64,000 bases of DNA, taken from NCBI GenBank assembly GCA_025059375.1, contig JANXDO010000002.1, positions 128,966 through 192,965 of the forward strand, written 5' to 3'. Below the pieces are notes generated by a model. That model searched no databases and was not told the DNA's origin. It was given only the letters and a program-made list of their open reading frames with translations. The stretch is from Candidatus Nezhaarchaeota archaeon. Lineage in GTDB: Archaea > Thermoproteota > Methanomethylicia > Nezhaarchaeales > WYZ-LMO8. This document shows, piece by piece, positions 1 through 64,000 of the stretch (positions within the stretch are counted from its first letter, which is position 1; each line of letters opens with the position of its first letter). Made by a program: the position numbers and the translations under genes.

Positions 1-459
1 TTCTCGACACTTGGGTGGGAAGATACCAGTCTTAATTATGCTTAAAGCCTCATCAATAAACATTACTCTGCGGCACTTCGTGCACCTCACAGTTCTTAGA
101 TCACCGTGAAGCTCTATGACGTTTCTTGAGCCGGCCTTAAAGTGTAACCCGTCAATATTCTGTGTTATTATAGCACTTAGCTTACCCATCCTCTCAAGCT
201 CAGCTAGTGCGTAATGAGCCATGTTGGGCTGCGCACTTCTAACGAGCTCTATTACCCCCAGCATGAAGTACCAGAACTCTTCAGGATGATCCATGAAGAA
301 CTCTATAGAGCTAAATTTCGGGTCTATTAAACTCCACAATCCCTGAGGACCTCTAAAGTCTGGTATGCCACTCTCAGTTGATACTCCAGCCCCGGTTAAA
401 GCTACAATCTTCCCGGAGGCTACTATCATCTCAGCTATACGATTAATTCTTCGATTCAT
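1..459 (-). CDS. Sir2-family NAD-dependent protein deacylase, C-terminus cut by window edge
   Basis: The reverse strand reads from an ATG at 459 without a stop to the window edge, giving the first 153 residues. They carry the sirtuin signatures in order: the NAD-binding GAGVSTESGIPDFRG near residue 20, TQNIDGLH near 105, the catalytic His in ELHG, then a zinc-site CTKC and the start of the second Cys pair near the cut. Sirtuins remove acyl groups from lysines using NAD+; archaeal ones act on chromatin proteins such as Alba and on enzymes. The gene diverges from the YkgJ-type gene at 533. The family is certain; substrate and C-terminal part cannot be judged. Confidence 0.93.
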   Translation of the reverse strand, partial: MNRRINRIAEMIVASGKIVALTGAGVSTESGIPDFRGPQGLWSLIDPKFSSIEFFMDHPEEFWYFMLGVIELVRSAQPNMAHYALAELERMGKLSAIITQNIDGLHFKAGSRNVIELHGDLRTVRCTKCRRVMFIDEALSIIKTGIFPPKCRE

Positions 460-532
460 AACTAATCCTCTAACCTCAATGTCTCACATGAGAAGAGTTA
501 AAGAGCTTAACGCCTACCCAACTAACTAATTG

Positions 533-934
533 ATGAGAGGAGAAACCCTCTACATAGACTGTAGGGCTAATGGAAAGTTTTGTGGCAAGTGCTGCTATAG
601 CACGAAAATGCCATTAACTAAGAGGGATATCGAGAGGATTAAGAGTATTGGATTCCATGAGGACTACTTTATTGACAAGAGAAGTCGCATGCCCAAACTC
701 AAGAACGTTAATGGTCACTGCGTATTTCTAGACCCTGAAACTAACGCTTGCGCGATATATCCTGACAGACCAGAAGGTTGTCGTCTTTACCCACTCGTCT
801 ACGATCCTGAGAGGAATGAAGTTGTAGTGGATGAACTCTGTCCAAAGTCTCACACAGTACCTAGAGGATTAGTAAGGAGGCTTAGAGGTGCACTGCTTAG
901 CCTCATAGATAGGCTAAGCAGGGATTATGCGTAA
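533..934 (+). CDS. YkgJ-family Cys-cluster (zinc/iron-binding) protein
   Basis: This 133-residue protein has Cys residues patterned as in the YkgJ/UPF0153 family: CGKCC near residue 18, a Cys in GHCVFL, a Cys in NACAIY followed by RPEGCRLYP, and a late Cys in ELCPKS. The family is thought to chelate zinc or an iron-sulfur cluster; its role is not established. An in-frame TTG lies directly before the ATG at 533, and I prefer the ATG. The 150 bases downstream hold no gene I can recognise. The family call rests on the Cys spacing and the RPxxCRxYP motif. Confidence 0.8.
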   Translation: MRGETLYIDCRANGKFCGKCCYSTKMPLTKRDIERIKSIGFHEDYFIDKRSRMPKLKNVNGHCVFLDPETNACAIYPDRPEGCRLYPLVYDPERNEVVVDELCPKSHTVPRGLVRRLRGALLSLIDRLSRDYA

Positions 935-1088
935 TTATTAACTTAGTGTGAAGGATCATAAAAATTCTCCATTAAGCCGATTTATGATGGGCAAAGCTTA
1001 GCATTAGGATAAGTGATTGTCATGTTATAGAACTGTGTTGTTATCCTTCACCCTCCGTGAAGCAGGTGTATTGATCGAAGACCGCTAT

Positions 1089-1769
1089 TTAGCTTATGCT
1101 CACACCTATGTACCTTATCATGTCTGCTACATCCTCACACCTATCAATAGACTCTTCTATTTCGTCAACTATCTCCTTAGCTACGACACACCACTTAGGC
1201 CCCTTCTCATCGCACTTGGATAGTACAAACTCTAAGAGACTTGTTCTAAGCTCATCAACCTCTTCTTCTAAACACTCAATTTTATCAGCTGTGCTCAATG
1301 CTCTTTCAGTGCTTTCTCCCAACTCCTTAAAGGCCTGCTTGATCAGCTCAACAGCTTTATGGAGCCTCGACGTCATCTCAAAGAGGCCTGATAAGTAAGC
1401 TTCTTCTAGCTCTATACCCACATTCATAGCTATCACTAGTCTTCGAGCTGCTGCCTTTGTGTAGGCCGCTACATCGTCTAGCCTTAGGATAAGCCTCATG
1501 ATATACTCTCTATCGATGGGCATCAACGTCGCCCTAGATAGGTCGCGTATTATGTTCCTCTTTGTCTTGTCAGCATCGCGCTCAGCCTCAAACACGTCAT
1601 TGAAGCATGATCGTGCTCGGTAAATGTTACGCTCCTTTACTGCTTGGATTACTGAAACTAATCCATTTATGACGCTTAACACCTTATCGGAGTGCTCTAC
1701 ACACTTTACTAGGAAGCCCTTCTCAACTTTCTTTGAGGCCCATATCCAAGCAGCCACGTAAACCACCAC
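1089..1769 (-). CDS. PhoU-like DUF47 protein, partner of the phosphate permease
   Basis: The 226-residue, almost wholly helical protein is rich in Glu, Asp and Arg, with repeated ExDxDxxK-type metal-binding helices (for example FEAERDADKTKRNI and LDDVAAYTKAAAR), typical of the DUF47/PhoU-like family. Members sit beside PiT permeases and are thought to modulate phosphate uptake. It lies 48 bases downstream of the PiT gene on the same strand, so the two are probably one transcript. The start is a GTG; a second in-frame GTG four codons later sits after a GTGGTGG ribosome-site-like run and may be the real one. Confidence 0.85.
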   Translation of the reverse strand: MVVYVAAWIWASKKVEKGFLVKCVEHSDKVLSVINGLVSVIQAVKERNIYRARSCFNDVFEAERDADKTKRNIIRDLSRATLMPIDREYIMRLILRLDDVAAYTKAAARRLVIAMNVGIELEEAYLSGLFEMTSRLHKAVELIKQAFKELGESTERALSTADKIECLEEEVDELRTSLLEFVLSKCDEKGPKWCVVAKEIVDEIEESIDRCEDVADMIRYIGVSIS

Positions 1770-1817
1770 AGCATCGAATTTTCATCTTTGGATCCTCATA
1801 TATTTAGTTTGCCTAGT

Positions 1818-2852
1818 CTATAGGAGTAGTCTCACCATCATGTATAGACCGATTGCCATAATCATGGCGATAGGCACCGTCAGCAGCCATGATGTTATTA
1901 TGTAAGCTGTAACTTTGAGGTTTAAGCCTCTCAAGCTCCTAACCTTAGCTATCCCGACTCCCATTATTGACGATACACTAGTGTGCGTTGTCGATATTGG
2001 CATTCCAAAGCCCCATAAGATGTAAGGTATAGTTGTAAATAACCATACTATTAATGCGAGTGAGAAGCCTGCTGCTACTCCACTCGGATGATCAAGCTTG
2101 GTTATTTTAAAGGCTGTTGTCCTAATGACCCTCTCACCCAAGGTGAAGCCCCCTATCGCTATGAAGAGCCCTCCGAGGAGGGCCAGGAACATCATGGTCT
2201 CATGATCTGGCATTCCCAAATACTTTTGAGTAATTGTTAGGTATACTCCAGTAGCATTCGCCACATCATTTGCACCGAAAGCGTAAGCTGCAAAAGCTAG
2301 GGATGCTATGTGAAGGTATAGAAAGATCCTGTCAACGTCATATCGTCCTCTTAGAGATCTTTCTAACCTTACAAAGAAGGTGTACAGGAGGATGGCTAAG
2401 CTCATTGCTAATGTTGGAGACATAATCCAGCTGAGCATGATCCTTGATATTACGCCCCAATTTATATCCTCAATTCTCATGACGCCGAGCATAGAGTAGG
2501 CAATCCCAATGCCTATTACTGCTCCACTAATGCTCTGCGATGTAGATATGGGCAACCCCATGAGTGTAGCTATAAAAATCCATGTTCCAGAGGCTACAAC
2601 AGCAGTTAAAGCTGCTGTGGTGTCTATTTCAGGTACTATCCCCCTACCAATGGTCTTGATGACAAAACTTCCTTGAATTAGAGCACCTACAATGGTGAAG
2701 ACTGAGAAGAGAGTTAAGGCCTTCCTAAGAGTTAGAGCACCAGCACCAACGGCTGTATCTACGGGGTTAGCTGCATCGTTGGCACCTATATTAAATGCCA
2801 TGAAGGCTGCCGCTGACAGCCCAACAAGGTATAGTGCTAGCTCTATCATCAA
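1818..2852 (-). CDS. pit: PiT-family inorganic phosphate permease
   Basis: This 344-residue polytopic membrane protein shows the duplicated PiT signature. An N-terminal GANDAANPVDTAVGAGAL is matched by a second copy, AFGANDVANATGVYL, near residue 195, and each half is followed by a PISTSQS or PISTTHTS motif. PiT proteins import inorganic phosphate (or sulfate in some branches) with Na+ or H+. About ten membrane spans are visible. Two consecutive ATG codons begin the frame (2852 or 2849). The DUF47 gene follows. The start lies 75 bases from the divergent HdrA-like gene, so the short gap must carry both promoters. Confidence 0.93.
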   Translation of the reverse strand: MMIELALYLVGLSAAAFMAFNIGANDAANPVDTAVGAGALTLRKALTLFSVFTIVGALIQGSFVIKTIGRGIVPEIDTTAALTAVVASGTWIFIATLMGLPISTSQSISGAVIGIGIAYSMLGVMRIEDINWGVISRIMLSWIMSPTLAMSLAILLYTFFVRLERSLRGRYDVDRIFLYLHIASLAFAAYAFGANDVANATGVYLTITQKYLGMPDHETMMFLALLGGLFIAIGGFTLGERVIRTTAFKITKLDHPSGVAAGFSLALIVWLFTTIPYILWGFGMPISTTHTSVSSIMGVGIAKVRSLRGLNLKVTAYIITSWLLTVPIAMIMAIGLYMMVRLLL

Positions 2853-2926
2853 CTGGTATGAGTTTAAATAGTAACGTATATGTAGCTTACTCTTGCTTAA
2901 TGGTGATTCCAGTGAGGTGCTGCTTC

Positions 2927-4210
2927 ATGACCACAAAGGATGTCCTGGTAGTCGGTGGAGGGATAGCTGGCATGACAGCGGCGCTAGAGTTAAGTCGCCT
3001 GGGTTATAGAGTTCACCTCGTTGAACGTAATCCCAGTATAGGAGGGAACTTAGCGAAGCTATCTAGACTATTCCCGACATTAGATGATGCACGTGAGGTT
3101 CTAGTGTCGAGGATAGCTGATGTAGCAAAGGCTTCGAAAATAAACCTACTAACGTATAGTGAGGTTCAGAGTATAAGTGGCAAACCTGGAGACTTCAAAG
3201 TTGAAGTCTTCATGAGACCGAGGGGGGTCAACGTAGCTAAGTGTACTGCATGTGGCAAGTGCGTGGAGGTGTGTCCTATCAGTGTACCAAACGAGTTTGA
3301 GGAGGGATTAACCAATAGAAAAGCCATATACATTCCATTTAGAGAAGCGTATCCACGAGCCTACACGATAGACTTTAGTGTGTGCATTAGGTGTGGTGAA
3401 TGCGTGAAGATTTGTCCTGAGGGTGCAGTAGATTTAGCGGATGAGGCTAAGCTCCTTAGTCTTCATGTAGGTGCTATAATCATAGCGACTGGCTACCAGC
3501 TATATGATGCAAGGAAGCTTGAGGTGTACGGTTATGGCTTGTACGAGAATGTAATAACTAGCATGCAATTGGAGAGGATGCTATCACAGCATGGACCAAC
3601 GGGGGGTCGAGTTAAGAGAGTTGATGGAGTTGATGCGAAGAAGGTGGCAATACTTCACTGCGCTGGTTCCCGTGATAGAAACTACGTCTCCTATTGTAGC
3701 CGAATATGTTGCATGTACATACTTAAGCAAGCTTATCTTCTTCGCCAACAAGGCGTAGATGTTACCTTGTACTACATGGATGTTAGAGCGAATTATAGGG
3801 GTGGTGAAGACTTCTACGCAAAAGTTCAAGAAGCTGGTATTAGCTTCATTAGGGGCAAGGTTGCAGAGATAACTAAGGGCGATGGAGGTAAACTAGTAAT
3901 AGTAGCTGAAGACACATTAAGTGGAGGGACTTTGTTGCTCAAGGATGAGTACGATGTTGTTGTACTAGCTACTCCAATGATTCCGTCAGCTGGGCTTAAG
4001 GATATTGCAGAGAAGATAGGGGTTTTGCTTGATGTTGATGGCTTCGTTGCTCCGAGACACTTAAAGACTGATCCCGTATCAACATCGATTGAAGGAGTAT
4101 TTGCATGTGGATGCGCTCTGGGACCAAAGGATGTTGGTGAAAGTGTGTCAGAGGCTTTGGCTGCTGCCCTCAAGACCTCCTTCTTCCTCAAGGAAGATAA
4201 TGCACAATAG
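2927..4210 (+). CDS. HdrA-like FAD/iron-sulfur oxidoreductase subunit
   Basis: The 427-residue product starts with an FAD-binding VVGGGIAGMTAA (residues 8-19). Two ferredoxin motifs follow, CTACGKCVEVCP (106-117) and CIRCGECVKICP (153-164), then the HdrA-specific YCSRICCMY near 257-265 and a C-terminal FAD-domain end. It lacks the N-terminal and C-terminal extra ferredoxin domains of full-length methanogen HdrA. HdrA is the flavin-bifurcating subunit of heterodisulfide reductase; short HdrA-like proteins feed electrons between ferredoxin, NADH and Hdr-type partners. The open frame reaches back to 2834, but GAGGTG at 2913-2918 sits 8 bases before the ATG at 2927. The HdrD-like gene begins 196 bases downstream on the same strand. 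Confidence 0.87.
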   Translation: MTTKDVLVVGGGIAGMTAALELSRLGYRVHLVERNPSIGGNLAKLSRLFPTLDDAREVLVSRIADVAKASKINLLTYSEVQSISGKPGDFKVEVFMRPRGVNVAKCTACGKCVEVCPISVPNEFEEGLTNRKAIYIPFREAYPRAYTIDFSVCIRCGECVKICPEGAVDLADEAKLLSLHVGAIIIATGYQLYDARKLEVYGYGLYENVITSMQLERMLSQHGPTGGRVKRVDGVDAKKVAILHCAGSRDRNYVSYCSRICCMYILKQAYLLRQQGVDVTLYYMDVRANYRGGEDFYAKVQEAGISFIRGKVAEITKGDGGKLVIVAEDTLSGGTLLLKDEYDVVVLATPMIPSAGLKDIAEKIGVLLDVDGFVAPRHLKTDPVSTSIEGVFACGCALGPKDVGESVSEALAAALKTSFFLKEDNAQ

Positions 4211-4406
4211 TAGGTCGTGGCATCATTGGATGGCTTAAAGGTTAAGACGGGTCATGAGACCTTAGTAGGCTTGCACGAAACGCATCTTAAGCAGTATGCG
4301 TACGCTCTTTTAATAGGCGACTTCTAAGCACCAATGCAGTAACGCTTATAAAAATTTGAGGAATTAGTTTACCTCTGGATATAGCTTCATGGATGGAAGT
4401 TGATGG

Positions 4407-5570
4407 GTGGGTGATGGTCAAGTGTCGTCAGAGCTCTTGGAGACACTTAAAGGACTGAATTTCAATTTATGCATACAGTGCGGTACATGCAGTGCATCCT
4501 GCCCCGTGCTCATGAATGCTAGGTCACCATTAAACGTCAGACTACTAATGATAAAAGTAGCTTACTTCTTTAGAAAGGTACCACGCGTAGACCTAAAGCA
4601 GCATAACGAGGTGTGGGACTGCACTACTTGCTCTAACTGTTCAGTAAGATGTCCACGTAACGCAGGTCCCCTAGACGTGATATTAGGGATTAGAAGCATA
4701 CTGCTTGAGGAGGGACTAGTCCCTAAGAACATTGGGAAGATGCTAGAGGCTGTATATAAATATGGGAATGCGTGGGGAGTCATGGGTGATAGGGCTTCGT
4801 GGGCTCGAGATCTGAACGTAAGGATAGCACCAGAGAAAGTTGATGGCGGCATGCTGTACTTCGTGGGCTGTGCATCCTCTTATGATGATCGCGCCAAGAA
4901 CATAGCCAGAGCGATAGCTAAAGTCTTAAACTCCTTGGGTGAGAGATTCTTCATTCTTGGTAGAGAGGAGAAGTGTTGCGGGAATGAAGCTTACTCAGCG
5001 GGGGAGAGGGGGCTTTTTGAAGAGCTCGTAAACATGAATCTTGAGACCTTTGAGCGCTATAACGTGGAGAAAATCATTACTGGATGTCCTCATGGGTTCA
5101 ACATCTTTAAGAAGAAGTATGGAAAGGTTAGCTTTGAGCCAATACACTACACGACTTACTTGGCTAACTTAATAGATAGTGGGAAGCTTAAGTTCTCTAA
5201 AAGGATGGAGAAGATTATCACCTATCACGATTCTTGCTATCTCGGCAAGCATAATAGCATTTACGATGAGCCTAGAAAAATACTTGAAAGCATGCCTGGA
5301 GTTAAGTTCGTCGAGATGTCTAGGTCCAGGAAGATGAGCATATGCTGTGAGGGAGGTGGGGGGAGGATGTGGCATGACATCGGTGGTTCGCGTCTTTCAG
5401 AGCTACGCGTAAGGGACGCTCTAGAGTCTGGAGCTGAGATAATCGCAACAGCATGTCCATTCTGCCTCGCGACAATAGAAGATAGCATTAAGACTCTTGG
5501 TTTAGAGGATAAGCTAGTGGCCAAAGACATCATGGAGATAGTGCTTGAGTGCGGACCATACTTAGGCTGA
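4407..5570 (+). CDS. HdrD/GlpC-like iron-sulfur reductase with two CCG domains
   Basis: About 387 residues. The N-terminus has two four-Cys ferredoxin motifs, CIQCGTCSASCP (22-33) and CTTCSNCSVRCP (about 71-82). Two Cys-rich CCG domains follow, one with KCCGNEAY and ITGCPHGF, the other with HDSCYLGKH, ICCEGGGG and ACPFC. This is the architecture of HdrD, GlpC and related quinone- or thiol-linked reductases, in which the CCG domains can bind non-cubane [4Fe-4S] clusters. With the HdrA-like gene upstream it forms a plausible HdrA-HdrD electron-transfer pair. The GTG at 4407 opens the frame; a GTG at 4422, preceded by GGTGAT at about 7 bases, is an equally good start. Its physiological partner is unknown. 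Confidence 0.88.
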   Translation: MGDGQVSSELLETLKGLNFNLCIQCGTCSASCPVLMNARSPLNVRLLMIKVAYFFRKVPRVDLKQHNEVWDCTTCSNCSVRCPRNAGPLDVILGIRSILLEEGLVPKNIGKMLEAVYKYGNAWGVMGDRASWARDLNVRIAPEKVDGGMLYFVGCASSYDDRAKNIARAIAKVLNSLGERFFILGREEKCCGNEAYSAGERGLFEELVNMNLETFERYNVEKIITGCPHGFNIFKKKYGKVSFEPIHYTTYLANLIDSGKLKFSKRMEKIITYHDSCYLGKHNSIYDEPRKILESMPGVKFVEMSRSRKMSICCEGGGGRMWHDIGGSRLSELRVRDALESGAEIIATACPFCLATIEDSIKTLGLEDKLVAKDIMEIVLECGPYLG

Positions 5571-5711
5571 TAATTAATCATAAACATTCAACCCCATTTA
5601 AACCCATTCGACAATTGCAGCAAAGGACCTCCTGACCCCATTATGGGGCTTGAAGCCAACACGTGATGGTGTAGTCAAACAATTTAATTAACGTATGCTT
5701 ACTAATCTTAG

Positions 5712-5726
5712 TGGACTTAAAGTCCA
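5712..5726. promoter_or_regulatory. 15-base perfect dyad before the OFA transporter gene
   Basis: TGGACTT and AAGTCCA flank a single A, a perfect 7-bp dyad ending 15 bases before the GTG at 5742. Position and compactness fit a repressor operator or a short hairpin in the leader. I see no second copy nearby. Confidence 0.35.
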
Positions 5727-5741
5727 TGACTGTGATTATGT

Positions 5742-7013
5742 GTGTCTAGAAGAGAGCTAAGGATGTCCAGTCTAAGTGTTAAGGTTAGTAGGTGGGTTTT
5801 CGTCATAGCAAGTTTAGCCATAATGCTATGTCTTGGTGCTGTCTATGCATATAGCGTAATAAGGGTTCACTTCGAGAAGATTTTTGAGGGATATGGTCTT
5901 AAGGTGACTGCAACCGAGATGCAGCTCCCCCTCATGGTCTCCTTACTCTTGTCGGTGCCGACAATGCCACTCATAGGCAAATACGTTGAAAGGCATGGCC
6001 CAAGGAGGATGGCGCTCATAAGCGCGATTATGGTCGGTTCATCCTGGCTTTTAGCTTCGTTTGCAAACAATCCTCTCACACTCATACTTTCATATGGTGT
6101 AATTGGTGGCATTGGAGGTAGCATAGCTTACAATTGTGCAATAGTTGTCCCCGCAAGGTGGTTTCCCGACAAACGAGGTCTAGTAGTTGGCTTAACGGTT
6201 CTAGGTCTTGGCATTTCAGCTGCTATTGTTGGACCACTAGCAGACTACATAGCTATGTGTTTAGGACCCCAAATTATGCTGAGGGTTCTTGGCATAATGT
6301 TCTTTGCAATCATGGTTATCTCAGCTTCATCCCTACGATTCCCACCAAGTGATTGGTCTCCTTCTAAACAAGATTCTTTAAGGTTACAGAAGGTCGTTAT
6401 GAGCATGGATTTAAGTAGGGAAGAGATGATTAGGACCCATACTTTCTATGCCCTCTGGATCTGCTTTATGATTGGTTCTCTATCCGGTTTAATGGCTATC
6501 GGCACATCGAAGCAAGTTGGCTTAGAAGTCGCCACTAATATAGGTATGAGTGAGCAGGAGGCGTCGCCCATGCTTACAGCTCTCACAGCTTTATTCGCTA
6601 CGTGTAACGCTCTCGGACGCCCCTTCTTCGGCTGGTTAACTGATAAGCTCACTCCAAAGAGGGTTGCGATGATCTCCTTCATGCTAATCTTCGTAGCGTC
6701 TGCATTAATGTTTATGTCGCAAACCTCTCTCCAAGCCTATACACTTACATTTGCAATTCTATGGTTTAACTTAGGGGGTTGGTTAGCGATAGCTCCAGCC
6801 TCGACTGCTTTCTTCTTCGGAATTAGGGATTATGCGAGAAATTATGGACTCGTGTTTACAGCTTACGGGGTTGGTGCTTTCACAGGAAACTTGATGGCTG
6901 GGTGTGCAAAGGACCTTCTAGGGTCGTATATCTCGGTATTCCCTATACTTGCCATGTTGTCAATACTGGGCGTAATCGTGGCAAGATGCTTAAATCCTCC
7001 CTTGAAACCTTAA
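5742..7013 (+). CDS. MFS transporter, oxalate/formate antiporter-type
   Basis: This 423-residue protein has twelve predicted membrane helices in two halves. The LGAVYAYSVIRVHFEK start, the GKYVERHGPRR loop after helix 2 and a second-half GWLTDKLTPKR loop are typical of the OFA branch of the major facilitator superfamily. Members exchange small carboxylates (oxalate, formate, lactate, pyruvate). It follows the HdrA/HdrD-like genes on the same strand, so uptake of an organic acid oxidised by those proteins is possible but inferred. GTG at 5742 opens the frame; an ATG at 5763 is an alternative start giving MSSLSVKVSRW. Confidence 0.85.
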   Translation: MSRRELRMSSLSVKVSRWVFVIASLAIMLCLGAVYAYSVIRVHFEKIFEGYGLKVTATEMQLPLMVSLLLSVPTMPLIGKYVERHGPRRMALISAIMVGSSWLLASFANNPLTLILSYGVIGGIGGSIAYNCAIVVPARWFPDKRGLVVGLTVLGLGISAAIVGPLADYIAMCLGPQIMLRVLGIMFFAIMVISASSLRFPPSDWSPSKQDSLRLQKVVMSMDLSREEMIRTHTFYALWICFMIGSLSGLMAIGTSKQVGLEVATNIGMSEQEASPMLTALTALFATCNALGRPFFGWLTDKLTPKRVAMISFMLIFVASALMFMSQTSLQAYTLTFAILWFNLGGWLAIAPASTAFFFGIRDYARNYGLVFTAYGVGAFTGNLMAGCAKDLLGSYISVFPILAMLSILGVIVARCLNPPLKP

Positions 7014-7230
7014 AGGTATCCCTTAACCCCTAGCTAATCCGTTCAGTAACCTTGATTCTCTGAAGAGCTGAATGAAGAGGCGTACTCCACAATCTCGAGG
7101 TGATTTGAGGTCACTACAGTGACTAGCAGCTGCCTTAACGTAATGTGAGCTAGTTGCTCTTGCCTAGAGCTATGCGCGTCCTGGAGCGGTCCTTCGAGGC
7201 TCAGCCTGTAACCCAGCTTTGAGGTTTAAG

Positions 7231-7299
7231 AGAGTCGTGTTACTCTTCTCGAAAAAATTTATTACTGGGATTGGTGTTACTCTCATAGCAAGAGAGTAA
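7231..7299 (+). promoter_or_regulatory. Promoter of the FmdE-ABC operon bracketed by two inverted repeats
   Basis: An archaeal TATA-like AAAAAATTTATTA occupies 7251-7263. Upstream, AGAGT and ACTCT (7231-7246) form a short dyad. Downstream, TTACTCTC (7277-7284) and GAGAGTAA (7292-7299) form a perfect 8-bp dyad with a 7-base spacer that ends just before the first ATG at 7302. TTACTCT occurs in both. The expected transcription start, about 25 bases after the TATA centre, falls inside the second dyad, the position expected for a repressor. A metal- or oxyanion-sensing repressor is my inference. Confidence 0.5.
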
Positions 7300-7301
7300 T
7301 A

Positions 7302-7985
7302 ATGGTGAGGATGATGGTGAGTGAGGGCCTAATCATAAGAGCAAAGGAGCTACACGGACACGTATGTCCCTTTCTAGTCTTGGGCCTAAGGGCGTCAGAG
7401 ATAGCAATGAAGAGGCTTGGCGTGGAGCGATCTAGTGAGGCCGTGACTATCAGCGAAGAGCTCATAGCTATTGTTGAGTGTAATAACTGCTTTGCCGACG
7501 GTGTGCAAGTGGCAACTGGTTGCACGTTCGGGAACAACTGCTTGGTCTACTTGGACTTGGGGAAGAACGCTGTGACCCTAGTTAAGAGGGGCGACTGGAA
7601 TGGCGTGAGAGTTTACATCGACAGGGGTAGACTTGACAAGTACTTTAGCGGAGAGGCTATGGAGCTCTTCGAGAAGGTCGTGGTGAAGAGAGAGGGGTCG
7701 CCTGAAGATGTCGATAGGCTGCGAAAGATGTGGGGCGAGATAGCCTACTCCATGAGAGAGGTCCCCGAGGAGGAGTTCAAGATTGAGAAGGTCAAGGTGA
7801 TGGGGATCGAGAGGGCGCCGATGTTCGAGAATGTCAGGTGCGATTTCTGTGGAGAGCTGGCCATGAAGACGAGGGCTCACGTGGTTGATGGAAGGGCGGT
7901 CTGCTTGGGTTGTATGGGCGAGTGCGAGGCAGTTGTTGGAAGGGGAATAGTCAAGAAGTTCAAGATACCCTTCGTGAGGGGATAG
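7302..7985 (+). CDS. fmdE: FmdE family protein with C-terminal zinc finger
   Basis: The 227-residue product has the FmdE core: HGHVCPFLVLGLRAS near residue 18, then CNNCFADGVQVATGCTFGN with its conserved Cys residues. A C-terminal zinc finger is formed by CDFCG and CLGCMGEC. FmdE was named for genes co-transcribed with molybdenum formylmethanofuran dehydrogenase; its biochemical role is not settled. Here it leads an operon with an ABC importer whose first gene starts 3 bases downstream, which suggests metal, oxyanion or cofactor supply. ATGs at 7302, 7311 and 7314 are all possible starts. The operon is noticeably GC-richer than most of the window. Confidence 0.88.
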   Translation: MVRMMVSEGLIIRAKELHGHVCPFLVLGLRASEIAMKRLGVERSSEAVTISEELIAIVECNNCFADGVQVATGCTFGNNCLVYLDLGKNAVTLVKRGDWNGVRVYIDRGRLDKYFSGEAMELFEKVVVKREGSPEDVDRLRKMWGEIAYSMREVPEEEFKIEKVKVMGIERAPMFENVRCDFCGELAMKTRAHVVDGRAVCLGCMGECEAVVGRGIVKKFKIPFVRG

Positions 7986-7988
7986 GTC

Positions 7989-9143
7989 ATGAACAGGAGG
8001 GGTCTAGCTAAGATCTACTTGGGAGTCATAGTAGCGATTCTAGTTGTAGCGGTATCGGCAGCCTACTTTGCATTAACGATTCAACATGGAGGGGGGCTGC
8101 ATCGCACAGGCCTCCAAGAAGAGCTACGGATAGTCGACATCGTTGGAAGAAACGTCACGCTTCCAAAGAATGTTAGTCGCATAATAGCGATAGGCCCTGG
8201 GATGCTTAGACTCGTGTGCTACTTGAACGCGACAGACATGCTCGTAGGCGTTGAGGAGAGCGAGACACGATGGGGCTTTACTGGGAGAGACTACGCCATG
8301 GCTTACGGCGAGCTCTTTAGGAGGCTTCCAGTGATAGGGCCAGGTGGACCCGGTAGGCCACCAGCTCCTGAGCTAATACTGGCCGTGAAGCCCGACCTAA
8401 TAATAATGCACAGGGGGTACTGCGAATTCTACGATCCCGACAGGCTACAACGCGAAACTAACGCTACGGTCATCGTCATGGACTATGGTCCAGCTGGTCA
8501 GCTCGACATAGAGGGCTTCGCTTGGGCGATGAAGGTTCTCGGAAAGGCTCTCAATCGCGAGGAGAGGGCTAAGCAGCTGATAAAGTTTGTTGAGAGCATT
8601 CGTGATGACCTGAATAAGCGAACAACCAACATCACCTCAAGGCCCAAGGTTTATGTGGGTGCCATCTCCCATAGAGGTCCTCAACCCTTCACAACAACTC
8701 AGACCCCATTCCCACCACTAACTCTGCTGAACACCCGTTCAATTGCAGACAAGTACTCCAACACGACTGGAGTCTTCTTCTGGGACTTCGAGACCATAAT
8801 AGTTGAGCAGCCTGAGATAATCTTCATAGACGAGAACAATCTAGCGACGGTCAAGAGCGATTTCGATAAAGATCCGCGCAAGTATAGGCAATTGAACGCC
8901 TTCCGTGAGGGTAAGGTCTACGGGATGCTACCGTACAACTACTACCACACCAATATCGCCGTAGCCTTGGCTGACGCCTACTGGATAGGCAAGGTGCTCT
9001 ATCCGGATAAGTTCAAGGACGTCGATCCAGTAGCGAAGGCAGATGAGATCTTCATCTTCTTCCTAGGGAAGCCACTCTATGAAGAGTACGCGAAGGCCTA
9101 CGGCGGCTTCATAAACCTGGCCTGGATGTTCAAGGTGCCCTAA
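7989..9143 (+). CDS. ABC transporter substrate-binding protein, FepB/BtuF/MolA type
   Basis: The 384-residue protein has an N-terminal membrane anchor or signal (about residues 9-30, YLGVIVAILVVAVSAAYFA) with no lipobox Cys, then the PF01497 fold. Recognisable are IVDIVGRNVTLPKNVSRIIAI at the start of the binding domain and PELILAVKPDLIIMH in its first lobe. It captures a ligand outside the cell for the permease and ATPase encoded next. Ligands of this family include ferric siderophores, haem, cobalamin and, in the MolBCA branch, molybdate or tungstate. With FmdE in the operon, an oxyanion or cofactor is the likelier guess, but the sequence alone does not decide. Confidence 0.87.
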   Translation: MNRRGLAKIYLGVIVAILVVAVSAAYFALTIQHGGGLHRTGLQEELRIVDIVGRNVTLPKNVSRIIAIGPGMLRLVCYLNATDMLVGVEESETRWGFTGRDYAMAYGELFRRLPVIGPGGPGRPPAPELILAVKPDLIIMHRGYCEFYDPDRLQRETNATVIVMDYGPAGQLDIEGFAWAMKVLGKALNREERAKQLIKFVESIRDDLNKRTTNITSRPKVYVGAISHRGPQPFTTTQTPFPPLTLLNTRSIADKYSNTTGVFFWDFETIIVEQPEIIFIDENNLATVKSDFDKDPRKYRQLNAFREGKVYGMLPYNYYHTNIAVALADAYWIGKVLYPDKFKDVDPVAKADEIFIFFLGKPLYEEYAKAYGGFINLAWMFKVP

Positions 9144-9144
9144 A

Positions 9145-10206
9145 GTGATTGAGGCCATAGTCGAGCGCATGCGTAGGAGGAGGAAGCTCACCCTAGCTTC
9201 CATAATCCTCCTCACTTTTTTCCTCGTCCCGGTCTCCATCTACTTGGGCTGGTACAAGGCCTCGATACTGGACATCCTACGCGTCCTCTTCGCCCCAGAC
9301 GACAGTCCGCTCTCGACCATAATCTGGGACTTGAGGCTTAGGAGGGTCTTGGCGGCCATAATCATAGGGGCTGTTTTAGGGGGCTCTGGGACCGCCATAC
9401 AGGCGTGTATGAGGAACCCTCTAGCCTCCCCGTTCACCTTCGGCCTATCTCACGCAGCCTCCCTAGGGGTGGCGGTAGCCCTCCTAGCCCTGCACGGAGG
9501 CGTGATTCAGCGCTACCACATATACGTCTACAACCCCTTCATCGTCTCGATGTCCGCGTTCACCTTTTCACTAATTCAAGTCGTCATAATCTTGGCGCTA
9601 GCCTACAGGGTTGGACTTAGCCCAGTCGCCCTAGTTCTCTCAGCAATAGCCATCTCGTTCGCCTATCAAGCTGCACTATATCTACTACAGTACTTGTACC
9701 TTAACGAGATACTTGTCTCCACGATCGTATTCTGGACCTTTGGGGATGTCGGGAGGATTGCTTGGATGGAGCTGCACTTCGTAGCTCTAGTCTCACTAGT
9801 TGTAGTTATCCCCTACCTAATCTATCGAAGCTTCGACTACGACTTGATCCTAAGCGGAGATGACTTGGCCAAGTCCTCCGGCATAAGCCCTAAAAGGATT
9901 AGGTTGGAGACGACGGTCATCGCGGCACTCGGGACTGCCCTTGCGACATCCTTTGTTGGTGTCATAGGCTTCATATGCCTCGTGGCGCCTCACGCGGCCA
10001 GGCTGTTGGTGGGCGGGAGCCATAGGTACCTAATGCCAACCTCAATGGCCATGGGTTCGCTACTACTAGCGCTCGCAGACACCATTGGGAGGACGGTTAT
10101 AGCACCAACGATAATACCCGTTGGAATAATGACTTCCATGATTGGCGTTCCTCTATTGCTCTACCTCATGATGGGGGGTGGAAGGAGGTATGGTCATGGA
10201 GATTAA
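9145..10206 (+). CDS. FecCD-type ABC transporter permease
   Basis: The 353-residue membrane protein has about ten hydrophobic segments and FecCD landmarks: DLRLRRVLAAIIIGAVLGGSG near residue 52, RNPLASPFTFGLSHAAS, and VGVIGFICLVAPHAARLLVG near residue 270. These proteins dimerise to form the channel of type II importers (BtuC, FhuB, MolB). It begins with GTG one base after the stop of the binding-protein gene, and its 3' end overlaps the ATPase gene, so the three are co-translated. Confidence 0.92.
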   Translation: MIEAIVERMRRRRKLTLASIILLTFFLVPVSIYLGWYKASILDILRVLFAPDDSPLSTIIWDLRLRRVLAAIIIGAVLGGSGTAIQACMRNPLASPFTFGLSHAASLGVAVALLALHGGVIQRYHIYVYNPFIVSMSAFTFSLIQVVIILALAYRVGLSPVALVLSAIAISFAYQAALYLLQYLYLNEILVSTIVFWTFGDVGRIAWMELHFVALVSLVVVIPYLIYRSFDYDLILSGDDLAKSSGISPKRIRLETTVIAALGTALATSFVGVIGFICLVAPHAARLLVGGSHRYLMPTSMAMGSLLLALADTIGRTVIAPTIIPVGIMTSMIGVPLLLYLMMGGGRRYGHGD

Positions 10207-10954
10207 GGTAAAGGACGTGAAGGTACTCTACAAGAGCGTCAAGGCTCTAGACGGCGTCTCATTGTCTGTTAGGAATGGCGAGGTGTTATCGCTGGTGGGA
10301 CCAAATGGTGCTGGTAAGAGCACACTTCTAAAGGTAATCAATGGGATAGTAAGGCCAAAATATGGCACAGTGTACTTGGACCAGAAGTCTCTGAGCTCGC
10401 TCCCCCCACTGGACATTGCGAAGAAGATTGGTTATGTCCCGCAGAGACTTAACATCATTGGGATGCTGACGGTCTACGATTTCGTAATGAGTGGGAGGAG
10501 GCCCTACATAAGGTTCATGCCCACCAAAGTAGATGAGAAGAAGGCGTACGAAGCGCTAAAGACAGTCAACGCCACGAACCTCGTAGACAGGGCCTTGACG
10601 GAGCTGAGTGGTGGAGAGCTGCAAAGAGTCATCATTGCTAGAGCGCTCGCGGGGGAGCCAGAAGTGCTCTTACTTGATGAGCCCACAAGCAACCTAGACA
10701 TAAGGCATCAGCTTGAGATCCAAAGGATCATAGTGGAGCTGAGGGCGAGAGGCTTGATAACGATAGTAGCCACGCACGACCTGACATTTGCCTACAGGAC
10801 ATCAGACAAGATCCTGATGTTGAACCACGGAAAGGTCTTTGCTGCTGGAAAACCGGATGATGTGCTGACCCCAGAGAACATAGCCAAGGTCTACGGCGTT
10901 AAACCCCTCATCATTAAGGAGTGCAGGCTTATTGTCCCAGAAGAGATCGTATGA
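10196..10954 (+). CDS. FecE/MolC-type ABC transporter ATPase
   Basis: About 252 residues with all ABC signatures: Walker A GPNGAGKST near residue 37, Q-loop YVPQRL, signature LSGGELQRV, Walker B VLLLDEPTSNLD and switch HDLTF. It powers the preceding permease. The frame is open from 10178, but AGGAGGT at 10183-10189 is spaced correctly only for the ATG at 10196, which overlaps the permease stop by 11 bases. The last 40 residues form the short C-terminal extension usual for FecE-type ATPases. It closes the operon; the 266 bases up to the tRNA hold nothing I can identify. Confidence 0.93.
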   Translation: MEIKVKDVKVLYKSVKALDGVSLSVRNGEVLSLVGPNGAGKSTLLKVINGIVRPKYGTVYLDQKSLSSLPPLDIAKKIGYVPQRLNIIGMLTVYDFVMSGRRPYIRFMPTKVDEKKAYEALKTVNATNLVDRALTELSGGELQRVIIARALAGEPEVLLLDEPTSNLDIRHQLEIQRIIVELRARGLITIVATHDLTFAYRTSDKILMLNHGKVFAAGKPDDVLTPENIAKVYGVKPLIIKECRLIVPEEIV

Positions 10955-11220
10955 GTTCTAGCCCAGTACCCTATAGTGCTACGTCTACATTGTCCGTATC
11001 GTCCAGGCATTTAGGTAATGTCAAGACCTAGAGTTGCCTTTGTCAGCCTCTTAAGCCCCGCCTGTCGTCAGCTACCTCAAACAAGTAACTTTCACCTCAC
11101 AATACTACTGCGCTGGCGCCTAGTGTACTGGCAAAAATAGTCGTACGCGAGCCGCCAGCCACGAGCTCCCTGAAAAGGATGTATTGTTTAATGGTCATGA
11201 TGGCTCAAATGGAGGGGTAA

Positions 11221-11295
11221 CGGGCCCGCGGGGACTTGAACCCCGGACCTCCGGCTCCGGAGGCCGGCGCTCCATCCATACTGAGCTACGGGCCC
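11221..11295 (-). tRNA. tRNA-Arg (anticodon CCG)
   Basis: The reverse strand folds into a full cloverleaf. The acceptor stem pairs GGGCCCG with CGGGCCC and is followed by discriminator G. The D stem is GCTC/GAGC, the anticodon stem CCGGC/GCCGG around loop CTCCGGA, and the T stem CGGGG/CCCCG around TTCAAGT. Positions 34-36 read CCG, so it decodes CGG. There is no intron and no encoded CCA. The very GC-rich stems suggest a warm-growing host. Confidence 0.97.
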
Positions 11296-11495
11296 ACTAC
11301 TCCCTAATTTTAGAATAGAACTTACTTATAGTCGCCTGCTAGCTCACCACCTCATAGCGTAGGTCTTCTCTTCGTTAACATCGAGTGGATGTTTAAAGTT
11401 ACCGTGCGCTATCGTCTTAACGACGTGCTCCGCCTTGCGAACGCTGAAGTCGATGAATATAATTTAGTTAAACTTTATAGCTATGACTGTGAGGG

Positions 11496-13439
11496 TTATA
11501 CGGTCGTACTGCTTGACGGCTTACGGTAAATTTTCGATGCATATGGTGCCTTTATCCTTTTCATCACCTCGGGATACAATAACGGGTCGGCATGAGGAAG
11601 GCTCATAGAGTTTACATATTCAACCACAAAGTCTGGGTCGATAGCAAGTTCCACGTATTTGACCGTCTCGGCAATAACCTCGGCTTCCCGCCTTACGTGC
11701 ACGGACTTTAGAGCCATTCTAGCTCCAGTGCCAGCAGCATTCCCAACATACTCAATGTTATCAAGCGGCATTTCAGGGAGCATGCCTATGATCATGGCGC
11801 TCATTGGGTTAATGTAGAGGCCAAACGCGCCGGCTATGAACACCCTCCTTATGTCGTGCGTGCTTATCGAGAGCTTCTTTGTTAATATGCGCCACCCCGT
11901 TTGAATTGCTGCTTTAGCCTTCTGGACCTCTCTTACATCTTGCTGAGTTACCACTATATCATCAACTCCCGTAGCTGTCTCTCCCCTCCATGCTAAAACG
12001 TATTCGAGTCCTTGAGGGCCCCTTCTTATCCTTGGGTTGTGCCCTCTATCGATAATCCTCCCGCTCGTATCAATAACCCCCTCCTTTAACATTCCAGCTA
12101 TAGCGTCAATAATGCCTGAGCCGCATATGCCTCTAGGTTTAGCGTCGTCTACTGTTCTGTATGAAACTTCTAATCCGTCATTGCTTATGGAGACTGATTC
12201 TATGGCTCCACTGGAAGCTCTCATTCCAAACTTTATGTGCGCTCCTTCAAATGCCGGGCCTGAGGCTGCTGAACAAGCGTAGAGGAAATCTTTGCAGCCT
12301 AGAACTATTTCAGTGTTGGTGCCGATATCAATTAGTAGAGCAATATCATCCATCTCATGAATTCGGGTAGCGAGTATGCATCCAACAGCATCAGAGCCGA
12401 TGAAGCCGGCTATGTTTGGAAGCGAGCATACATAGGCTTCGGGGTTAATCTTTAAGCCAACATTCGATGCCTTCGTGCAGTAAGGCTTCGCTATTACTGG
12501 AGGGTACGGGTTAAGCCCCAGGTACTTTGGGTTAAGGCCAAAGAATAGGTGATGCATGACCGTGTTGCCAACAACCACCACCTCATAGATTTCCTCGTGA
12601 GAGATTTGAGCGCTTGAGCAAGCTCTCTCTATAAGCTCATTAATTCCCTTCACGACCTCTTCCTTCAACTTCTCGAGGTTCTCGTGACTCTGGATGGCGT
12701 ACGTTATCCTTGAAATCACGTCCTCGCCGTATGGAACTTGTGGGTTCATGATTCCATCGGCGTGGATTAGGGAGCCGTTAGTTAGATCCACGAGGAAGCC
12801 AGCTACTTTAGTTGTCCCTATATCAACTGCATAACCATAGAGTCTATGACGTGTATCTCCAGGCTCCACATCAATTATCTCCTCCATGCCCTCACATCGC
12901 ATAACCACGGTTATCCTCCAATCGCTTGACCTAAGAACTTCGGGCAACTTCTTAGCTGCAGTGTAGCCGATTCTAGTGTTTGAGCCATAACCTAGCTCTG
13001 ATAACTTACTTAATAGCCTCAAGTCATCAGCTTCAGGTCTATCCAATGTTGGTCTCTCGAGCTCTAAGTAGATCTTCTTGATAATGGGAGCTACCTTAAG
13101 TTCAGGCTCACGCCCTAAGATAACAAGCCTCTGCCTACCTAACCTGCTACTCTCAGGGATCTCGACTACTACAGACCTCAAGACTTTAACTTGACAGGCA
13201 AGCCTAAGACCCAGACTTAACTCTTCAATGCTTAAAAGCCTCTTCTCAGCATCGCTGTACGGACTCAAGCTCTCAAGGCCTTCGATAACCTTAACCCTAC
13301 ACTTGCCGCATATTCCACGACCGCCACAAAGAGAAGCTACATCAAGACTAGCCTTTAGGGCAGCTTCAAGTAATGTGGACCCAATGGGAACCTCAACATT
13401 CTTACCTTCAGGTAGGAACTTAATGGTGATGTTCTGCAA
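11496..13439 (-). CDS. RACo-like [2Fe-2S]/ASKHA reductive activator of corrinoid proteins
   Basis: The 647-residue product opens with a plant-type [2Fe-2S] ferredoxin domain (Cys 38, 44, 47 and 82). A linker follows, then the DUF4445 ASKHA ATPase region with GYAVDIGTTKVAGFLVDL, VVVGNTVMHHLFFG, ALLIDIGTNTEIVL and VFIAGAFGLYINP. RACo proteins use ATP to drive electron transfer that restores Co(II) corrinoids to Co(I) in methyltransferase systems. Methanogen RamA carries C-terminal [4Fe-4S] clusters instead, so this is the bacterial-type layout. No corrinoid protein or methyltransferase lies nearby. The start is a TTG at 13439 with GGTG about 9 bases upstream. Confidence 0.9.
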   Translation of the reverse strand: MQNITIKFLPEGKNVEVPIGSTLLEAALKASLDVASLCGGRGICGKCRVKVIEGLESLSPYSDAEKRLLSIEELSLGLRLACQVKVLRSVVVEIPESSRLGRQRLVILGREPELKVAPIIKKIYLELERPTLDRPEADDLRLLSKLSELGYGSNTRIGYTAAKKLPEVLRSSDWRITVVMRCEGMEEIIDVEPGDTRHRLYGYAVDIGTTKVAGFLVDLTNGSLIHADGIMNPQVPYGEDVISRITYAIQSHENLEKLKEEVVKGINELIERACSSAQISHEEIYEVVVVGNTVMHHLFFGLNPKYLGLNPYPPVIAKPYCTKASNVGLKINPEAYVCSLPNIAGFIGSDAVGCILATRIHEMDDIALLIDIGTNTEIVLGCKDFLYACSAASGPAFEGAHIKFGMRASSGAIESVSISNDGLEVSYRTVDDAKPRGICGSGIIDAIAGMLKEGVIDTSGRIIDRGHNPRIRRGPQGLEYVLAWRGETATGVDDIVVTQQDVREVQKAKAAIQTGWRILTKKLSISTHDIRRVFIAGAFGLYINPMSAMIIGMLPEMPLDNIEYVGNAAGTGARMALKSVHVRREAEVIAETVKYVELAIDPDFVVEYVNSMSLPHADPLLYPEVMKRIKAPYASKIYRKPSSSTTV

Positions 13440-13569
13440 ATTCTTGCACCGCTCACTCTATCAATGCGTAATTCATTTATCTCCTAGGTAACTCATTTAG
13501 ATTACTTTCCAATTGCCCATAAAGCTTTAAATCATCTCATATTCGTATAGCAAGCACGGCGACGTGAAT

Positions 13570-13785
13570 TCACAGACAATGCGATCGCAACATGAAGTCA
13601 ACCCACCGGGTCTCCTCAGACATCATTGTCCTCTTGAGGGCAACCATCTCACTAGCTAAAGATCTATGCAGCTTGTCTAGAAGTCGAGCCGGATCGCCTC
13701 GATATCCTAGTACTGAGGGCCATGCCTCATCAAGCTCCTTAACGAGAAGATTGGTAACGGTGTCTTCAGTCGGCTTTGAGGTCAT
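13570..13785 (-). CDS. Hypothetical 71-residue helical protein
   Basis: I do not recognise this frame. Its product is charged and helix-prone, with DEAWPSVLGYRGDPARLLDKLHRSL in two helices, and its composition looks natural, unlike the Ser-rich frame on the opposite strand. It lies alone between the RACo-like gene and DUF429, with no clear ribosome site. It may be a small gene or the remnant of one. Confidence 0.35.
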   Translation of the reverse strand: MTSKPTEDTVTNLLVKELDEAWPSVLGYRGDPARLLDKLHRSLASEMVALKRTMMSEETRWVDFMLRSHCL

Positions 13786-13940
13786 CTTCCTAAACGTCTA
13801 TTACAACCTTCCTCATTCATTGAATGTTGCGACATTCTACCTCAATTGATGGATTGGCTAAGATGTGTTAAGGTGAACGCAGTGATCGTCAAGAACGTCG
13901 TAGAGGATGAAGTTGCACACCTCTTCCCTGCCTTGAAGGC

Positions 13941-14039
13941 TTAGTGGTACAAAGCATAGCTTAAGCCTTCGATCTTGTCCTTCATGTGTTCCCCTAGCTC
14001 GACCATGAATTCGTTAGAGAGCAATTTATCTTGTAGCAT
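13941..14039 (-). other. Possible 32-residue gene remnant
   Basis: A short reverse-strand frame from an ATG at 14039 encodes 32 residues, including ELGEHMKDKIEGLSYALYH, with natural-looking composition. Next to it, a 23-residue plus-strand frame at about 13873 (starting MNAVIVKNVVEDE) also looks coding. Together with the 71-residue frame they make the 13.44-14.08 kb stretch look like eroded small genes. No function can be assigned. Confidence 0.2.
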
Positions 14040-14077
14040 CCACTATAGTTTTTGACCTCGATTTGAGGGGTGTTAGC

Positions 14078-14641
14078 TTGAGTGTTTGCTTTCTAGGTCT
14101 TGATTTAGCAGCTCTGAGCACTAGGCCTACTGGCTACTGTGTGCTGTATCTAGATATGTGCTGTGATGTTGGTATTGTATTTAGCGACGATGATATCTTG
14201 AGGCTTGCTGTTAGTGTCAAGCCCAAGGTTATAGCTATAGACTCCCCCTTATCTCTTGCGATTGATGGCGGGGCTCTTAGAAAGTGTGATTTAGAGGCCA
14301 GGAAGAGGGGCTACATGGTCTTACCCCTTAGCATGCCGAACATGGCCAAGTTGACAGTGAGGGGCATGAAGTTGAGAGATAGGCTTAGTGCTTTAGGCTT
14401 TGAAGTTATTGAAGTTTTTCCAACCGGTGCCTTCAAGGTTCTTGGCTTGACCCCACCTAAGAGGAATTTTAAAGAGGCTCTAAATGGTCTCAGGAGGCTT
14501 GGATTGAGGCTTAACAAGGCTGAGACTGTTCACGAGCTTGATGCCGCAATATCGGCTTACGTTGCCTACAAGTACGTTAAGAGCGAAGTTGAAGTACTTG
14601 GCGATCCGAGAGAGGGGGTCATAATCATGCCAATGCTTTAA
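14078..14641 (+). CDS. DUF429 family protein (predicted RNase H-like fold)
   Basis: About 187 residues. It opens with FLGLDLAALSTRPTGYCVL, has VIAIDSPLSLA near residue 60 and a late Asp in HELDAAISAYVAYKY, the acidic pattern of DUF429 proteins, which are predicted to adopt an RNase H-like fold. Substrate and role are not established. The frame opens at 14063, but GAGGGGTG at 14065-14072 points to the TTG at 14078 as start. It is single-standing, transcribed toward the small zinc protein. Confidence 0.72.
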   Translation: MSVCFLGLDLAALSTRPTGYCVLYLDMCCDVGIVFSDDDILRLAVSVKPKVIAIDSPLSLAIDGGALRKCDLEARKRGYMVLPLSMPNMAKLTVRGMKLRDRLSALGFEVIEVFPTGAFKVLGLTPPKRNFKEALNGLRRLGLRLNKAETVHELDAAISAYVAYKYVKSEVEVLGDPREGVIIMPML

Positions 14642-14805
14642 ATGCTTGCTTAAAGTCTAAAGTTGAAATTCAGAACATGCTTTTTGCGGCGGCAAGAATG
14701 TTAAGTGAGATTTAGTGTTGTCAATATCTCAGTGATGGTATCATTAAGAGAATAATTTTTAAGTGCCCTCGAAAATGTTAAAGGGGGGCAAGTATCTTAG
14801 TGTCC

Positions 14806-14940
14806 ATGTTAACGTTAAATCTCGAAGTTAAGAAATGTAGGATCTTCTGTCCCTACTGTGGCTGCTATATTGAGCTGAATAAGTACTACTCTGAACACTA
14901 TGCTGGACGATGTCTTAAGCTTAAGCCCCGCAACCATTAA
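14806..14940 (+). CDS. 44-residue C2HC zinc-finger protein
   Basis: An ATG at 14806 (or in-frame GTG at 14800) encodes 44 residues containing CRIFCPYCGCYIEL and EHYAGRC. The spacing C-x2-C then H-x4-C is that of a small zinc finger. A G-rich run at 14783-14788 precedes the start. The stop lies 45 bases before the DUF4443-like regulator on the same strand, so co-transcription is likely. Small zinc proteins like this can bind nucleic acid or partner proteins; nothing more can be said. Confidence 0.6.
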   Translation: MLTLNLEVKKCRIFCPYCGCYIELNKYYSEHYAGRCLKLKPRNH

Positions 14941-14985
14941 GCTAAAGAGAGTCTAAGCTGTAGTTAATAGTGAGCGGTGCTCCTC

Positions 14986-15624
14986 ATGGATCCAAGAGAA
15001 GTAGTAAGAATCATAGACTCTGCTTTGTCTAGCCAGGATGTAGGTCCAGCTCCTAGGTTTGATGAATATCACATCATTAAGTCTATCATGATCATATTGA
15101 AAGAGAAGACTATTGGTAGAGTTAGGCTCTCAAGGATCCTATCGATAGGTGAGGGTAGTGCTAGAACCATGGTTTCAAGGATGAAGGCCCTTGGGATAAT
15201 TGAAGAGTCGAAAGCTGGCTGCACTTTAACGGCACTCGGTCATAATCTGGCTGAGGCCTTAAGTTTGAGGATCCCAATGGTAGCAGATGTCCAAGTGGGT
15301 GAGCTCGGAGTGGATGGATTTAGTGTTGGAATCTTGGTTAGAGGGGTTTCTGATAGGGTTGACGTCATTAAGCTAAGGGATGAAGCTGTTAGGAGGGGTG
15401 CTAGGGCTCTAATAACCATGATCTTAATTGATGGTAGGCTTGCGATGCCAACAGTTGAAGATAACGTTATGGCCAGGTGGCCAAAATTAGCTAGTAATAT
15501 TATTGAAGTCTTTAGACCTATAAGAGGTGATGTTATTCTGATAGGCGTAGCGGATAATCGCTTAATGGCTGAGAAGGGAGCGCTTATGGCTGCTTGGACC
15601 TTAGCATTTAAGTGGACTATATAA
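14986..15624 (+). CDS. Winged-helix DUF4443-like transcriptional regulator
   Basis: About 212 residues. The first 90 form a winged helix-turn-helix: the LSRILSIGEGSARTMVSRMKALGIIEE stretch has the recognition helix and LTALGHNLAEAL follows. The rest is an alpha/beta domain (GFSVGILVRGVSDRVDVIKLRDEAVRRGARA) of the kind found in archaeal DUF4443 proteins, probably a ligand sensor. The frame opens with GTG at 14977; the ATG at 14986 is better spaced from GAGCGGTG. Target genes are unknown; the zinc-finger gene just upstream is a likely partner. Confidence 0.6.
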   Translation: MDPREVVRIIDSALSSQDVGPAPRFDEYHIIKSIMIILKEKTIGRVRLSRILSIGEGSARTMVSRMKALGIIEESKAGCTLTALGHNLAEALSLRIPMVADVQVGELGVDGFSVGILVRGVSDRVDVIKLRDEAVRRGARALITMILIDGRLAMPTVEDNVMARWPKLASNIIEVFRPIRGDVILIGVADNRLMAEKGALMAAWTLAFKWTI

Positions 15625-15758
15625 AGATCTAGTTAGAGGAACACCTCTACTACAAAGTTAAACATTTACCTCTGGCTCCTTAGCATAGTTCCTTAACACC
15701 TTCATCAAGGAGAGCTTAAAGCGTTACAAGTCTTGGTTTTGTTGTTGACTTCACACCT

Positions 15759-15905
15759 ATGAGCGATGACATTGACTGGTTAAGTAAAGTTTACGAAACG
15801 TCTCAACCTTATCTACACTTCTTCAAGGCTGCAAACCTCTCTTCAGGCTTAATAAATTTCTCAAGAATCTCTTCGCAGTCAGTATGCCTGAGACTAAGTT
15901 GTTAA
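15759..15905 (+). other. Possible 48-residue ORF or gene remnant in a 326-base gap
   Basis: In the gap between the DUF4443-like and aldo/keto-like genes, an ATG at 15759 gives 48 residues (MSDDIDWLSKVYETSQPYL and on). The same frame is open and coding-like upstream (SLGFVVDFTP) back to 15720. There is no good ribosome site for this ATG; a GGAG at about 15709 has no start codon after it. A decayed gene is the likelier reading. Confidence 0.25.
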
Positions 15906-15950
15906 TCTCACTTTAAGTGGTCTTGAGTGATGGCGCCATTGTCATTAACC

Positions 15951-16694
15951 TCAACCATTAGTTAAGGTTCTTGTTAGCTCACATGCTGTTCTTAATGTCT
16001 TTTCTGCCTCTGATACAGAGGCTACTCCAAGTGCTACTGAATCTACCTCTGGTATACCGAGAACCCATTGTAGGGCCGCGTCTACTGAGAGTCTACCTGC
16101 ACCTAGGACCTTCTTCGCTATCACCACAACTCTCATCTCTCTGAGGACCTTAAGCGTCTCCTCAATATCGTCGGTGAAGAGCCTAACATAGTTTAATGGG
16201 ACCATAACTACCTTCACCTCCTCTATGTGCTTAAGTCTTGGAAGGGATATTGTGGGTCTGTGGGTAGCGATGCCAGCCGTTAAGCCTAAGTTCTCAATTT
16301 GCTTTATGAAGTTCCTTATTAGCACTTCATTAAGTCGATCCACGATTGATGCGTGAGCCAATACTATTCTCAGATCGAGGTGTTCATACCTTTTAACGGC
16401 CTTCTCTGGTTTACTCCAGGTACTGAGCACTATTGCTGGTTTTATTCCAGTTCTCCTATAAGCTAGGTCGATTTCTTGAGCTAAGAAGTCAACGTCTAGT
16501 GCTTGGATCCACGAAAAACCGTTAATGAGGCACCAAGATAGTATCTCAGCTGCTTTACCCCTCTTGACTACAAACTCCATGTAGTACTTGTCGCTGTTCT
16601 CAAATTGACCTGCAGCTATGAATGGTGATGTCCCTACGAGAACTCTAGATATTTCAACGCCATACTTCTTGATTATGGTTAGTTTAGAGTTCAC
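15951..16694 (-). CDS. Aldo/keto reductase-like TIM-barrel protein
   Basis: The 247-residue protein begins like an aldo/keto reductase (EISRVLVGTSPFIAAGQF). It ends with the family's C-terminal pattern ALQWVLGIPEVDSVALGVAS, SVSEAEKTL. It is shorter than the usual 300 or so residues, and the typical catalytic D-Y-K-H set is not evident (the expected Tyr region reads WIQALDVDF), so it may be a non-reductase member of the fold. It is transcribed in the same direction as, and downstream of, thi4 and the small zinc protein (84 bases away), so shared transcription is possible. Confidence 0.6.
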   Translation of the reverse strand: MNSKLTIIKKYGVEISRVLVGTSPFIAAGQFENSDKYYMEFVVKRGKAAEILSWCLINGFSWIQALDVDFLAQEIDLAYRRTGIKPAIVLSTWSKPEKAVKRYEHLDLRIVLAHASIVDRLNEVLIRNFIKQIENLGLTAGIATHRPTISLPRLKHIEEVKVVMVPLNYVRLFTDDIEETLKVLREMRVVVIAKKVLGAGRLSVDAALQWVLGIPEVDSVALGVASVSEAEKTLRTACELTRTLTNG

Positions 16695-16777
16695 AGTAGC
16701 CTCTAATGTAAGTTCAGATCTCTAGGAAAAATATACTGCTTTGCAATCTTAAGTGGATTGTAGGTTTCATTAATGCT

Positions 16778-16912
16778 TTATTGTGACCTCGCCAAGTATT
16801 GTCTACATAGTTTACAGAGACCGTGACCTACATGACAAGCTGCGCATATGCGTCTATGACATCGTCTGCAGATCATCTGGGCTACTTTACTTCCACATAT
16901 AGTGCAGATCAT
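16778..16912 (-). CDS. 44-residue zinc-binding protein translationally coupled to thi4
   Basis: On the reverse strand, ATG at 16912 overlaps the thi4 stop in ATGA and encodes 44 residues packed with Cys and His pairs: [20 protein letters not shown] and CKLCRQ. The pattern suggests two zinc sites of B-box/double-ribbon type. The ATGA overlap implies translational coupling to thi4. Since Thi4 needs iron and sulfide, a metal- or sulfur-handling helper is conceivable, but that is speculation. Confidence 0.72.
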
Positions 16913-17694
16913 CTTCTCTTTAGATCTCTCTCAATTACCTCAGCTACTATCTTTCCTGAGAGGAGCATTGCGCCGAAGATTGGTCCCATTCTTGGAAGTC
17001 CGTGGACTGAGGCTACGGCCATGCCTGCAACGTAGAGGCCATCAATTACCTTCCCCGTCTTCTCAATGATTAATTGCTCTGATAGCTCACTGTAGGCTGA
17101 TTTCTCTCCAACCATTGTAAGCGATATGTTGGGGATTTTCTTGGAGGCTATTGTTATGACCTCGGCATCGTGACCTGTAGCATCTACGACCGCTCTAGAC
17201 CTCACGAACATGGGATCTACGTGGAGGCCCGCTATTTGAACTGCACTCCACTGTATACATACGCCCTCAACCCTCAATGGATTCTCTCGATATATGACGT
17301 CATCGACCGTGACGCCCATTATTATCCTGGCTCCAGCATCAATCGCACCTGAAGCCAACTTAGCTATCATCTCAGCTGCATCAGCCACGTATATGCCATT
17401 ACCAGCCGGTATGAGCTTACAGCCTGCCTCCCTTAATACCTGGTCAGCTGGTTCACCTAGAACCACTTTGTGGAAGAGCATGCCCCCACCACCTATACCA
17501 CCACCGAAGCTAAGCTTTCTCTCAAACACGACGACCCTAAAACCCTTTTTAGCTAGATACCGAGCAGCGGTCATCCCTGATGGACCTGCACCTACAATAA
17601 CTACATCTACATTAGAGACCTCAATCCACTCTTTACTTGCACTTTCAACTATTATCCTGGTTATTTCATCCTCAGGCAGACTCTTAACCTTCAT
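16909..17694 (-). CDS. thi4: Thi4-type thiazole synthase (His variant) / ribose-1,5-bisphosphate isomerase family
   Basis: Taken from the ATG at 17694, the product is 261 residues, the usual archaeal length; the frame stays open to 17796. It has the dinucleotide motif [21 protein letters not shown], then [12 protein letters not shown] and a C-terminal [20 protein letters not shown]. At the position of the sacrificial Cys205 of yeast Thi4 it reads GLHVDP, that is His (residue 192 of the longer frame, 158 from this start). In Methanocaldococcus such His-type enzymes make the thiazole phosphate catalytically from NAD, glycine and sulfide with iron. Thiamin synthesis is therefore the likely role; an isomerase-type relative cannot be excluded. 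The 44-residue zinc protein overlaps its stop. Confidence 0.88.
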
Positions 17695-17860
17695 AGTAAC
17701 CAGCCCAAGAGTCATGAGGTCGCCAATCCCGACTTTAAAGCCTAAATTCCTTATAGTCCAGTTATTAAGTTTTCGGAGCTCCAAAACGGATTCCAAGCAA
17801 CCCCCTTCACTAAGTATTCTCCCTTGCGTAAGAGGTCTACATGCTACACAAATACAATAA

Positions 17861-17893
17861 CTTCCTGGAGACTCCTAATTATCAGGCAGGAAG
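17861..17893. other. Bulged inverted repeat upstream of thi4
   Basis: CTTCCTG (17861-17867) pairs with CAGGAAG (17887-17893), and an inner CCT pairs with AGG. It lies about 170 bases upstream of the thi4 start, in the gap between thi4 and the divergent ferritin-like gene. It does not resemble a TPP riboswitch. It could be a leader hairpin or operator. Confidence 0.2.
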
Positions 17894-18088
17894 GTATGTA
17901 TCAAGTAATTTTCTTGCAGCTAGCTTTACAATTCAAGTCCCCCCACATCGTAGGTCGAGACGTCATAACTTGACCTATGTAGAGCTCTTCAAGTGGTTCA
18001 CAGCGCTCACTGACTAACACTTAGGTGATGATGATGCCAGCTTAGCTTTTAATCCATTCTTTTAGCACTATATGTCGGGTGGTGAGCT

Positions 18089-18562
18089 GTGTATACTAGC
18101 TTAGTGGAGTTCATTAAGAAGCAGATTGAAGTTGAGAATGAGATAGCAAAGTCCCTTAATGAGGTCTTAGATAAAATGCAGAACCCGATCGTTAAGGAGG
18201 TTTTGAGGGGCATATCATTGGACTCCGTCAAGCACGGACATATGTATGCTTCAGCTTTAAGCATTCTAACCGCTACGCCTCAAGTCTTATCCAAGAAGGA
18301 GCTTGAGGAGCATAGGAGTATAGTAGAGAAGCACATACGTATAGAGGCTGAGTTAATTGAGAGTATAAACAAGATTCTACCAACAGTGGAGAATGAGAAG
18401 GTGAAGTTCCTCTTAACAGCGATATTAAATGACGAGAGGAGACATCATGAGCTCTTGAGGCATGTCCTAGAGGTAATTGTTCGTGGAGAGACTGTGACTG
18501 AAGGTGATCTATGGGATCTCTTATGGAAGAGCGCTCCATTCCATGGAGCCCCTGGAGGATGA
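18089..18562 (+). CDS. Ferritin-like (rubrerythrin-type) helical protein
   Basis: The 157-residue, nearly all-helical protein carries acidic and His residues at the spacing of ferritin-like di-iron proteins: EVENEIAKSLNE in helix 1, DSVKHGHMYASAL in helix 2, RIEAELIESINK in helix 3 and NDERRHHELLRHVLE in helix 4. Such proteins bind two irons in a four-helix bundle and act in peroxide or iron handling. No rubredoxin domain is attached. Start is GTG at 18089 after GGTGGTGA. Several usual Glu ligands are replaced by His or Asp, so metal binding is likely but not proven. Confidence 0.65.
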   Translation: MYTSLVEFIKKQIEVENEIAKSLNEVLDKMQNPIVKEVLRGISLDSVKHGHMYASALSILTATPQVLSKKELEEHRSIVEKHIRIEAELIESINKILPTVENEKVKFLLTAILNDERRHHELLRHVLEVIVRGETVTEGDLWDLLWKSAPFHGAPGG

Positions 18563-18672
18563 CATTAAGCTCTAACCATAAATCGCTAAGCAGCTAGGTG
18601 GAGTTAGAGCTTGAGATGTGAATGTGATTCATAATAATGGTATCGTTGATTTGCTCACAATGCAATTTCAAA

Positions 18673-20133
18673 TCACTTAAGCAACTTTTTTAATTCCTCA
18701 TTGAGGGCTCTCTTGAAAGCTATTCCCCTCTCATCAGCTTTTAGGACTAGGGATGGGACTATCATGGCTATGGTGGCTACCATAAGACCCCATATGCCTG
18801 GATCCACCCCTAGTGGATGAACGCCTAGGAGGGTCAATGAGGCCATCACTACCACCCCGGATGCTATGCTTAAGCATGCTGATATCTTGTTGGCTCGACT
18901 CCAAACTAAGGCTGCTATAAAGGCTGGCACGAGCTGTAGAAGCCAGCTTGACGACGTTACGGCTAACTGAACTATTGGACCTCTAGTAAACGAGAAGAAT
19001 ATTATTGCCACCAGTATCACGCTCATGAAGGCTCTGCCAGCTCTCAGGGCCGTGAGCTCACTGCAACTTGGCTTGACGGTCCTCACCACGTTGATTGCGA
19101 ATTCTGAACTTAGGGTTAGCAGTATTGAGTCGAGGGTCGAGATGCTGGCTGCCAATATACCTATCAAGACCAGTATCGCTATTGGTTCTGGTACCATGGT
19201 TAGGAGCGTTGGTGTAACCATGTTCTGGTCTTTAACCCAAGGTACGAGAATGTGAGCTATTAGCCCTAACATGGTCACTATGATCGTGTACGTGAACCCA
19301 AATATTAGGAAGCCCCTAAGCATGTTCTTAAGGGCTTTAACCGACTTGGGTATGTAAAACCTTTGGACTACCTGAGGGTTTGATACTGAGAAGAAGAACC
19401 ATGGGACCGTCAGGCTTATGAAGGTCGTTATGGTGAAGTAGTTATATGGTCCAGGAACGCTTAGGATCTCTGGTTCTTGAAGCAGTTTAGTGAAGACTGA
19501 GCCTATACCGCCTGCTAACTGAAAAGCTATGAACAACATTAGCAGCGATGATGTTAGCATTAGGAGGGCTTGCAGGGCATCAGTCCATGCCACAGCCCTC
19601 ATGCCCCCCCATATAGTGTAAACAAAAACTACGGTAGCAAGGGTTAAAACGCCAACTTCGAACGGTATGGCTCCCTTAGTTATACCATTTAAGAGAACAC
19701 CTGCCCCTATTAACTGGATCGACATGTAGGGTATGAGGAACACGTGGTAGAGTAATGCCGTCACAAGGCCTAGGACTGAGCTCCCATATCTGACAGAGAG
19801 TAGCTGAGCAGGTGTCACCAGCCCCCATCTCTTACCTGCAGCGTAGAACCTTAAGCCAAAAGCTACGGCTAGCATTAAGCCCATCATGTAGACCAGCTCA
19901 AAGCCCAATGCTCCAACGCCATGTATCGCTGTCAGCCCAACCAAGCCAACCATCATAAACGCACTGTAAGTTGTTGCTGAGTAAGTTAGGGCTGCTATGA
20001 AGCTGCCTATGCTCCTGCCAGCTATGAAGAATTCCTCTACAGTCCTCCCCGTCTTAAGCTTGCCGTAGTGGGCTATAGCAAGGCATGCCGCGAAGAAGAC
20101 TGATATTGAAAGCAAGACTATGATAGGGTTCAC
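18673..20133 (-). CDS. Sodium:solute symporter (SSS family)
   Basis: The 486-residue protein has about thirteen membrane helices and SSS landmarks: an N-terminal FIAGRSIGSFIAALTYSATTYSAF, the substrate/sodium region RYGSSVLGLV, a long GGMRAVAWTDALQALLML, and a late ASISTLDSILLTLSSEF. It imports a carboxylate, amino acid or similar solute with sodium. It begins with GTG at 20133, two bases after the stop of the small membrane protein, with GTGGAGGGAT as ribosome site. The two form an operon driven from the dyad-containing promoter at 20.3 kb. The substrate cannot be told; the sensor domain of the facing regulator should recognise it or a related compound. Confidence 0.9.
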   Translation of the reverse strand: MNPIIVLLSISVFFAACLAIAHYGKLKTGRTVEEFFIAGRSIGSFIAALTYSATTYSAFMMVGLVGLTAIHGVGALGFELVYMMGLMLAVAFGLRFYAAGKRWGLVTPAQLLSVRYGSSVLGLVTALLYHVFLIPYMSIQLIGAGVLLNGITKGAIPFEVGVLTLATVVFVYTIWGGMRAVAWTDALQALLMLTSSLLMLFIAFQLAGGIGSVFTKLLQEPEILSVPGPYNYFTITTFISLTVPWFFFSVSNPQVVQRFYIPKSVKALKNMLRGFLIFGFTYTIIVTMLGLIAHILVPWVKDQNMVTPTLLTMVPEPIAILVLIGILAASISTLDSILLTLSSEFAINVVRTVKPSCSELTALRAGRAFMSVILVAIIFFSFTRGPIVQLAVTSSSWLLQLVPAFIAALVWSRANKISACLSIASGVVVMASLTLLGVHPLGVDPGIWGLMVATIAMIVPSLVLKADERGIAFKRALNEELKKLLK

Positions 20134-20134
20134 A

Positions 20135-20311
20135 TTAATCCCTCCACTTACTCATAACGTAGAACATAAGGGCTATGGCTATTAAGGTATCAATGCACCA
20201 AAACGGATATGCCAGCCAAGCTAATTCTTTGAGCTTCAAGATCGTGTATGGAACTATGTAAGCTGCCGACAGCACTACCAGGAAGCCTATTAGGACCCAG
20301 AGGTCCCTCAT
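20135..20311 (-). CDS. Small membrane subunit paired with the SSS symporter
   Basis: From the ATG at 20311 this is a 58-residue protein with two hydrophobic helices (LWVLIGFLVVLSAAYIVPYTIL and YPFWCIDTLIAIALMFYVMS), like the DUF3311/DUF997-type partners encoded just before many SSS transporters. The frame continues upstream to 20365, but that extension only translates the dyad and TATA box, so I reject it. It is the first gene of the operon, and the symporter starts immediately after it. Confidence 0.75.
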   Translation of the reverse strand: MRDLWVLIGFLVVLSAAYIVPYTILKLKELAWLAYPFWCIDTLIAIALMFYVMSKWRD

Positions 20312-20353
20312 TTTTCTTCGAATTTCTTCTAATTCGAAGAAAAAGTATATAAA
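20311..20353. promoter_or_regulatory. Perfect 14-bp dyad plus shared TATA box between symporter operon and its regulator
   Basis: The arms TTTTTCTTCGAATT (20311-20324) and AATTCGAAGAAAAA (20331-20344) are exact reverse complements with spacer TCTTCT. Adjacent TATATAAA (20346-20353) is readable as a TATA box in both directions. Rightward it predicts a leaderless mRNA for the regulator at 20371. Leftward it predicts a start near 20325, inside the dyad, with a leader of about 14 bases before the ATG at 20311. A bound protein would block leftward transcription, and perhaps its own. The facing winged-helix regulator is the obvious ligand. Confidence 0.7.
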
Positions 20354-20370
20354 CCTTTCCATCAACTATT

Positions 20371-21363
20371 ATGGAGATGGCTCAGGAAGCTATAACGAGG
20401 TTTCTAATGAGGAGGGGGTCTAGAGGGGCACTTCAATCAGAGATTCATGAGGTAACGGGCTTCTCAAAATCTACAGTTTCATACTTTTTATCTAAGTTGG
20501 AGGCTGAAGGTAAGATTACGAGGAGGAGAGAGTCGAATCTTGGTTATAGAGTCTGGCTTAAGGGTTTTGAGTCTAGTGGTAAGCTTATTAAAGTAGGGAT
20601 AGTGAGGGCTACTGAGTACCCATTCATCTTTGAGCTTAGCTCTAAGCTTGAAAATGAGGGTTTTAGCGTCTATGTGAGGGCTTACGACAATGGAATTGCA
20701 CTCATGAGTGACCTGGTCTCATGTAGGGTAGATGCTGGCTTCTCACCGCTCATAACTCAGCTAATGTTCTACGCCGTCTCTCAGGGATGTTTTAAGATTG
20801 TTCCGATGGGTGTTAGTGGCGGTGGTAGCATAATGCTGAGGGCTAATGTCAATCTCAGCGACGTGAAGAGAGCTGGTTCAACAATGGCTTCAACCATGGA
20901 TGCCTGTCTTAGAGCATACTTGAGGGATCAAGGCATGGATGATGTTGACGTCATCTACTTTAACTCTCCGGTCTCGATGATGGAGGCTCTTGATAGAGGC
21001 GACGTTCAGATGTTAAGTATATGGGAGCCGTACTCCAGTATCCTCAGAGCGAAGGGGCATGAGAGAGTAGCTAAATTCACCGACTATCTTGGTGACTTTC
21101 CTTGCTGCCTGCTTGCTGTTAAGCCCATCGATAACATTTATGACTCGATAATTGATGCGACGAGAGAGGTGTTATCGAGAAGCAATTACTCGGCTGAGGT
21201 CGCTAAGCTAAGTAACATGTTGAATGTTGATCGGAAGCTTGTTGAAAGGAGCATTAGAGAGTATGTTTTCTACCCGGAATTTAAGAGTAAGGACATTGAG
21301 AAATACTTGAAGAATGTTGGCCTCGAACTGCCAATCTCGTGGGTAACGAGAAGCTCAAAGTGA
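20371..21363 (+). CDS. Winged-helix regulator with substrate-binding-protein-like sensor domain
   Basis: Residues 1-65 form a winged helix-turn-helix of MarR/TrmB type (IHEVTGFSKSTVSYFLSKLEAEGKITRR). From about residue 72 to 290 the protein resembles NMT1/SsuA-type periplasmic binding proteins: KLIKVGIVRATEYPFIFELSSKL, RVDAGFSPLITQLMF, MMEALDRGDVQMLSIWEPYSS. There is no signal peptide, so the binding domain works inside the cell as the effector sensor. The mRNA is probably leaderless, starting at the ATG. Divergent from the symporter operon across a perfect dyad, it is probably that operon's local regulator. A thymidylate synthase follows 37 bases downstream. Confidence 0.82.
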   Translation: MEMAQEAITRFLMRRGSRGALQSEIHEVTGFSKSTVSYFLSKLEAEGKITRRRESNLGYRVWLKGFESSGKLIKVGIVRATEYPFIFELSSKLENEGFSVYVRAYDNGIALMSDLVSCRVDAGFSPLITQLMFYAVSQGCFKIVPMGVSGGGSIMLRANVNLSDVKRAGSTMASTMDACLRAYLRDQGMDDVDVIYFNSPVSMMEALDRGDVQMLSIWEPYSSILRAKGHERVAKFTDYLGDFPCCLLAVKPIDNIYDSIIDATREVLSRSNYSAEVAKLSNMLNVDRKLVERSIREYVFYPEFKSKDIEKYLKNVGLELPISWVTRSSK

Positions 21364-21400
21364 GTAAAAAGTAATAGTACCACTGAGTAAGTTGAGTAAT

Positions 21401-22075
21401 ATGCCGTTGCTGGTAAGAGCAAAGAGCATTTATGATGCATGGTTTAAGGCGGTCATAGCGGTATTGGACCATGGCTCCTGGACAACAAAGGAGGATTCGA
21501 GGATCTTAGAGGTTGAGGATTTAGTCCTCTATGTTGAGGACTTGTCAAGACCATCTAGACACCCTGAGGTCCTTGATAAAGTTGGCTGTTTAAGTCCAAG
21601 TCGGCTTGAAGCCTACGTAAAACAGTTCCTTTCTTCAGATAAGATGGGCTTCACTTATACATACGGTGAGAGGCTTAGAGCATATTCTTGCCCTAACTGC
21701 GGCTCGGTATTTGATCAAATCTCCTTCATTAAGGAGAAGCTTACAAAGTTTCCAGGTACGAATCAAGCAGTTGTCGTCCTCTACAACCCCCTTAAAGACT
21801 CTGATAGCACTAGACACAATGATCCTCCATGCTGGAATTGGGCTCAGTTTAGGTTGAGAAGTAATGAGTTGCATGTAACGGCGGTGTTTAGAAGCCATGA
21901 CTACATTAAAGCCCTCTACCCTAACCTTTACGCCGTATCGACCATAGCCGAGGAAGTTTATCCAAAGGGACCTAGAGAATTAACGCTCCTCTCTTCAAGC
22001 GCCCACATCTATGAGAGCGACTATAAAGCTGCAGAAAAGTATGTGGGTCAATTCCGGTTGATCTACAAGGTGTGA
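21401..22075 (+). CDS. thyA: Thymidylate synthase, methanogen/archaeal type
   Basis: About 224 residues from the ATG at 21401 (an in-frame TTG at 21392 is possible). The thymidylate synthase hallmarks are present: YTYGERL near residue 88, the nucleophile Cys in NDPPCWNWAQFRL (Cys 144), then the dUMP-binding FRSHDYIKALYPNLYAVS. The short length fits the methanogen-type branch, which methylates dUMP to dTMP with a folate or methanopterin donor. Odd: a CPNC pair is inserted right after YTYGERLRAYS, ahead of the conserved DQI, giving a possible half zinc site. No dihydrofolate reductase is nearby. Confidence 0.82.
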   Translation: MPLLVRAKSIYDAWFKAVIAVLDHGSWTTKEDSRILEVEDLVLYVEDLSRPSRHPEVLDKVGCLSPSRLEAYVKQFLSSDKMGFTYTYGERLRAYSCPNCGSVFDQISFIKEKLTKFPGTNQAVVVLYNPLKDSDSTRHNDPPCWNWAQFRLRSNELHVTAVFRSHDYIKALYPNLYAVSTIAEEVYPKGPRELTLLSSSAHIYESDYKAAEKYVGQFRLIYKV

Positions 22076-22154
22076 GAAGTTAGTTATGATTAATTAACCT
22101 TTACTCTAAAGACTTAACTAGCTAAGCATCCCACCCTTAAAAATAGTGGTTGGG

Positions 22155-22892
22155 ATGAAGGCTTTAAGACTCGCGGAGCTATCTTGGATTGAGCTTAAAA
22201 AGCTAATTGATGAAGGTTTAGACACAGTTTTCGTGCCCGTCGGAACCGTGGAGGCACATGGTAAGCATTTACCCCTAGGCACCGACTTCTACATTGCGGA
22301 GAGGATAGCTGAGATCATGTGTTCTAAGGTTGGCGGTGTCATGGCCCCAACAGTTCCTTATGGTGTTACGAGGAGCTTAATAGGGTATCCTGGCTCTCTC
22401 ACCTTGACCTCTAACACGTTTAAGCTACTGATAAAGGAGGTCGCTGTAGCTTTAGGGAGAAAAGGGTTTAAGTTCATTATCTTCGTTAATGGTCATGGAG
22501 GCAATACGGACTACATAAAAGAGGCTATAAGAGAGGCTTACCTTGAAGTCGGCGTTAAGGGGGTACTAGTAGATTGGTGGATCGCAGCTAAAAGCGTAAT
22601 TGAGAAGCATTATCCAGTCGGTCATGGCCACGCACTAGCTGAAGAGACTGCAGCACTCATGGCTACAAGACCCGACCTCTTAAAGAGGGAGCTTTATGAC
22701 GAGGAAGACTACGTCACATACCAGGAGGGCTTCTGGGCTTACCCGTTACCTGCTTCAGCGTTGGCTTATAAGAAGGAGAAGCCAGAGATCGATTTTGACC
22801 TTGATAAGGCTATTAAGTTCCTTAATGAAGTCGGTGAGTATCTAGCAAATGAGGTGAAGAGAGTAATTGAAAAGTGGAGAAAAATCGGATGA
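22155..22892 (+). CDS. Creatininase-family amidohydrolase
   Basis: About 245 residues with family motifs: VFVPVGTVEAHGKHLPLGTDFYIAE near residue 25 (metal Glu, His and Asp), VNGHGGN near 118, and the metal Glu in GHGHALAEETAALM. Relatives include creatininase, the archaeal formamide hydrolase ArfB of riboflavin/F420 synthesis and the MftE peptidase. The mononuclear or dinuclear metal site appears intact. The neighbourhood does not define the substrate; an ArfB-like role is possible. GTG at 22146 also opens the frame; I prefer the ATG at 22155. An AT-rich TTAAAAAT about 15-20 bases upstream suggests a short leader. Confidence 0.85.
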   Translation: MKALRLAELSWIELKKLIDEGLDTVFVPVGTVEAHGKHLPLGTDFYIAERIAEIMCSKVGGVMAPTVPYGVTRSLIGYPGSLTLTSNTFKLLIKEVAVALGRKGFKFIIFVNGHGGNTDYIKEAIREAYLEVGVKGVLVDWWIAAKSVIEKHYPVGHGHALAEETAALMATRPDLLKRELYDEEDYVTYQEGFWAYPLPASALAYKKEKPEIDFDLDKAIKFLNEVGEYLANEVKRVIEKWRKIG

Positions 22893-22936
22893 TGTATTAG
22901 TAGGCTATTGACTTTTACCTCAAGCCCACCACATCC

Positions 22937-24337
22937 CTACAGTTTGCGCTCAAGCTCCTTAATTGAGTCCTTAAAGATCTCGTACGCCTTATCTAGCATG
23001 TCCCTAGTTATTATGAGTGGGGGCATGAACCTAACTACCTGGCCCCACCTACCACATATAAGTGCTAACACACCCTTATCCCTCATTTTATGTACTAGCC
23101 ATATCATGTTCTCAAGGTCCATTGGTTGTCTTGTGCCTTTATCCTTAACAATCTCCACGCCTATCATTAGTCCCAGACCTCTAACCTCACCGACTATCTT
23201 AGACTCGTTCTCAAGCTCCCTTAGCATCCTCATGAAGTGATTTCCTAACTTAGCGGCTCTCTCATCGAGCCTATACCTCTTCATCAGCTCTATGTTCTTT
23301 AGAGCCACGGCACACCCCAAAGCATTACCAGCGAATGTTACGGGCTGAGATGTTTTTGGTAGCTTGTCCATCACCTTTCTCAGTCCAACAACTGCAGCTA
23401 CTGGAAAGTCTCCTCCTAAGGCTTTGCCCAGGTTTAAGAGATCTGGGGTTATGTCCCAGTGTTCAACAGCAAACCACTTACCTGTACGACAGAAGCCGCT
23501 TTGAACTTCATCATCTATGAATACCACATCCTTTTCTCTACAAACCTTCCACACCCACTTAACAAACTCGCCTGGTGGTACCACGTAGCCACCTTCCCCT
23601 TGAACTGGCTCCATTATGATGGCTGCTGGGGTATCTGTAAGGCCCATGCCCGGCTTCGTTAGTAGGTCCTCAACGTACCTGGCGCATTGTAAGTCGCAAT
23701 CCGGGTAACCCTTCTGCCTAAAGGCGCATCTGTAACAGTAGGCATAGGGGGCAAAGTGTATACCGGGTACGAGTGGTGGGAGCCCTTTCTTATATGCTGG
23801 GTTTGTTGTAAGGGATAGCGCTCCTGTTGTTATGCCGTGATACCCTCCGTGGAAGGCTATTATCTCAGCTCTCTTAGTATACCATCTAGCAAACTTAAGG
23901 CACATCTCGGCTGCATCACTACCACTCATAGCAAGTGCAACTCTGACATTATCCTTCATCTCTCCAGGAGCGATCTTAGAAAGCTCTTCTATTAGCTCAA
24001 TCCTCCTTGGATTTGGCATGTCAACGGTGTGCATTAACTTCTCCGCTTGATTCTTTATTACCTCAACAACCTCAGGGTGACTGTGACCGACAGCGTTCAC
24101 AGCCACGCCAGCAGTCATGTCGATGAATATGTTACCATCAGGGTCCATTATTGTTGCTCCACGAGCTTCATACCACACGAAGGGTATTATGTATGGTGCT
24201 AAGAGTGTTACCGTTTCAAGCTCGTAAACCTTCTTTAAAATCTCTTTAGCTTTAGGTCCTGGAACTTCTTCAGTCACAATTTTAGGGGCTTCGGAGTGAG
24301 ATAATTTACGAAGCTCCTCCTCGTAGGGTAACTCCAT
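22937..24337 (-). CDS. Class III aminotransferase (4-aminobutyrate aminotransferase / amino-acid racemase type)
   Basis: The 466-residue PLP enzyme has the class III pattern: MDPDGNIFIDMTAGVAVNAVGHSHP, SGSDAAEMCLKFAR, FHGGYHGITTGALS, FIDDEVQSGFCRTG, and the PLP Lys in LNLGKALGGDFP. It also has the four-Cys insert of archaeal homologues (CYRCAFRQKGYPDCDLQC). Thermococcal relatives are either GABA/ornithine-type transaminases or broad-specificity amino-acid racemases, and sequence does not separate these reliably. It is divergent from the Lrp regulator, with AT-rich repeated motifs in between, and belongs to an amino-acid gene block. Confidence 0.9.
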   Translation of the reverse strand: MELPYEEELRKLSHSEAPKIVTEEVPGPKAKEILKKVYELETVTLLAPYIIPFVWYEARGATIMDPDGNIFIDMTAGVAVNAVGHSHPEVVEVIKNQAEKLMHTVDMPNPRRIELIEELSKIAPGEMKDNVRVALAMSGSDAAEMCLKFARWYTKRAEIIAFHGGYHGITTGALSLTTNPAYKKGLPPLVPGIHFAPYAYCYRCAFRQKGYPDCDLQCARYVEDLLTKPGMGLTDTPAAIIMEPVQGEGGYVVPPGEFVKWVWKVCREKDVVFIDDEVQSGFCRTGKWFAVEHWDITPDLLNLGKALGGDFPVAAVVGLRKVMDKLPKTSQPVTFAGNALGCAVALKNIELMKRYRLDERAAKLGNHFMRMLRELENESKIVGEVRGLGLMIGVEIVKDKGTRQPMDLENMIWLVHKMRDKGVLALICGRWGQVVRFMPPLIITRDMLDKAYEIFKDSIKELERKL

Positions 24338-24395
24338 AAGTATTCCCCAATATTCTTAGTAAAGTAAAAATATTATAAATTTTCCTCTTGCAGTT

Positions 24396-24464
24396 GGGAA
24401 AAATTTTTACAAATGATGGAGCACGATTTTCATTAAGGAATTAAGCGGGAGAAAAATTTGTTTA
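24396..24464. promoter_or_regulatory. Two AT-rich motifs in the aminotransferase/Lrp intergenic region
   Basis: GGGAAAAATTTTTAC (24396-24410) and GAGAAAAATTTGTTTA (24449-24464) share the core GAAAAATTT. A close copy, GAGAAAATTTTTAC, lies at 26755-26768 before the ornithine-cyclodeaminase-family gene. AT-rich, weakly palindromic sites like this are typical of Lrp proteins, and an Lrp gene starts 46 bases downstream of the second copy. Binding by this Lrp is inferred. Confidence 0.4.
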
Positions 24465-24509
24465 GGAAGCCCATGGTTATACTAATAGCTTCTATCTGTG
24501 GTGTTACGA

Positions 24510-24995
24510 ATGGGATCAGTTGAAGTTGATGACATAGATCTTAAGATAATGGAGATACTTAAGAGTAACGGTAGAGCTTCATATAAGGAGATAGCAGAGA
24601 AAGTGGGGTTAGGTATCGCAACTGTTTATAAGAGGATTAAGAGGCTTGAGGGCCTCGGTATAATAAAGGGCTATACTACTATAATAGATGAGTCTAAGTT
24701 GGGTAAGAGCATTGTGGGCTATGTAGGTATTGAAGTTCGACCAGCTGATACGAATAAGGTTTTGGAAGAACTTCTTAAAATGGATGAGGTTGTTGAAATT
24801 GCAACCGTGACGGGGACGTTCGACATTCTCGTCAAGGTTAGAGTTAAGAGCTTAAATGAGCTTTGGAACTTCATCTACGTTAAGACTCCCAAGATAAAGG
24901 AAATACTTAAGACAACAACTATGATAGCTGTTGATCTCGTTAAGGATGAGTTGAGAGGTCAAGGTTTAATACGATCAACTACAAGCATGGTATAA
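24510..24995 (+). CDS. Lrp/AsnC-family transcriptional regulator
   Basis: About 161 residues. The N-terminal helix-turn-helix reads DIDLKIMEILKSNGRASYKEIAEKVG and TVYKRIKRLEGLGIIKGYT. The C-terminal RAM domain reads VGYVGIEVRPADTNKVLEELLKMDEVVEIATVTGTFDILVKV. Lrp proteins form octamers or higher assemblies and sense amino acids through the RAM domain. The frame opens with GTG at 24498, but the ATG at 24510 is better placed after GGTG. The gene sits inside an amino-acid transport and metabolism block. Its 3' end overlaps the convergent RAM-only gene by 37 bases. Confidence 0.93.
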   Translation: MGSVEVDDIDLKIMEILKSNGRASYKEIAEKVGLGIATVYKRIKRLEGLGIIKGYTTIIDESKLGKSIVGYVGIEVRPADTNKVLEELLKMDEVVEIATVTGTFDILVKVRVKSLNELWNFIYVKTPKIKEILKTTTMIAVDLVKDELRGQGLIRSTTSMV

Positions 24996-25225
24996 GTCTT
25001 TGCGACACCAGTCATTGAGCCTATTATCCCCAAAATCTCACTAAACTCTCTTATGGACTTACTTTGAAGCTTTATGAGGAGGTCGTATTCCCCGGTAACG
25101 CCATAAACCTCCTTAACTAAGTCCATCTTAGTTATGTTGTTAACAACTCTTGGATAGTGCTCCCTTGGGTGAATGCTTATGCAAACATAGGCTAAAACCT
25201 CTTCAGGAACTTTAGCCCTACTCAT
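24959..25225 (-). CDS. Stand-alone RAM (Lrp ligand-binding) domain protein
   Basis: From the ATG at 25225, preceded by GTGGTGG, this is an 88-residue protein with only the RAM fold (VLAYVCISIHPREHYPRVVNN, VKEVYGVTGEYDLLIKLQSKS) and no DNA-binding part. Such proteins bind amino acids or join Lrp assemblies. It follows the APC permease on the same strand by 41 bases. Its end overlaps the end of the Lrp gene on the other strand, so mutual antisense effects are possible. An upstream in-frame extension to 25270 is hydrophobic and looks like noise. Confidence 0.85.
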   Translation of the reverse strand: MSRAKVPEEVLAYVCISIHPREHYPRVVNNITKMDLVKEVYGVTGEYDLLIKLQSKSIREFSEILGIIGSMTGVAKTYTMLVVDRIKP

Positions 25226-25266
25226 AACCACCACAATAACATTAAGTAAGAGGGGAAAAAGAAATT

Positions 25267-26646
25267 TCATGAGGCCTGGACCGTCTTTGGTGCTCTCACA
25301 TAGTATATCGCTAGGGCAATTAAGAATAGCACTATGGAGTATACTCCTCCATAAATGAGGATGTTGAGATTTCCATAGGGTGGTGCTACCGTGTATACCA
25401 GGATGAATAGTGTTGATATGATCCCTATGACAGCTAGTATTGGAGCTTTAGAAGGTCCTCCCATCCTGAAAGGTCTTGGATCTTGAGGTCTCTTTATTCT
25501 TAGTGCTATGACGTTTATAAACATGAATAAGTAAATCAATAGAAATACGAAGCAACAGGATAATGCTAAGTTAAATGGTGCTTCCAGCCCCAAGAAAGCT
25601 ACAGCTGATCCTATTACCAATAACATGAGTACGTAGAGTATTATTAATGAGCCCCATGGAGTCCTAAACCTTGGGTGAAGCCAGCCAAATACCTTGGGCA
25701 GATATCCCTCTCTAGACATTCCGTATAACACTCTCGTAGCCCCAGCCATAACCGAGTTTATTGTTGTTCCAGTTGCGAGTAAGCTTATTATAGCAAACCA
25801 TACTCCTCCTGCAAGTCCGATTAAATACTCCGCAGCGCCCACGTGGTAAGGTTCACTAAGAAGGATTTCTCGTGGGACTGATGCGGCCCATGATAGCCCT
25901 AAGAATTGTTCAACTGCGAAGAGTGTTATCATTGATGTGATCATAGCCAAGGGTACGGTTCTACTTGGATTTTTAATTTCCTCCACTAATGGCGCAGCGA
26001 CCTCCATTCCTATGAAAAGCCACACAGCTGCGAGCATTAGTACAGCAACACTTGGAAGGCCTGCGGGAGTCCCGGGATAAAGCTCTGAGGCAGGTGGAGA
26101 GAGTAAAGTCTCGGTTAAATAATTCCAGTTGGGCTTACCAATAGTGAAGCCTATTATGGCCATTGCTAAGTACGAGCCAATCATGATTATAAGCAGTGCT
26201 AATTGAGTGTAGCCAGCTACTATTATCCCGAGCATGTTTGTTATCATGAATATCGTTAAGACTAAAATGGCCCAGCTCCACCATGGCATTTGTGGGAAGA
26301 AGTGCTCTAGTATTATTCCTGCAAGAGTTGATTGTGCTGGGAAGCCAAAGATGTCCTTGAACCCATACCATAGTCCAACACTTACTCCTGCAACTCTCCC
26401 CAGAGCCATGCTTGTGTATAGCTCCACGCTACTTGCTTTTGGATACGTCGTTGCTAATTCAGAGAAGGCTAAGCAGACCAGTATGATGAAGGCTAAGGCA
26501 AGTACGTGAGTACCTGTAAAGCCAGCACCTAGGTCTCCGAAACCTAAGCTTAGAGTCATTAATGTTGTTGAGCAAGTGACGAGACCCAGACACATGGCCC
26601 ATGTAGTCCAAAAGCCTAGTGCTCTCTTAAGCTCACCTTCAACCAA
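25267..26646 (-). CDS. APC-family amino acid permease
   Basis: The 459-residue membrane protein has twelve predicted helices and APC features: an N-terminal ALGFWTTWAMCLGLVTCSTTLMTLSLG in the first helix, FSELATTYPKASSVELYTSMALG, a mid-protein VEEIKNPSRTVPLAM and LYGMSREGYLPKVFGWLHPRFRTP. It moves amino acids or amines, probably by proton symport or exchange. The RAM-only gene follows in the same direction, and the divergent ornithine-cyclodeaminase-family gene starts 158 bases away with an Lrp-like motif in the gap. Confidence 0.9.
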   Translation of the reverse strand: MVEGELKRALGFWTTWAMCLGLVTCSTTLMTLSLGFGDLGAGFTGTHVLALAFIILVCLAFSELATTYPKASSVELYTSMALGRVAGVSVGLWYGFKDIFGFPAQSTLAGIILEHFFPQMPWWSWAILVLTIFMITNMLGIIVAGYTQLALLIIMIGSYLAMAIIGFTIGKPNWNYLTETLLSPPASELYPGTPAGLPSVAVLMLAAVWLFIGMEVAAPLVEEIKNPSRTVPLAMITSMITLFAVEQFLGLSWAASVPREILLSEPYHVGAAEYLIGLAGGVWFAIISLLATGTTINSVMAGATRVLYGMSREGYLPKVFGWLHPRFRTPWGSLIILYVLMLLVIGSAVAFLGLEAPFNLALSCCFVFLLIYLFMFINVIALRIKRPQDPRPFRMGGPSKAPILAVIGIISTLFILVYTVAPPYGNLNILIYGGVYSIVLFLIALAIYYVRAPKTVQAS

Positions 26647-26754
26647 GAGTCCTCCTCCAACTGGAGTTTTTACGAAACAAACTTTTTATTTCGAAAATTA
26701 TTTATAACCTTTCCTGCTTATCCCTGCTTAATTTATCCTACAGTTACATGTGTA

Positions 26755-26768
26755 GAGAAAATTTTTAC
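26755..26768. promoter_or_regulatory. Third copy of the AT-rich Lrp-like motif
   Basis: GAGAAAATTTTTAC lies 36 bases before the TTG start at 26804. It matches the motif at 24396 apart from one A fewer and one G-to-A change. It is in the divergent gap between the APC permease and the ornithine-cyclodeaminase-family gene, so it could govern either. Confidence 0.35.
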
Positions 26769-26803
26769 TGCGGAGTTGGGCTTGATTCTATTGGTGATTT
26801 AAT

Positions 26804-27802
26804 TTGCATGAAACCTTGATCTTAACTGATGAAGAGGTTAAAGAGGTTTTATCGATGCCTGAAGTACTTAACGCTGTTGAGGAGGCATTTAGAGAGAAGG
26901 GGCTTGGTAGAGTGCAAATGCCTCCTAAGATGTACATCTTTTACAGGAAGTATGACGGAGACTTAAGGGTTATGCCTTCATACCTTGAGCATCTTGACGT
27001 ATCAGCAGTTAAAATTGTGAATGCTCACCCACAGAATAGGTATAGGTTTGGGCTGCCGATGGTTATGGCTGTCGTCGTGCTTGTAGACCCTAAATCAGGT
27101 TTCCCCATATCGATAATGGGGGCCAGCTGGCTCACAGCTATGAGGACTGGTGCTGCTGGTGGCTTAGCGGCCAAATACCTTGCCCGTGAAGATTCGGAGA
27201 CTATATGTTTCATTGGTGCTGGGGTTCAAGCTAAGACTCAATTGATGGCTTTAAGCCTTGTGCTTAGGAACATTAAGAAGGTTAAGGTTTACGACTTAAT
27301 TGAAGAGGCTTCTAGAGGTTTTGCTAGCTATGCTACGAGCATGATGAAGGGGCTAGAGGTGGAGGTGTGCAAGTCTCCAAGAGGTGCTGTTGATGGTGCT
27401 GATTTAATTGTCACGACCACCCCATCGAGGGAGCCAATTGTAATGTATGAGTGGATTAGTAAAGGGGTTCACTTCAACTGCATAGGAGCTGATGCTCCTG
27501 GCAAGCAGGAGGTTGACCCCACAATCTTACTAAGAGCAAAGATAGTGGTTGATGATATGGAGCAAGCGATACATGGTGGTGAGATCAACGTTCCTATAGC
27601 GAAGGGCATGCTCAGGAGAGATCAAATATATGGAGAGTTAGGTGAGATAGTGGCAGGGATTAAGAGGGGCAGAGAGTCAAGGGATGAGATAACGCTCTTC
27701 ACATCTACAGGGCTGGCCATACAGGATGCCGTCACGGCTAAGTTAGCTTATGAGAAAGCAGTATCAAGGAAATTAGGAAGGAAATTGAGGCTCGTGGTAT
27801 GA
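26804..27802 (+). CDS. Ornithine cyclodeaminase / mu-crystallin family dehydrogenase
   Basis: The 332-residue NAD(P)-binding protein has family motifs: VQMPPKMYIFYRKYDGDLRVMPSYL, SAVKIVNAHPQNR, the start-of-Rossmann TAMRTGAAGGLAAKYLA, then ICFIGAGVQAKTQLMAL and FNCIGADAPGKQEVDP. Archaeal members include alanine dehydrogenase, ornithine cyclodeaminase and reductases of cyclic imino acids. The substrate is probably an amino acid given the neighbours, but cannot be pinned down. Start is a TTG at 26804 with GGTGAT 8 bases upstream; the out-of-frame ATG at 26808 is not used. Confidence 0.9.
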   Translation: MHETLILTDEEVKEVLSMPEVLNAVEEAFREKGLGRVQMPPKMYIFYRKYDGDLRVMPSYLEHLDVSAVKIVNAHPQNRYRFGLPMVMAVVVLVDPKSGFPISIMGASWLTAMRTGAAGGLAAKYLAREDSETICFIGAGVQAKTQLMALSLVLRNIKKVKVYDLIEEASRGFASYATSMMKGLEVEVCKSPRGAVDGADLIVTTTPSREPIVMYEWISKGVHFNCIGADAPGKQEVDPTILLRAKIVVDDMEQAIHGGEINVPIAKGMLRRDQIYGELGEIVAGIKRGRESRDEITLFTSTGLAIQDAVTAKLAYEKAVSRKLGRKLRLVV

Positions 27803-27945
27803 CACTCATGCCGAGCTACTGGATTTTAGAGTCTACTGAAAATATTTACTCTGCTTTTACTTCTTTACCTGTTACTCTTGCCCATTGAATGATGCATGGT
27901 GTGTAGAGGTTTATGGGAGCTATTTCTCATTGACGTATCAACTTA

Positions 27946-28653
27946 TCACTTTGGCTTTATTATGGATTGCGCTAGTAGTGTGTCTATATCTATCTGGAGC
28001 CTTTTCTTCATGTACATGTAGGCAGCTGTCAACTTTGCTTGTTGGGCTGCATAAGGCAAGGCCGATAACATTAATGGTAAGCTCTGCATTTCAGCTAATG
28101 GCTTAACCGAGGACAGTGCATTCCATGCTACGCTCCACACGGTAGCCCCCTCCCTACTTGCCTTATCTACGGCTTTGACTATTGCTGATTGAGTCATGAG
28201 GGCTGCCTCTACTATTCTATCAGATAGTGGTTGCGGTATCTCGCCCCTAATGATGTTGCTTAGTAGGAAGCACTCTGTGGTTGATCTTAGGTGCCCGTAT
28301 ACCACAGACCTCTTAGCCTTCTTCGTGATGAATATGTCCTTGGCGTAGGGTAGGTCGAGGATATCGTCAGCTGCTAGACCAGTCATAACTAACAGTTCCC
28401 TTAACTCCTTTGCGAGTGGCTTCACTTCACTTAAAACTACTATACTGCCGATATCCCTCTTGGCCGTTGTGGAGAGAGCTTTGCATGCAAGCCCGAACGG
28501 CGTTGAGGAAATCTCTATAGCTAGGTTATTGATAGCATTTGCTAGAACGTCCCTGTCTATACCGTAAATCGCCCCTTTACCGTAAATCAACTTCCTGTAG
28601 AAGTCCTCCTTACCAATCTTCCTTCGTTTAGATACCAAGCCCAAGATCTCCAA
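27946..28653 (-). CDS. Unrecognised 235-residue helical protein
   Basis: I do not recognise this family. The protein is soluble and mostly helical, with segments such as AINNLAIEISSTPFGLACKALSTTAKRDIGSIVVLSEVKPLAKELREL and a Cys-containing RSTTECFLLSNIIRG. Composition and length argue for a real gene. It lies 98 bases downstream of the phenylacetate-CoA-ligase-like gene on the same strand, so it may be its partner. No catalytic motif is visible. Confidence 0.7.
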   Translation of the reverse strand: MEILGLVSKRRKIGKEDFYRKLIYGKGAIYGIDRDVLANAINNLAIEISSTPFGLACKALSTTAKRDIGSIVVLSEVKPLAKELRELLVMTGLAADDILDLPYAKDIFITKKAKRSVVYGHLRSTTECFLLSNIIRGEIPQPLSDRIVEAALMTQSAIVKAVDKASREGATVWSVAWNALSSVKPLAEMQSLPLMLSALPYAAQQAKLTAAYMYMKKRLQIDIDTLLAQSIIKPK

Positions 28654-28751
28654 AGACTAGCCCTCCAAGAGCAGAAAATACTTAGCGAGAAGTAGTAAAA
28701 AGATTTGCTAGTAAATGACTTGCAAGGAGCGTTAAAGTTCATTAAGATTGA

Positions 28752-29987
28752 TTAGAGGCGCCTTAGATCCATAACTCTTCTAGCCTTTCCTTCATACATT
28801 ATTTTGCCCTCTTCCATCAATTCTATATTTACGTTGAGCATTGTAGCCTCCTTTATTTTATCCCTTAGTACCGTCTTCACGTGGTCAATATTCGTAACGC
28901 ACTTCTTCACCTCAACCCTCACTGTTATGTCATCAAAACCTGAAAGTACTATTTGGTACTCGCCTGTCAGCTCTGGTATGCTTGAAACGACCTCCTCTAC
29001 CGCTTTAGGATATAGGCTTATACCCCGAACCTTAACCATGTCATCAAGCCTCCCCTTAATCCTAGATATCTTGGGGGTCCTAAGACCGCATGAGCAGTCA
29101 CTAGGCATGAGTTTAGTTATGTCGCCTGTCCTATACCTGATCATGGGCATGGCCTCCCTAGTTAGAGACGTTATGACTAGCTCCCCTTCTCCTCCTTCAC
29201 TCAACTGTTCACCGCTTCTTGGATCTATGACCTCTACTATGTAGTGATCAGCCCATACGTGTAACCCATCCCTATCGTGACACTCGATGGCTATTCCGGG
29301 CCCTCCAAGCTCCGCGACTCCATAGTTATCGTAGGTCACTACATTTAGACCCTCCTCTATCCTTCTTCTTGTAGCCTCACTCCACATCTCAGCCCCTAAG
29401 ATGGCTTTCCTTAACTTCAACCTGTTGGTCAAGTTATTGTCCTTAGCCATGTTTGCCATCTTTACTGCAAATGATGGTATTGCATGGAATGATGTAACTC
29501 CAAGCTCCGCCATTATCTTCAAATGTCTTTCAGGTGACGCTGGACCCACAGGAATTAAGGTTGCACCCACTAATAGTGCTGCATCGGTATACCCTCTCCC
29601 GGTAAAGAGAGCTTGATTCGACGTGTTTACGAAGACGTCGCCTTTACCTATCCCAACTAGTTTAAGATTCCTTACCAGCCTCTCCATCCAAAGCTCGTAG
29701 TCTCTACTACTGTAGAACGTCAGGACAGGTGTTCCAGTTGTACCAGACGACGATAGTATTAACCGCACTTCGCTGAGGTCAATAGCTAGTGAGCCGTAGG
29801 GGTACGATGATATGAGGTCACGCTTAGTGGTGAACGGAAGTCTAGATAGGTCACGGAGGGATCTTATTTCAATGCCCTCAAGCTTGTTCCTATACAGCCG
29901 GCTCTTTAAGGCTTGATTAAAAGTCCACTTAAGTCTCTCCAGCTGTATCTCTTCTATGTCCTTAATTGAAGAAGTAAACTTGACCAC
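28752..29987 (-). CDS. Phenylacetate-CoA ligase-like adenylate-forming enzyme
   Basis: The 411-residue protein has the ANL-superfamily ATP motif LSSSGTTGTPVLTFYSS near residue 80. It also has YDNYGVAELGGPGIAIECHDRDGLH, YRTGDITKLM and a C-terminal domain with RIKGRLDDMVKVRGISLYPKAVEE, the PaaK pattern. It should activate an aryl or other carboxylic acid with ATP and CoA. No indolepyruvate or 2-oxoacid oxidoreductase is adjacent. The unrecognised helical protein follows it. Upstream lies the longest gene-free stretch of the window. Confidence 0.9.
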   Translation of the reverse strand: MVKFTSSIKDIEEIQLERLKWTFNQALKSRLYRNKLEGIEIRSLRDLSRLPFTTKRDLISSYPYGSLAIDLSEVRLILSSSGTTGTPVLTFYSSRDYELWMERLVRNLKLVGIGKGDVFVNTSNQALFTGRGYTDAALLVGATLIPVGPASPERHLKIMAELGVTSFHAIPSFAVKMANMAKDNNLTNRLKLRKAILGAEMWSEATRRRIEEGLNVVTYDNYGVAELGGPGIAIECHDRDGLHVWADHYIVEVIDPRSGEQLSEGGEGELVITSLTREAMPMIRYRTGDITKLMPSDCSCGLRTPKISRIKGRLDDMVKVRGISLYPKAVEEVVSSIPELTGEYQIVLSGFDDITVRVEVKKCVTNIDHVKTVLRDKIKEATMLNVNIELMEEGKIMYEGKARRVMDLRRL

Positions 29988-30838
29988 CGGTCATGGCGCA
30001 TCCGCCACTAATTGGCTTCTAAGCTTTAATAAAGCTTACTCTCAGCCACCTTAGCTCCAACCTTTGAATCTTGTCGCACTGAATTGATGATGTGTCACCT
30101 GAGCCGAATTAGTTAGCGTATAACTGGTAAGATCGTGTAAGTACAGTGTCCTAATGATGTCGCAAATAGAAAGACGTTTTTGACCACTTCAAGGAAATAA
30201 ATGGACTACTCTTAGGGTGAAGTCTTAGGTGGCCTTGTACTTATTCGTTATTGAAGGTAGTAACCCCTTTAAAGTAGTGAGTTTATTGGCATGGAGAGCT
30301 TAATTAAGGGCAGGAAGTGAGATTAGAGCCACTGCAACTCTATTACATTAATGTTAGATAACTAACAATACGAGACTGACGGTTAAACAATGTAGGTACG
30401 ATCCTCTCATGTGGGATGCCGACGAAGGGGTAAAAACGTATGATACAGGGTTTTAAAGTTATTTAAACGGTAGAGCCTCCCGCTAGCACTATTATAACAC
30501 TTTTTGTTGGCTTGAGCTCCAAAAGATGTTATTGAGAAAGGGAAGTTAGTTGTAATGCAGTTAGTTGGGCAGATCTTTAAATGATAAGTCAAGTCTTTAG
30601 CCTAGTTGGAATCCTTAATCTTGACTTGTTCCTAGGCTTAATTGATGTAAACCCATTTCGTACTATGCTATTCTCTTTAATGAGGGAGCGGTAAAGGGGT
30701 TAGGACGTGGGTTTCGATGTCGAGATCCCTTAGAATAAGGGAGTGATATCGTCTTTAGAGAGCAATGTCTCTTCGTAACTACGAGATAGCTTAAGAGCTT
30801 CTTGTTTTCCATTAATCTGGAGATCGAGGGTCTAACTC
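29988..30838. other. 850-base gap with only gene fragments and a hairpin
   Basis: No complete gene is evident. At 30581-30694 an ATG opens a 37-residue hydrophobic frame (MISQVFSLVGILNLDLFLGL and on) whose start overlaps in ATGA the end of another short coding-like frame (DVIEKGKLVVMQLVGQIFK). At 30726-30742 TCCCTTA and TAAGGGA form a perfect 7-bp stem with loop GAA, about 100 bases before the ligase. The stretch looks like an eroded gene plus the ligase upstream region. Confidence 0.35.
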
Positions 30839-32527
30839 ATGACTTCATTTTTTGAGGTTTGTCAACTGTGTGAGGAGCTTGAAGGGATTAATTCAAGGAG
30901 CACTATGATAGCTTTAGTGTCGAAGTTTCTTAAGGATTTAGAGCCCAATGAACTTGAATTGGTTGTTAGATTCATCATTGGGAGAGTTTTCTATCCTTGG
31001 CATCCTGAGATAGGTTTAGGGATTATGGGGATTGCTGAGTCTGTAGCCAAAGTCTTCTCTTCATCTAGAGAGGAGTTCTTTAAGGTGCTCAAATCGACTG
31101 GTGATGTTGGCCTTACGGCAATGAAGATAGCTGAAAGGGTTAGAGGTATAGTGTCCTCAATAATTAGTAGGGAGCTGACGGTTATAGAGGTTTATGATGG
31201 GTTTAAGTCCATAGCTGAAGCTTCAGGTGAAGGTTCACGGCGTAAGAAGCTCAGATTATTTAGTAGCCTCTTACTGAGAGCTAAAAGACCCGTTGAAGTC
31301 AAGTATCTCGTTAAGTTGGCACTTGGCGAGAGGAGGCATGGCTTTGGCGAGGGCTTAATGGAGGAGGCAATCTCCGATGCATTTAATGTCCCTCACGATC
31401 TTGTGCGTAGGGTTAACATGCTTATAAGCGACTTAGGGCATACTGCCAGGATTGCTAAAGTTGAGGGGGCTGATGGGCTTAAAAGGCGCGGTATAATGTT
31501 GTTTCACCCAGTTAAACCTATGTTGGCTGAGAAGGCTAGTGACTTGTTGTCGGCCTTGAGGGAGCTTGGTGGAAGAGCTTCCTTTGAAGTTAAAATTGAT
31601 GGTGCTAGAGTTCAGATCCATAAGCTTCAGGATAAGATAAGAATCTATAGTCGGAGGGCAACGGATGTCACTTCAAGTCTACCAGACGTAGTGGACATTG
31701 TGAGGGAGAAGGTTAGGGCTAATAGTGTAGTCCTTGAAGGTGAAGTAGTAGCTATGACAAATGATGGCAAACCGGCATCATTTCAGGTATTGATGAGGCG
31801 TCTCCGAAGACAGAGGGATGTCGGCAAGCTCGTCCGCGACATACCTCTAAAACTGTATCTATTCGACGTACTGTACTTCGACGGCAAGACCTTGGTTGAT
31901 GAGCCCTACGAGAAGCGAAGGAACATGTTAAGGAGCATAGTTGATGAAAGCCTGATAATCGAGACTTTGATAACCAGTAGGTATGATGAAGCGAAGGCCT
32001 TCTACGATAAAGCTCTTGGAGACGGACATGAAGGCGTGGTAGTTAAGGACCTAGAAGCTCCATACACTCCAGGAGTTAGAGGCAAGAAGTGGCTCAAGGT
32101 TAAGCCAATATTCAATACTCTAGACCTCGTTATCATTGCTGCTGAGTATGGTTACGGATATAGAGCTAAGATGCTGAGCGACCTTCATTTGGCTGTTTAC
32201 AATCCTGAAAATGATGCATTTGAAGTTGTTGGTAAGTGCTTCACAGGATTAACTGATGAAGAGCTAGCATGGATAACTAGAAAATTAAGGGAGATAGCCA
32301 TTAAGGAAGAGGGGAGGATCGTCTACGTTGAGCCCAAAATAGTTGTTGAAGTTGCTTTTGATGAAGTCCAGAAGAGCCCTCACTATCCATCAGGATTAGC
32401 ATTGAGGTTTCCCAGAGTTATTAGGATTAGAGAAGATAAAGATCCAAGGGAAGCTGATACCATACATACGGTCATGAGGATCTATGAGCAGCAGAGGGGA
32501 CGCTCAGGGTTAGGTGTTAGTCAATAA
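30839..32527 (+). CDS. lig: ATP-dependent DNA ligase, archaeal type
   Basis: The 562-residue enzyme has an N-terminal DNA-binding domain. The adenylation motif follows around residue 250 (FEVKIDGARVQIH, nucleophile Lys in KIDGAR), with motif III LYLFDVLYFDGK, motif IV GHEGVVVKD and motif V KKWLKVKP. A C-terminal OB-fold ends in FPRVIRIREDKDP. It seals nicks in replication and repair. Start ATG at 30839 follows a GAGGGT run by about 7 bases. Length and motifs match the single replicative ligase of archaea. Confidence 0.96.
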   Translation: MTSFFEVCQLCEELEGINSRSTMIALVSKFLKDLEPNELELVVRFIIGRVFYPWHPEIGLGIMGIAESVAKVFSSSREEFFKVLKSTGDVGLTAMKIAERVRGIVSSIISRELTVIEVYDGFKSIAEASGEGSRRKKLRLFSSLLLRAKRPVEVKYLVKLALGERRHGFGEGLMEEAISDAFNVPHDLVRRVNMLISDLGHTARIAKVEGADGLKRRGIMLFHPVKPMLAEKASDLLSALRELGGRASFEVKIDGARVQIHKLQDKIRIYSRRATDVTSSLPDVVDIVREKVRANSVVLEGEVVAMTNDGKPASFQVLMRRLRRQRDVGKLVRDIPLKLYLFDVLYFDGKTLVDEPYEKRRNMLRSIVDESLIIETLITSRYDEAKAFYDKALGDGHEGVVVKDLEAPYTPGVRGKKWLKVKPIFNTLDLVIIAAEYGYGYRAKMLSDLHLAVYNPENDAFEVVGKCFTGLTDEELAWITRKLREIAIKEEGRIVYVEPKIVVEVAFDEVQKSPHYPSGLALRFPRVIRIREDKDPREADTIHTVMRIYEQQRGRSGLGVSQ

Positions 32528-32674
32528 TGACCTACACTTACGTGCTTCTTAGCTAAAATTGAGGCCTTCATCTGGACCTCTTTTAAACGTCTGTACAGGG
32601 TCTTTCAGAACAATGAGAGACACAAACAATAAGTTATTTAGTGAAGCTTCTTTCTACGGGAGGGACGCTACTAG

Positions 32675-34048
32675 ATGCAAAGAAGTTTCGGCATACCCAT
32701 GAGTGATTTGAGCAGATCGAGAAGAATACCGTTAATGACCTTGAGCTTAATAATAGTTAATGTAGTAGTGTACGTTTTAACATCATATGAAGGGGCCCTT
32801 TTAAATATCAGTAATTACTGGGTTGTCCTTGGAGGTTTCATTCCATCTCTGCTCGCCTCATCAACTCACGTTTATAGAATCTTCTCATCAATGTTCCTTC
32901 ATGCAGATCTCTTCCATATATTGTTTAACATGTACTTCCTATACCTGTTTGGCAGGGCCATTGAAGATGCGTTAGGTAGGCTACGCTTCTTAGCTCTATA
33001 CATCATCTCGGGTATAATGGCATCATTATTCCACACAGTCTTCAGCTTTCTTGGTGGAATATCAGCCTACACGATCCCCGCTATCGGTGCCTCCGGCGCT
33101 ATAAGTGGGATTTTAGGTGCTTACTTAATCCTCTTTCCGGGCACGACACTTATCATGGGTTGGCTCTTCTTCATATTCCCAGTCTTCATGAGGCTAAAGG
33201 CAGTTTATTATCTAATTTTCTGGTTTGCAGCTCAAGTGATTTATGGCTATGCAAAAATTGGAGGGGGGATAGCTTTCTTCGCTCATGCTGGAGGCTTCGT
33301 AGCTGGGATGGCGTTGCTCCCACTAATCGTCAGCAGAGAAGTGCTTGCTAGGCTTCGTCTCGCTTGGAGGCAAGCTGCTCTTCCGAGCACAATCTATGTA
33401 CACGCCCCAAGAACTGCGGGCTTGAGCTTGGCTACTAAAGTCATCATCTCCATCCTCTTAGTTTCACTGCTCATCGGCGCAGCCTACGCAATAACTGGTC
33501 TACCGGTTAAAGGTGACATCAAGTCTATGATGATTAGCTATGCCTATAATGGGAAGCCATACATGGACTATTTGGGCTTTCAGGTGCCAAATGTTGAGGA
33601 TCAGCTTACCCGAATTTCGCTGGATGAAACTCGAATTTTACTGAATAGACTGTACGCTGCCGACTTGCTCTACGATAAGGCCAAGGCTAATAGGGAGGTT
33701 TACGTGAATGATTGGAGTGGCAGGCTGCTCGTACGTATAGGTGGACAATTGGTTCCAGTAGAGTTACTTATAATCAGTTTTAGGGGTTATTATGATGGGG
33801 ATGGATTCCTAAGTAGTTGCAGGGGTGAGCTAAAGACTCAGGTGATACTCATAGATGCTAGGGGCATAAGAGTTAGCGATTACATGGTGCACTATGATTT
33901 TGAAGCAACCTCACAGACTGTGAAGCTTGAGGTTATAACTCATGTCCCTGCGCTATTATCACTTGCAACTACGGCTTTTGCCCTTGCGGTGATTCTAATA
34001 AAGGATAAGGAGTTAACCATCGTGGGTGAGAGGGAGGAGTTGTCTTAG
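32675..34048 (+). CDS. Rhomboid-family intramembrane serine protease with C-terminal extension
   Basis: The 457-residue protein has a six-helix rhomboid core. Visible are SMFLHADLFHILFNMYFLYLFGRAIED, the catalytic Ser in IGASGAISGILGAY (near residue 138) and the catalytic His in FFAHAGGFVAGM (near 203). It cleaves membrane substrates within the bilayer. After a helix near residue 255 comes a 160-residue non-membrane region and a last membrane segment (LLSLATTAFALAVIL), an extension not needed for catalysis. A GGGAGGG run lies about 10 bases before the ATG. It is single-standing between ligase and the convergent LutB-like gene. Confidence 0.9.
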   Translation: MQRSFGIPMSDLSRSRRIPLMTLSLIIVNVVVYVLTSYEGALLNISNYWVVLGGFIPSLLASSTHVYRIFSSMFLHADLFHILFNMYFLYLFGRAIEDALGRLRFLALYIISGIMASLFHTVFSFLGGISAYTIPAIGASGAISGILGAYLILFPGTTLIMGWLFFIFPVFMRLKAVYYLIFWFAAQVIYGYAKIGGGIAFFAHAGGFVAGMALLPLIVSREVLARLRLAWRQAALPSTIYVHAPRTAGLSLATKVIISILLVSLLIGAAYAITGLPVKGDIKSMMISYAYNGKPYMDYLGFQVPNVEDQLTRISLDETRILLNRLYAADLLYDKAKANREVYVNDWSGRLLVRIGGQLVPVELLIISFRGYYDGDGFLSSCRGELKTQVILIDARGIRVSDYMVHYDFEATSQTVKLEVITHVPALLSLATTAFALAVILIKDKELTIVGEREELS

Positions 34049-34064
34049 TCTTTCCCCCTACTGG

Positions 34065-35390
34065 TTATGTAGCGTCTAGGCACACTGTTGCCTCAGCCTT
34101 AACTACTAAATCCCTCATCTCGGGAGGTTCTCCCCATGGATTCCCCCATAGAGTTATATTATGCAAGAAGTTTATTGCTTTGGGATGCTTAAAGCCGAGC
34201 TTGCAAAGCTCTGATCTGAGTGCTTCAACCAACTTTGGCACATCTATTTTGAGGGGGCAAAGTTCCCTGCATCTTCCACAACCCGTACAGAAGTATGCGA
34301 AGAGTGCCTTGTCAAAGCCTCGAGTGTATGCGGTCCACACGGAGCCTATGCCGCCGAAGTAGCTGTGACCAAAGAAGCCGTTGAGGACCCTGTATACTGG
34401 ACACTCGTAGAGGCATCCCCCACACCTAATGCAGTAGAGTGCTTCTCTGAAGAGCGGGTTCTTAGCCATCCTCGTTCTTCCATTGTCGAGAAAGATCACG
34501 TGAAGCTCTTTAGGCCCATGAGCTCCGTAGACTAGCCTCTTCTCTATATCTGAAGTCTTGCTTGGACCAGTTATCATGGATACGTAAGCTGACATTAGAA
34601 TCCCGCTAGCGTAGGCTGGAAGAACTTCGACTATTTTGAAGGCATCGCTTAGGGTTGGAACGATCTTCTCGAAGCCAACTACACAGACATGAACTGGCGG
34701 AGTGTTTGTTGAGAACCTAGCATTACCCTCGTTCTCTAATATGAATAGAGTACCTGTTTGAGCTGCAACCACGTTGGCTCCACTTATCCCGACATCAGCC
34801 TTGATGAAGTAATCCCTCAAGTAGCTCCTAGCGAAGGAGACTAGCTCAGGAATGTCACTTGAAATCTCTCTACCTACGAGTTTTGAGAATGTTTTCGCAA
34901 CTTCCTCTCTAGGTACGTGTATTGATGGGTTTATTATGTGAGTTGGCTTCTCGCCTCTTAACTGAACTATGAATTCTCCTAGATCTGTTTCAATAACCTT
35001 ACATCTACGCTCTTTCTCTAAATACTCCCTCAGATCTATCTCTTCACATGTTATCGACTTTGACTTAACGATTAACCTACCTTCACCGACTATGTCTGCA
35101 ACTATTTTCCTTGCTTCCTCAGCATCTCCGGCTACGTATACGTGTCCATTGCAATCCCTTATCGCGTCTGATGCTTCCTTAACTAACTCGGTCATAACCT
35201 CTGTTGAGTACTCCTTAATCCTCCTAATTTCTAAGCCCAAATTCTTTAGGTGCTGTAGCTTAGAGAGAGCTTTCCTTTTATTTGATGTGTAAGATTCCAC
35301 AGCCCTCCTCAACGCTATCCTTCTAGACTCGTCTATTATAGCTCTCAACACAACGGCATTTAGCTCCTCAATCCAATCCAAGAAAGCCAC
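34065..35390 (-). CDS. LutB-like LUD-domain iron-sulfur protein
   Basis: The 441-residue protein has an N-terminal LUD domain (SGANVVAAQTGTLFILENEGNAR is its signature). A C-terminal ferredoxin part carries YCIRCGGCLYECPVYR and FCTGCGRCRELCPLKI, followed by the NPWGEPPEMRD tail common to these iron-sulfur reductases. LutABC proteins oxidise L-lactate to pyruvate through iron-sulfur centres; archaeal LUD proteins can serve other hydroxy acids. It overlaps the LutA-like gene by 23 bases. No LutC-like third subunit is present here. Confidence 0.88.
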   Translation of the reverse strand: MAFLDWIEELNAVVLRAIIDESRRIALRRAVESYTSNKRKALSKLQHLKNLGLEIRRIKEYSTEVMTELVKEASDAIRDCNGHVYVAGDAEEARKIVADIVGEGRLIVKSKSITCEEIDLREYLEKERRCKVIETDLGEFIVQLRGEKPTHIINPSIHVPREEVAKTFSKLVGREISSDIPELVSFARSYLRDYFIKADVGISGANVVAAQTGTLFILENEGNARFSTNTPPVHVCVVGFEKIVPTLSDAFKIVEVLPAYASGILMSAYVSMITGPSKTSDIEKRLVYGAHGPKELHVIFLDNGRTRMAKNPLFREALYCIRCGGCLYECPVYRVLNGFFGHSYFGGIGSVWTAYTRGFDKALFAYFCTGCGRCRELCPLKIDVPKLVEALRSELCKLGFKHPKAINFLHNITLWGNPWGEPPEMRDLVVKAEATVCLDAT

Positions 35391-36090
35391 CCCTAAGTGA
35401 TTTGTCTATTAATTGCAGTATGTCTATGACCTTGATTGAGCCGTCAGAGGCCGATTTAAGGTTATAGTAACAGAATGGACACGCAGTTATCACTGCCTCC
35501 ATTTCTAACGTCTTAAAGTAGTTTAATACCTCTCGAGCCACGACTATGGCAAGCTTATCGAAGCATGCTTTAATTCCTCCTCCGGCTCCACAGCACAATG
35601 ATGATTCTTTACTCTCTTGAGGCTCAATGAGCTTCAGTCCTGGTATTAGAGCTAGTAAGTTGCGAGGTTCATCATATACGTTTAGGTGGCGCCCAAGGTG
35701 ACATGGATCAAAATAAACGGCTCTGATGTCTATCGGCTTTAGTTTCTTTGCATCCATGTAATCTAATATCAATTGAGTTGAGTGCTCAACTTCGAAGCTA
35801 AACGATAAATTAAATATTTTAGGATAGTCAACCTTAAATGTCCTTAAACAGCCTGGACAGTGAGTTACAAGTTTTTGTGGATGTACTTGATTAACTCGGT
35901 TAAAGGTGCCTTTAGCTATCTCTAAAACCTCCCCCCTTAAACCTAACCTCAAAAGTATCGATCCACAACAACCCTCACTTTCACCAAGCATTCTATGGTC
36001 CACATCCAAGGAGTGCAGTATTGATTTGAAAGAACGTGCTAGCTCTGGAACTCTGTAAATCGATGTGCAGCCCATCCAAGCCAGAATCAT
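35368..36090 (-). CDS. LutA/HdrB-like protein with two CCG domains
   Basis: The 240-residue protein contains two Cys-rich CCG modules. The first has WMGCTSIYR, EGCCGSILLRLG and HCPGC; the second has FDPCHLGRH, LCCGAGGG and ACPFCYYN. LutA, GlpC and HdrB share this layout, and HdrB-type modules bind non-cubane clusters. It is encoded upstream of, and overlaps, the LutB-like gene, so the pair very likely forms one complex oxidising a 2-hydroxy acid or passing electrons to thiols or quinones. The ketopantoate reductase lies 155 bases upstream in the same direction. Confidence 0.88.
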   Translation of the reverse strand: MILAWMGCTSIYRVPELARSFKSILHSLDVDHRMLGESEGCCGSILLRLGLRGEVLEIAKGTFNRVNQVHPQKLVTHCPGCLRTFKVDYPKIFNLSFSFEVEHSTQLILDYMDAKKLKPIDIRAVYFDPCHLGRHLNVYDEPRNLLALIPGLKLIEPQESKESSLCCGAGGGIKACFDKLAIVVAREVLNYFKTLEMEAVITACPFCYYNLKSASDGSIKVIDILQLIDKSLRGGFLGLD

Positions 36091-36245
36091 CTAGTCTGCC
36101 TCCTCATGCTGGCTGGGATATTAATGCCAAGAACCACGCTCTTAATTCGTATGAGGTACCCTTAAAAAAGGTTATGGAGGTCCTGGATGTATCGCCTAAT
36201 TAAGTCTGAAAACTTGCCCTCTAACCGTTTACTTCGGCTTCGATT

Positions 36246-37169
36246 TCATGTCCTAATTTTAATCTTTGATAATTCAAGCGCCTTTACCATGAGGTATAGG
36301 GTTCGGTTTAATGATGCGTCGGTGGGCGTCTTTAATGATGCTTTCCATATTGCTCCGTTTATGTAGTCAATTTCAGTTCTTCTGCCTCTTAGAATGTCCA
36401 TCAGCATTGAGTTCTTGTTATTGTAAGTAGCTTTAGCTACTCTGAAAACCTCCTCTACTGGGTTTTCAACCTCAAGCTTCACATTGAGCTCTGAGGCTAC
36501 CCTCCAACCTTCAGTCGCAACCATTGCCATTAGAGCTCTGGTATGTTCATTCTCTATGAGCTCGCCATTTCGCATGTTCATCAACGTTCCCAAGGGGTTT
36601 ATCGACGAGTTAATGATGGTTTTAGTCCAGACGGCACCCTCAACGTTTCTGGTTACCTTAGCTGGCAAGCCAGCATCCTTGAGAGCGTCGACAAGTTCGA
36701 AGCAAGCTTTCAGTAGTTCCTCGGATTTAGCTCCTAAAATAGTCTTACCTATCCCCCTAACTCTTACCACCCCTAACTCCTCCACCATTGCCCCACAATT
36801 CGTTACACCCCTCGCTACACCCCTACCAAGTACATTCTCTGCTTCCTCCTCAACTCCAAGTCCATTTTGAAGTAGAATTACGGGACATTTCAAGTTGGCA
36901 TCAACAATGTGGTTAATAGCTGAGATGGTGTCGTACGCCTTAACCGTTACTATGCATACATCTATGTCCTTCAAGCCAATTAAACTTGGTTTAAATGTTG
37001 GTTTGACTGTTATAATTGAGGAGTCTGACATTTCAAGTTTTAGGCCGGTTGATGATAGTGTGGGTATTTTGTGCTCCCTGTCAATAAAGACCACTTGGTG
37101 ACCACTGCTATGAAGCAGGCCTCCAAATAGACCTCCGATCGCTCCAGCCCCTATGAAGGCTATCTTCAC
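36246..37169 (-). CDS. panE: 2-dehydropantoate 2-reductase (ketopantoate reductase) family
   Basis: About 307 residues from a GTG at 37169, which follows GGTGTGAT; the frame stays open to 37202. The NADP-binding IAFIGAGAIGGLFGGLLHSSGHQV opens the protein. The catalytic Lys lies in AVWTKTIINSSINPLGTLMN, and YNNKNSMLMDILRGRRTEIDYINGAI matches the family C-terminal helix. Ketopantoate reductase makes pantoate for coenzyme A. The start lies 11 bases after the stop of the HPS/RraA fusion, so both are in one transcript. Confidence 0.9.
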   Translation of the reverse strand: MKIAFIGAGAIGGLFGGLLHSSGHQVVFIDREHKIPTLSSTGLKLEMSDSSIITVKPTFKPSLIGLKDIDVCIVTVKAYDTISAINHIVDANLKCPVILLQNGLGVEEEAENVLGRGVARGVTNCGAMVEELGVVRVRGIGKTILGAKSEELLKACFELVDALKDAGLPAKVTRNVEGAVWTKTIINSSINPLGTLMNMRNGELIENEHTRALMAMVATEGWRVASELNVKLEVENPVEEVFRVAKATYNNKNSMLMDILRGRRTEIDYINGAIWKASLKTPTDASLNRTLYLMVKALELSKIKIRT

Positions 37170-37180
37170 GCTATCACACC

Positions 37181-38476
37181 TTACCCTATGACCTTCTCCC
37201 ACTTCTTAAGTTCTAGAACCTTTGAGAGAGTGCTCCCCCTCTTTATCTCCTCTCTAATTCTGTTCTCCTTTTCCATAACGTCTATGGATCTATTGGCCAC
37301 CTCAACTGCTATCTCCTTTGGTACTACCACAACACCGTTATCGTCACCTATCACCCAGTCTCCAGGTCTGACAATTACCCCTCCACATGTTATCTCAACA
37401 TTTATCTCACCAAAACCCTTTGGTTCACCAGCTCTTGGATTTATCCACCTAGCGAAAGCAGGGAATTTGAGCTCCCTTATGATGTCGACATCCCTTATGG
37501 CTCCATCTATAACTACGCCAGCTATACCCTTCACCACACAACTCCACGACGCTAGCTCGCCCCAAACAGCTTCCTCAGCTCCGCCTGCATCTATGACTAT
37601 AACTGAGCCTGGTTCAGCTACGTCTATTGCTTGAATGGGCTTAGACCAATCACCTGGATATGCTCTAACAGTCACAGCCTTACCAACCATCTTAACTCCA
37701 AGCGTTATTGGTATGAGGCCCTTCATTGCACCCCTTCTATGCATTGCATCAGCTATATTTGGTGTTGAGACCTTCTTGAAAGCCTCAATGAGCTCGCTCT
37801 CTGTAAATTTCTTGTAGAGTGTTGTAGCTATGGGCTTCCTAGTTAGCATTGCTTGCTTTATGGTTCGAGCTGCCTCCTCAGCATTCTCGGCCTTCGTTAT
37901 TGCTCCCCCCACTATCACTATGGATGCTCCAGCTTCAACGGCTTGAGCTGCTGTCTCGCTATTAATCCCTCCTGCAACAGCTACCGGGATCCTTACAACA
38001 TCAACAACTTGCTTCAACACGTCAAGGGGCTTCATCCCCCTCATCTGCTGATCTATGCCCACATGAACACAAATGTAGTCAACTCCCAACCTCTCTACTT
38101 CAACTGCTCGGCCTATCATGTCATCGACGTTCATCAAGTCGATCATTATCTTCGCTCCAACCCTCCTCGCAGCCTCGATGGCCTCCTTAATTGTGCTGTC
38201 GTCGGCTAACCCCATTATTATGACCACGTCGGCACCAGCTTTAGCTGCTGCTTCAACCTCTACTGCGCCAGTATCTAAGGTCTTCATGTCGGCTACTATT
38301 GGTACTCCAGGAAAGTTCTTCTTTAGCTCCCTTACGCTATTTAGCCCCTCACTTTTGATGAGTGGAGTTCCAGCCTCGAGCCAATCTACACCTCCCTTCA
38401 AAGCTTCCTTGGCCACTTTAATAGCTCGATGAAGATTTATGAAGTCCAGTGCCAGCTGTAGTATTGCTCTCTCCAT
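37181..38476 (-). CDS. 3-hexulose-6-phosphate synthase fused to an RraA-like domain
   Basis: Residues 1-210 are an orotidine-decarboxylase-type barrel of the HPS family (GGVDWLEAGTPLIKSEGL, VADMKTLDTG, GADVVIIMG, VAGGINSETA). Residues 225-431 are RraA-like (STPNIADAMHRRGAM, VIDAGGAEEAVWGELAS, GAIRDVDIIRELKFPAFAR, DWVIGDDNGVVVVPKE). HPS joins formaldehyde and ribulose 5-phosphate or, in archaea, runs backwards to supply pentose. RraA-fold proteins include hydroxyacid aldolases. The fusion is known from other archaea; the job of the second half is unsettled. It precedes ketopantoate reductase by 11 bases. Confidence 0.88.
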   Translation of the reverse strand: MERAILQLALDFINLHRAIKVAKEALKGGVDWLEAGTPLIKSEGLNSVRELKKNFPGVPIVADMKTLDTGAVEVEAAAKAGADVVIIMGLADDSTIKEAIEAARRVGAKIMIDLMNVDDMIGRAVEVERLGVDYICVHVGIDQQMRGMKPLDVLKQVVDVVRIPVAVAGGINSETAAQAVEAGASIVIVGGAITKAENAEEAARTIKQAMLTRKPIATTLYKKFTESELIEAFKKVSTPNIADAMHRRGAMKGLIPITLGVKMVGKAVTVRAYPGDWSKPIQAIDVAEPGSVIVIDAGGAEEAVWGELASWSCVVKGIAGVVIDGAIRDVDIIRELKFPAFARWINPRAGEPKGFGEINVEITCGGVIVRPGDWVIGDDNGVVVVPKEIAVEVANRSIDVMEKENRIREEIKRGSTLSKVLELKKWEKVIG

Positions 38477-38584
38477 CTTTTATCAAATTTAAAAGTGTGA
38501 GCTGGGCTATATATTAACTTCCATAATCCTACTGGAAATATAACTGCTCTCCTTGAAAAGTTGAATTCTATATAAGTGCCATCT

Positions 38585-40021
38585 TTAAATGTAAATCCAC
38601 TTGGTTCCAGCCTTTGAGTCCATGAGCTTGATGCCGAGTGACTCAAGCTGCATCCTTATCTTGTCGGCTATCTCGTACTCTCTTCGATCTCTATGCATTT
38701 GTCTGATGTCAACCACTATCTTAACCAACTTGTCTACGAGTTCTCTTTCAAAGCCTTTGACCTTGAAGACGTCATCTAGGATCGCTAGGACCTGATTGAT
38801 CCTCTTTAAGGAATTCAAGGCCCTTAATGCCAGCTCTACTTTCCCGCTTGGCATCACGTGGCTGTAAGCTATTGAAACTATGTCGTGAAGATAGATTGCA
38901 GCTCTTGCGCCATTAAAGTCATTTTCCATCGAGTTTATGAAGTTCAGCAAGTCATCATCGATCTTCCTCGCCAGCTTTAGTTCGTCATCCGAGACCTTAA
39001 AGTTAGGGGGTTCGCTGGACACAATCCTCATCAATAGTTCAGCGCAATTCTTAATCCTCTCATAGATCCTCTCATAGCGCTCCAATAGCTCGTAGGAGAA
39101 GTCGATGGTACTCCTATAGTGGGTCAAAGATAGCATTAATCTGAGGGCCTCAGGCTTGTACTTGGAGAATACGTCCTTTAGAGGGATTATGTTCCCCAAG
39201 CTCTTGCTCATTTTCTCCCCCCTTATCGTCAGGTACCCTGCATGGAGCCAGTACTTGACCCATGGCTTAACACCATAAGCTGCTTCGCTCTGAGCTATCT
39301 CGTTCTCATGATGTGGAAAGATTAGGTCTGATCCCCCTCCGTGTATGTCGATCCTATTTCCTAAGTAGAAGCTGCTCATAACTGAACACTCTACGTGCCA
39401 CCCAGGCCTCCCGGGACCCCACGGGCTCTCCCACCAAGGCTCTCCAGGCTTAGCCCTCTTCCACAAAGCGAAGTCGTAGGGCCTCTTCTTCTCATGAATG
39501 TGTTCCTCCTCTTGCCTCCACCCCTCACCCTTAACCCTCTTAGATAGTTTGCCGTAGTCCAAGAACTTGTCTACATCGAAGTAGACGCTCCCACCGCTCT
39601 CGTAAGCGAACCCAGCCTCCATAAGCTTGGAGGTGAAGCGTATCATCTCGTCTATGTGTTGAGTCGCTTTGGGGTGAAAGTCGGTCTCTATGTGTAGCTT
39701 GTCTAGAGCTTCAAGGTAGTCTCTAGTGTAGGTTTCCGCTATGACCCTCCAGTCCACGTTCTCCTTATTAGCTCTGTTTATTATCTTATCATCTATATCG
39801 GTTATGTTCTGGACGTGGATAACTTCGAACCCCTTTAGCCTAAGGAATCGCTTTATCACGTCAAAAGCTACGTAGGTTCTAGCGTGACCTACGTGCGTGT
39901 AGTCGTAGACCGTTGGGCCGCACACGTACATTCCAACCCTTGGAGGGTTGAATGGCTCAAAAGGCTCTATCGACCGGGTTAGAGTGTTGTAGACGTTAAT
40001 GACCAAGGCGGTCACCGTCAA
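38585..40021 (-). CDS. cysS: Cysteinyl-tRNA synthetase
   Basis: The 478-residue class I synthetase has MYVCGPTVYDYTHVGHAR (zinc Cys and HIGH-type motif) near residue 30, GRPGWHVECSVMS and HGGGSDLIFPHHENE with the other zinc ligands, and EKMSKSLGN near residue 267. A helical C-terminal part ends in the small DREYEIADKIR motif. It charges tRNA-Cys directly, so the SepRS/SepCysS route is not required here. The coding region is GC-richer than most neighbours. A 220-base gap separates it from the divergent Trm14 gene. Confidence 0.96.
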   Translation of the reverse strand: MTVTALVINVYNTLTRSIEPFEPFNPPRVGMYVCGPTVYDYTHVGHARTYVAFDVIKRFLRLKGFEVIHVQNITDIDDKIINRANKENVDWRVIAETYTRDYLEALDKLHIETDFHPKATQHIDEMIRFTSKLMEAGFAYESGGSVYFDVDKFLDYGKLSKRVKGEGWRQEEEHIHEKKRPYDFALWKRAKPGEPWWESPWGPGRPGWHVECSVMSSFYLGNRIDIHGGGSDLIFPHHENEIAQSEAAYGVKPWVKYWLHAGYLTIRGEKMSKSLGNIIPLKDVFSKYKPEALRLMLSLTHYRSTIDFSYELLERYERIYERIKNCAELLMRIVSSEPPNFKVSDDELKLARKIDDDLLNFINSMENDFNGARAAIYLHDIVSIAYSHVMPSGKVELALRALNSLKRINQVLAILDDVFKVKGFERELVDKLVKIVVDIRQMHRDRREYEIADKIRMQLESLGIKLMDSKAGTKWIYI

Positions 40022-40244
40022 GCCTAGCTACTAATACTAAACCTCAAGCATAACAACTTTGCTTTCCCACCATCGAAGGCGAAGCTCAATTACCTAAGGC
40101 GGTGGCGATCGGGCTTACGTTCAATGTAGGGGTCGATCTTATATCCTGGAGTCTAATATTACTCTTAGCGGCCTTAACCCGTTGCTCTGCACATCTCAAT
40201 GAGGGGCTCAATGGTTGACGAGCTGGGGTTGAAGGTGGATTCTT

Positions 40245-41378
40245 TTGCTTAAATTCATGGCGACCACCATTGGGGGGATGGAGGACATAGCTGCAGAGGA
40301 GGTTAGAGAGCTTGGAGGCTCCAGCATTGAGGTTGGGAGCGAGAGGTTGTTCTTTGATGGTGATGAGGATCTAATTTATCGAATCAATATCGAGTCGAGG
40401 TGTCTGCACAAGCTCATAATCGTTCTAAATCGTGGTAAGGCCTTAAGTCTACGTGACATCTATTCAGCCGCCAAGTCCATTGAGTACGAGGAGTACATGG
40501 GGCTCGATCAGACATTTGCCGTTAGAACGACGAGAGTAGGAGTACATGATTACACGAGCATTGACGTATCAGCGACTGTGGGGCAGGCAATAATAGACCA
40601 CTTCATGGAGGTGAAGAGGGCTCGACCCAAGGTCAACCTCAAGGACCCCGACGTTGAGGTCAGCATCTACGTGAAGGACGACGACGTGACAATAGGCATC
40701 AACACAAGCGGCGAGTCCCTCCATAGGAGGAACTATAGGGTCTACGATCATCCAGCTGCAGTGAAGACCACCATCGCATCGTGCATGCTGAGAACGGCTA
40801 AGTGGCAAGGTGAGGGGTTGCTTGACCCCATGTGCGGTGGAGGCACAATAGTCGTAGAGGCCGCTCTAATGGCTAGGCGGTTCCCGCCAGGCTTCTTTAG
40901 GAGGAGATTTGCGTTCACTAGGCTACTGATCTACGATCCTCGTAAGCATAGGAGCGAGCTGGAGAGGTCATTGAATGAGGTGGACAGGAAGAAATTAGTC
41001 ATATGGGGGTTCGACATATCTCCTAAACACGTAAGGGGCGCGATGCTGAATGCATCGTCGGCTGGGGTCGACGACACAATAAGCTTCTCAATCAGGGACG
41101 CCACGAAGGAGGAAGCGTACAAGGGGGTCAACACTAAGCTCATAGTCGTTAACCCGCCGTACGGAATTAGGCAGCTCAGGCCCAAAGCTCTTATGGAATT
41201 CTATGTGAAGTTCCTTAGGACCATATCTAACTGTCTTAGCGGCTCGAATCTCACGTTGATAACTGGAGCCCCCAAGGTGTTCGAAGAGGCTTCAGCGAAG
41301 ATCGGGTGCAAGGTCCTCGAAGTGCGGAGGGTTAAGCATGGAGAGCTACCAGCTAAAGTCTACAGTATTGCCCTCTAA
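40245..41378 (+). CDS. THUMP-domain tRNA N2-guanine methyltransferase, Trm14-like
   Basis: The 377-residue protein begins with a ferredoxin-like/THUMP region (FMATTIGGMEDIAAEEVREL). It continues with a Rossmann methyltransferase: LLDPMCGGGTIVVEAALMAR near residue 190 binds AdoMet and the catalytic VNPPYGIR sits near 302. This matches archaeal Trm14, which makes m2G at tRNA position 6, and related enzymes. The TTG at 40245 is preceded by GGTGGAT at 6 bases and is preferred over the ATG at 40257. Confidence 0.88.
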   Translation: MLKFMATTIGGMEDIAAEEVRELGGSSIEVGSERLFFDGDEDLIYRINIESRCLHKLIIVLNRGKALSLRDIYSAAKSIEYEEYMGLDQTFAVRTTRVGVHDYTSIDVSATVGQAIIDHFMEVKRARPKVNLKDPDVEVSIYVKDDDVTIGINTSGESLHRRNYRVYDHPAAVKTTIASCMLRTAKWQGEGLLDPMCGGGTIVVEAALMARRFPPGFFRRRFAFTRLLIYDPRKHRSELERSLNEVDRKKLVIWGFDISPKHVRGAMLNASSAGVDDTISFSIRDATKEEAYKGVNTKLIVVNPPYGIRQLRPKALMEFYVKFLRTISNCLSGSNLTLITGAPKVFEEASAKIGCKVLEVRRVKHGELPAKVYSIAL

Positions 41379-41819
41379 ATTGTCCTATAATCTGCTCGTA
41401 AGCTCATCCGGTGCGAGGGTTTAACGTGAGGTAAGCTTCTTTGAGCTGGTTTAGTCAGCTCTTCACGCAAGAACTTTCAATTAACGGATTTTACTCCCCA
41501 ACGTTATGATGCTCTCGGCCACGTTCATGTGCATCCATCTATTGCCAGTGCTTCAAGGTCATGTTCCTAGACCAGGTGCATTGACGCACTAAATTCCAAT
41601 TTAATGTCGAACTAATAAGTCGCTTCAATCTTCAATGTAAATCTGACCTGATAACTTGCAAGATTCGGCGTCCTATCCTTCAATCAATAGAAGACAATCA
41701 TTTGAGGGTTTTTCTTCTATGTTGTGCCAAGGCGTGAAGATTCCATACGAAACGAAATTTAAAGTAAGAAAAAGCGTCTTGCTTCCAGATTTGGATTAGC
41801 ACCTAATACTTAGTGCAAA
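41379..41819. other. 440-base gap without recognisable feature
   Basis: Between the Trm14 gene and the convergent small membrane protein I find no complete gene, tRNA or strong repeat. Short chance-like frames are present only. Confidence 0.4.
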
Positions 41820-42311
41820 TTATGTTAGAGTTGAAGATGGATGAGTTGCCGATTGAATCGTAGGGGGTTTGGCCCTTGATACCATAATGCCGCCTATTAC
41901 TCCTAGTATGGAACCAATAAGTCCTAGGATCATGACTGATATTATGGTGCCTATAGCGTCTCTGCCTAATATGATGGGGACTATTATTGCAAGTATTAAG
42001 TACGCTAGGCTGCTTATGATCAGCATTATACCTCCTCTTCCATCAATGATAGCTCTCACGGCACCGCATAAAGCGACTATTGATGCTACTAGAACTATGG
42101 TTATCCAACCCATCGCGGCATACAGAATTGGCATAGCTGCAGCAACAAATGGAGCGACATCGATAGGGATTGGAAGGGCGCGGCCCACTATCATTGGGTA
42201 AATTGCTTGAAATATCGCGGTCAAGAATAGTGTCACCATAAACATTATGCCCGCGGGTATTATCATTAGTGTTGCTCCTACAAGTCCTACTAAGGCGGCA
42301 GTTTTAACCAT
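41820..42311 (-). CDS. Four-helix membrane protein of unknown function
   Basis: The 163-residue protein has four hydrophobic helices (AALVGLVGATLMIIPAGIMF, ITIVLVASIVALCGAVR, IMLIISSLAYLILAIIV and IISVMILGLIGSILGVIGG) and a short polar tail. The layout resembles small DUF4064-type proteins. The ATG start lies 216 bases from the end of the enoate-reductase gene. No function can be assigned. Confidence 0.65.
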   Translation of the reverse strand: MVKTAALVGLVGATLMIIPAGIMFMVTLFLTAIFQAIYPMIVGRALPIPIDVAPFVAAAMPILYAAMGWITIVLVASIVALCGAVRAIIDGRGGIMLIISSLAYLILAIIVPIILGRDAIGTIISVMILGLIGSILGVIGGIMVSRAKPPTIQSATHPSSTLT

Positions 42312-42526
42312 AAACTATCACTCTTAAGCTATGTTCGATAGCATCCTTAAAAAGCTTTAGTTAGCTTAACCTTAAAGGATATCAGGCCACCTATCTTGTT
42401 AGGCACATCTTTGCTCGAAGTTCTTTGATATCATTACCTATCGGGGTTCCAGCGTCACGTCGACATTGCCCCCTACGACCTCACTTAGGCTTTAAAGTAA
42501 ACAATGATTTTGAGGCTAATGAGCCA

Positions 42527-44392
42527 TTAAATTCTCGATGCGAGGTAGGCTGCTTGGTAGATGGCATCTCTAAGCTTGCCCGGCTTGACACAATCGCCTA
42601 TGTGGTAGCATGGAGCATCAACGTCCAGCTTAAGGGTCCGTGAACGCATTCCAGCTGCCAGCACTAAGCTATCGAAGTCCACTTCGACCCTAGCTCCATC
42701 CTTGTAACCTATCACCTTATTCTCCTCGATCCTCTCAGTCTTGAAGTTACACATCCACTTCACGTTCTTGCTCCTCAACTCTCTTATGAGGAAATACCTG
42801 TAGTTTCTCTCGAGGTCTAGCGCTATGTCGGGCAAAACTTCGAGTATTGCCACCTCCTTCCCATCCTCAGCCAAGTGAAGGGCTGTTTCACAGCCTATCC
42901 TCCCCCCTCCTAGGATGACGACCTTACCCTCAACTTTAGCCCTCCCCACTAGCACATCAACAGCCTTAACGGCTCTCTCTATCCCCGGTATGGGCGGGAC
43001 CTCATGTTCTGAGCCTATAGCGACTACTACAATGTCAGGCCTTAGCCCCTTAATACTTTCAGTGGTAGCTTCAGTGTTTAGGAGGAGCTTTACATCACCC
43101 AACTTTCTCTTCAACCAATCAAGGTACTCGCGAAGATCTGACTTGAATCTAGGTGCAGAGGCTGCTATCAAGTTCCCACCAAGCTGCTGGGACTTCTCCA
43201 CGATCACCACATCGTGGCCCCTCATCCTCGCGATCCTAGCGAACTCCATTCCAGCAGGTCCTCCACCCACGACGACTATCCTCTTTGGCGTCTCGGTCTT
43301 CTCGATCTTGACCTCTGGATTAATGGAGCACTTTGCCTTAAACTGCCTTAAGCTAAATAGCATGTCGATGCAATCGTTGCACCTAACACATGGTCTAATG
43401 TCCTCAATCCTCCCCTCCTTTAGCTTAACTACCAGATCTGGATCGGCTAGAAGCGCCCTGCCCAATGCGACGAGGTCCAACTTATCCTCCTCGATCAGCT
43501 CGACAGCCATCCTCGCAGATATCCCGCCCACCCCAATGACCGGCACCTTAACTGCTGACTTAACCCTAAACGCTCCTTCGAGCAGTAGACCCCTCTTAAT
43601 GATCATTGGGGTTATGGCGAGGCTTCCGCTGACGTGCAGGCAGTCTACGCCGGCTCTTTCAAGTGCTACAGCGTACCTTACGATCTCCTCATCACTTACC
43701 CCACCATAGGATGGGAAGGAGCCATCTATCCTGAATATAATGGGAATCCCAACGTTCTTCTTTATTGACTCAAGAACTTCCAGTGAAAACCTTATTCTAT
43801 TTTCGAATTGACCTCCATACTCGTCTGTCCTCTTATTGGTATTGGGTGATAAAAACTGACTAAAAAGCCAACCGTGAGCTGCATTAATCTCAACGAAATC
43901 GAAGCCACAGTCCTTAGCTCTACCAGCAGCCTCTGTAAATAGCTCTATTAGTCTCTTTATCTCTTCCCTACTCAACTCTCTAGCTTTAGCCTTGAAGGCA
44001 TGTCTTCCGTGCATGAACATCGTGTACTCAAGTGCTGATGGTGCAGCAGGTTCATTGCCCTCGACTCTTGGAGTTGCACAACCTCCTGGATGAAGGAATT
44101 GAATTCCACAAGCTGACCCATGAAGCTTTATCTCCTCTGCCAAGCTGTTTAAACCTATGCAGAACTTATCTGAGTGAATGCCTAGGCCTCCATGAAGGTC
44201 TTTAGCTTTGGGGTCAATAGATGCCCCCTCAACAATTATGAGGCCTACACCATTTCTCGCGAATTTTGTGTAATGCTCCATTACATCTCTCGTCACATAA
44301 CCTTCTTTAGCCATGTTCATAGCCATTGCAGGAAGCACAATTCTGTTCGGGATCTTTACATTGGAGATCCAAATACTTTCAAGTATTTTCAT
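42527..44392 (-). CDS. Old-yellow-enzyme-type enoate / 2,4-dienoyl-CoA reductase with FAD/NAD domain
   Basis: The 621-residue protein joins an FMN barrel to a flavin/pyridine-nucleotide domain. The barrel has ESIWISNVKIPNRIVLPAMAM at the start, INAAHGWLFSQFLSP and YGGQFENRIRFSLEVL. Next come [4Fe-4S] ligands in CVRCNDCIDMLF and KCSINPEV. The second domain has IVVVGGGPAGMEFARIARMRGHDV and VVILGGGRIGCETALHLAEDG. This is the architecture of 2,4-dienoyl-CoA reductase, 2-enoate reductase and trimethylamine dehydrogenase relatives. It reduces an activated double bond with NAD(P)H; the substrate is not evident. Confidence 0.9.
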   Translation of the reverse strand: MKILESIWISNVKIPNRIVLPAMAMNMAKEGYVTRDVMEHYTKFARNGVGLIIVEGASIDPKAKDLHGGLGIHSDKFCIGLNSLAEEIKLHGSACGIQFLHPGGCATPRVEGNEPAAPSALEYTMFMHGRHAFKAKARELSREEIKRLIELFTEAAGRAKDCGFDFVEINAAHGWLFSQFLSPNTNKRTDEYGGQFENRIRFSLEVLESIKKNVGIPIIFRIDGSFPSYGGVSDEEIVRYAVALERAGVDCLHVSGSLAITPMIIKRGLLLEGAFRVKSAVKVPVIGVGGISARMAVELIEEDKLDLVALGRALLADPDLVVKLKEGRIEDIRPCVRCNDCIDMLFSLRQFKAKCSINPEVKIEKTETPKRIVVVGGGPAGMEFARIARMRGHDVVIVEKSQQLGGNLIAASAPRFKSDLREYLDWLKRKLGDVKLLLNTEATTESIKGLRPDIVVVAIGSEHEVPPIPGIERAVKAVDVLVGRAKVEGKVVILGGGRIGCETALHLAEDGKEVAILEVLPDIALDLERNYRYFLIRELRSKNVKWMCNFKTERIEENKVIGYKDGARVEVDFDSLVLAAGMRSRTLKLDVDAPCYHIGDCVKPGKLRDAIYQAAYLASRI

Positions 44393-44593
44393 TAGTCATC
44401 CGAATAAATTTAGTTGAAACTCTAGTTAAGAGTATTACTAGCGCCTTGTTCTCAGGATGCTCATTGCTGGATTGCCAAGAGCCTTAATAAGATCCCTTTA
44501 ATTCTAGCTTATTGAGGCGTTTTAGAGAAGCTTTAGGCGTCCTACTAGAGCTTTAACCGGGACTTTAGTTAACCGTTTAAATTGTTCACAGAT

Positions 44594-45487
44594 CTAAAAA
44601 CTGATTCTTGAGCCTCTAAGTACCACGTAACTTCCGTTGCTTACCTTAAGCTCTTGAGCGATGGGCCTGCACTTAGCTCTCAATAAGAAGAATGTTTTGC
44701 TCCTTAGTGGAACCTCGGATAGGTACTCGTAGTGGGCCATGCCCTTCGCTATTATCACGTTACACGAAGTGAGCTCTCTCTTTACTTCACTTGAAACTTC
44801 GTCTAGGAAGATGCTTGAGCCATCAGTCCCACTCTCAATTAGCTTGTCTACAATCATGCGAAGACCGACCTGCTCAGCATCGTGGATTGTTACGTCGTTT
44901 TGAAAGTATCCCGACTTCGCTATAGCTGTAACTCGGCACCCTAGTCTCCTCATCTCACTAATTAAAGCCATATCGAAGGGGAGCTCCTCAATATTATCTA
45001 AGAGGTAGACGCTGTAAGAGGCCTTTAACGTTTCGTAGAGTTGGAGGGTGTCATCAATCTCAATGACCATGGTCCTTATCAGTTCGGGTATGCTTTCGAG
45101 CTTTGGAGGCTCAAAACCTGAAACTCCGTAATCAAAGCTATTGCCGATTAACGACAGTTTAACAGCTAACTTAAACCTTCCATAGCCTTCGAGGTTTCTA
45201 AGCATATCACGGCAGAGGCTTTCTACCTCCTTACACCTACTCAATGCAAATTCTCGAACATAGAGGTAGGGATCTTCAACTGTAAGCTCTTTCAACTTTC
45301 TGTAAACGATTGAGGCAAGCTTTGTCACATTGATCTCGGGGCTTGCATGAAGCCCTAGAAGCCTAGCTATCTCTATCATAACTCGGAGGGACTCCTCTTC
45401 GCCTAGCTCGAGCATCTCCAGTTCTCGTCTCCTCACATTCAGTATGCATGGCACACACTCAGGCTTTAACTTCAAGCTATACACCAA
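44594..45487 (-). CDS. DUF89-family (ARMT1-like) metal-dependent phosphatase
   Basis: The 297-residue protein matches archaeal DUF89: KPECVPCILNVRRRELE at the N-terminus, LSLIGNSFDYGV, VYLLDNIEELPFD in place of the usual LLDNAGE, and VIIAKGMAHYEYL near the end. Family members remove phosphate from damaged or over-phosphorylated metabolites and need Mn, Co or Ni. The CxxC at the N-terminus is typical of the archaeal subgroup. It is divergent from the SPOUT methyltransferase gene across 62 bases. Confidence 0.83.
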   Translation of the reverse strand: MVYSLKLKPECVPCILNVRRRELEMLELGEEESLRVMIEIARLLGLHASPEINVTKLASIVYRKLKELTVEDPYLYVREFALSRCKEVESLCRDMLRNLEGYGRFKLAVKLSLIGNSFDYGVSGFEPPKLESIPELIRTMVIEIDDTLQLYETLKASYSVYLLDNIEELPFDMALISEMRRLGCRVTAIAKSGYFQNDVTIHDAEQVGLRMIVDKLIESGTDGSSIFLDEVSSEVKRELTSCNVIIAKGMAHYEYLSEVPLRSKTFFLLRAKCRPIAQELKVSNGSYVVLRGSRISF

Positions 45488-45549
45488 TCCTTAATGGTCG
45501 TAAGCATTTTTATTGACGTTTACATTATTAGGTCTGGGATTGGGGGTAT

Positions 45550-46137
45550 TTGAGGTTGCTCTATGTTATAGAGCATCTCGAGCCCCGCTTGAGTCGATGG
45601 GTCTTGATAGAGTACGAGCACGCATCAATGATTGTTGGAAGAGACAACCTTGCGTTCACGAATGTTAAGAGGGGGGCTAGGAAGCTTCAAAGATTTGGAG
45701 TTGTCTATAAAGAGAGTGCTGTAGATCTGTTTGATGATGAGGGGACCATAATTTTAGATCCAAGAGCTAGTGAGCTCCTCGAACCTTCAGATTTTAAGCA
45801 GACTAACACTATTATTGTGGGAGGGATACTTGGTGATCACCCACCTAGAGGTAGAACCTACAAGCTAATAACATCAAGGATGAAGAAGGCTAAGGCTAAA
45901 AGCTTAGGTGATGGACAGTTCTCAATCGACGGCTCCATTTACATGGCGCTTAAGGTTTCTCAGGGGTTTAGGTTAGAGGACATACCTATTGCAAGAGGCT
46001 TAACTTTAAAATGTGGTTCACTTGAAATCCACCTGCCCTTCTGCTACCCGCTAATCAACGGTAAGCCGGTAGTAAGCCCCAAGCTACTCGATTACCTCTT
46101 AGAGAAGGACATTATTGAGGATGGATCAAGGAGTTAA
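45550..46137 (+). CDS. SPOUT methyltransferase, Sfm1/DUF431-like
   Basis: The 195-residue protein begins VIEHLEPRLSRWVLIEYEHA and continues GRDNLAFTNV, the pattern of PF04252. The AdoMet-binding knot is seen in IVGGILGDHPPRGRTYKLI, and GFRLEDIPIARGLTLKCG follows. Yeast Sfm1 of this family methylates an arginine of ribosomal protein S3; the family was first predicted to act on RNA. The archaeal target is unknown, S3 being the obvious candidate. TTG at 45550 is the start, after a GGGGG run; TTG at 45556 is an alternative. Confidence 0.8.
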   Translation: MRLLYVIEHLEPRLSRWVLIEYEHASMIVGRDNLAFTNVKRGARKLQRFGVVYKESAVDLFDDEGTIILDPRASELLEPSDFKQTNTIIVGGILGDHPPRGRTYKLITSRMKKAKAKSLGDGQFSIDGSIYMALKVSQGFRLEDIPIARGLTLKCGSLEIHLPFCYPLINGKPVVSPKLLDYLLEKDIIEDGSRS

Positions 46138-46589
46138 ATCTTGGAGAACAGATAGAGGAGTATAATTAGCGTTACTAAGAAGCTTATTATTGGAAGGAGC
46201 ACTATTATTGCTAACTCGTATCCTGAGATTGAGAACGGCGGGAATGGGAATATCCAGATAATGCCTTGTGGACTTAAGCTTATCATTGAAAGCGATACTA
46301 CCATGAAACCTACGATTACGAGGACAAGGCCTAGCCAAAGTAGGAGTAGTGATGGGGAGTACAAGGTCTTTAGAGAATCAGTCGCCCTGCGTACGCTTAG
46401 AGGTAAGGGCTTAAGTTCCTTAATCACATAGCCCTCTATTCTAGCTGCGGCACCTTTGAGAGAAAGTTCCTCAGCATCACCCTCAGGTATTAAGGCTTCG
46501 TCGCCAGGAGAGTATGGACCATATACTCTACCATCCTTACCGACGAAGGCTCCAACCCTCCTTAGGAAGACTACCTTCACGTAATTCAT
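46134..46589 (-). CDS. Membrane protein with an N-terminal GINS-B-like domain
   Basis: Residues 1-55 (VKVVFLRRVGAFVGKDGRVYGPY, PGDEALIPEGDAEELSLKGAA) follow the pattern of the small B domain of archaeal GINS replication proteins. Two hydrophobic helices come afterwards (LLLLWLGLVLVIVGFMVVSL and ELAIIVLLPIISFLVTLIILLYL). A B domain tethered to the membrane is unusual, so it may be a repurposed module. It starts directly after the DUF131 gene on the same strand and ends overlapping the convergent SPOUT gene by 4 bases. Function unknown. Confidence 0.68.
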   Translation of the reverse strand: MNYVKVVFLRRVGAFVGKDGRVYGPYSPGDEALIPEGDAEELSLKGAAARIEGYVIKELKPLPLSVRRATDSLKTLYSPSLLLLWLGLVLVIVGFMVVSLSMISLSPQGIIWIFPFPPFSISGYELAIIVLLPIISFLVTLIILLYLFSKI

Positions 46590-46859
46590 TTAACTGCCCA
46601 CCACACTGTATATCCATAACATGGCTATCGCAAGTAACGTTAAGGCTGTGATCATGGCTGCAAGGGCTAACATTTTCCTCGAGGTCCCCCAGACTATCGG
46701 TACAGGCCCTATCAAGATTACTCCAGCAGACTCTCCCTCTCCTCTACCAATTATTCTTATGGATGATAAGATTATGAGTGCCACTCCTACCATAATCAAT
46801 ACTAAACCTATAATAAAGGTTAACGACGTGGCGTTTAGCTCAAGCATACCTGTAATCAA
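46590..46859 (-). CDS. DUF131 / TIGR00304-type small membrane protein
   Basis: The 89-residue protein has two hydrophobic helices (LTFIIGLVLIMVGVALIIL and KMLALAAMITALTLLAIAML) flanking GEGESAGVILIGPVPIVWGTS, the conserved loop of archaeal DUF131 proteins. Function is unknown. Its stop abuts the start of the GINS-B-like membrane protein, so the two are co-translated and probably act together. Confidence 0.8.
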   Translation of the reverse strand: MITGMLELNATSLTFIIGLVLIMVGVALIILSSIRIIGRGEGESAGVILIGPVPIVWGTSRKMLALAAMITALTLLAIAMLWIYSVVGS

Positions 46860-47008
46860 CTACTCGCGATAAGGGCTTTTTCAGTTTTTCCTCAATACTT
46901 TGATGAGGGACACAAAGATTTTGTAGGAGCTAGAGAATTAGTTTGTTGGGCTGTGATGTACCATTGCATGACTGAGGATTGATGAGTGACTCCAATCCTG
47001 AGCCCATC

Positions 47009-47554
47009 TTAAATGCTATTAAGATGACTAGGTGCACGCTTAGCTCTCTCGTAAAGCATCTCAATGCTCAATATGTTGTAGTACTTGCCTATATCTTCCA
47101 GCTTATGTGCATCAGAGTTCCTCAGTGGGATTAGATTTAGGTTTAAGGCAAGCTGCTCAGCTAACTCCTTGTCCATCTTCTTATGAAGGTAATTCCTAAT
47201 TTCGATTCCTTGACAATCCCTCAGTATCTCGAGACGCTCATCATATGGATGAGCTTGGAATCTAAACACTCTACCCTCCAAGTATAGCTCCACTACGTGT
47301 CTATGTGTTATGGGTCCCACTCCATTCACATCAATCTCAACGCCTGGTATTATCAATACCTCGGGGAAGTACTCTTTAGCTATCTCAGCAGCCTTAAACC
47401 CATAGAGCGAGATTTCATGCTCAGTGATGGCTACTCCATCGAGCCCCATCCTTTTTATCTGTTTAACTATCTTGGCGACGGCATCTACACTTGGGCTTGG
47501 AAAACCCATAGCCTCAAAAGGGTGAGTGTGAAGATCGAGTTTTAGATATTTCAT
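47009..47554 (-). CDS. PHP-domain metal-dependent phosphoesterase
   Basis: The 181-residue protein has the PHP metal ligands in order: LDLHTHPFEA, VAITEHEISL, IIPGVEIDVNG, FQAHPYDER and RNSDAHKLEDIG. The domain alone is typical of small archaeal phosphoesterases acting on nucleotides or sugar phosphates. It lies 58 bases downstream of the marker-protein-8 gene in the same direction, so they may be co-transcribed. The substrate cannot be told. Confidence 0.88.
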   Translation of the reverse strand: MKYLKLDLHTHPFEAMGFPSPSVDAVAKIVKQIKRMGLDGVAITEHEISLYGFKAAEIAKEYFPEVLIIPGVEIDVNGVGPITHRHVVELYLEGRVFRFQAHPYDERLEILRDCQGIEIRNYLHKKMDKELAEQLALNLNLIPLRNSDAHKLEDIGKYYNILSIEMLYERAKRAPSHLNSI

Positions 47555-47612
47555 AGGCTCAATCTACCACTTACAACTTAAGCTCTATTACCCCTTGACT
47601 TAATAAGTCTAG

Positions 47613-48479
47613 TTATTGAGGAAGCTTTTCAGGCACGAGGTACGGCATTTTTGCTCTGAATGCGACTATGGGATTTTGCATCTTCATTAAGTGGGTGAGA
47701 AGAGCCTTCTTGCCCCTATTAGTTAAGGCGAAGACTGGTATCGATATGCCAAGCTGAAATATTGCATGTGGAGCTATCTTTTCTCTCACAATCCTGGAGT
47801 TACATGCCCAAACGAGGTCTGCTAACATTAGGTTCTCAACATCACGCTCCGCAGCGCGAGTGTTACATACGCTCATTATCGTTACCTCGACATTCGAAGC
47901 ACGTTCGAGATCCCTTATACGAGGAATTTCTAAGCTTTTGAAACCAGCCACGGTAACGGCTATCCGCTTAAAGCCTCTTTGAGCTGCTACCTCAACACCC
48001 TTGGCTTGGTCTATCAAGGCTTTATCTTCATCTACTACAATCCCTCCATGTTGCTTCAGCACACTGATTATTTCTGGTATGGGTGTTGTCTCAATAATTC
48101 CAGTCAGGAAGGCACCAATCATCTGAACGAGCTTAGGGTTTGGCGATATGACTGTACCAGCACCCTCACAGACCGTTATGGCACAGTCAAAGATGCCCTC
48201 TTCTAAGCACGACATGAGTATCTCCGAGGCTCCGAACGGAACTAATGGTTCTGTAATGAATGCTCTGTCCTTAGAAGCGAAACCTAACCTCTCCATCCTA
48301 CTTATTATCTTTCTCCTTACAGCCTCTCTATCTATGAGCTTGTAATCAGGTAAACTAAGGGTCATTAGCGGGCATTGCTTTGTTAAAGGATCATCAAGAA
48401 CTCTTACCTCCGACCCCATGATCTCTACGCGTGCTCCACAACACATTATCAAGTGTCTAGGCACTAGGCTAAGCACCAC
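47613..48479 (-). CDS. DUF2099 protein, methanogenesis marker protein 8 family
   Basis: The 288-residue protein shows the whole conserved pattern of this family. KQCPLMTLSLPDYKLIDREAVRRKI is followed by PFGASEILMSCLEEGIFDCAITVCEGAGTVI, then LVQMIGAFLTGIIETTPIPEII, IDQAKGVEVAAQRGFKRIAVTVAG and DLVWACNSRIVRE. The family (TIGR03275) was defined by its near-restriction to methanogens; its function is unknown. Several Cys residues are conserved, including a CC pair at residues 13-14. GTG at 48479 opens the frame; GTG five codons later or ATG at 48446 are alternatives. The PHP gene follows. Confidence 0.85.
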   Translation of the reverse strand: MVLSLVPRHLIMCCGARVEIMGSEVRVLDDPLTKQCPLMTLSLPDYKLIDREAVRRKIISRMERLGFASKDRAFITEPLVPFGASEILMSCLEEGIFDCAITVCEGAGTVISPNPKLVQMIGAFLTGIIETTPIPEIISVLKQHGGIVVDEDKALIDQAKGVEVAAQRGFKRIAVTVAGFKSLEIPRIRDLERASNVEVTIMSVCNTRAAERDVENLMLADLVWACNSRIVREKIAPHAIFQLGISIPVFALTNRGKKALLTHLMKMQNPIVAFRAKMPYLVPEKLPQ

Positions 48480-48533
48480 CTGTAGCTACTTCACTGACAT
48501 GCTACTTGCACTTAAGCATTTAAATGTTAACGA

Positions 48534-48713
48534 TCAGAACTTTCCCAACCTAAACTTCCTGGCTATGTGAGTGGCCTCGTCTATGTCATCTGTTGACCCT
48601 ATAGACTTAACTTTAGAGATGTTATTTCTTGAACCACACTTAAAGCATAGGAAGAAGCGGGCAGGCATCTTAACTACTCTGGGCTCACCACACCAGCGGC
48701 ACAGTGCTACCAT
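48534..48713 (-). CDS. DUF1922-type small zinc-ribbon protein
   Basis: Starting at the ATG at 48713, the 59-residue protein has CRWCGEPRV and CFKCGSRN as a four-Cys zinc ribbon. SIGSTDDIDEATHIARKFR follows, as in the archaeal DUF1922 family (MTH1184-like). The frame is open to 48740. Function is unknown. Upstream is a 10-bp inverted repeat with an embedded TATA-like sequence. Confidence 0.72.
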   Translation of the reverse strand: MVALCRWCGEPRVVKMPARFFLCFKCGSRNNISKVKSIGSTDDIDEATHIARKFRLGKF

Positions 48714-48768
48714 GTACCTTTTCGATGAGAGTGGTATCATGGGGCATCCCTCAAACCACTTTAAAGTA

Positions 48769-48815
48769 CCTCCAACTACCTATAAAGTATTTTCACTAAA
48801 CTCTTTAGTTGGAGG
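48769..48815. promoter_or_regulatory. 10-bp inverted repeat flanking TATA-like sequence
   Basis: CCTCCAACTA (48769-48778) and TAGTTGGAGG (48806-48815) are exact reverse complements 27 bases apart. The spacer holds CTATAAAG, TATA-like on both strands. It lies between the DUF1922 gene and the endonuclease III gene, which diverge. It could be an operator pair or an RNA stem. Confidence 0.4.
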
Positions 48816-48949
48816 GGGATATAAACTTAATCTTCTCAATCGTCAATTTGAGGTGAGTTTTATTGTGGGTGGCAAGTTCTGGAGGATAGTATATAGTAGT
48901 ATGTAGCGTGCGCTTAAAAACTTAGTTGTAGCATCAATAGTGGGCGTGT

Positions 48950-49615
48950 ATGAGAAGGCTTGAAGAAAGGCTCCTTACGACTATGAGGATGTTTTACGAT
49001 GACGTGGCTACAATAGTTGAGAGATTTAAGAACATGAATGCCTTTGAGCTCCTCATAAGCACAATAATTTCTCAGAACACTAGCTGGAAGAACGTTACAA
49101 GGGCTATGGCTAATCTGAAGGAGAAAGGGTTGCTGTCCATTGACGGCATCTTGAGAGCTGAAGTGGGAGAGCTGGAGCAAGCTTTGAAGGTTGCAGGACT
49201 TTACAGGGTTAAAGCCGCTAAGATTAAGGAGATAGCTAAGAGGCTTAGCTGTCAGGGGTTAAACTTAGATTCTATCCTATCGTTAAGTTATAGTGATGCT
49301 AGGGCTAAGCTCATGGAGCTTCCAGCTGTTGGACGTAAAACAGCTGACGTACTACTTGCATTCAAAGCTGGTGCTCCCGTAATACCAATTGATACCCACA
49401 TTAGCAGGGTCTCTAAGCTACTGGGCCTTGTTAACGATGATGCTGACTATGAAGAGATAAGAGCTAGATTAGAAGCTTTCGTCCCCCAAGCCGAAAGAGC
49501 TCTATTCCACTTAGCCTTAATAAAATTTGGAAGAGAGGTTTGTAAGGCTAAGAGACCTCAGTGCCACGTGTGCCCCTTGAACGACGTCTGTGTTTATAGA
49601 GCCTCTAGGCTCTAG
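48950..49615 (+). CDS. nth: Endonuclease III-family DNA glycosylase/lyase
   Basis: The 221-residue protein has the helix-hairpin-helix LMELPAVGRKTADVLLAF with the catalytic Lys, and the catalytic Asp in VIPIDTHISRVSKLLGL. The C-terminal [4Fe-4S] loop is CKAKRPQCHVCPLNDVC. It excises oxidised pyrimidines or mismatched bases and nicks the strand. The start region reads LISTIISQNTSWKNV, where classical Nth has ATD after Q, so base specificity may differ, as in archaeal relatives. ATG at 48950. Its end overlaps the convergent HMG-CoA reductase gene by 11 bases. Confidence 0.92.
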   Translation: MRRLEERLLTTMRMFYDDVATIVERFKNMNAFELLISTIISQNTSWKNVTRAMANLKEKGLLSIDGILRAEVGELEQALKVAGLYRVKAAKIKEIAKRLSCQGLNLDSILSLSYSDARAKLMELPAVGRKTADVLLAFKAGAPVIPIDTHISRVSKLLGLVNDDADYEEIRARLEAFVPQAERALFHLALIKFGREVCKAKRPQCHVCPLNDVCVYRASRL

Positions 49616-50837
49616 CTGCTCTACCGAGCCTTGCATGTGCTTGTGCTAAGTGGCCGGCTGATAGAGCTGAGAGCAATGATAACTCTCCAGCTAAGCATGC
49701 AGATGCAAGTATCTCTGCAAACTTCTTAGCATTTGATCCTGGAGGATTTCCTGGTCCAGCACAACCCATTATAGCTAGAGCCTCCCTCTGTGTTGGAAGC
49801 CCAGTTCCACCTCCTACAGTAGCAATTTCAAGTGAAGGCATTGTAATTGAAATGTAAAGGTCGCCCTCTGGAGTTACTTCAGCTGTTGTTATCGCCATGG
49901 ACGATTCGACTACTTGAGCACAATCCTGCCCTGTGGCTATGAAGATTGCAGCAACTATGTTTGCTGCATGAGCGTTAAGGCCATATGCGTGGGCTAGACC
50001 ACTCCCAAGCAAGTTCTTCCTTATACATACATCCACCACATCTTCTGGTGTTGTCTTGAGTTTGTCCATGGTAATCTCCCTTTTTATGATGGCCTCCGCA
50101 ATAACAGTCTTACCTCTTCCTAAAAGCCAATTAACTGCGCTAGGCTTCTTATCGACACAAAGGTTTCCGCTCAAGCTAACTATTCTAGCAAATTTAACCC
50201 TCTCCTCAATGAACTTGCCCACTCTATCACACGCTAAGGTCACGCCGTTCATGCCCATGGCGTCAAATGTGTTGGCAGTGAAGCGAAGCCAAACGTTCCT
50301 CCCAACTATCCATGGCTGTACGTCTATTAGCTTGACGAATGGATCTACGCTATTAAATACCTCCTCTATCTCCTTTATGTTCTCCTTGACCCACTGAACT
50401 AACTTGTAGGCGTGCTCCACGCTTGGAGTTATGAATAGAGGTGCTCTCGCCATGTAGTCCCTTATCACTTTTGCTCTCGCACCACCAGACTCTGTTATGG
50501 CTGAGCATCCTCTATTTACACTCGCTATTAAAGCGCCCTCAGTCGTGCACAATGGAATGTAGTAATAGCCATCAGCATAATCGCCTTTAACCCTGAGGGG
50601 GCCGGCCACACCCATGGGTATTTGTCCAACACCTATTGGGTTTTCGATGTTGCGCTTTGCTGTCACATTTAGATCCATTGAGAAATAGCCTATGTTCTTA
50701 AGTTGAACCCCAACAACCTTCTCTAAAAAGGTTCTTCTTACTTCGGCAGCTCTATTGACGTCACCAACAAGCTTCTCGACCTCGTATAGCTTAATCTCCC
50801 CATTGATGAGCTTGCTTACGACATCATCAATGTTCAA
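49605..50837 (-). CDS. hmgA: Hydroxymethylglutaryl-CoA reductase, class I
   Basis: The 410-residue enzyme has the catalytic Glu in CTTEGALIASVNRG (residue 100), the catalytic Lys in CVDKKPSAVNWL, the Asp in TGQDCAQVVESS and the His in GHLAQAHARLG (near 396). It also has IGVGQIPMGVAGPL of the substrate site. It reduces HMG-CoA to mevalonate for isoprenoid ether lipids, as expected for an archaeon. Start ATG at 50837. The upstream 150 bases lead to an XRE-type regulator on the same strand. Confidence 0.97.
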   Translation of the reverse strand: MNIDDVVSKLINGEIKLYEVEKLVGDVNRAAEVRRTFLEKVVGVQLKNIGYFSMDLNVTAKRNIENPIGVGQIPMGVAGPLRVKGDYADGYYYIPLCTTEGALIASVNRGCSAITESGGARAKVIRDYMARAPLFITPSVEHAYKLVQWVKENIKEIEEVFNSVDPFVKLIDVQPWIVGRNVWLRFTANTFDAMGMNGVTLACDRVGKFIEERVKFARIVSLSGNLCVDKKPSAVNWLLGRGKTVIAEAIIKREITMDKLKTTPEDVVDVCIRKNLLGSGLAHAYGLNAHAANIVAAIFIATGQDCAQVVESSMAITTAEVTPEGDLYISITMPSLEIATVGGGTGLPTQREALAIMGCAGPGNPPGSNAKKFAEILASACLAGELSLLSALSAGHLAQAHARLGRAARA

Positions 50838-50992
50838 GTCTTGCCACCATTATAAGCTCCCTTAGAGTTAACCTAAAGTTTTCTCTTTACTGTGTACAAC
50901 ATTAATTAGCTGTACACAGTAACGCGGCAGCAACTTGAAGAGTTAATTGAGCTAATATGCTTGGCTCCCTACCCTCCCTCTTGCTTAATCGC

Positions 50993-51565
50993 TTAGTGGC
51001 TTCTTGTTACCTTCTCCGCTGCTATTCTGATTGCTCGCTCTAAGTCCTCGTCACATACTTCGACTGTGACTATCGGCATTGACACCAAATCCTTTATGAA
51101 TTGAGCGACTATTGGTGCACATACTATTACTGATGCTCCCTCTCTCTGAGCTCTTAATGCTGCTCTAATTGCTTCGTCTATTGTTGAAACACCATAACCC
51201 TTGACTGCGATTACGGTATCCTGGTATTTCACGGATAGCATCTTCACCCTGCTAAGAGTAGTTAAAGCTGCTATTACTGCTACGAATGGTGTCTTTGGAC
51301 TACCTTCCACTAAGCTTATTGCACTCAATATTCTTCTTAGAGTTGATAGCGTTATACCCCCTTGCGCTCTTAGCACCTTCTTTAATGTGCTTGATGGTAT
51401 CCCAGCTACTTTAGAGAACCTCTCTATGCTCAATCTCAATTCTTCAAGCACCTTCCTTAATTCGTCAGCCAATTCTTTGTCCGATCTTAAGGCTGCCCAC
51501 AGTACTCCATAAGCACTTGGACTCAGAGGTTGCATTACAAGGTCATTACTCTCCACGCTCACCAC
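50993..51565 (-). CDS. XRE-type helix-turn-helix regulator with PrpR_N-like sensor domain
   Basis: About 190 residues. A Cro/CI-type helix-turn-helix spans roughly 45-90 (LSIERFSKVAGIPSSTLKKVLRAQGGITLSTLRRIL). An alpha/beta domain follows (VIAVKGYGVSTIDEAIRAALRAQREGASVIVCA) resembling PrpR_N-type sensor domains. It is a one-component regulator of unknown target. The frame begins with GTG at 51565; a GTG three codons on, spaced after GGAGAGGTGG, may be used. About 290 bases of apparently gene-free DNA precede it. Confidence 0.68.
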   Translation of the reverse strand: MVSVESNDLVMQPLSPSAYGVLWAALRSDKELADELRKVLEELRLSIERFSKVAGIPSSTLKKVLRAQGGITLSTLRRILSAISLVEGSPKTPFVAVIAALTTLSRVKMLSVKYQDTVIAVKGYGVSTIDEAIRAALRAQREGASVIVCAPIVAQFIKDLVSMPIVTVEVCDEDLERAIRIAAEKVTRSH

Positions 51566-51851
51566 CTCTCCTGAACCATGCTTGAAATTCTATCCAGAAA
51601 CGTATCGTTACCACCCCTGCCCATTCATAAGACTCTACTAAACTACCTTAACACCCCCCTTTTAATTCACTCTTCAAGTGGGAGTGGCATGATTAACCTC
51701 TCACATGCTGACCAGCCTTTAGCGTGGTCCTCCCGCATAGTTCAAGCGTGTCCTCTACATTTAGCCTGCCCATGCATTTATGAGTGCAAACCTCAAAGCG
51801 GCATGGAACTAAAAACCTCTTCTAATTTAGTTGTGACTGAGGGCACCTTCA

Positions 51852-53057
51852 TTAATCCTTGACGTGCTCTCTCATGAACTCCTCAATCCTATCATGCGCC
51901 TTCTCTAGGACTTCTATTGGTGGGAGAAACACCTCCCTAATGTGATCTAAGCCTGCTGGTCCAAATGCGGATCCATACACTAAGAGGACTCCCTTCTCAC
52001 ATAATAGTTTTAACACGAAGTCTTTGTCATCCCTTATGTCCCCCTTCCTCTCAATCTTTGGAAAGATGAAGAATGAGGCTCTAGGCTTAACAGTATTTAG
52101 TCCATAGGTCTCCTTGATCCGCTTGTAGACGTAGTCTCTTCTTCTACGAAGCTCCTCAATTCTTCTGTTGAAGTATTCTTCCGGCGCATCAAAGAAGGTC
52201 AATGCCGCTCTTTGTAGTGGCACGCTTGGGCACAGCCTAGCACTCGACAATTTATTTAAGTTGGCTCGAAGCTCTTCTTCGTACTTACCTAGTGGATCAG
52301 TGATGTAGATCCAGCCGAGCCTCCACCCTGGTATTGAGTATGTTTTTGAGGCGTCACATATTGTGATTACGCATGTTTCTTTAGTTAAGGTTGCAGCTGA
52401 TTTGAACTCTCCCTCAAAGACGTAACCCCTATACATCGCGTCCTCTATCACAATTAATGCGTGCTCAGCGGCTAAGTCTAGTATCTCCTTTATGCTCTTT
52501 TCACTGTAAAGTGCACCGGTTGGATTATTAGGATTGCAGAATAAGATGAATTTCGTGCGATGTGTAACCTTTCTCCTCATGTCGTCGATGTCTGGTCTCC
52601 AGTCATCCTCCTCTACGAGATTGTAAGTTACTGGTATAGCATCATATAATCTCACCCAACCAGGGTATGATGGGTAATAGGCCGCTGGGATTAGTGCCTC
52701 ATCACCTGCATCGAGGAGCACCGCGAATATATGAGTGAAAGCTTCTGATGCCCCTAAGTATACATACACGTTCTCGGAGGCTACTTTCACCCCATAACGC
52801 TTACTCTCATTTGCAACTATCCTCTCTATGAGCTCCGGATCTCCTCTTGGTGGGCCATAATAATTATATCCCCTCTTTACAGCTTCATAGAGCGCTTCAG
52901 CTGAGCCTGGTGGAGGGTCGAAGCCAAACTTTGCGGGGTCACCAATGTTTAAGTAAATAACATCCATTCCTTTACGCTCAAGTTCCCTTGCGTAGGTAAC
53001 CAGGTCAGTAATTGGATAAGCAATCGAACTAACTCTATTTGATTGTATCTTAACCAC
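51852..53057 (-). CDS. Class I/II PLP aminotransferase (alanine/aspartate type)
   Basis: The 401-residue enzyme has YLNIGDPAKFGFDPP, the substrate-side YNYYGPPRGDPELIE, NPNNPTGALYS, the PLP-binding ICDASKTYSIPGWRLGW with its Lys, and a C-terminal VLLVYGSAFGPAG. This is the AspC/alanine-aminotransferase-like branch common in archaea. Donor and acceptor specificity are not clear from sequence. It stands alone; the 280 bases between it and the DUF39 gene on the same strand hold nothing I recognise. Confidence 0.9.
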   Translation of the reverse strand: MVKIQSNRVSSIAYPITDLVTYARELERKGMDVIYLNIGDPAKFGFDPPPGSAEALYEAVKRGYNYYGPPRGDPELIERIVANESKRYGVKVASENVYVYLGASEAFTHIFAVLLDAGDEALIPAAYYPSYPGWVRLYDAIPVTYNLVEEDDWRPDIDDMRRKVTHRTKFILFCNPNNPTGALYSEKSIKEILDLAAEHALIVIEDAMYRGYVFEGEFKSAATLTKETCVITICDASKTYSIPGWRLGWIYITDPLGKYEEELRANLNKLSSARLCPSVPLQRAALTFFDAPEEYFNRRIEELRRRRDYVYKRIKETYGLNTVKPRASFFIFPKIERKGDIRDDKDFVLKLLCEKGVLLVYGSAFGPAGLDHIREVFLPPIEVLEKAHDRIEEFMREHVKD

Positions 53058-53339
53058 TCACTACACCTCTCAGCTCTCCAAGCTAAATTTAACTTCTAGA
53101 TCCAAATCCTCACTCTATTTATAATTGGATAATTGCCGACTCAACTTAAGTGTAATGGGTAGAGTTCAACTTGAAGCTGAGGATACTATAGCACATAGTT
53201 CCGCTTAAATTCATTAAAACCTTTGGTCAAGACCATGAGGCTTAAGTGTTCTTCTGCTTTAAAACTATAATTATGAGGGACCTCTTTGAGGGACTAGAAC
53301 CTTATAAGTCCTTTGGATGTCCATATGTTGGAGACAGCC

Positions 53340-54614
53340 TTAAATCATCAGCTCATCTACAGGCTCTTTAAGGAGGAAGGCACCTTCCTCTACAAGCATT
53401 TTTAGTCTTGAGGCTAGCTCTCTAGCCTTCCTACGGCTTGACTGTCGTAGAACTATGGGCACAACCCTACCATCAACAATTATGTTACCCAGATTCGCTC
53501 TAAAGGCGCCCGTTAGGCATAGCCATGTGCATGCCCCACAATCAAAACACTTTGACCTTAATACCTTGTGCTCTTTTCTGATAAATGCTTTCGTCGGACA
53601 CTTTTCCTCGACTGGGCATAAGGCTACTCCACAGTTCTTACACAAGTTTGAGTCGTACTTGACTTCTAGATCGGCTTTTTGCCATACATAAGCATAGTTT
53701 GAATAGCCTATGACCATTCTATTGTTCACGTTAGCTACTGGTAGCGGTATCTCTGAGTCAAGTCTCTTAGCGTATTGAAGCATTTCATGGTCAAGTATTG
53801 GTATAGGTATAGCGATTGAAATGTACAGTTCGGGTCCAGCTGACGTTATGAACTGGCCCATGAACTCGGTGTTCATCCCCTTCATATTCGCACAAATCGA
53901 TAGATTCGGTCTATCTTTTGTACTTCTAGTTCCTGTGCCGATTACGTAGCCTATAACATCATTTATCAAGACCCTACTACCAACACCTACGGTTCTGAGC
54001 AGTGGGTCCTTCTCAAGGGGGTTAAGCTCTCCGCACCCAGAAACCGTTGCCATTCTCCATGGACCTTTAAGTTCACCAACAGAGAAGATGGTCTTTACGG
54101 GTTTCTCGTCGGGATTTACAAATGCCATGTAGTTCTTGAATGCACTACGAGTAGTGAGCATTTTAGCGTAACCCATCTCATCAAGTTTTATATCGCTTTC
54201 TATGAGCTTCCCCTCAACGCTCTCAACCTTAACATGCGCTTTCTTGCCCTCCACCAAATCGCAGAAGAGGGCTGCTCCACCATAACTCTCAGGCTCCTCG
54301 ATACTGCGAGATGTGCTGTAGACCACGACGTCTAGTATGCCGAGCCTCTCGTTGGGGCATGGTCCCGGATAAGCTGGTACACCATTCATCCACACATGTG
54401 CGGCTTTGGTAAAGGTGCCACATTCCGAAACCCTGAACGAGAATATTGCCATTGTCCCACTCATAATTCCACATGTAGCTGCAGTAACTACATCAACATC
54501 GTCGACGTCCACATGCTCCCCTCTTCTAACCATGTCACATAGCTCCTCAGCCGTTAATATGACAGCCTCGCCTCTCTCGATTTTTCTATTGATTTCATCT
54601 ATTGTCTTGGTCAT
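53340..54614 (-). CDS. DUF39 (COG1900) homocysteine-biosynthesis protein with ferredoxin tail
   Basis: Residues 1-310 are DUF39, with a conserved Cys in TAATCGIMSGTMAIFSF (residue 48) and another in YGGAALFCDLVEGK (118). These may correspond to the two Cys reported as important in the Methanosarcina protein. The C-terminal 110 residues hold two [4Fe-4S] motifs (CKNCGVALCPVEEKCP and CFDCGACTWLCL). In Methanosarcina, DUF39 (MA1821) and a separate ferredoxin protein (MA1822) build homocysteine from aspartate semialdehyde and sulfide. Here both parts are one chain, without CBS or NIL domains. A TATA-like AATATATG (54649-54656) places its own promoter just upstream. Confidence 0.88.
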   Translation of the reverse strand: MTKTIDEINRKIERGEAVILTAEELCDMVRRGEHVDVDDVDVVTAATCGIMSGTMAIFSFRVSECGTFTKAAHVWMNGVPAYPGPCPNERLGILDVVVYSTSRSIEEPESYGGAALFCDLVEGKKAHVKVESVEGKLIESDIKLDEMGYAKMLTTRSAFKNYMAFVNPDEKPVKTIFSVGELKGPWRMATVSGCGELNPLEKDPLLRTVGVGSRVLINDVIGYVIGTGTRSTKDRPNLSICANMKGMNTEFMGQFITSAGPELYISIAIPIPILDHEMLQYAKRLDSEIPLPVANVNNRMVIGYSNYAYVWQKADLEVKYDSNLCKNCGVALCPVEEKCPTKAFIRKEHKVLRSKCFDCGACTWLCLTGAFRANLGNIIVDGRVVPIVLRQSSRRKARELASRLKMLVEEGAFLLKEPVDELMI

Positions 54615-54754
54615 GGACTTACCGCTCCAAGATGAGCTTTTCTAGCTTACATATATTCCTCTCTCATACACATTGCTGGTGTAAACTATCGAGTGATTTG
54701 AGACGTGAATATTGCCCGCAACTTGGTAGCCTTAATGGTAATCATGGATTGTAA

Positions 54755-55555
54755 CTATGGGTTTGAAGCTTGCCACCTCTTCACTCGCATAGCCTTCTCT
54801 ATCTCTTCTCTGAGCATCTCTAATATTCTAGCCCTTAGCTCTATGAATTCTCGACTGAGCCTGTTTCTAGGTCTCGGAAGGTCAACCTTCACTACATCCT
54901 TCACTTTGGCCGGCCTGAAGGTCAATACAACAATTCTGTCTCCTAGGAATACAGCTTCCTCAACATTATGGGTCACGAAAATTATGGTCTTTCGAGTTTT
55001 CTCCCATATCTCTATGAGCTCCTCTTGCATATAGTTTCTTGTCTGAGCATCAAGCGCACTTAGAGGTTCATCCATCAAGAGTATCTCGGGGTCACATGCC
55101 AGCGCCCTTGCAAGGGCTACCCTCTGTCTCATTCCGCCGGAGAGCTCATGTGGATACATGCTCTCAAAACCTTCAAGGCCAACCAGCTCTATGTACTTCA
55201 TAGCCTCCTTTACTGCTTCATCTTTAGGCATCCCCTTGAGCTCTAGGCCGAAAGTCACATTACCCAAGACGGTCCTCCAAGGGAAAAGAGCATACTCTTG
55301 AAATACCATAACTCTGTCGGGTCCAGGTCCCCTAATTGGCTTCTGTCTTAGTAAGACCTCTCCGCTTGTTGGCTTTTCAAGTCCAGCCAAGATCCTGAGC
55401 AAGGTTGTCTTACCACATCCACTCGGACCAACTATGCATAGGAGTTCTCCCTCGTACACATCAATGCTTATGTCCTCGAGGGCAATGACGTCGGGTGATC
55501 CCTTGAACACTTTCTTTAAATTCTTAACTGTTAGAATGATGTTACGCGATGACAA
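54755..55555 (-). CDS. NitT/TauT-type ABC transporter ATPase
   Basis: The 266-residue protein has Walker A GPSGCGKTT, the NitT/TauT-typical VFQEYALFPWRTVLGNVTFG, signature LSGGMRQRV, Walker B ILLMDEPLSALD and switch FVTHNVEEAV. It drives import of sulfonates, nitrate, cyanate or thiamin-precursor-type ligands, with the permease and binding protein encoded just upstream. Its start overlaps the permease stop by 14 bases. A 140-base gap separates its end from the DUF39 gene. Confidence 0.92.
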   Translation of the reverse strand: MSSRNIILTVKNLKKVFKGSPDVIALEDISIDVYEGELLCIVGPSGCGKTTLLRILAGLEKPTSGEVLLRQKPIRGPGPDRVMVFQEYALFPWRTVLGNVTFGLELKGMPKDEAVKEAMKYIELVGLEGFESMYPHELSGGMRQRVALARALACDPEILLMDEPLSALDAQTRNYMQEELIEIWEKTRKTIIFVTHNVEEAVFLGDRIVVLTFRPAKVKDVVKVDLPRPRNRLSREFIELRARILEMLREEIEKAMRVKRWQASNP

Positions 55556-56327
55556 GGCCAGCCCTCCAAGCTAAGACTCTGTTCTCTATCGCCCCATACA
55601 TTCTGTCCAGTAGCAGGCCTAAAATCCCTATCATAAGCATGTAGGCTATAATTATGTCGGGGGAGTGGTAGAACCTAGCGATTTCTATCTGATATCCTAA
55701 ACCGTAAGGGGCTACTCCAAAGAGTTCAGCAGCCACAACACACATCCAAGCTATTCCTGAGCCTATTCTTATACCGGTTAGAATTGATGGTAGTGCAGCC
55801 TGGATGACGACCTTCCTTATTAATGTTAAGCTCTTTATTGCCCCAAGAGTCATGGCTGCTTCTAAGTACTTAACCTCAACAGAGGCAACTCCATGCCTCG
55901 TGTTTAGGAGTATTGGAAATACAGCTCCAATAAATATTATGAAGCCTGCAGCTGTGTGCGTCAACTTAAGCATCAGTATTGCTATTGGTATCCAAGCTAT
56001 TGGAGGAATTGGTCTTACCAGTTCAATTATTGGGTATGATAGCCGGTTAGCGAGCTTAGACCACCCAGCAATTAACCCAACAGTGAAACCAACAACGATG
56101 GCCAAGCTAAAGCCTATGGCGTAGTGGAACAAGCTATACAAGATGTCGAGAGGCATAAAAAAGCGAGGTGGCTTCCCGACAGTCACTAACTCGATTAGGG
56201 TCATGAGGACTTTTGAGGGGGGAGCAAGTAAGAAGGGGTTATTTATTATCAACCAGTAAAAGATCTCCCACACACAAAAAAATATTGAGAGGGATACTAT
56301 TGGAGTGATTAACCTCCTTAGTTTCAA
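55542..56327 (-). CDS. NitT/TauT-type ABC transporter permease
   Basis: The 261-residue membrane protein has six hydrophobic segments. The BPD_transp loop EAAMTLGAIKSLTLIRKVVIQAALPSILTGIRIG couples it to the ATPase, and GSGIAWMCVVAAELFG is typical of SsuC/TauC. Its start is one base from the stop of the binding-protein gene, so the transporter genes are co-translated in the order binding protein, permease, ATPase. Confidence 0.92.
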   Translation of the reverse strand: MKLRRLITPIVSLSIFFCVWEIFYWLIINNPFLLAPPSKVLMTLIELVTVGKPPRFFMPLDILYSLFHYAIGFSLAIVVGFTVGLIAGWSKLANRLSYPIIELVRPIPPIAWIPIAILMLKLTHTAAGFIIFIGAVFPILLNTRHGVASVEVKYLEAAMTLGAIKSLTLIRKVVIQAALPSILTGIRIGSGIAWMCVVAAELFGVAPYGLGYQIEIARFYHSPDIIIAYMLMIGILGLLLDRMYGAIENRVLAWRAGLVIA

Positions 56328-56328
56328 T

Positions 56329-57372
56329 TCAGCCTAGCCCCAATATAGCCTTTATCTGGGGTACAATTTTTAATGCTTCTTCATAAAGTGAGCTATCAAC
56401 TATGTCACCAGCTTTCAACCTCACCGGCCGTCCTTCAGCGGTCTTAGTTAGCCCGAGTTGATAGTGCACTTCACACATGTAGTCCAGTCCCTCGAGCCAA
56501 TTAAGGTTCCTGGGATCGGACATTAGGTTCGTTGAGCCTGGGAACATCTCTGCTACCTCTCTTCGTATGCCCAGCCATTTGATTAGTATCTGTTTAACTT
56601 CATCCCTGTTCTTGGGGTCCATAGCATACTCGCTCGCTATGATATGTAGGGCAATAAGTTTCACTGCCAAGTCTCTATGCTTCCTTATGAATTCTTCAGT
56701 CATTAGGACTACGCAGCATGGGTGTTGAGGCCACATATGGCGTGAGGTGATGGCTATCTTACCATAACCTTCGAGGACAGCTATGTACGGTGCAGGGTCA
56801 GGAGTTAATATAGCATCCAAGGCTCCAGCTCTAAGAGACTCTAACTGCTCAGCTGGTCCACGTTGATTGATTATTCTCACTTTGTCGATGGATATGTTGT
56901 TCTTGAGCAGCCAGTACTTCAGTAAGGTGTCTTGTATTGAGCCTGGAGGGTAGACACTAACGCTTCTGCCTATGAGTGAGGCGGGTCCTTCATACCTGAA
57001 GTCAGGTCTTACTACAAGTGATGAGCCCTCAGTGTTTGCAACCGCTACCATCTTCGCTTTGAAGCCCTTCGCTATTACTGATAGTGGAGGGGCTGCACCG
57101 ACATAAACTACATCCAGCTCACCCGCAACCATGGCCTCCATCTGCGGAGGGCCTGATGGGAATTCACGTAGAGTAACGTTGATGCGGTCCCCCAATACCT
57201 TTTGGAGCCATCCCTTCTCAGCCATTATGAAGAAGGCGACGTGATGCCAGCTTGGTTGGTAGCTTATGCGTACCTGAGCTGCTTGAGCCCACGGCACCAA
57301 TGCAATGGTTACACTGATGGCTGCAACGATTATCAAGATTGTAGCTAAGAGAATCCACTTACTCCTCTTCAT
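56329..57372 (-). CDS. NitT/TauT-type ABC transporter substrate-binding protein
   Basis: Taken from the ATG at 57372, this is a 347-residue protein with a clean signal-anchor (KRSKWILLATILIIVAAISV). An NMT1/SsuA-like domain follows: VRISYQPSWHHVAFFIMAEKGWLQKVLG, MVAGELDVVYVGAAPPLSVIAKG, SVYPPGSIQDTLLKYWLLKNN. The frame is open to 57423, but a TATA-like AATATAAAA (about 57403-57412, reverse strand) would start transcription near 57382, between the two start candidates. That favours the shorter form and gives the transporter its own promoter. The ligand may be a sulfonate, other sulfur anion or nitrogen anion. Confidence 0.88.
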   Translation of the reverse strand: MKRSKWILLATILIIVAAISVTIALVPWAQAAQVRISYQPSWHHVAFFIMAEKGWLQKVLGDRINVTLREFPSGPPQMEAMVAGELDVVYVGAAPPLSVIAKGFKAKMVAVANTEGSSLVVRPDFRYEGPASLIGRSVSVYPPGSIQDTLLKYWLLKNNISIDKVRIINQRGPAEQLESLRAGALDAILTPDPAPYIAVLEGYGKIAITSRHMWPQHPCCVVLMTEEFIRKHRDLAVKLIALHIIASEYAMDPKNRDEVKQILIKWLGIRREVAEMFPGSTNLMSDPRNLNWLEGLDYMCEVHYQLGLTKTAEGRPVRLKAGDIVDSSLYEEALKIVPQIKAILGLG

Positions 57373-57490
57373 GGCTGATCCAGTTTTTCTGTTTGGGTTG
57401 GATTTTATATTACTTTTGGACATTTTTGTGTCGAAAAAGAATTGTTAATGAGAATCCTGTCAGAAAATTCTCCAGCAACCAAGCATTTTT

Positions 57491-58411
57491 CTACGCGTGA
57501 AATGTTAAGTATGGCATCTCATCCTCGCTTACTCTTCTTTTCTCTAGCCCTGGAACTCCATAAGAGTCTGCTCTACACTGCTTACATAACCTAAATTGTC
57601 TTATGTATTTGCTCGCTTCATTTCTTATGATTCTTAGCTCTTCACATGTTGGTGGCCTATGGTTCTTGAAGGAGTGGAGTGGTATTAGTGGAATTATGTT
57701 TTGTATAAAGGCACCTAACTCAGCTGCCTTCTTGGCTACTTTTATGACCTCCTTCTCGTTTAGTCCAGGTATTAGAACCGTGTTTACCTTAACAATGAGG
57801 CCTGCGTCCACAGCTTCTTTGAGGCCCTTAAGCTGCTTATCTATTAGTATCTTGGTGGCTTCTAGGCCTCTTATTAGCTTTTCATTTATTATGATGTACT
57901 CGTAGATCTTAGATGCTATTTCAGGGTCTAAAGCGTTAATAGTGACTGTCACAGCTCTTATTCCTAAGTTCTTGAGGTCTGAAATCTTATCTTCAAGTAG
58001 AAGACCATTTGTAGCGATGCATTTTATGAGCTCTGGGTGTCTCTCATTTATTAACTTGAAGGTTTCAAATGTCTCATCATTAAATAATGGTTCTCCTGGT
58101 CCAGCTACAGCAACGACTCGCAGCTTCTCATCTTTCGCAAGCACGCTGTCTACAAGTTTAGCTGCTTCTTCAGGTCTCATTATGGTGCATGTGACTCCTG
58201 GTCTGTATTCACACTTATCTATGCCTCTCTTACAGTAGCCACATTGAATGTTACATTTGGGTGCTACTGGAAGATGAATACGCGAGAACTCGAAGTGAGC
58301 TTGAGGATTGAAGCAGGGGTGACATGAAAGCCAGTGAGGGTATTTGCTACCAATGCCCTTAAATCTTAGCTCCTCAATCCTTTTCACGATCCCAAGATTT
58401 TCTCGATTCAT
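57491..58411 (-). CDS. NifB-like radical SAM [Fe-S] cluster maturase (stand-alone)
   Basis: The 306-residue protein carries the full NifB core pattern. HPCFNPQAHFEFSRIHLPVAP has His31 and Cys33. The radical-SAM motif CNIQCGYC has Cys53, 57 and 60. RPGVT is preceded by Glu68. VAVAGPGEPLFNDETFETF follows, then Cys131 in CIATNGL and a C-terminal LCKQCRADSYG (Cys276, 279). In NifB these residues bind the SAM cluster and the two K-clusters that are fused into NifB-co for nitrogenase. NifB proteins in genomes lacking nitrogenase are known. No nifH, nifD or nifK lies nearby. Its ATG overlaps the transglutaminase-like stop in ATGA, implying coupled translation. Confidence 0.86.
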   Translation of the reverse strand: MNRENLGIVKRIEELRFKGIGSKYPHWLSCHPCFNPQAHFEFSRIHLPVAPKCNIQCGYCKRGIDKCEYRPGVTCTIMRPEEAAKLVDSVLAKDEKLRVVAVAGPGEPLFNDETFETFKLINERHPELIKCIATNGLLLEDKISDLKNLGIRAVTVTINALDPEIASKIYEYIIINEKLIRGLEATKILIDKQLKGLKEAVDAGLIVKVNTVLIPGLNEKEVIKVAKKAAELGAFIQNIIPLIPLHSFKNHRPPTCEELRIIRNEASKYIRQFRLCKQCRADSYGVPGLEKRRVSEDEMPYLTFHA

Positions 58412-58989
58412 TTTTTTATCCTCCCGCGCACCAAGATTGATACTACGTTAGGGCCCCAGCTGTCTAAAAAGAGCTTGAACTTCTCGTCGGGGGTCATAGC
58501 CCTAATCTTATCTAAGTGCTCTTCAATCTTAGCCGTGACACCTTCTTGATTAATTATGTTCTCAAATGGCTTGAGGAGTAGATTTACTGGGAGGTCAGGG
58601 TACGTGCCAAGAATCCTAAGTCTATAGATTGATGGTATACATGATAGGTCTAAGCCAAGTTCCCAGTCCCTCTTCCATTGTGGATGAGAGAGTTGAAAAT
58701 CCAGTGTTGCATCACATCCCATCCACATTCCATTAACATAAACTTCAGCCAGTACGTGGATTATGGTCTCTGCGAGGAGCTTGTAGATATCAGCAGGTAA
58801 ATAAGGCTTCAGGACGTCCGAACGGACCTCTTCAAGCCTATATCTCGCTGGGATGCTTGCCGCTCTAAGCAAGGCTATTTGAAGGCTTGCTTTATTAAAG
58901 CATGCCCCCTTTTTGCTCTCTAAAACCTTTATTGCTGGCTTTACACCTTCTATTGTCCACTTGATGTAGTCTCTAACGAAGAAGTACAC
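58408..58989 (-). CDS. Transglutaminase-like protein coupled to the NifB-like gene
   Basis: The catalytic Cys-His-Asp set of the transglutaminase-like fold is visible: KKGACFNKASLQIALLRAASIPARY, HVLAEVYVNG and GCDATLDF. From the GTG at 58989 it has 193 residues. The family-like N-terminus (YLAPTSYAQSDHQEIVKLAKK, then AIKSVYFFVRDYIKW) continues in frame up to about 59118, where no ATG, GTG or TTG occurs. A TATA-like stretch near 59127-59139 predicts an mRNA start near 59108, so a non-standard start (ATA at 59106) or a sequence error should be considered. Such proteins are often proteases; in this operon a role in cofactor or peptide processing is speculative. Confidence 0.75.
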   Translation of the reverse strand: MYFFVRDYIKWTIEGVKPAIKVLESKKGACFNKASLQIALLRAASIPARYRLEEVRSDVLKPYLPADIYKLLAETIIHVLAEVYVNGMWMGCDATLDFQLSHPQWKRDWELGLDLSCIPSIYRLRILGTYPDLPVNLLLKPFENIINQEGVTAKIEEHLDKIRAMTPDEKFKLFLDSWGPNVVSILVRGRIKK

Positions 58990-59553
58990 GCTTTTAATGG
59001 CGTCAGCCGCCTTTAGCCCATTAGTAAGCTTCTTGGCAAGCTTGACTATCTCTTGGTGATCTGACTGAGCATAACTTGTTGGCGCTAAGTACTCTACTCC
59101 AACTATATCCTCACCTCGAGATCAAGCGTTTTTTAAGCTTAAAAAGATCCCTCTCCATTTCGTTAAAAGTAAAAAGTGGTATGGAAGCTTAGTAGGATTG
59201 TTGCAGCTAGAATCAATCTTTAAGTTTTTAGTCTTGAGGAGTTAGCATTCTGCAATGTAACAGTTATTGTGAGGCTGCAGGTTAACTGAATCACTAATTC
59301 ATATTTATGCCCTTAGAGAGAACTCTCAGCTAGTTACTATAAAGCATAAGTCCTACAATTAGCATTTTAGACCTTGGGACCTTGCCTTCTTCAATAAAGC
59401 TTTCTCGCTGAGACAATATTCTTAAATGATTGCCGTACGCTTAGAGCTGCAATTTGCCCCTAAGCGGTGGTTGAAGCTGAGTTCTTATTAAATCCTCATA
59501 TATACCTCCTTACCGTAAACAAATTATTAAGAGCTGGTAGATGGAGGTCATCC
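58990..59553. promoter_or_regulatory. Divergent control region between the NifB and UPF0280 genes
   Basis: Apart from the probable transglutaminase N-terminus (to about 59106) there is no gene. A 7-bp inverted repeat, CGCTTAG (59438-59444) and CTAAGCG (59460-59466), lies about 90 bases before the UPF0280 start. TATA-like AT-rich tracts occur for both directions. No repeat links this region to the DUF39 promoter. Confidence 0.35.
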
Positions 59554-60288
59554 ATGACCAAGTTGGTGAAGTTCTTCTATGAAATTGGGGAGTCTAAGGG
59601 GGTTGTGAAATGCGATAGTGTTGAAGGTGCTAGAGCAGCTATTAAAGCTATTGAGCATCACAGACGTTTACTCGAGAAGTACATTTTGAGACGACCTGAG
59701 TTTAAGTATGCGCTTGAGCCTATTGATGTGGAGGATGGTGCCCCCACAGTTGTTCAGAGGATGGTTGAGGTATCTAAGATCGCTGGTGTTGGCCCAATGG
59801 CTGCTGTTGCTGGCGTACTGGCTGACTTAGCTTTAGAAACCGCTTTAAGTGTTGGCTCGAAGATCGTGATGGTCGAGAATGGTGGCGAGGTGGCAATGAC
59901 CGGCGACTACACATTTAAGGTTAAGATAAATGCCGGTTCATCACTAATATCCGGGAAAATAGGGTTGAAGGTGGCGCCATCTGACATGCCAATAGGGATA
60001 GCTACAAGCTCGGGGACTTATGGTCACGCTTTAAGCTTCGGCATAGCCGATGCTGTGACGGTGGTAGCCGACAATGCAGGGCTTGCTGATGCAGCGGCAA
60101 CGGCAGTATGCAACATGGTTCAAGGTGAGGATCTTAGAAAGGCTCTAGAAAGAGGATTAGAGAAGGCAAAGGAGATAGGGAAGGTGAGGGGGGTCATAAT
60201 CGTGCTCCGCGACTTAATAGGGTTATGGGGCAAAGTACCTCAAATAATAGTTTTGAGAGATCAGGAGCACCATCACCTCATAGCGTAA
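59554..60288 (+). CDS. UPF0280 (COG2122) sulfide-assimilation-associated protein
   Basis: About 244 residues from the ATG at 59554, which has GGAGGT at 5 bases; an in-frame GTG at 59467 lies further upstream. The ApbE-like fold is seen in PMAAVAGVLADLALE, VMVENGGEVAMTGDYTFKV, SGTYGHALSFGIADAVTVVA and NAGLADAAATAVCNMV. In Methanosarcina acetivorans, the COG2122 protein MA1715 helps assimilate sulfide into homocysteine together with DUF39. Finding it 5 kb from a DUF39-ferredoxin gene supports the same pathway here. The ending DQEHHHLIA is His-rich and could bind metal. Confidence 0.86.
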   Translation: MTKLVKFFYEIGESKGVVKCDSVEGARAAIKAIEHHRRLLEKYILRRPEFKYALEPIDVEDGAPTVVQRMVEVSKIAGVGPMAAVAGVLADLALETALSVGSKIVMVENGGEVAMTGDYTFKVKINAGSSLISGKIGLKVAPSDMPIGIATSSGTYGHALSFGIADAVTVVADNAGLADAAATAVCNMVQGEDLRKALERGLEKAKEIGKVRGVIIVLRDLIGLWGKVPQIIVLRDQEHHHLIA

Positions 60289-60304
60289 AAAGTGGGTGAG
60301 ATGT

Positions 60305-61972
60305 CTATGGCTTGATTTCTATCAAGTCGACTGGGACCGTCTTTATAACCATCTTACCTCCTTCAAGCTTTATGATCACATTCTTAAGCCAATTGGTGTC
60401 ATCCCTTTCAGGGTAGTCTTCTCTGTAATGTGCTCCTCTGCTTTCAGTTCTGTAGAGCGCAGCTGATGCAACTATCTTGCCGGTACACACCATATTCATT
60501 ACGTCTATAGTTTCAATCAGTGCTTGATGATCGCCTTTACCTCCTAGGTATACTCTTGGCAGTTCATTGATTTCTATGTATTCAAGTTCTGCAAGAGCCC
60601 TCTTTAGACCCTCACCTGTCTTGATTACTCCAACATAGTCGTCCATGATCCTCTGTATCTTCCCCTTGAGTTGTGAAGCTGAAATGCCCTCCTTCCTCTC
60701 GTATATCTCATAGACCATCTTTATGCATTTTTCTACCTGCTTCTCATCCACGTCAACTTCGCCTATGCTCTTAGCCCTCTCGGCGGCGTAGAAACCTGCC
60801 CTAGCCCCAAAGACTTGAGTATCTGTTAAAGCGTTACCACCAATCCTATTAGCGCCGTGCACTCCACCAGCTGCTTCACCAGCTGCGTACAACCCTGGAA
60901 CTGATGACTCGCAGTTTTCGTTTATCCTGACACCCCCCATACAGTGATGTACTCCAGGAGCCCACTCTATTGGTTGCCAAGTTATGTCTATACCTAGCGC
61001 TTGATAGGCCTTCCAAACTTTCTCCCAGGCCTTAACAATATTCTCTGGTACCCCCGAGAGGTCCATGTATAAGCCGCCACGAGGTGTTGCTCTACCAGCT
61101 TTGATTTCTCGATAAGCAGTTATGCAGACGACATCTCTTGTTACGTTCTCTAACCTCTCACGATCATATTTCTTCATGTACCTTTCACAAAGTGCATTGT
61201 AGAATCGTGCCCCATGAGCCACCCAGCCATCATATGGTGGTGGAAAACCCCTTAAGCTTGTTGGGTGCACTACGCAGGTCATCCACTGTATGAACTCCAT
61301 ATCTATGAGTTCAGCTCCAGCCCTATAAGCCATCGCGTAACCGTCACCAACTACGTCGGGTGGATTTGATGTTAAGGGGTACATGTTTCCCAAGCCGCCC
61401 GTTGCTAGTATTGTGGACTTAGCCTTAAACACATAGAAGAGACTAGCCTTCCAATCAAATCCAATAGCTCCAACAACGGAGCCTTTACTTTTGATTAGAT
61501 CCAACACTAGGACGTTAGGATAAACTTTAACGCCAAGTTGACGAACTTCGCTCACTAACCCTTTCATGAACTCCCCTGCCACAGCGACGAAATTCCTTGG
61601 ATGTGTAGTTCCGGATGCATGGATGATTCTATAGCCTCCAGTTTCATCTTTAATGAATTGGGTGCCGAATTCTTCAAGGTCCTTCAGTCTTTGTAGAGCC
61701 TCTTGAGCCATTACCTTGACGAGCCTCTGGTTGCTCATGTACACCCCACCTATCACTGTATCTTTGAAGTGGGCTTCTGGACTATCTTGAGGTAAGTAAG
61801 AAGCCTGATAACCTCCCATGGCCCTCGGAGTACATCCTGAGGGGAAGCCTCCCTTAGCTGTAAGGACTACTTCGACACCTCTACGCTTAGCCTCTATTGC
61901 AGCTCGTGTTCCTGCACCACCAGCACCTATAACTAAGACGTCCGTTTTAATTAACTCATAATTCCTTGTCAA
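60305..61972 (-). CDS. Fumarate reductase/succinate dehydrogenase-type flavoprotein
   Basis: The 555-residue flavoprotein has DVLVIGAGGAGTRAAIEAKRRG for FAD, GCTPRAMGGYQAS, the catalytic-site RATPRGGLYMDLSG, APGVHHCMGGVRINENCES, and GGNALTDTQVFGARAG, with a helical C-terminus. It matches FrdA/SdhA, thiol:fumarate reductase A and aspartate-oxidase relatives. Its partner iron-sulfur and anchor subunits are absent on both sides, so it acts either with distant subunits or as a soluble reductase. The 500 bases upstream are gene-free. It converges with the UPF0280 gene. Confidence 0.88.
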   Translation of the reverse strand: MTRNYELIKTDVLVIGAGGAGTRAAIEAKRRGVEVVLTAKGGFPSGCTPRAMGGYQASYLPQDSPEAHFKDTVIGGVYMSNQRLVKVMAQEALQRLKDLEEFGTQFIKDETGGYRIIHASGTTHPRNFVAVAGEFMKGLVSEVRQLGVKVYPNVLVLDLIKSKGSVVGAIGFDWKASLFYVFKAKSTILATGGLGNMYPLTSNPPDVVGDGYAMAYRAGAELIDMEFIQWMTCVVHPTSLRGFPPPYDGWVAHGARFYNALCERYMKKYDRERLENVTRDVVCITAYREIKAGRATPRGGLYMDLSGVPENIVKAWEKVWKAYQALGIDITWQPIEWAPGVHHCMGGVRINENCESSVPGLYAAGEAAGGVHGANRIGGNALTDTQVFGARAGFYAAERAKSIGEVDVDEKQVEKCIKMVYEIYERKEGISASQLKGKIQRIMDDYVGVIKTGEGLKRALAELEYIEINELPRVYLGGKGDHQALIETIDVMNMVCTGKIVASAALYRTESRGAHYREDYPERDDTNWLKNVIIKLEGGKMVIKTVPVDLIEIKP

Positions 61973-62469
61973 GGTATAGCACCTGCGAAGAGTAATGTAA
62001 TCCTATTGAAAAATCTTTCCAGTAAGTCTAGCTCGAGCCCTCTTGAAGAGAAAGGTGATATAACATTCTAGTTTGTTGAATCTGGTTGCTCCACAGTCAA
62101 CCCATTGATTTTTGTTAAATCTCCTAGCAGAGCTCCTATCCTCTAGATTGCTTTACAGGTACACCTTTAAGGGGTCATGCTGAGCCGGAACTCCAGGACT
62201 ATAATCGACCTCTAGCGGTCTAAACTTGGACTTAATTTTGATGGAGCTATGATCCTTAAGGTATGATGCCTTCTTAACCGTAGTCAATCAAAGATATTAC
62301 AGGTGCCAAAAGAGGTATATGTTAAGTAGTGCTAGATGAAGTTAAAGTTTAACATGATGGTAGGATTTGACTTCTCTCGTAATTTGATTGGGGTCACTAA
62401 TAACTGCATTAAAGCTCATGATGAAAGAAAGGATGGGGTTCTTCTTTGACGATTACTATGCAGGCTCTA
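61973..62469. other. 500-base gap without recognisable gene
   Basis: The stretch between the flavoprotein start and the nitrilase stop is AT-rich with only short chance-like frames. It must hold the flavoprotein promoter near its left end. No tRNA or strong repeat was found. Confidence 0.4.
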
Positions 62470-63591
62470 TCAAGGCTTTAAGTATACTCTCTTTTGCACC
62501 AGTTTATCTACGACGCCTAGATAAGTAACACTCCTCTTGTGCAGCTCAGGTATGTATTGAACTCTATTCTCTGGTTTTAGGTAGAGGTTGGGTGGATACA
62601 CTGTTTCAGCATATATCTCACGAAACACTTCATTTCTGAGTTGAGCTATGAAGTTCCTACCAGGGTCTAGCCTCCTCCTCCTCAAGGTGTTTAAGTCTAT
62701 TGCCCCAACGACGATAGTCTCTGATGGGTGTGGTGCCCTGGCTATTATGATGCCATTGAAGTCGACTATCATTGAGTCTCCACCCGTTATTCCTCTTGGA
62801 TATGGAACATCCCTTGCAACCCCTATATTGGCTGCGCACACGTAAAAGCAATTTGCCCATGCAGCGTCTCTATTCTGTATCTCCCATATATTGCTTGGTG
62901 GGTCTATCATGCTCGCCATGAATCCATGCCTCATGACCACTTCAGCCCCCTGAACACCAAGCGCTCTATAACACTCTGGGAAGTGACCGTCCATGCATAT
63001 TATCGCTCCCAGCTTTCCAATTGATGTCTCGACGACGGGGAACATAACCTCCACGACTGACTTCCCCTTGCCGTACTTCTTCATGTACTCGTCCATGACG
63101 TCGTGGGGGCTTGCAGCAGTTTCGAAGTGAAGTGCTGGCATAACTTTACGATACTTCAGTATCACCTTACCACTAGGATCTATTATGAAGGACGTATTGA
63201 ATACTAGGTCGTCGCCCCACTCGGGATCGTACTCTAGGACCACTCCATTTATGTAGGCGTCCAACTCTATAGCCTTTTCAGCAAGCTTATCAGTCTCTTG
63301 ACCAGGTACCTGTACGTGAACCCCCTTATTGTTTAGCTCTTTAACGCTAACTTTGAAGCCTGATCTGTGGAAGAATAGTTCTCCTTGAAGGAAGTACTCT
63401 GGAAAGCATATCAGCTTTATCGGGGCAAACCTATCTCTAGCAGCTTTACCTACTGGTCCATAAACCATGACGCTGTCCAAGAGTTGAAGAGCATGTTGTA
63501 GGTTTACTTTAACATCCTCCTTTTCAAATGCCAACTTCTGAATTTCTACTTGCATGAGGGCGGCTCTATAAAGGTCGAAGCGCTCCATCAA
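62470..63591 (-). CDS. Nitrilase-superfamily C-N hydrolase
   Basis: The 373-residue protein has the Glu-Lys-Cys triad: Glu65 in ICFPEYFLQG, Lys149 in LKYRKVMPALHFE and Cys199 in GAIICMDGHFPECYRALG. It also has NRDAAWANCFYVCAANIG and GGDSMIVDFNGIIIA. Size and context resemble the aliphatic amidase/formamidase group. It hydrolyses an amide or nitrile; the substrate is unknown. Two consecutive ATGs open the frame. The dehydrogenase gene upstream ends 140 bases away on the same strand. Confidence 0.9.
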   Translation of the reverse strand: MMERFDLYRAALMQVEIQKLAFEKEDVKVNLQHALQLLDSVMVYGPVGKAARDRFAPIKLICFPEYFLQGELFFHRSGFKVSVKELNNKGVHVQVPGQETDKLAEKAIELDAYINGVVLEYDPEWGDDLVFNTSFIIDPSGKVILKYRKVMPALHFETAASPHDVMDEYMKKYGKGKSVVEVMFPVVETSIGKLGAIICMDGHFPECYRALGVQGAEVVMRHGFMASMIDPPSNIWEIQNRDAAWANCFYVCAANIGVARDVPYPRGITGGDSMIVDFNGIIIARAPHPSETIVVGAIDLNTLRRRRLDPGRNFIAQLRNEVFREIYAETVYPPNLYLKPENRVQYIPELHKRSVTYLGVVDKLVQKRVYLKP

Positions 63592-63731
63592 AAATCACCC
63601 TTAAGAGCGTCTAACAACACTTCTTAAAAATAAAAGTTTTGCGTGATCTCGTTGATGTGATTGACGGAGAAGGTATTAAGGCTATAAAAAATACATTAAT
63701 GGTATTGAAGGAAGGGGGTTCTACCTAATCC

Positions 63732-64000
63732 TTAGACTACTACTTGTAAGGTCTTTACCCTCTTGGCGATCTCATTTCCGACCTCGTCAGTGTGAGCAGA
63801 ACCCCCAAGATCATAAGTCAGGACCTTCCCTTCTTTTAAGACGTCTATGACGGCAGCTTCGATTCTCGCAGCAGCTTCAGCAGCAGCTTTGTCTCCATAC
63901 TTCTGGTGGAAGTACCTCATGAGCCACATCACCGAGAGTATGATCGCCATGGGGTTTGACACCTTCTTGCCGTAGTACTTGGGTGCTGAACCATGAACTG
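63732..64000 (-). CDS. Isocitrate/3-isopropylmalate dehydrogenase family, N-terminus cut by window edge
   Basis: The reverse strand is open to the window edge and encodes the last 89 or so residues. VHGSAPKYYGKKVSNPMAIILSVMWLMRYF is the NAD(P)-loop signature of beta-decarboxylating dehydrogenases, and LTYDLGGSAHTDEVGNEIAKRV is their C-terminal motif. Members act on isocitrate, isopropylmalate, homoisocitrate or tartrate; the discriminating residues lie outside the window. Confidence 0.9.
   Translation of the reverse strand, partial: VHGSAPKYYGKKVSNPMAIILSVMWLMRYFHQKYGDKAAAEAAARIEAAVIDVLKEGKVLTYDLGGSAHTDEVGNEIAKRVKTLQVVV

Follow-up and report, generated by a model that had tools for sequence, protein, structure and literature searches.

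A stand-alone NifB in a Nezhaarchaeota genome without nitrogenase and its likely part in MCR activation

A close counterpart has been described in Methanococcus maripaludis by Ramirez-Amador et al. (Nature 2025, PMC12176620), who showed that MCR is activated by an ATP-driven complex of McrC, Mmp7, Mmp17, Mmp3 and A2. The complex holds three clusters shaped like the nitrogenase L-cluster, and their carbide awaits spectroscopic proof. The cluster residues are C12, H49, C55 and H118 of McrC, and H84, C90 and C143 of Mmp7, one of the seven being a possible bridging cysteine. The same publication cites work in which NifB proved indispensable to methanogens that lack nitrogenase, and its authors infer that NifB probably makes the clusters of the activation complex; NifB in TACK archaea is also covered there (PMC12176620).

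The cluster ligands of three NifB proteins have been published. In Ma NifB the radical SAM cluster is bound by C50/C54/C57 and K1 by C30/C63/C129 together with H43, while the H28A mutant retains the nitrogen ligand. In Mt NifB, from Methanothrix thermoacetophila, the K1 ligands are C29, C128, H42 and E65, the K2 ligands are C273 and C276, and C62 is the fourth ligand of the radical SAM cluster. In Mth NifB the K cluster is held by C18, H31, C115, C260 and C263, with E53 located in a loop.

The locus presented here comes from a genome of Candidatus Nezhaarchaeota (Thermoproteota), assembled into 14 contigs of 1.47 Mb in total and 96% complete; the stretch of 64,000 nucleotides analysed, from contig JANXDO010000002.1, is referred to as the window. 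An earlier note, based on the letters of this stretch, described a NifB-like protein with apparently intact cluster ligands and no nitrogenase structural gene in view, and proposed another use for its 8Fe-type cluster or an ancestral role. A comparable case is that of Methanocaldococcus sp. FS406-22 and M. jannaschii, where nifB lies away from the nif genes, a homologue is also present in a non-fixer, and an extra function has been suspected; FS406-22, unlike the window organism, fixes nitrogen (PMC8809328).

The window NifB and its cluster ligands

The single nifB copy of the genome starts with ATG and encodes 306 amino acids (Table 1). The protein matches the nifB model TIGR01290 along residues 29–290 with an E value of 2.2e-82. 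Its score, 277 bits, is below the curated cut-off of 343.65; NifBs encoded within nifH-nifB-nifDK-like operons of other Thermoproteota reach 301–326 bits and are likewise below it, so the cut-off is no separator of function here. The PDB matches are 6y1x, 7jma, 7bi7 and 7jmb (E 1e-93 to 3e-89), with 6y1x at the top (E 1.4e-93), and the identity to the crystallised NifBs 6y1x and 7bi7 is approximately 50–55%. Other radical SAM families (MoaA, heme maturases, viperin) were rejected on account of bit scores more than three times lower. The AlphaFold model (mean pLDDT 80, pTM 0.82) is predicted to share the fold of the NifB crystal structures: the top five Foldseek matches in the PDB are all NifB (E 3.5e-33 to 2.5e-27; TM 0.84–0.97, by target), with a TM of 0.93, normalised by target, for 6y1x. 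Residues 277–281 and 285–306, among them part of the K2 site, are modelled with low confidence, and the ligands from residue 277 onwards are therefore assigned by sequence alignment. As the profile, PDB and Foldseek matches all point to NifB, the identification given in the earlier note is upheld, and the ORF is a NifB, real and apparently intact.

The 6y1x protein, MtNifB, is the closest in both sequence and structure, and shares all ligands with the window NifB; its loop following the radical SAM motif is of the DCVNE type, one residue longer than the KCE type of the window protein. The NifB of Methanothermobacter thermautotrophicus (7bi7, 7jma and 7jmb), matched with E 3e-89 over window residues 23–291, has the same single radical SAM domain, KCE loop spacing and all ligands, and differs in the organism of origin and in about half of the residues. 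The NifBs of the nearest named Nezhaarchaeota relatives are 78% and 74% identical to the window protein.

Table 1. Features of the nifB region (positions in the window) and nifB clusters of genus g38 (positions in the loci named)
Feature	Position	Strand	Basis or remark
Methanogenesis marker 16 (MMP16/ComF), coenzyme M synthase	53340..54614	-	TIGR03287 499.6 bits, cut-off 364
ABC ATPase, same SsuABC-type transporter	54755..55555	-	NF040729 281 bits, under cut-off; synteny
ABC permease, same SsuABC-type transporter	55542..56327	-	position, synteny
SsuA-type sulfonate ABC substrate-binding protein	56329..57423	-	TIGR01728 143 bits, cut-off 163.5
nifB, stand-alone radical SAM NifB without NifX domain	57491..58411	-	TIGR01290, PDB 6y1x, AlphaFold model
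C276-x2-C279, K2 cysteines	57575..57586	-	= Mt C273/C276, Mth C260/C263; stretch modelled at low confidence
C131, K1 cysteine	58019..58021	-	= Mt C128, Ma C129, Mth C115
C67-E68, flexible loop of KCE type	58208..58213	-	fourth radical-SAM-cluster ligand position (C67, at Mt C62) and K1/K glutamate (E68 = Mt E65, Mth E53)
C53-x3-C57-x2-C60, radical SAM cluster motif (CxxxCxxC)	58232..58255	-	
H46, K1 histidine ligand (HLP motif)	58274..58276	-	= Ma H43, Mt H42, Mth H31
H31-P32-C33	58313..58321	-	C33 = N-terminal K-cluster Cys (aligns with Mt C29, Ma C30, Mth C18); H31 conserved, not K1 ligand
Transglutaminase-like protein	58408..58989	-	PF01841 E 2.4e-11; own 5' end uncertain
UPF0280/ApbE-like protein	59467..60288	+	PRK04334 models E ~1e-65, under cut-offs
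TfrA-like fumarate reductase flavoprotein	60305..61972	-	NF004900 TfrA (CoM/CoB fumarate reductase) 503 bits, cut-off 718
g38 nifB cluster (G076)	L060:7620-12341		
g38 nifB cluster (G062)	L059:3973-8698		

Judging from the alignment with the published proteins, every known NifB cluster ligand is present in the window protein. C33, H46, C53/C57/C60, E68, C131, C276 and C279 are invariant in 16 aligned relatives, in which the loop position of C67 shifts by one residue; with residues invariant or nearly so, chance is excluded. The ligand list of the earlier note stands for C33, C53/57/60, E68, C131 and C276/279, all at published positions, but has to be corrected for His31: this residue corresponds to Ma H28, whose replacement by alanine leaves the nitrogen ligand in place, and the K1 histidine is His46. 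C67, the fourth ligand of the radical SAM cluster, is also present, though absent from that list.

A maximum-likelihood tree was built from 44 NifBs and rooted at its midpoint, with the bacterial branches long and the root unassigned; in it the window NifB groups with Nezhaarchaeota inside a supported clade (100/99) composed of archaea that bear MCR or belong to MCR-bearing groups, and of two g38 proteins. The nitrogenase-linked and bacterial NifBs fall outside this clade, and the tree, a check proposed in the earlier note, places the window NifB among MCR-bearing archaea. The presence of MCR was tested directly for the Thermoproteota members of the clade; Archaeoglobales and ANME-2 are MCR-bearing groups. 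It is also worth mentioning that one ANME-2 genome, QBUR01, has two nifB loci (L024 and L032). A loop of the form C-x6-C-E (KCE) is present in the whole clade, with one residue more in g38, and the remaining NifBs have C-x5-C-x2-E (DCxxE). The idea that the KCE loop marks MCR-linked NifB was rejected: the loop separates the two sets in this sample, but crystallised NifBs of methanogens show both forms, and it is therefore taken as a mark of lineage and not of function.

Nitrogenase homologues, MCR and the neighbours of nifB

Searches of the 96%-complete assembly with PF00142 and PF00148 found no nitrogenase. The genome encodes a single NifH homologue of full length and a single PF00148 protein, and both belong to the same cfbC-cfbE-cfbD-cfbB cluster, which has a Mur-ligase-like gene in the cfbE position and cobalt/nickel-type transport genes nearby. 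The PF00148 protein is CfbD (TIGR03282, 418 bits, cut-off 268), and the best models for the NifH homologue and for the CobB-like protein are CfbC (NF033200, 295 bits) and CfbB, respectively, both under their strict cut-offs. These NifH and NifD homologues are thus predicted to serve the synthesis of coenzyme F430 and not nitrogen fixation. What the earlier note had stated for nitrogenase structural genes in view is true of the genome as a whole at this completeness: only the CfbC and CfbD homologues are present, and the nifHDK locus elsewhere that would have spoken against its reading was not found.

It is very unlikely that a nitrogenase served by this NifB sits in the 4% of the genome missing from the assembly. 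The assembly leaves such a part unaccounted for, and G036, a genome of the same family, encodes a NifH-like protein and three PF00148 proteins (L067, G036:C33:1-8965) besides a CfbD-like one; a methylase resembling precorrin methylases is encoded nearby. However, the G036 proteins match DPOR/NifE models far under the cut-offs, and no NifB was found in G036, which is 72% complete. Three NifB-carrying relatives in the same family (G035, G037 and G039) have at most one PF00148 protein each, with CfbD-level scores, as do, in number, the NifB-carrying relatives from family f9, and the distribution of NifB in the class, described below, follows McrC and not nitrogenase-type proteins.

The window genome encodes MCR and the complete machinery of its activation. 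McrA is recognised with 963 bits, and one 20 kb stretch around mcrBGA encodes McrB, McrG, McrC (271 bits, over the cut-off), Mmp3, Mmp6 and Mmp17 (each over the cut-off), Mmp7 (339.5 bits, just under the cut-off of 349; matching chain H of 8s7v with E 2.8e-70) and two A2-like ATPases, so that all five activation components, McrC, Mmp3, Mmp7, Mmp17 and A2, are encoded. The A2-like double-ABC ATPases are located at L009:11532-13226 (306 bits) and L009:17725-19314 (714 bits), the A2 cut-off being 517. All seven cluster residues of M. maripaludis have their counterparts: C26, H63, C69 and H134 in McrC, and H86, C92 and C145 in Mmp7. Thus, the window genome resembles the system of Ramirez-Amador et al. 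in MCR, McrC, Mmp3, Mmp7, Mmp17, A2, the cluster ligands and the lack of nitrogenase, and differs in belonging to Thermoproteota. The nifB gene lies outside the mcr operon. A homologue of methanogenesis marker 8 (225 bits, just under the cut-off of 233) is encoded at 47613-48479 of the window.

The transglutaminase-like gene overlaps the start of nifB by 4 bases, and this pairing is kept in all Nezhaarchaeota relatives examined. In Methanosarcina acetivorans MMP16 has been demonstrated to act as coenzyme M synthase, and SsuAC of the same organism was called a CoM-specific transporter (PMC12068725). By analogy, the SsuABC-type transporter next to nifB may possibly be a coenzyme M importer, and the stretch 53340-61972, with MMP16/ComF, this importer, UPF0280 and the TfrA-like protein, could represent a coenzyme M supply locus around nifB. 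In locus L068 the UPF0280 gene adjoins that of MMP16, and parts of the CoM gene set are also found beside nifB in G039 and L018. The location of nifB by such a locus is suggestive in that it fits service to MCR.

NifB, McrC and possible further clients in the phylum

Within the class (40 genomes) NifB and McrC are found together in 24 genomes, McrC alone in two, which are 72% and 78% complete, NifB alone in none, and neither in 14. The association gives a Fisher p of 5e-9 with shared ancestry ignored, and it follows few clades, hence few independent events. When completeness is set at 90% or more and contamination at 5% or less, NifB and McrC occur together in 16 of 16. PF00148 proteins do not track NifB: apart from G036 there is at most one per genome, with CfbD-like scores. 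In four relatives, G035, G039, G024 and G031, nifB and mcrC lie on a single contig, which rules out a binning artefact. Across the class, NifB tracks McrC and not nitrogenase-type proteins.

Of the 397 members of the phylum with a completeness of 80% or more, 21 have both proteins, none has McrC only, and eight have a NifB match without McrC. In three of the eight, G244, G315 and G296, all Thermoproteota with genomes of 2.1–2.7 Mb, nifB is part of a nifH-nifB-two PF00148 genes-homocitrate-synthase-like operon (L061, L062 and L063), and the nifH and PF00148 genes of the operon explain their NifB by a nitrogenase-type enzyme. In another three, G185, G190 and G308, the NifB-like protein is short of cluster ligands. 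The degenerate proteins (L064:7269-8126, L065:6503-7360, L066:7603-8454 and L063:16846-17679) have lost radical SAM cysteines and/or K-cluster ligands, and conserved genes adjoin them within a family; the one in G296 is a second copy about 10 kb from the intact nifB. Such proteins show that relics do arise in the phylum, but it is extremely unlikely that the window NifB is itself a radical SAM relic, whether without function or repurposed: its ligands are all intact and kept across relatives, and no near-complete genome of the class that bears McrC lacks nifB.

The last two of the eight, G062 and G076, belong to one genus, g38, are 98–100% complete and encode an intact NifB; neither McrC (at E 1e-15) nor a PF00148 protein was found in them. 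Their nifB is the leading gene of a conserved cluster, all on one strand, that includes MetV-like, MetF-like, VhuG-like and VhuA-like genes (Table 1). Literature searches on NifB in Sulfolobus, Korarchaeota or Bathyarchaeia yielded nothing of relevance. In this sample g38 is the only place where NifB may still have "another use", and in the search for a further client it is a stronger candidate than the window. It is improbable that the [8Fe-9S-C] cluster has a further class of client, distinct from both nitrogenase-like proteins and MCR activation, which the window NifB might also serve; such a class would show most plainly in g38. The gene row of g38 likewise lends some colour to an additional client of the window L-cluster besides MCR activation, e.g., a hydrogenase- or methyl-branch-linked enzyme; this is unlikely, since the window genome offers no reason to postulate a second client, McrC fully accounts for the presence of NifB in the class, and the neighbours of the window nifB differ from those in g38.

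It is very probable that the window NifB is a functional single-domain enzyme of a Nezhaarchaeota-type methanogen, making the L-cluster for the MCR activation complex and not for nitrogenase. By radical SAM chemistry, NifB would join K1 and K2, both [4Fe-4S] clusters, into the [8Fe-9S-C] L-cluster (NifB-co), with insertion of a carbide. Its sequence suggests that the window protein is catalytically active, and its product would be delivered to McrC and Mmp7, which, with Mmp17, Mmp3 and A2, would hold three L-type clusters. These would pass low-potential electrons to the nickel in F430, and the ATP-driven transfer would convert MCR to the active Ni(I) state. No direct biochemical evidence of transfer from NifB to McrC/Mmp7 was found in the literature for any organism. 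The proposal of the earlier note, that an intact NifB without nitrogenase implies another client for an 8Fe cluster, gains support from a genome that lacks nitrogenase and encodes the whole MCR activation complex with its ligands. This other use, MCR activation, was already published in 2025 (PMC12176620), and the case is an ordinary one for methanogens.

The window genome adds genomic support, from a nitrogenase-free lineage of Thermoproteota, for the view, proposed in 2025, that MCR activation has the first claim to the nitrogenase-type [8Fe-9S-C] cluster. Additionally, the g38 pair, near-complete and with an intact NifB and neither known client, makes the question of a further client testable.
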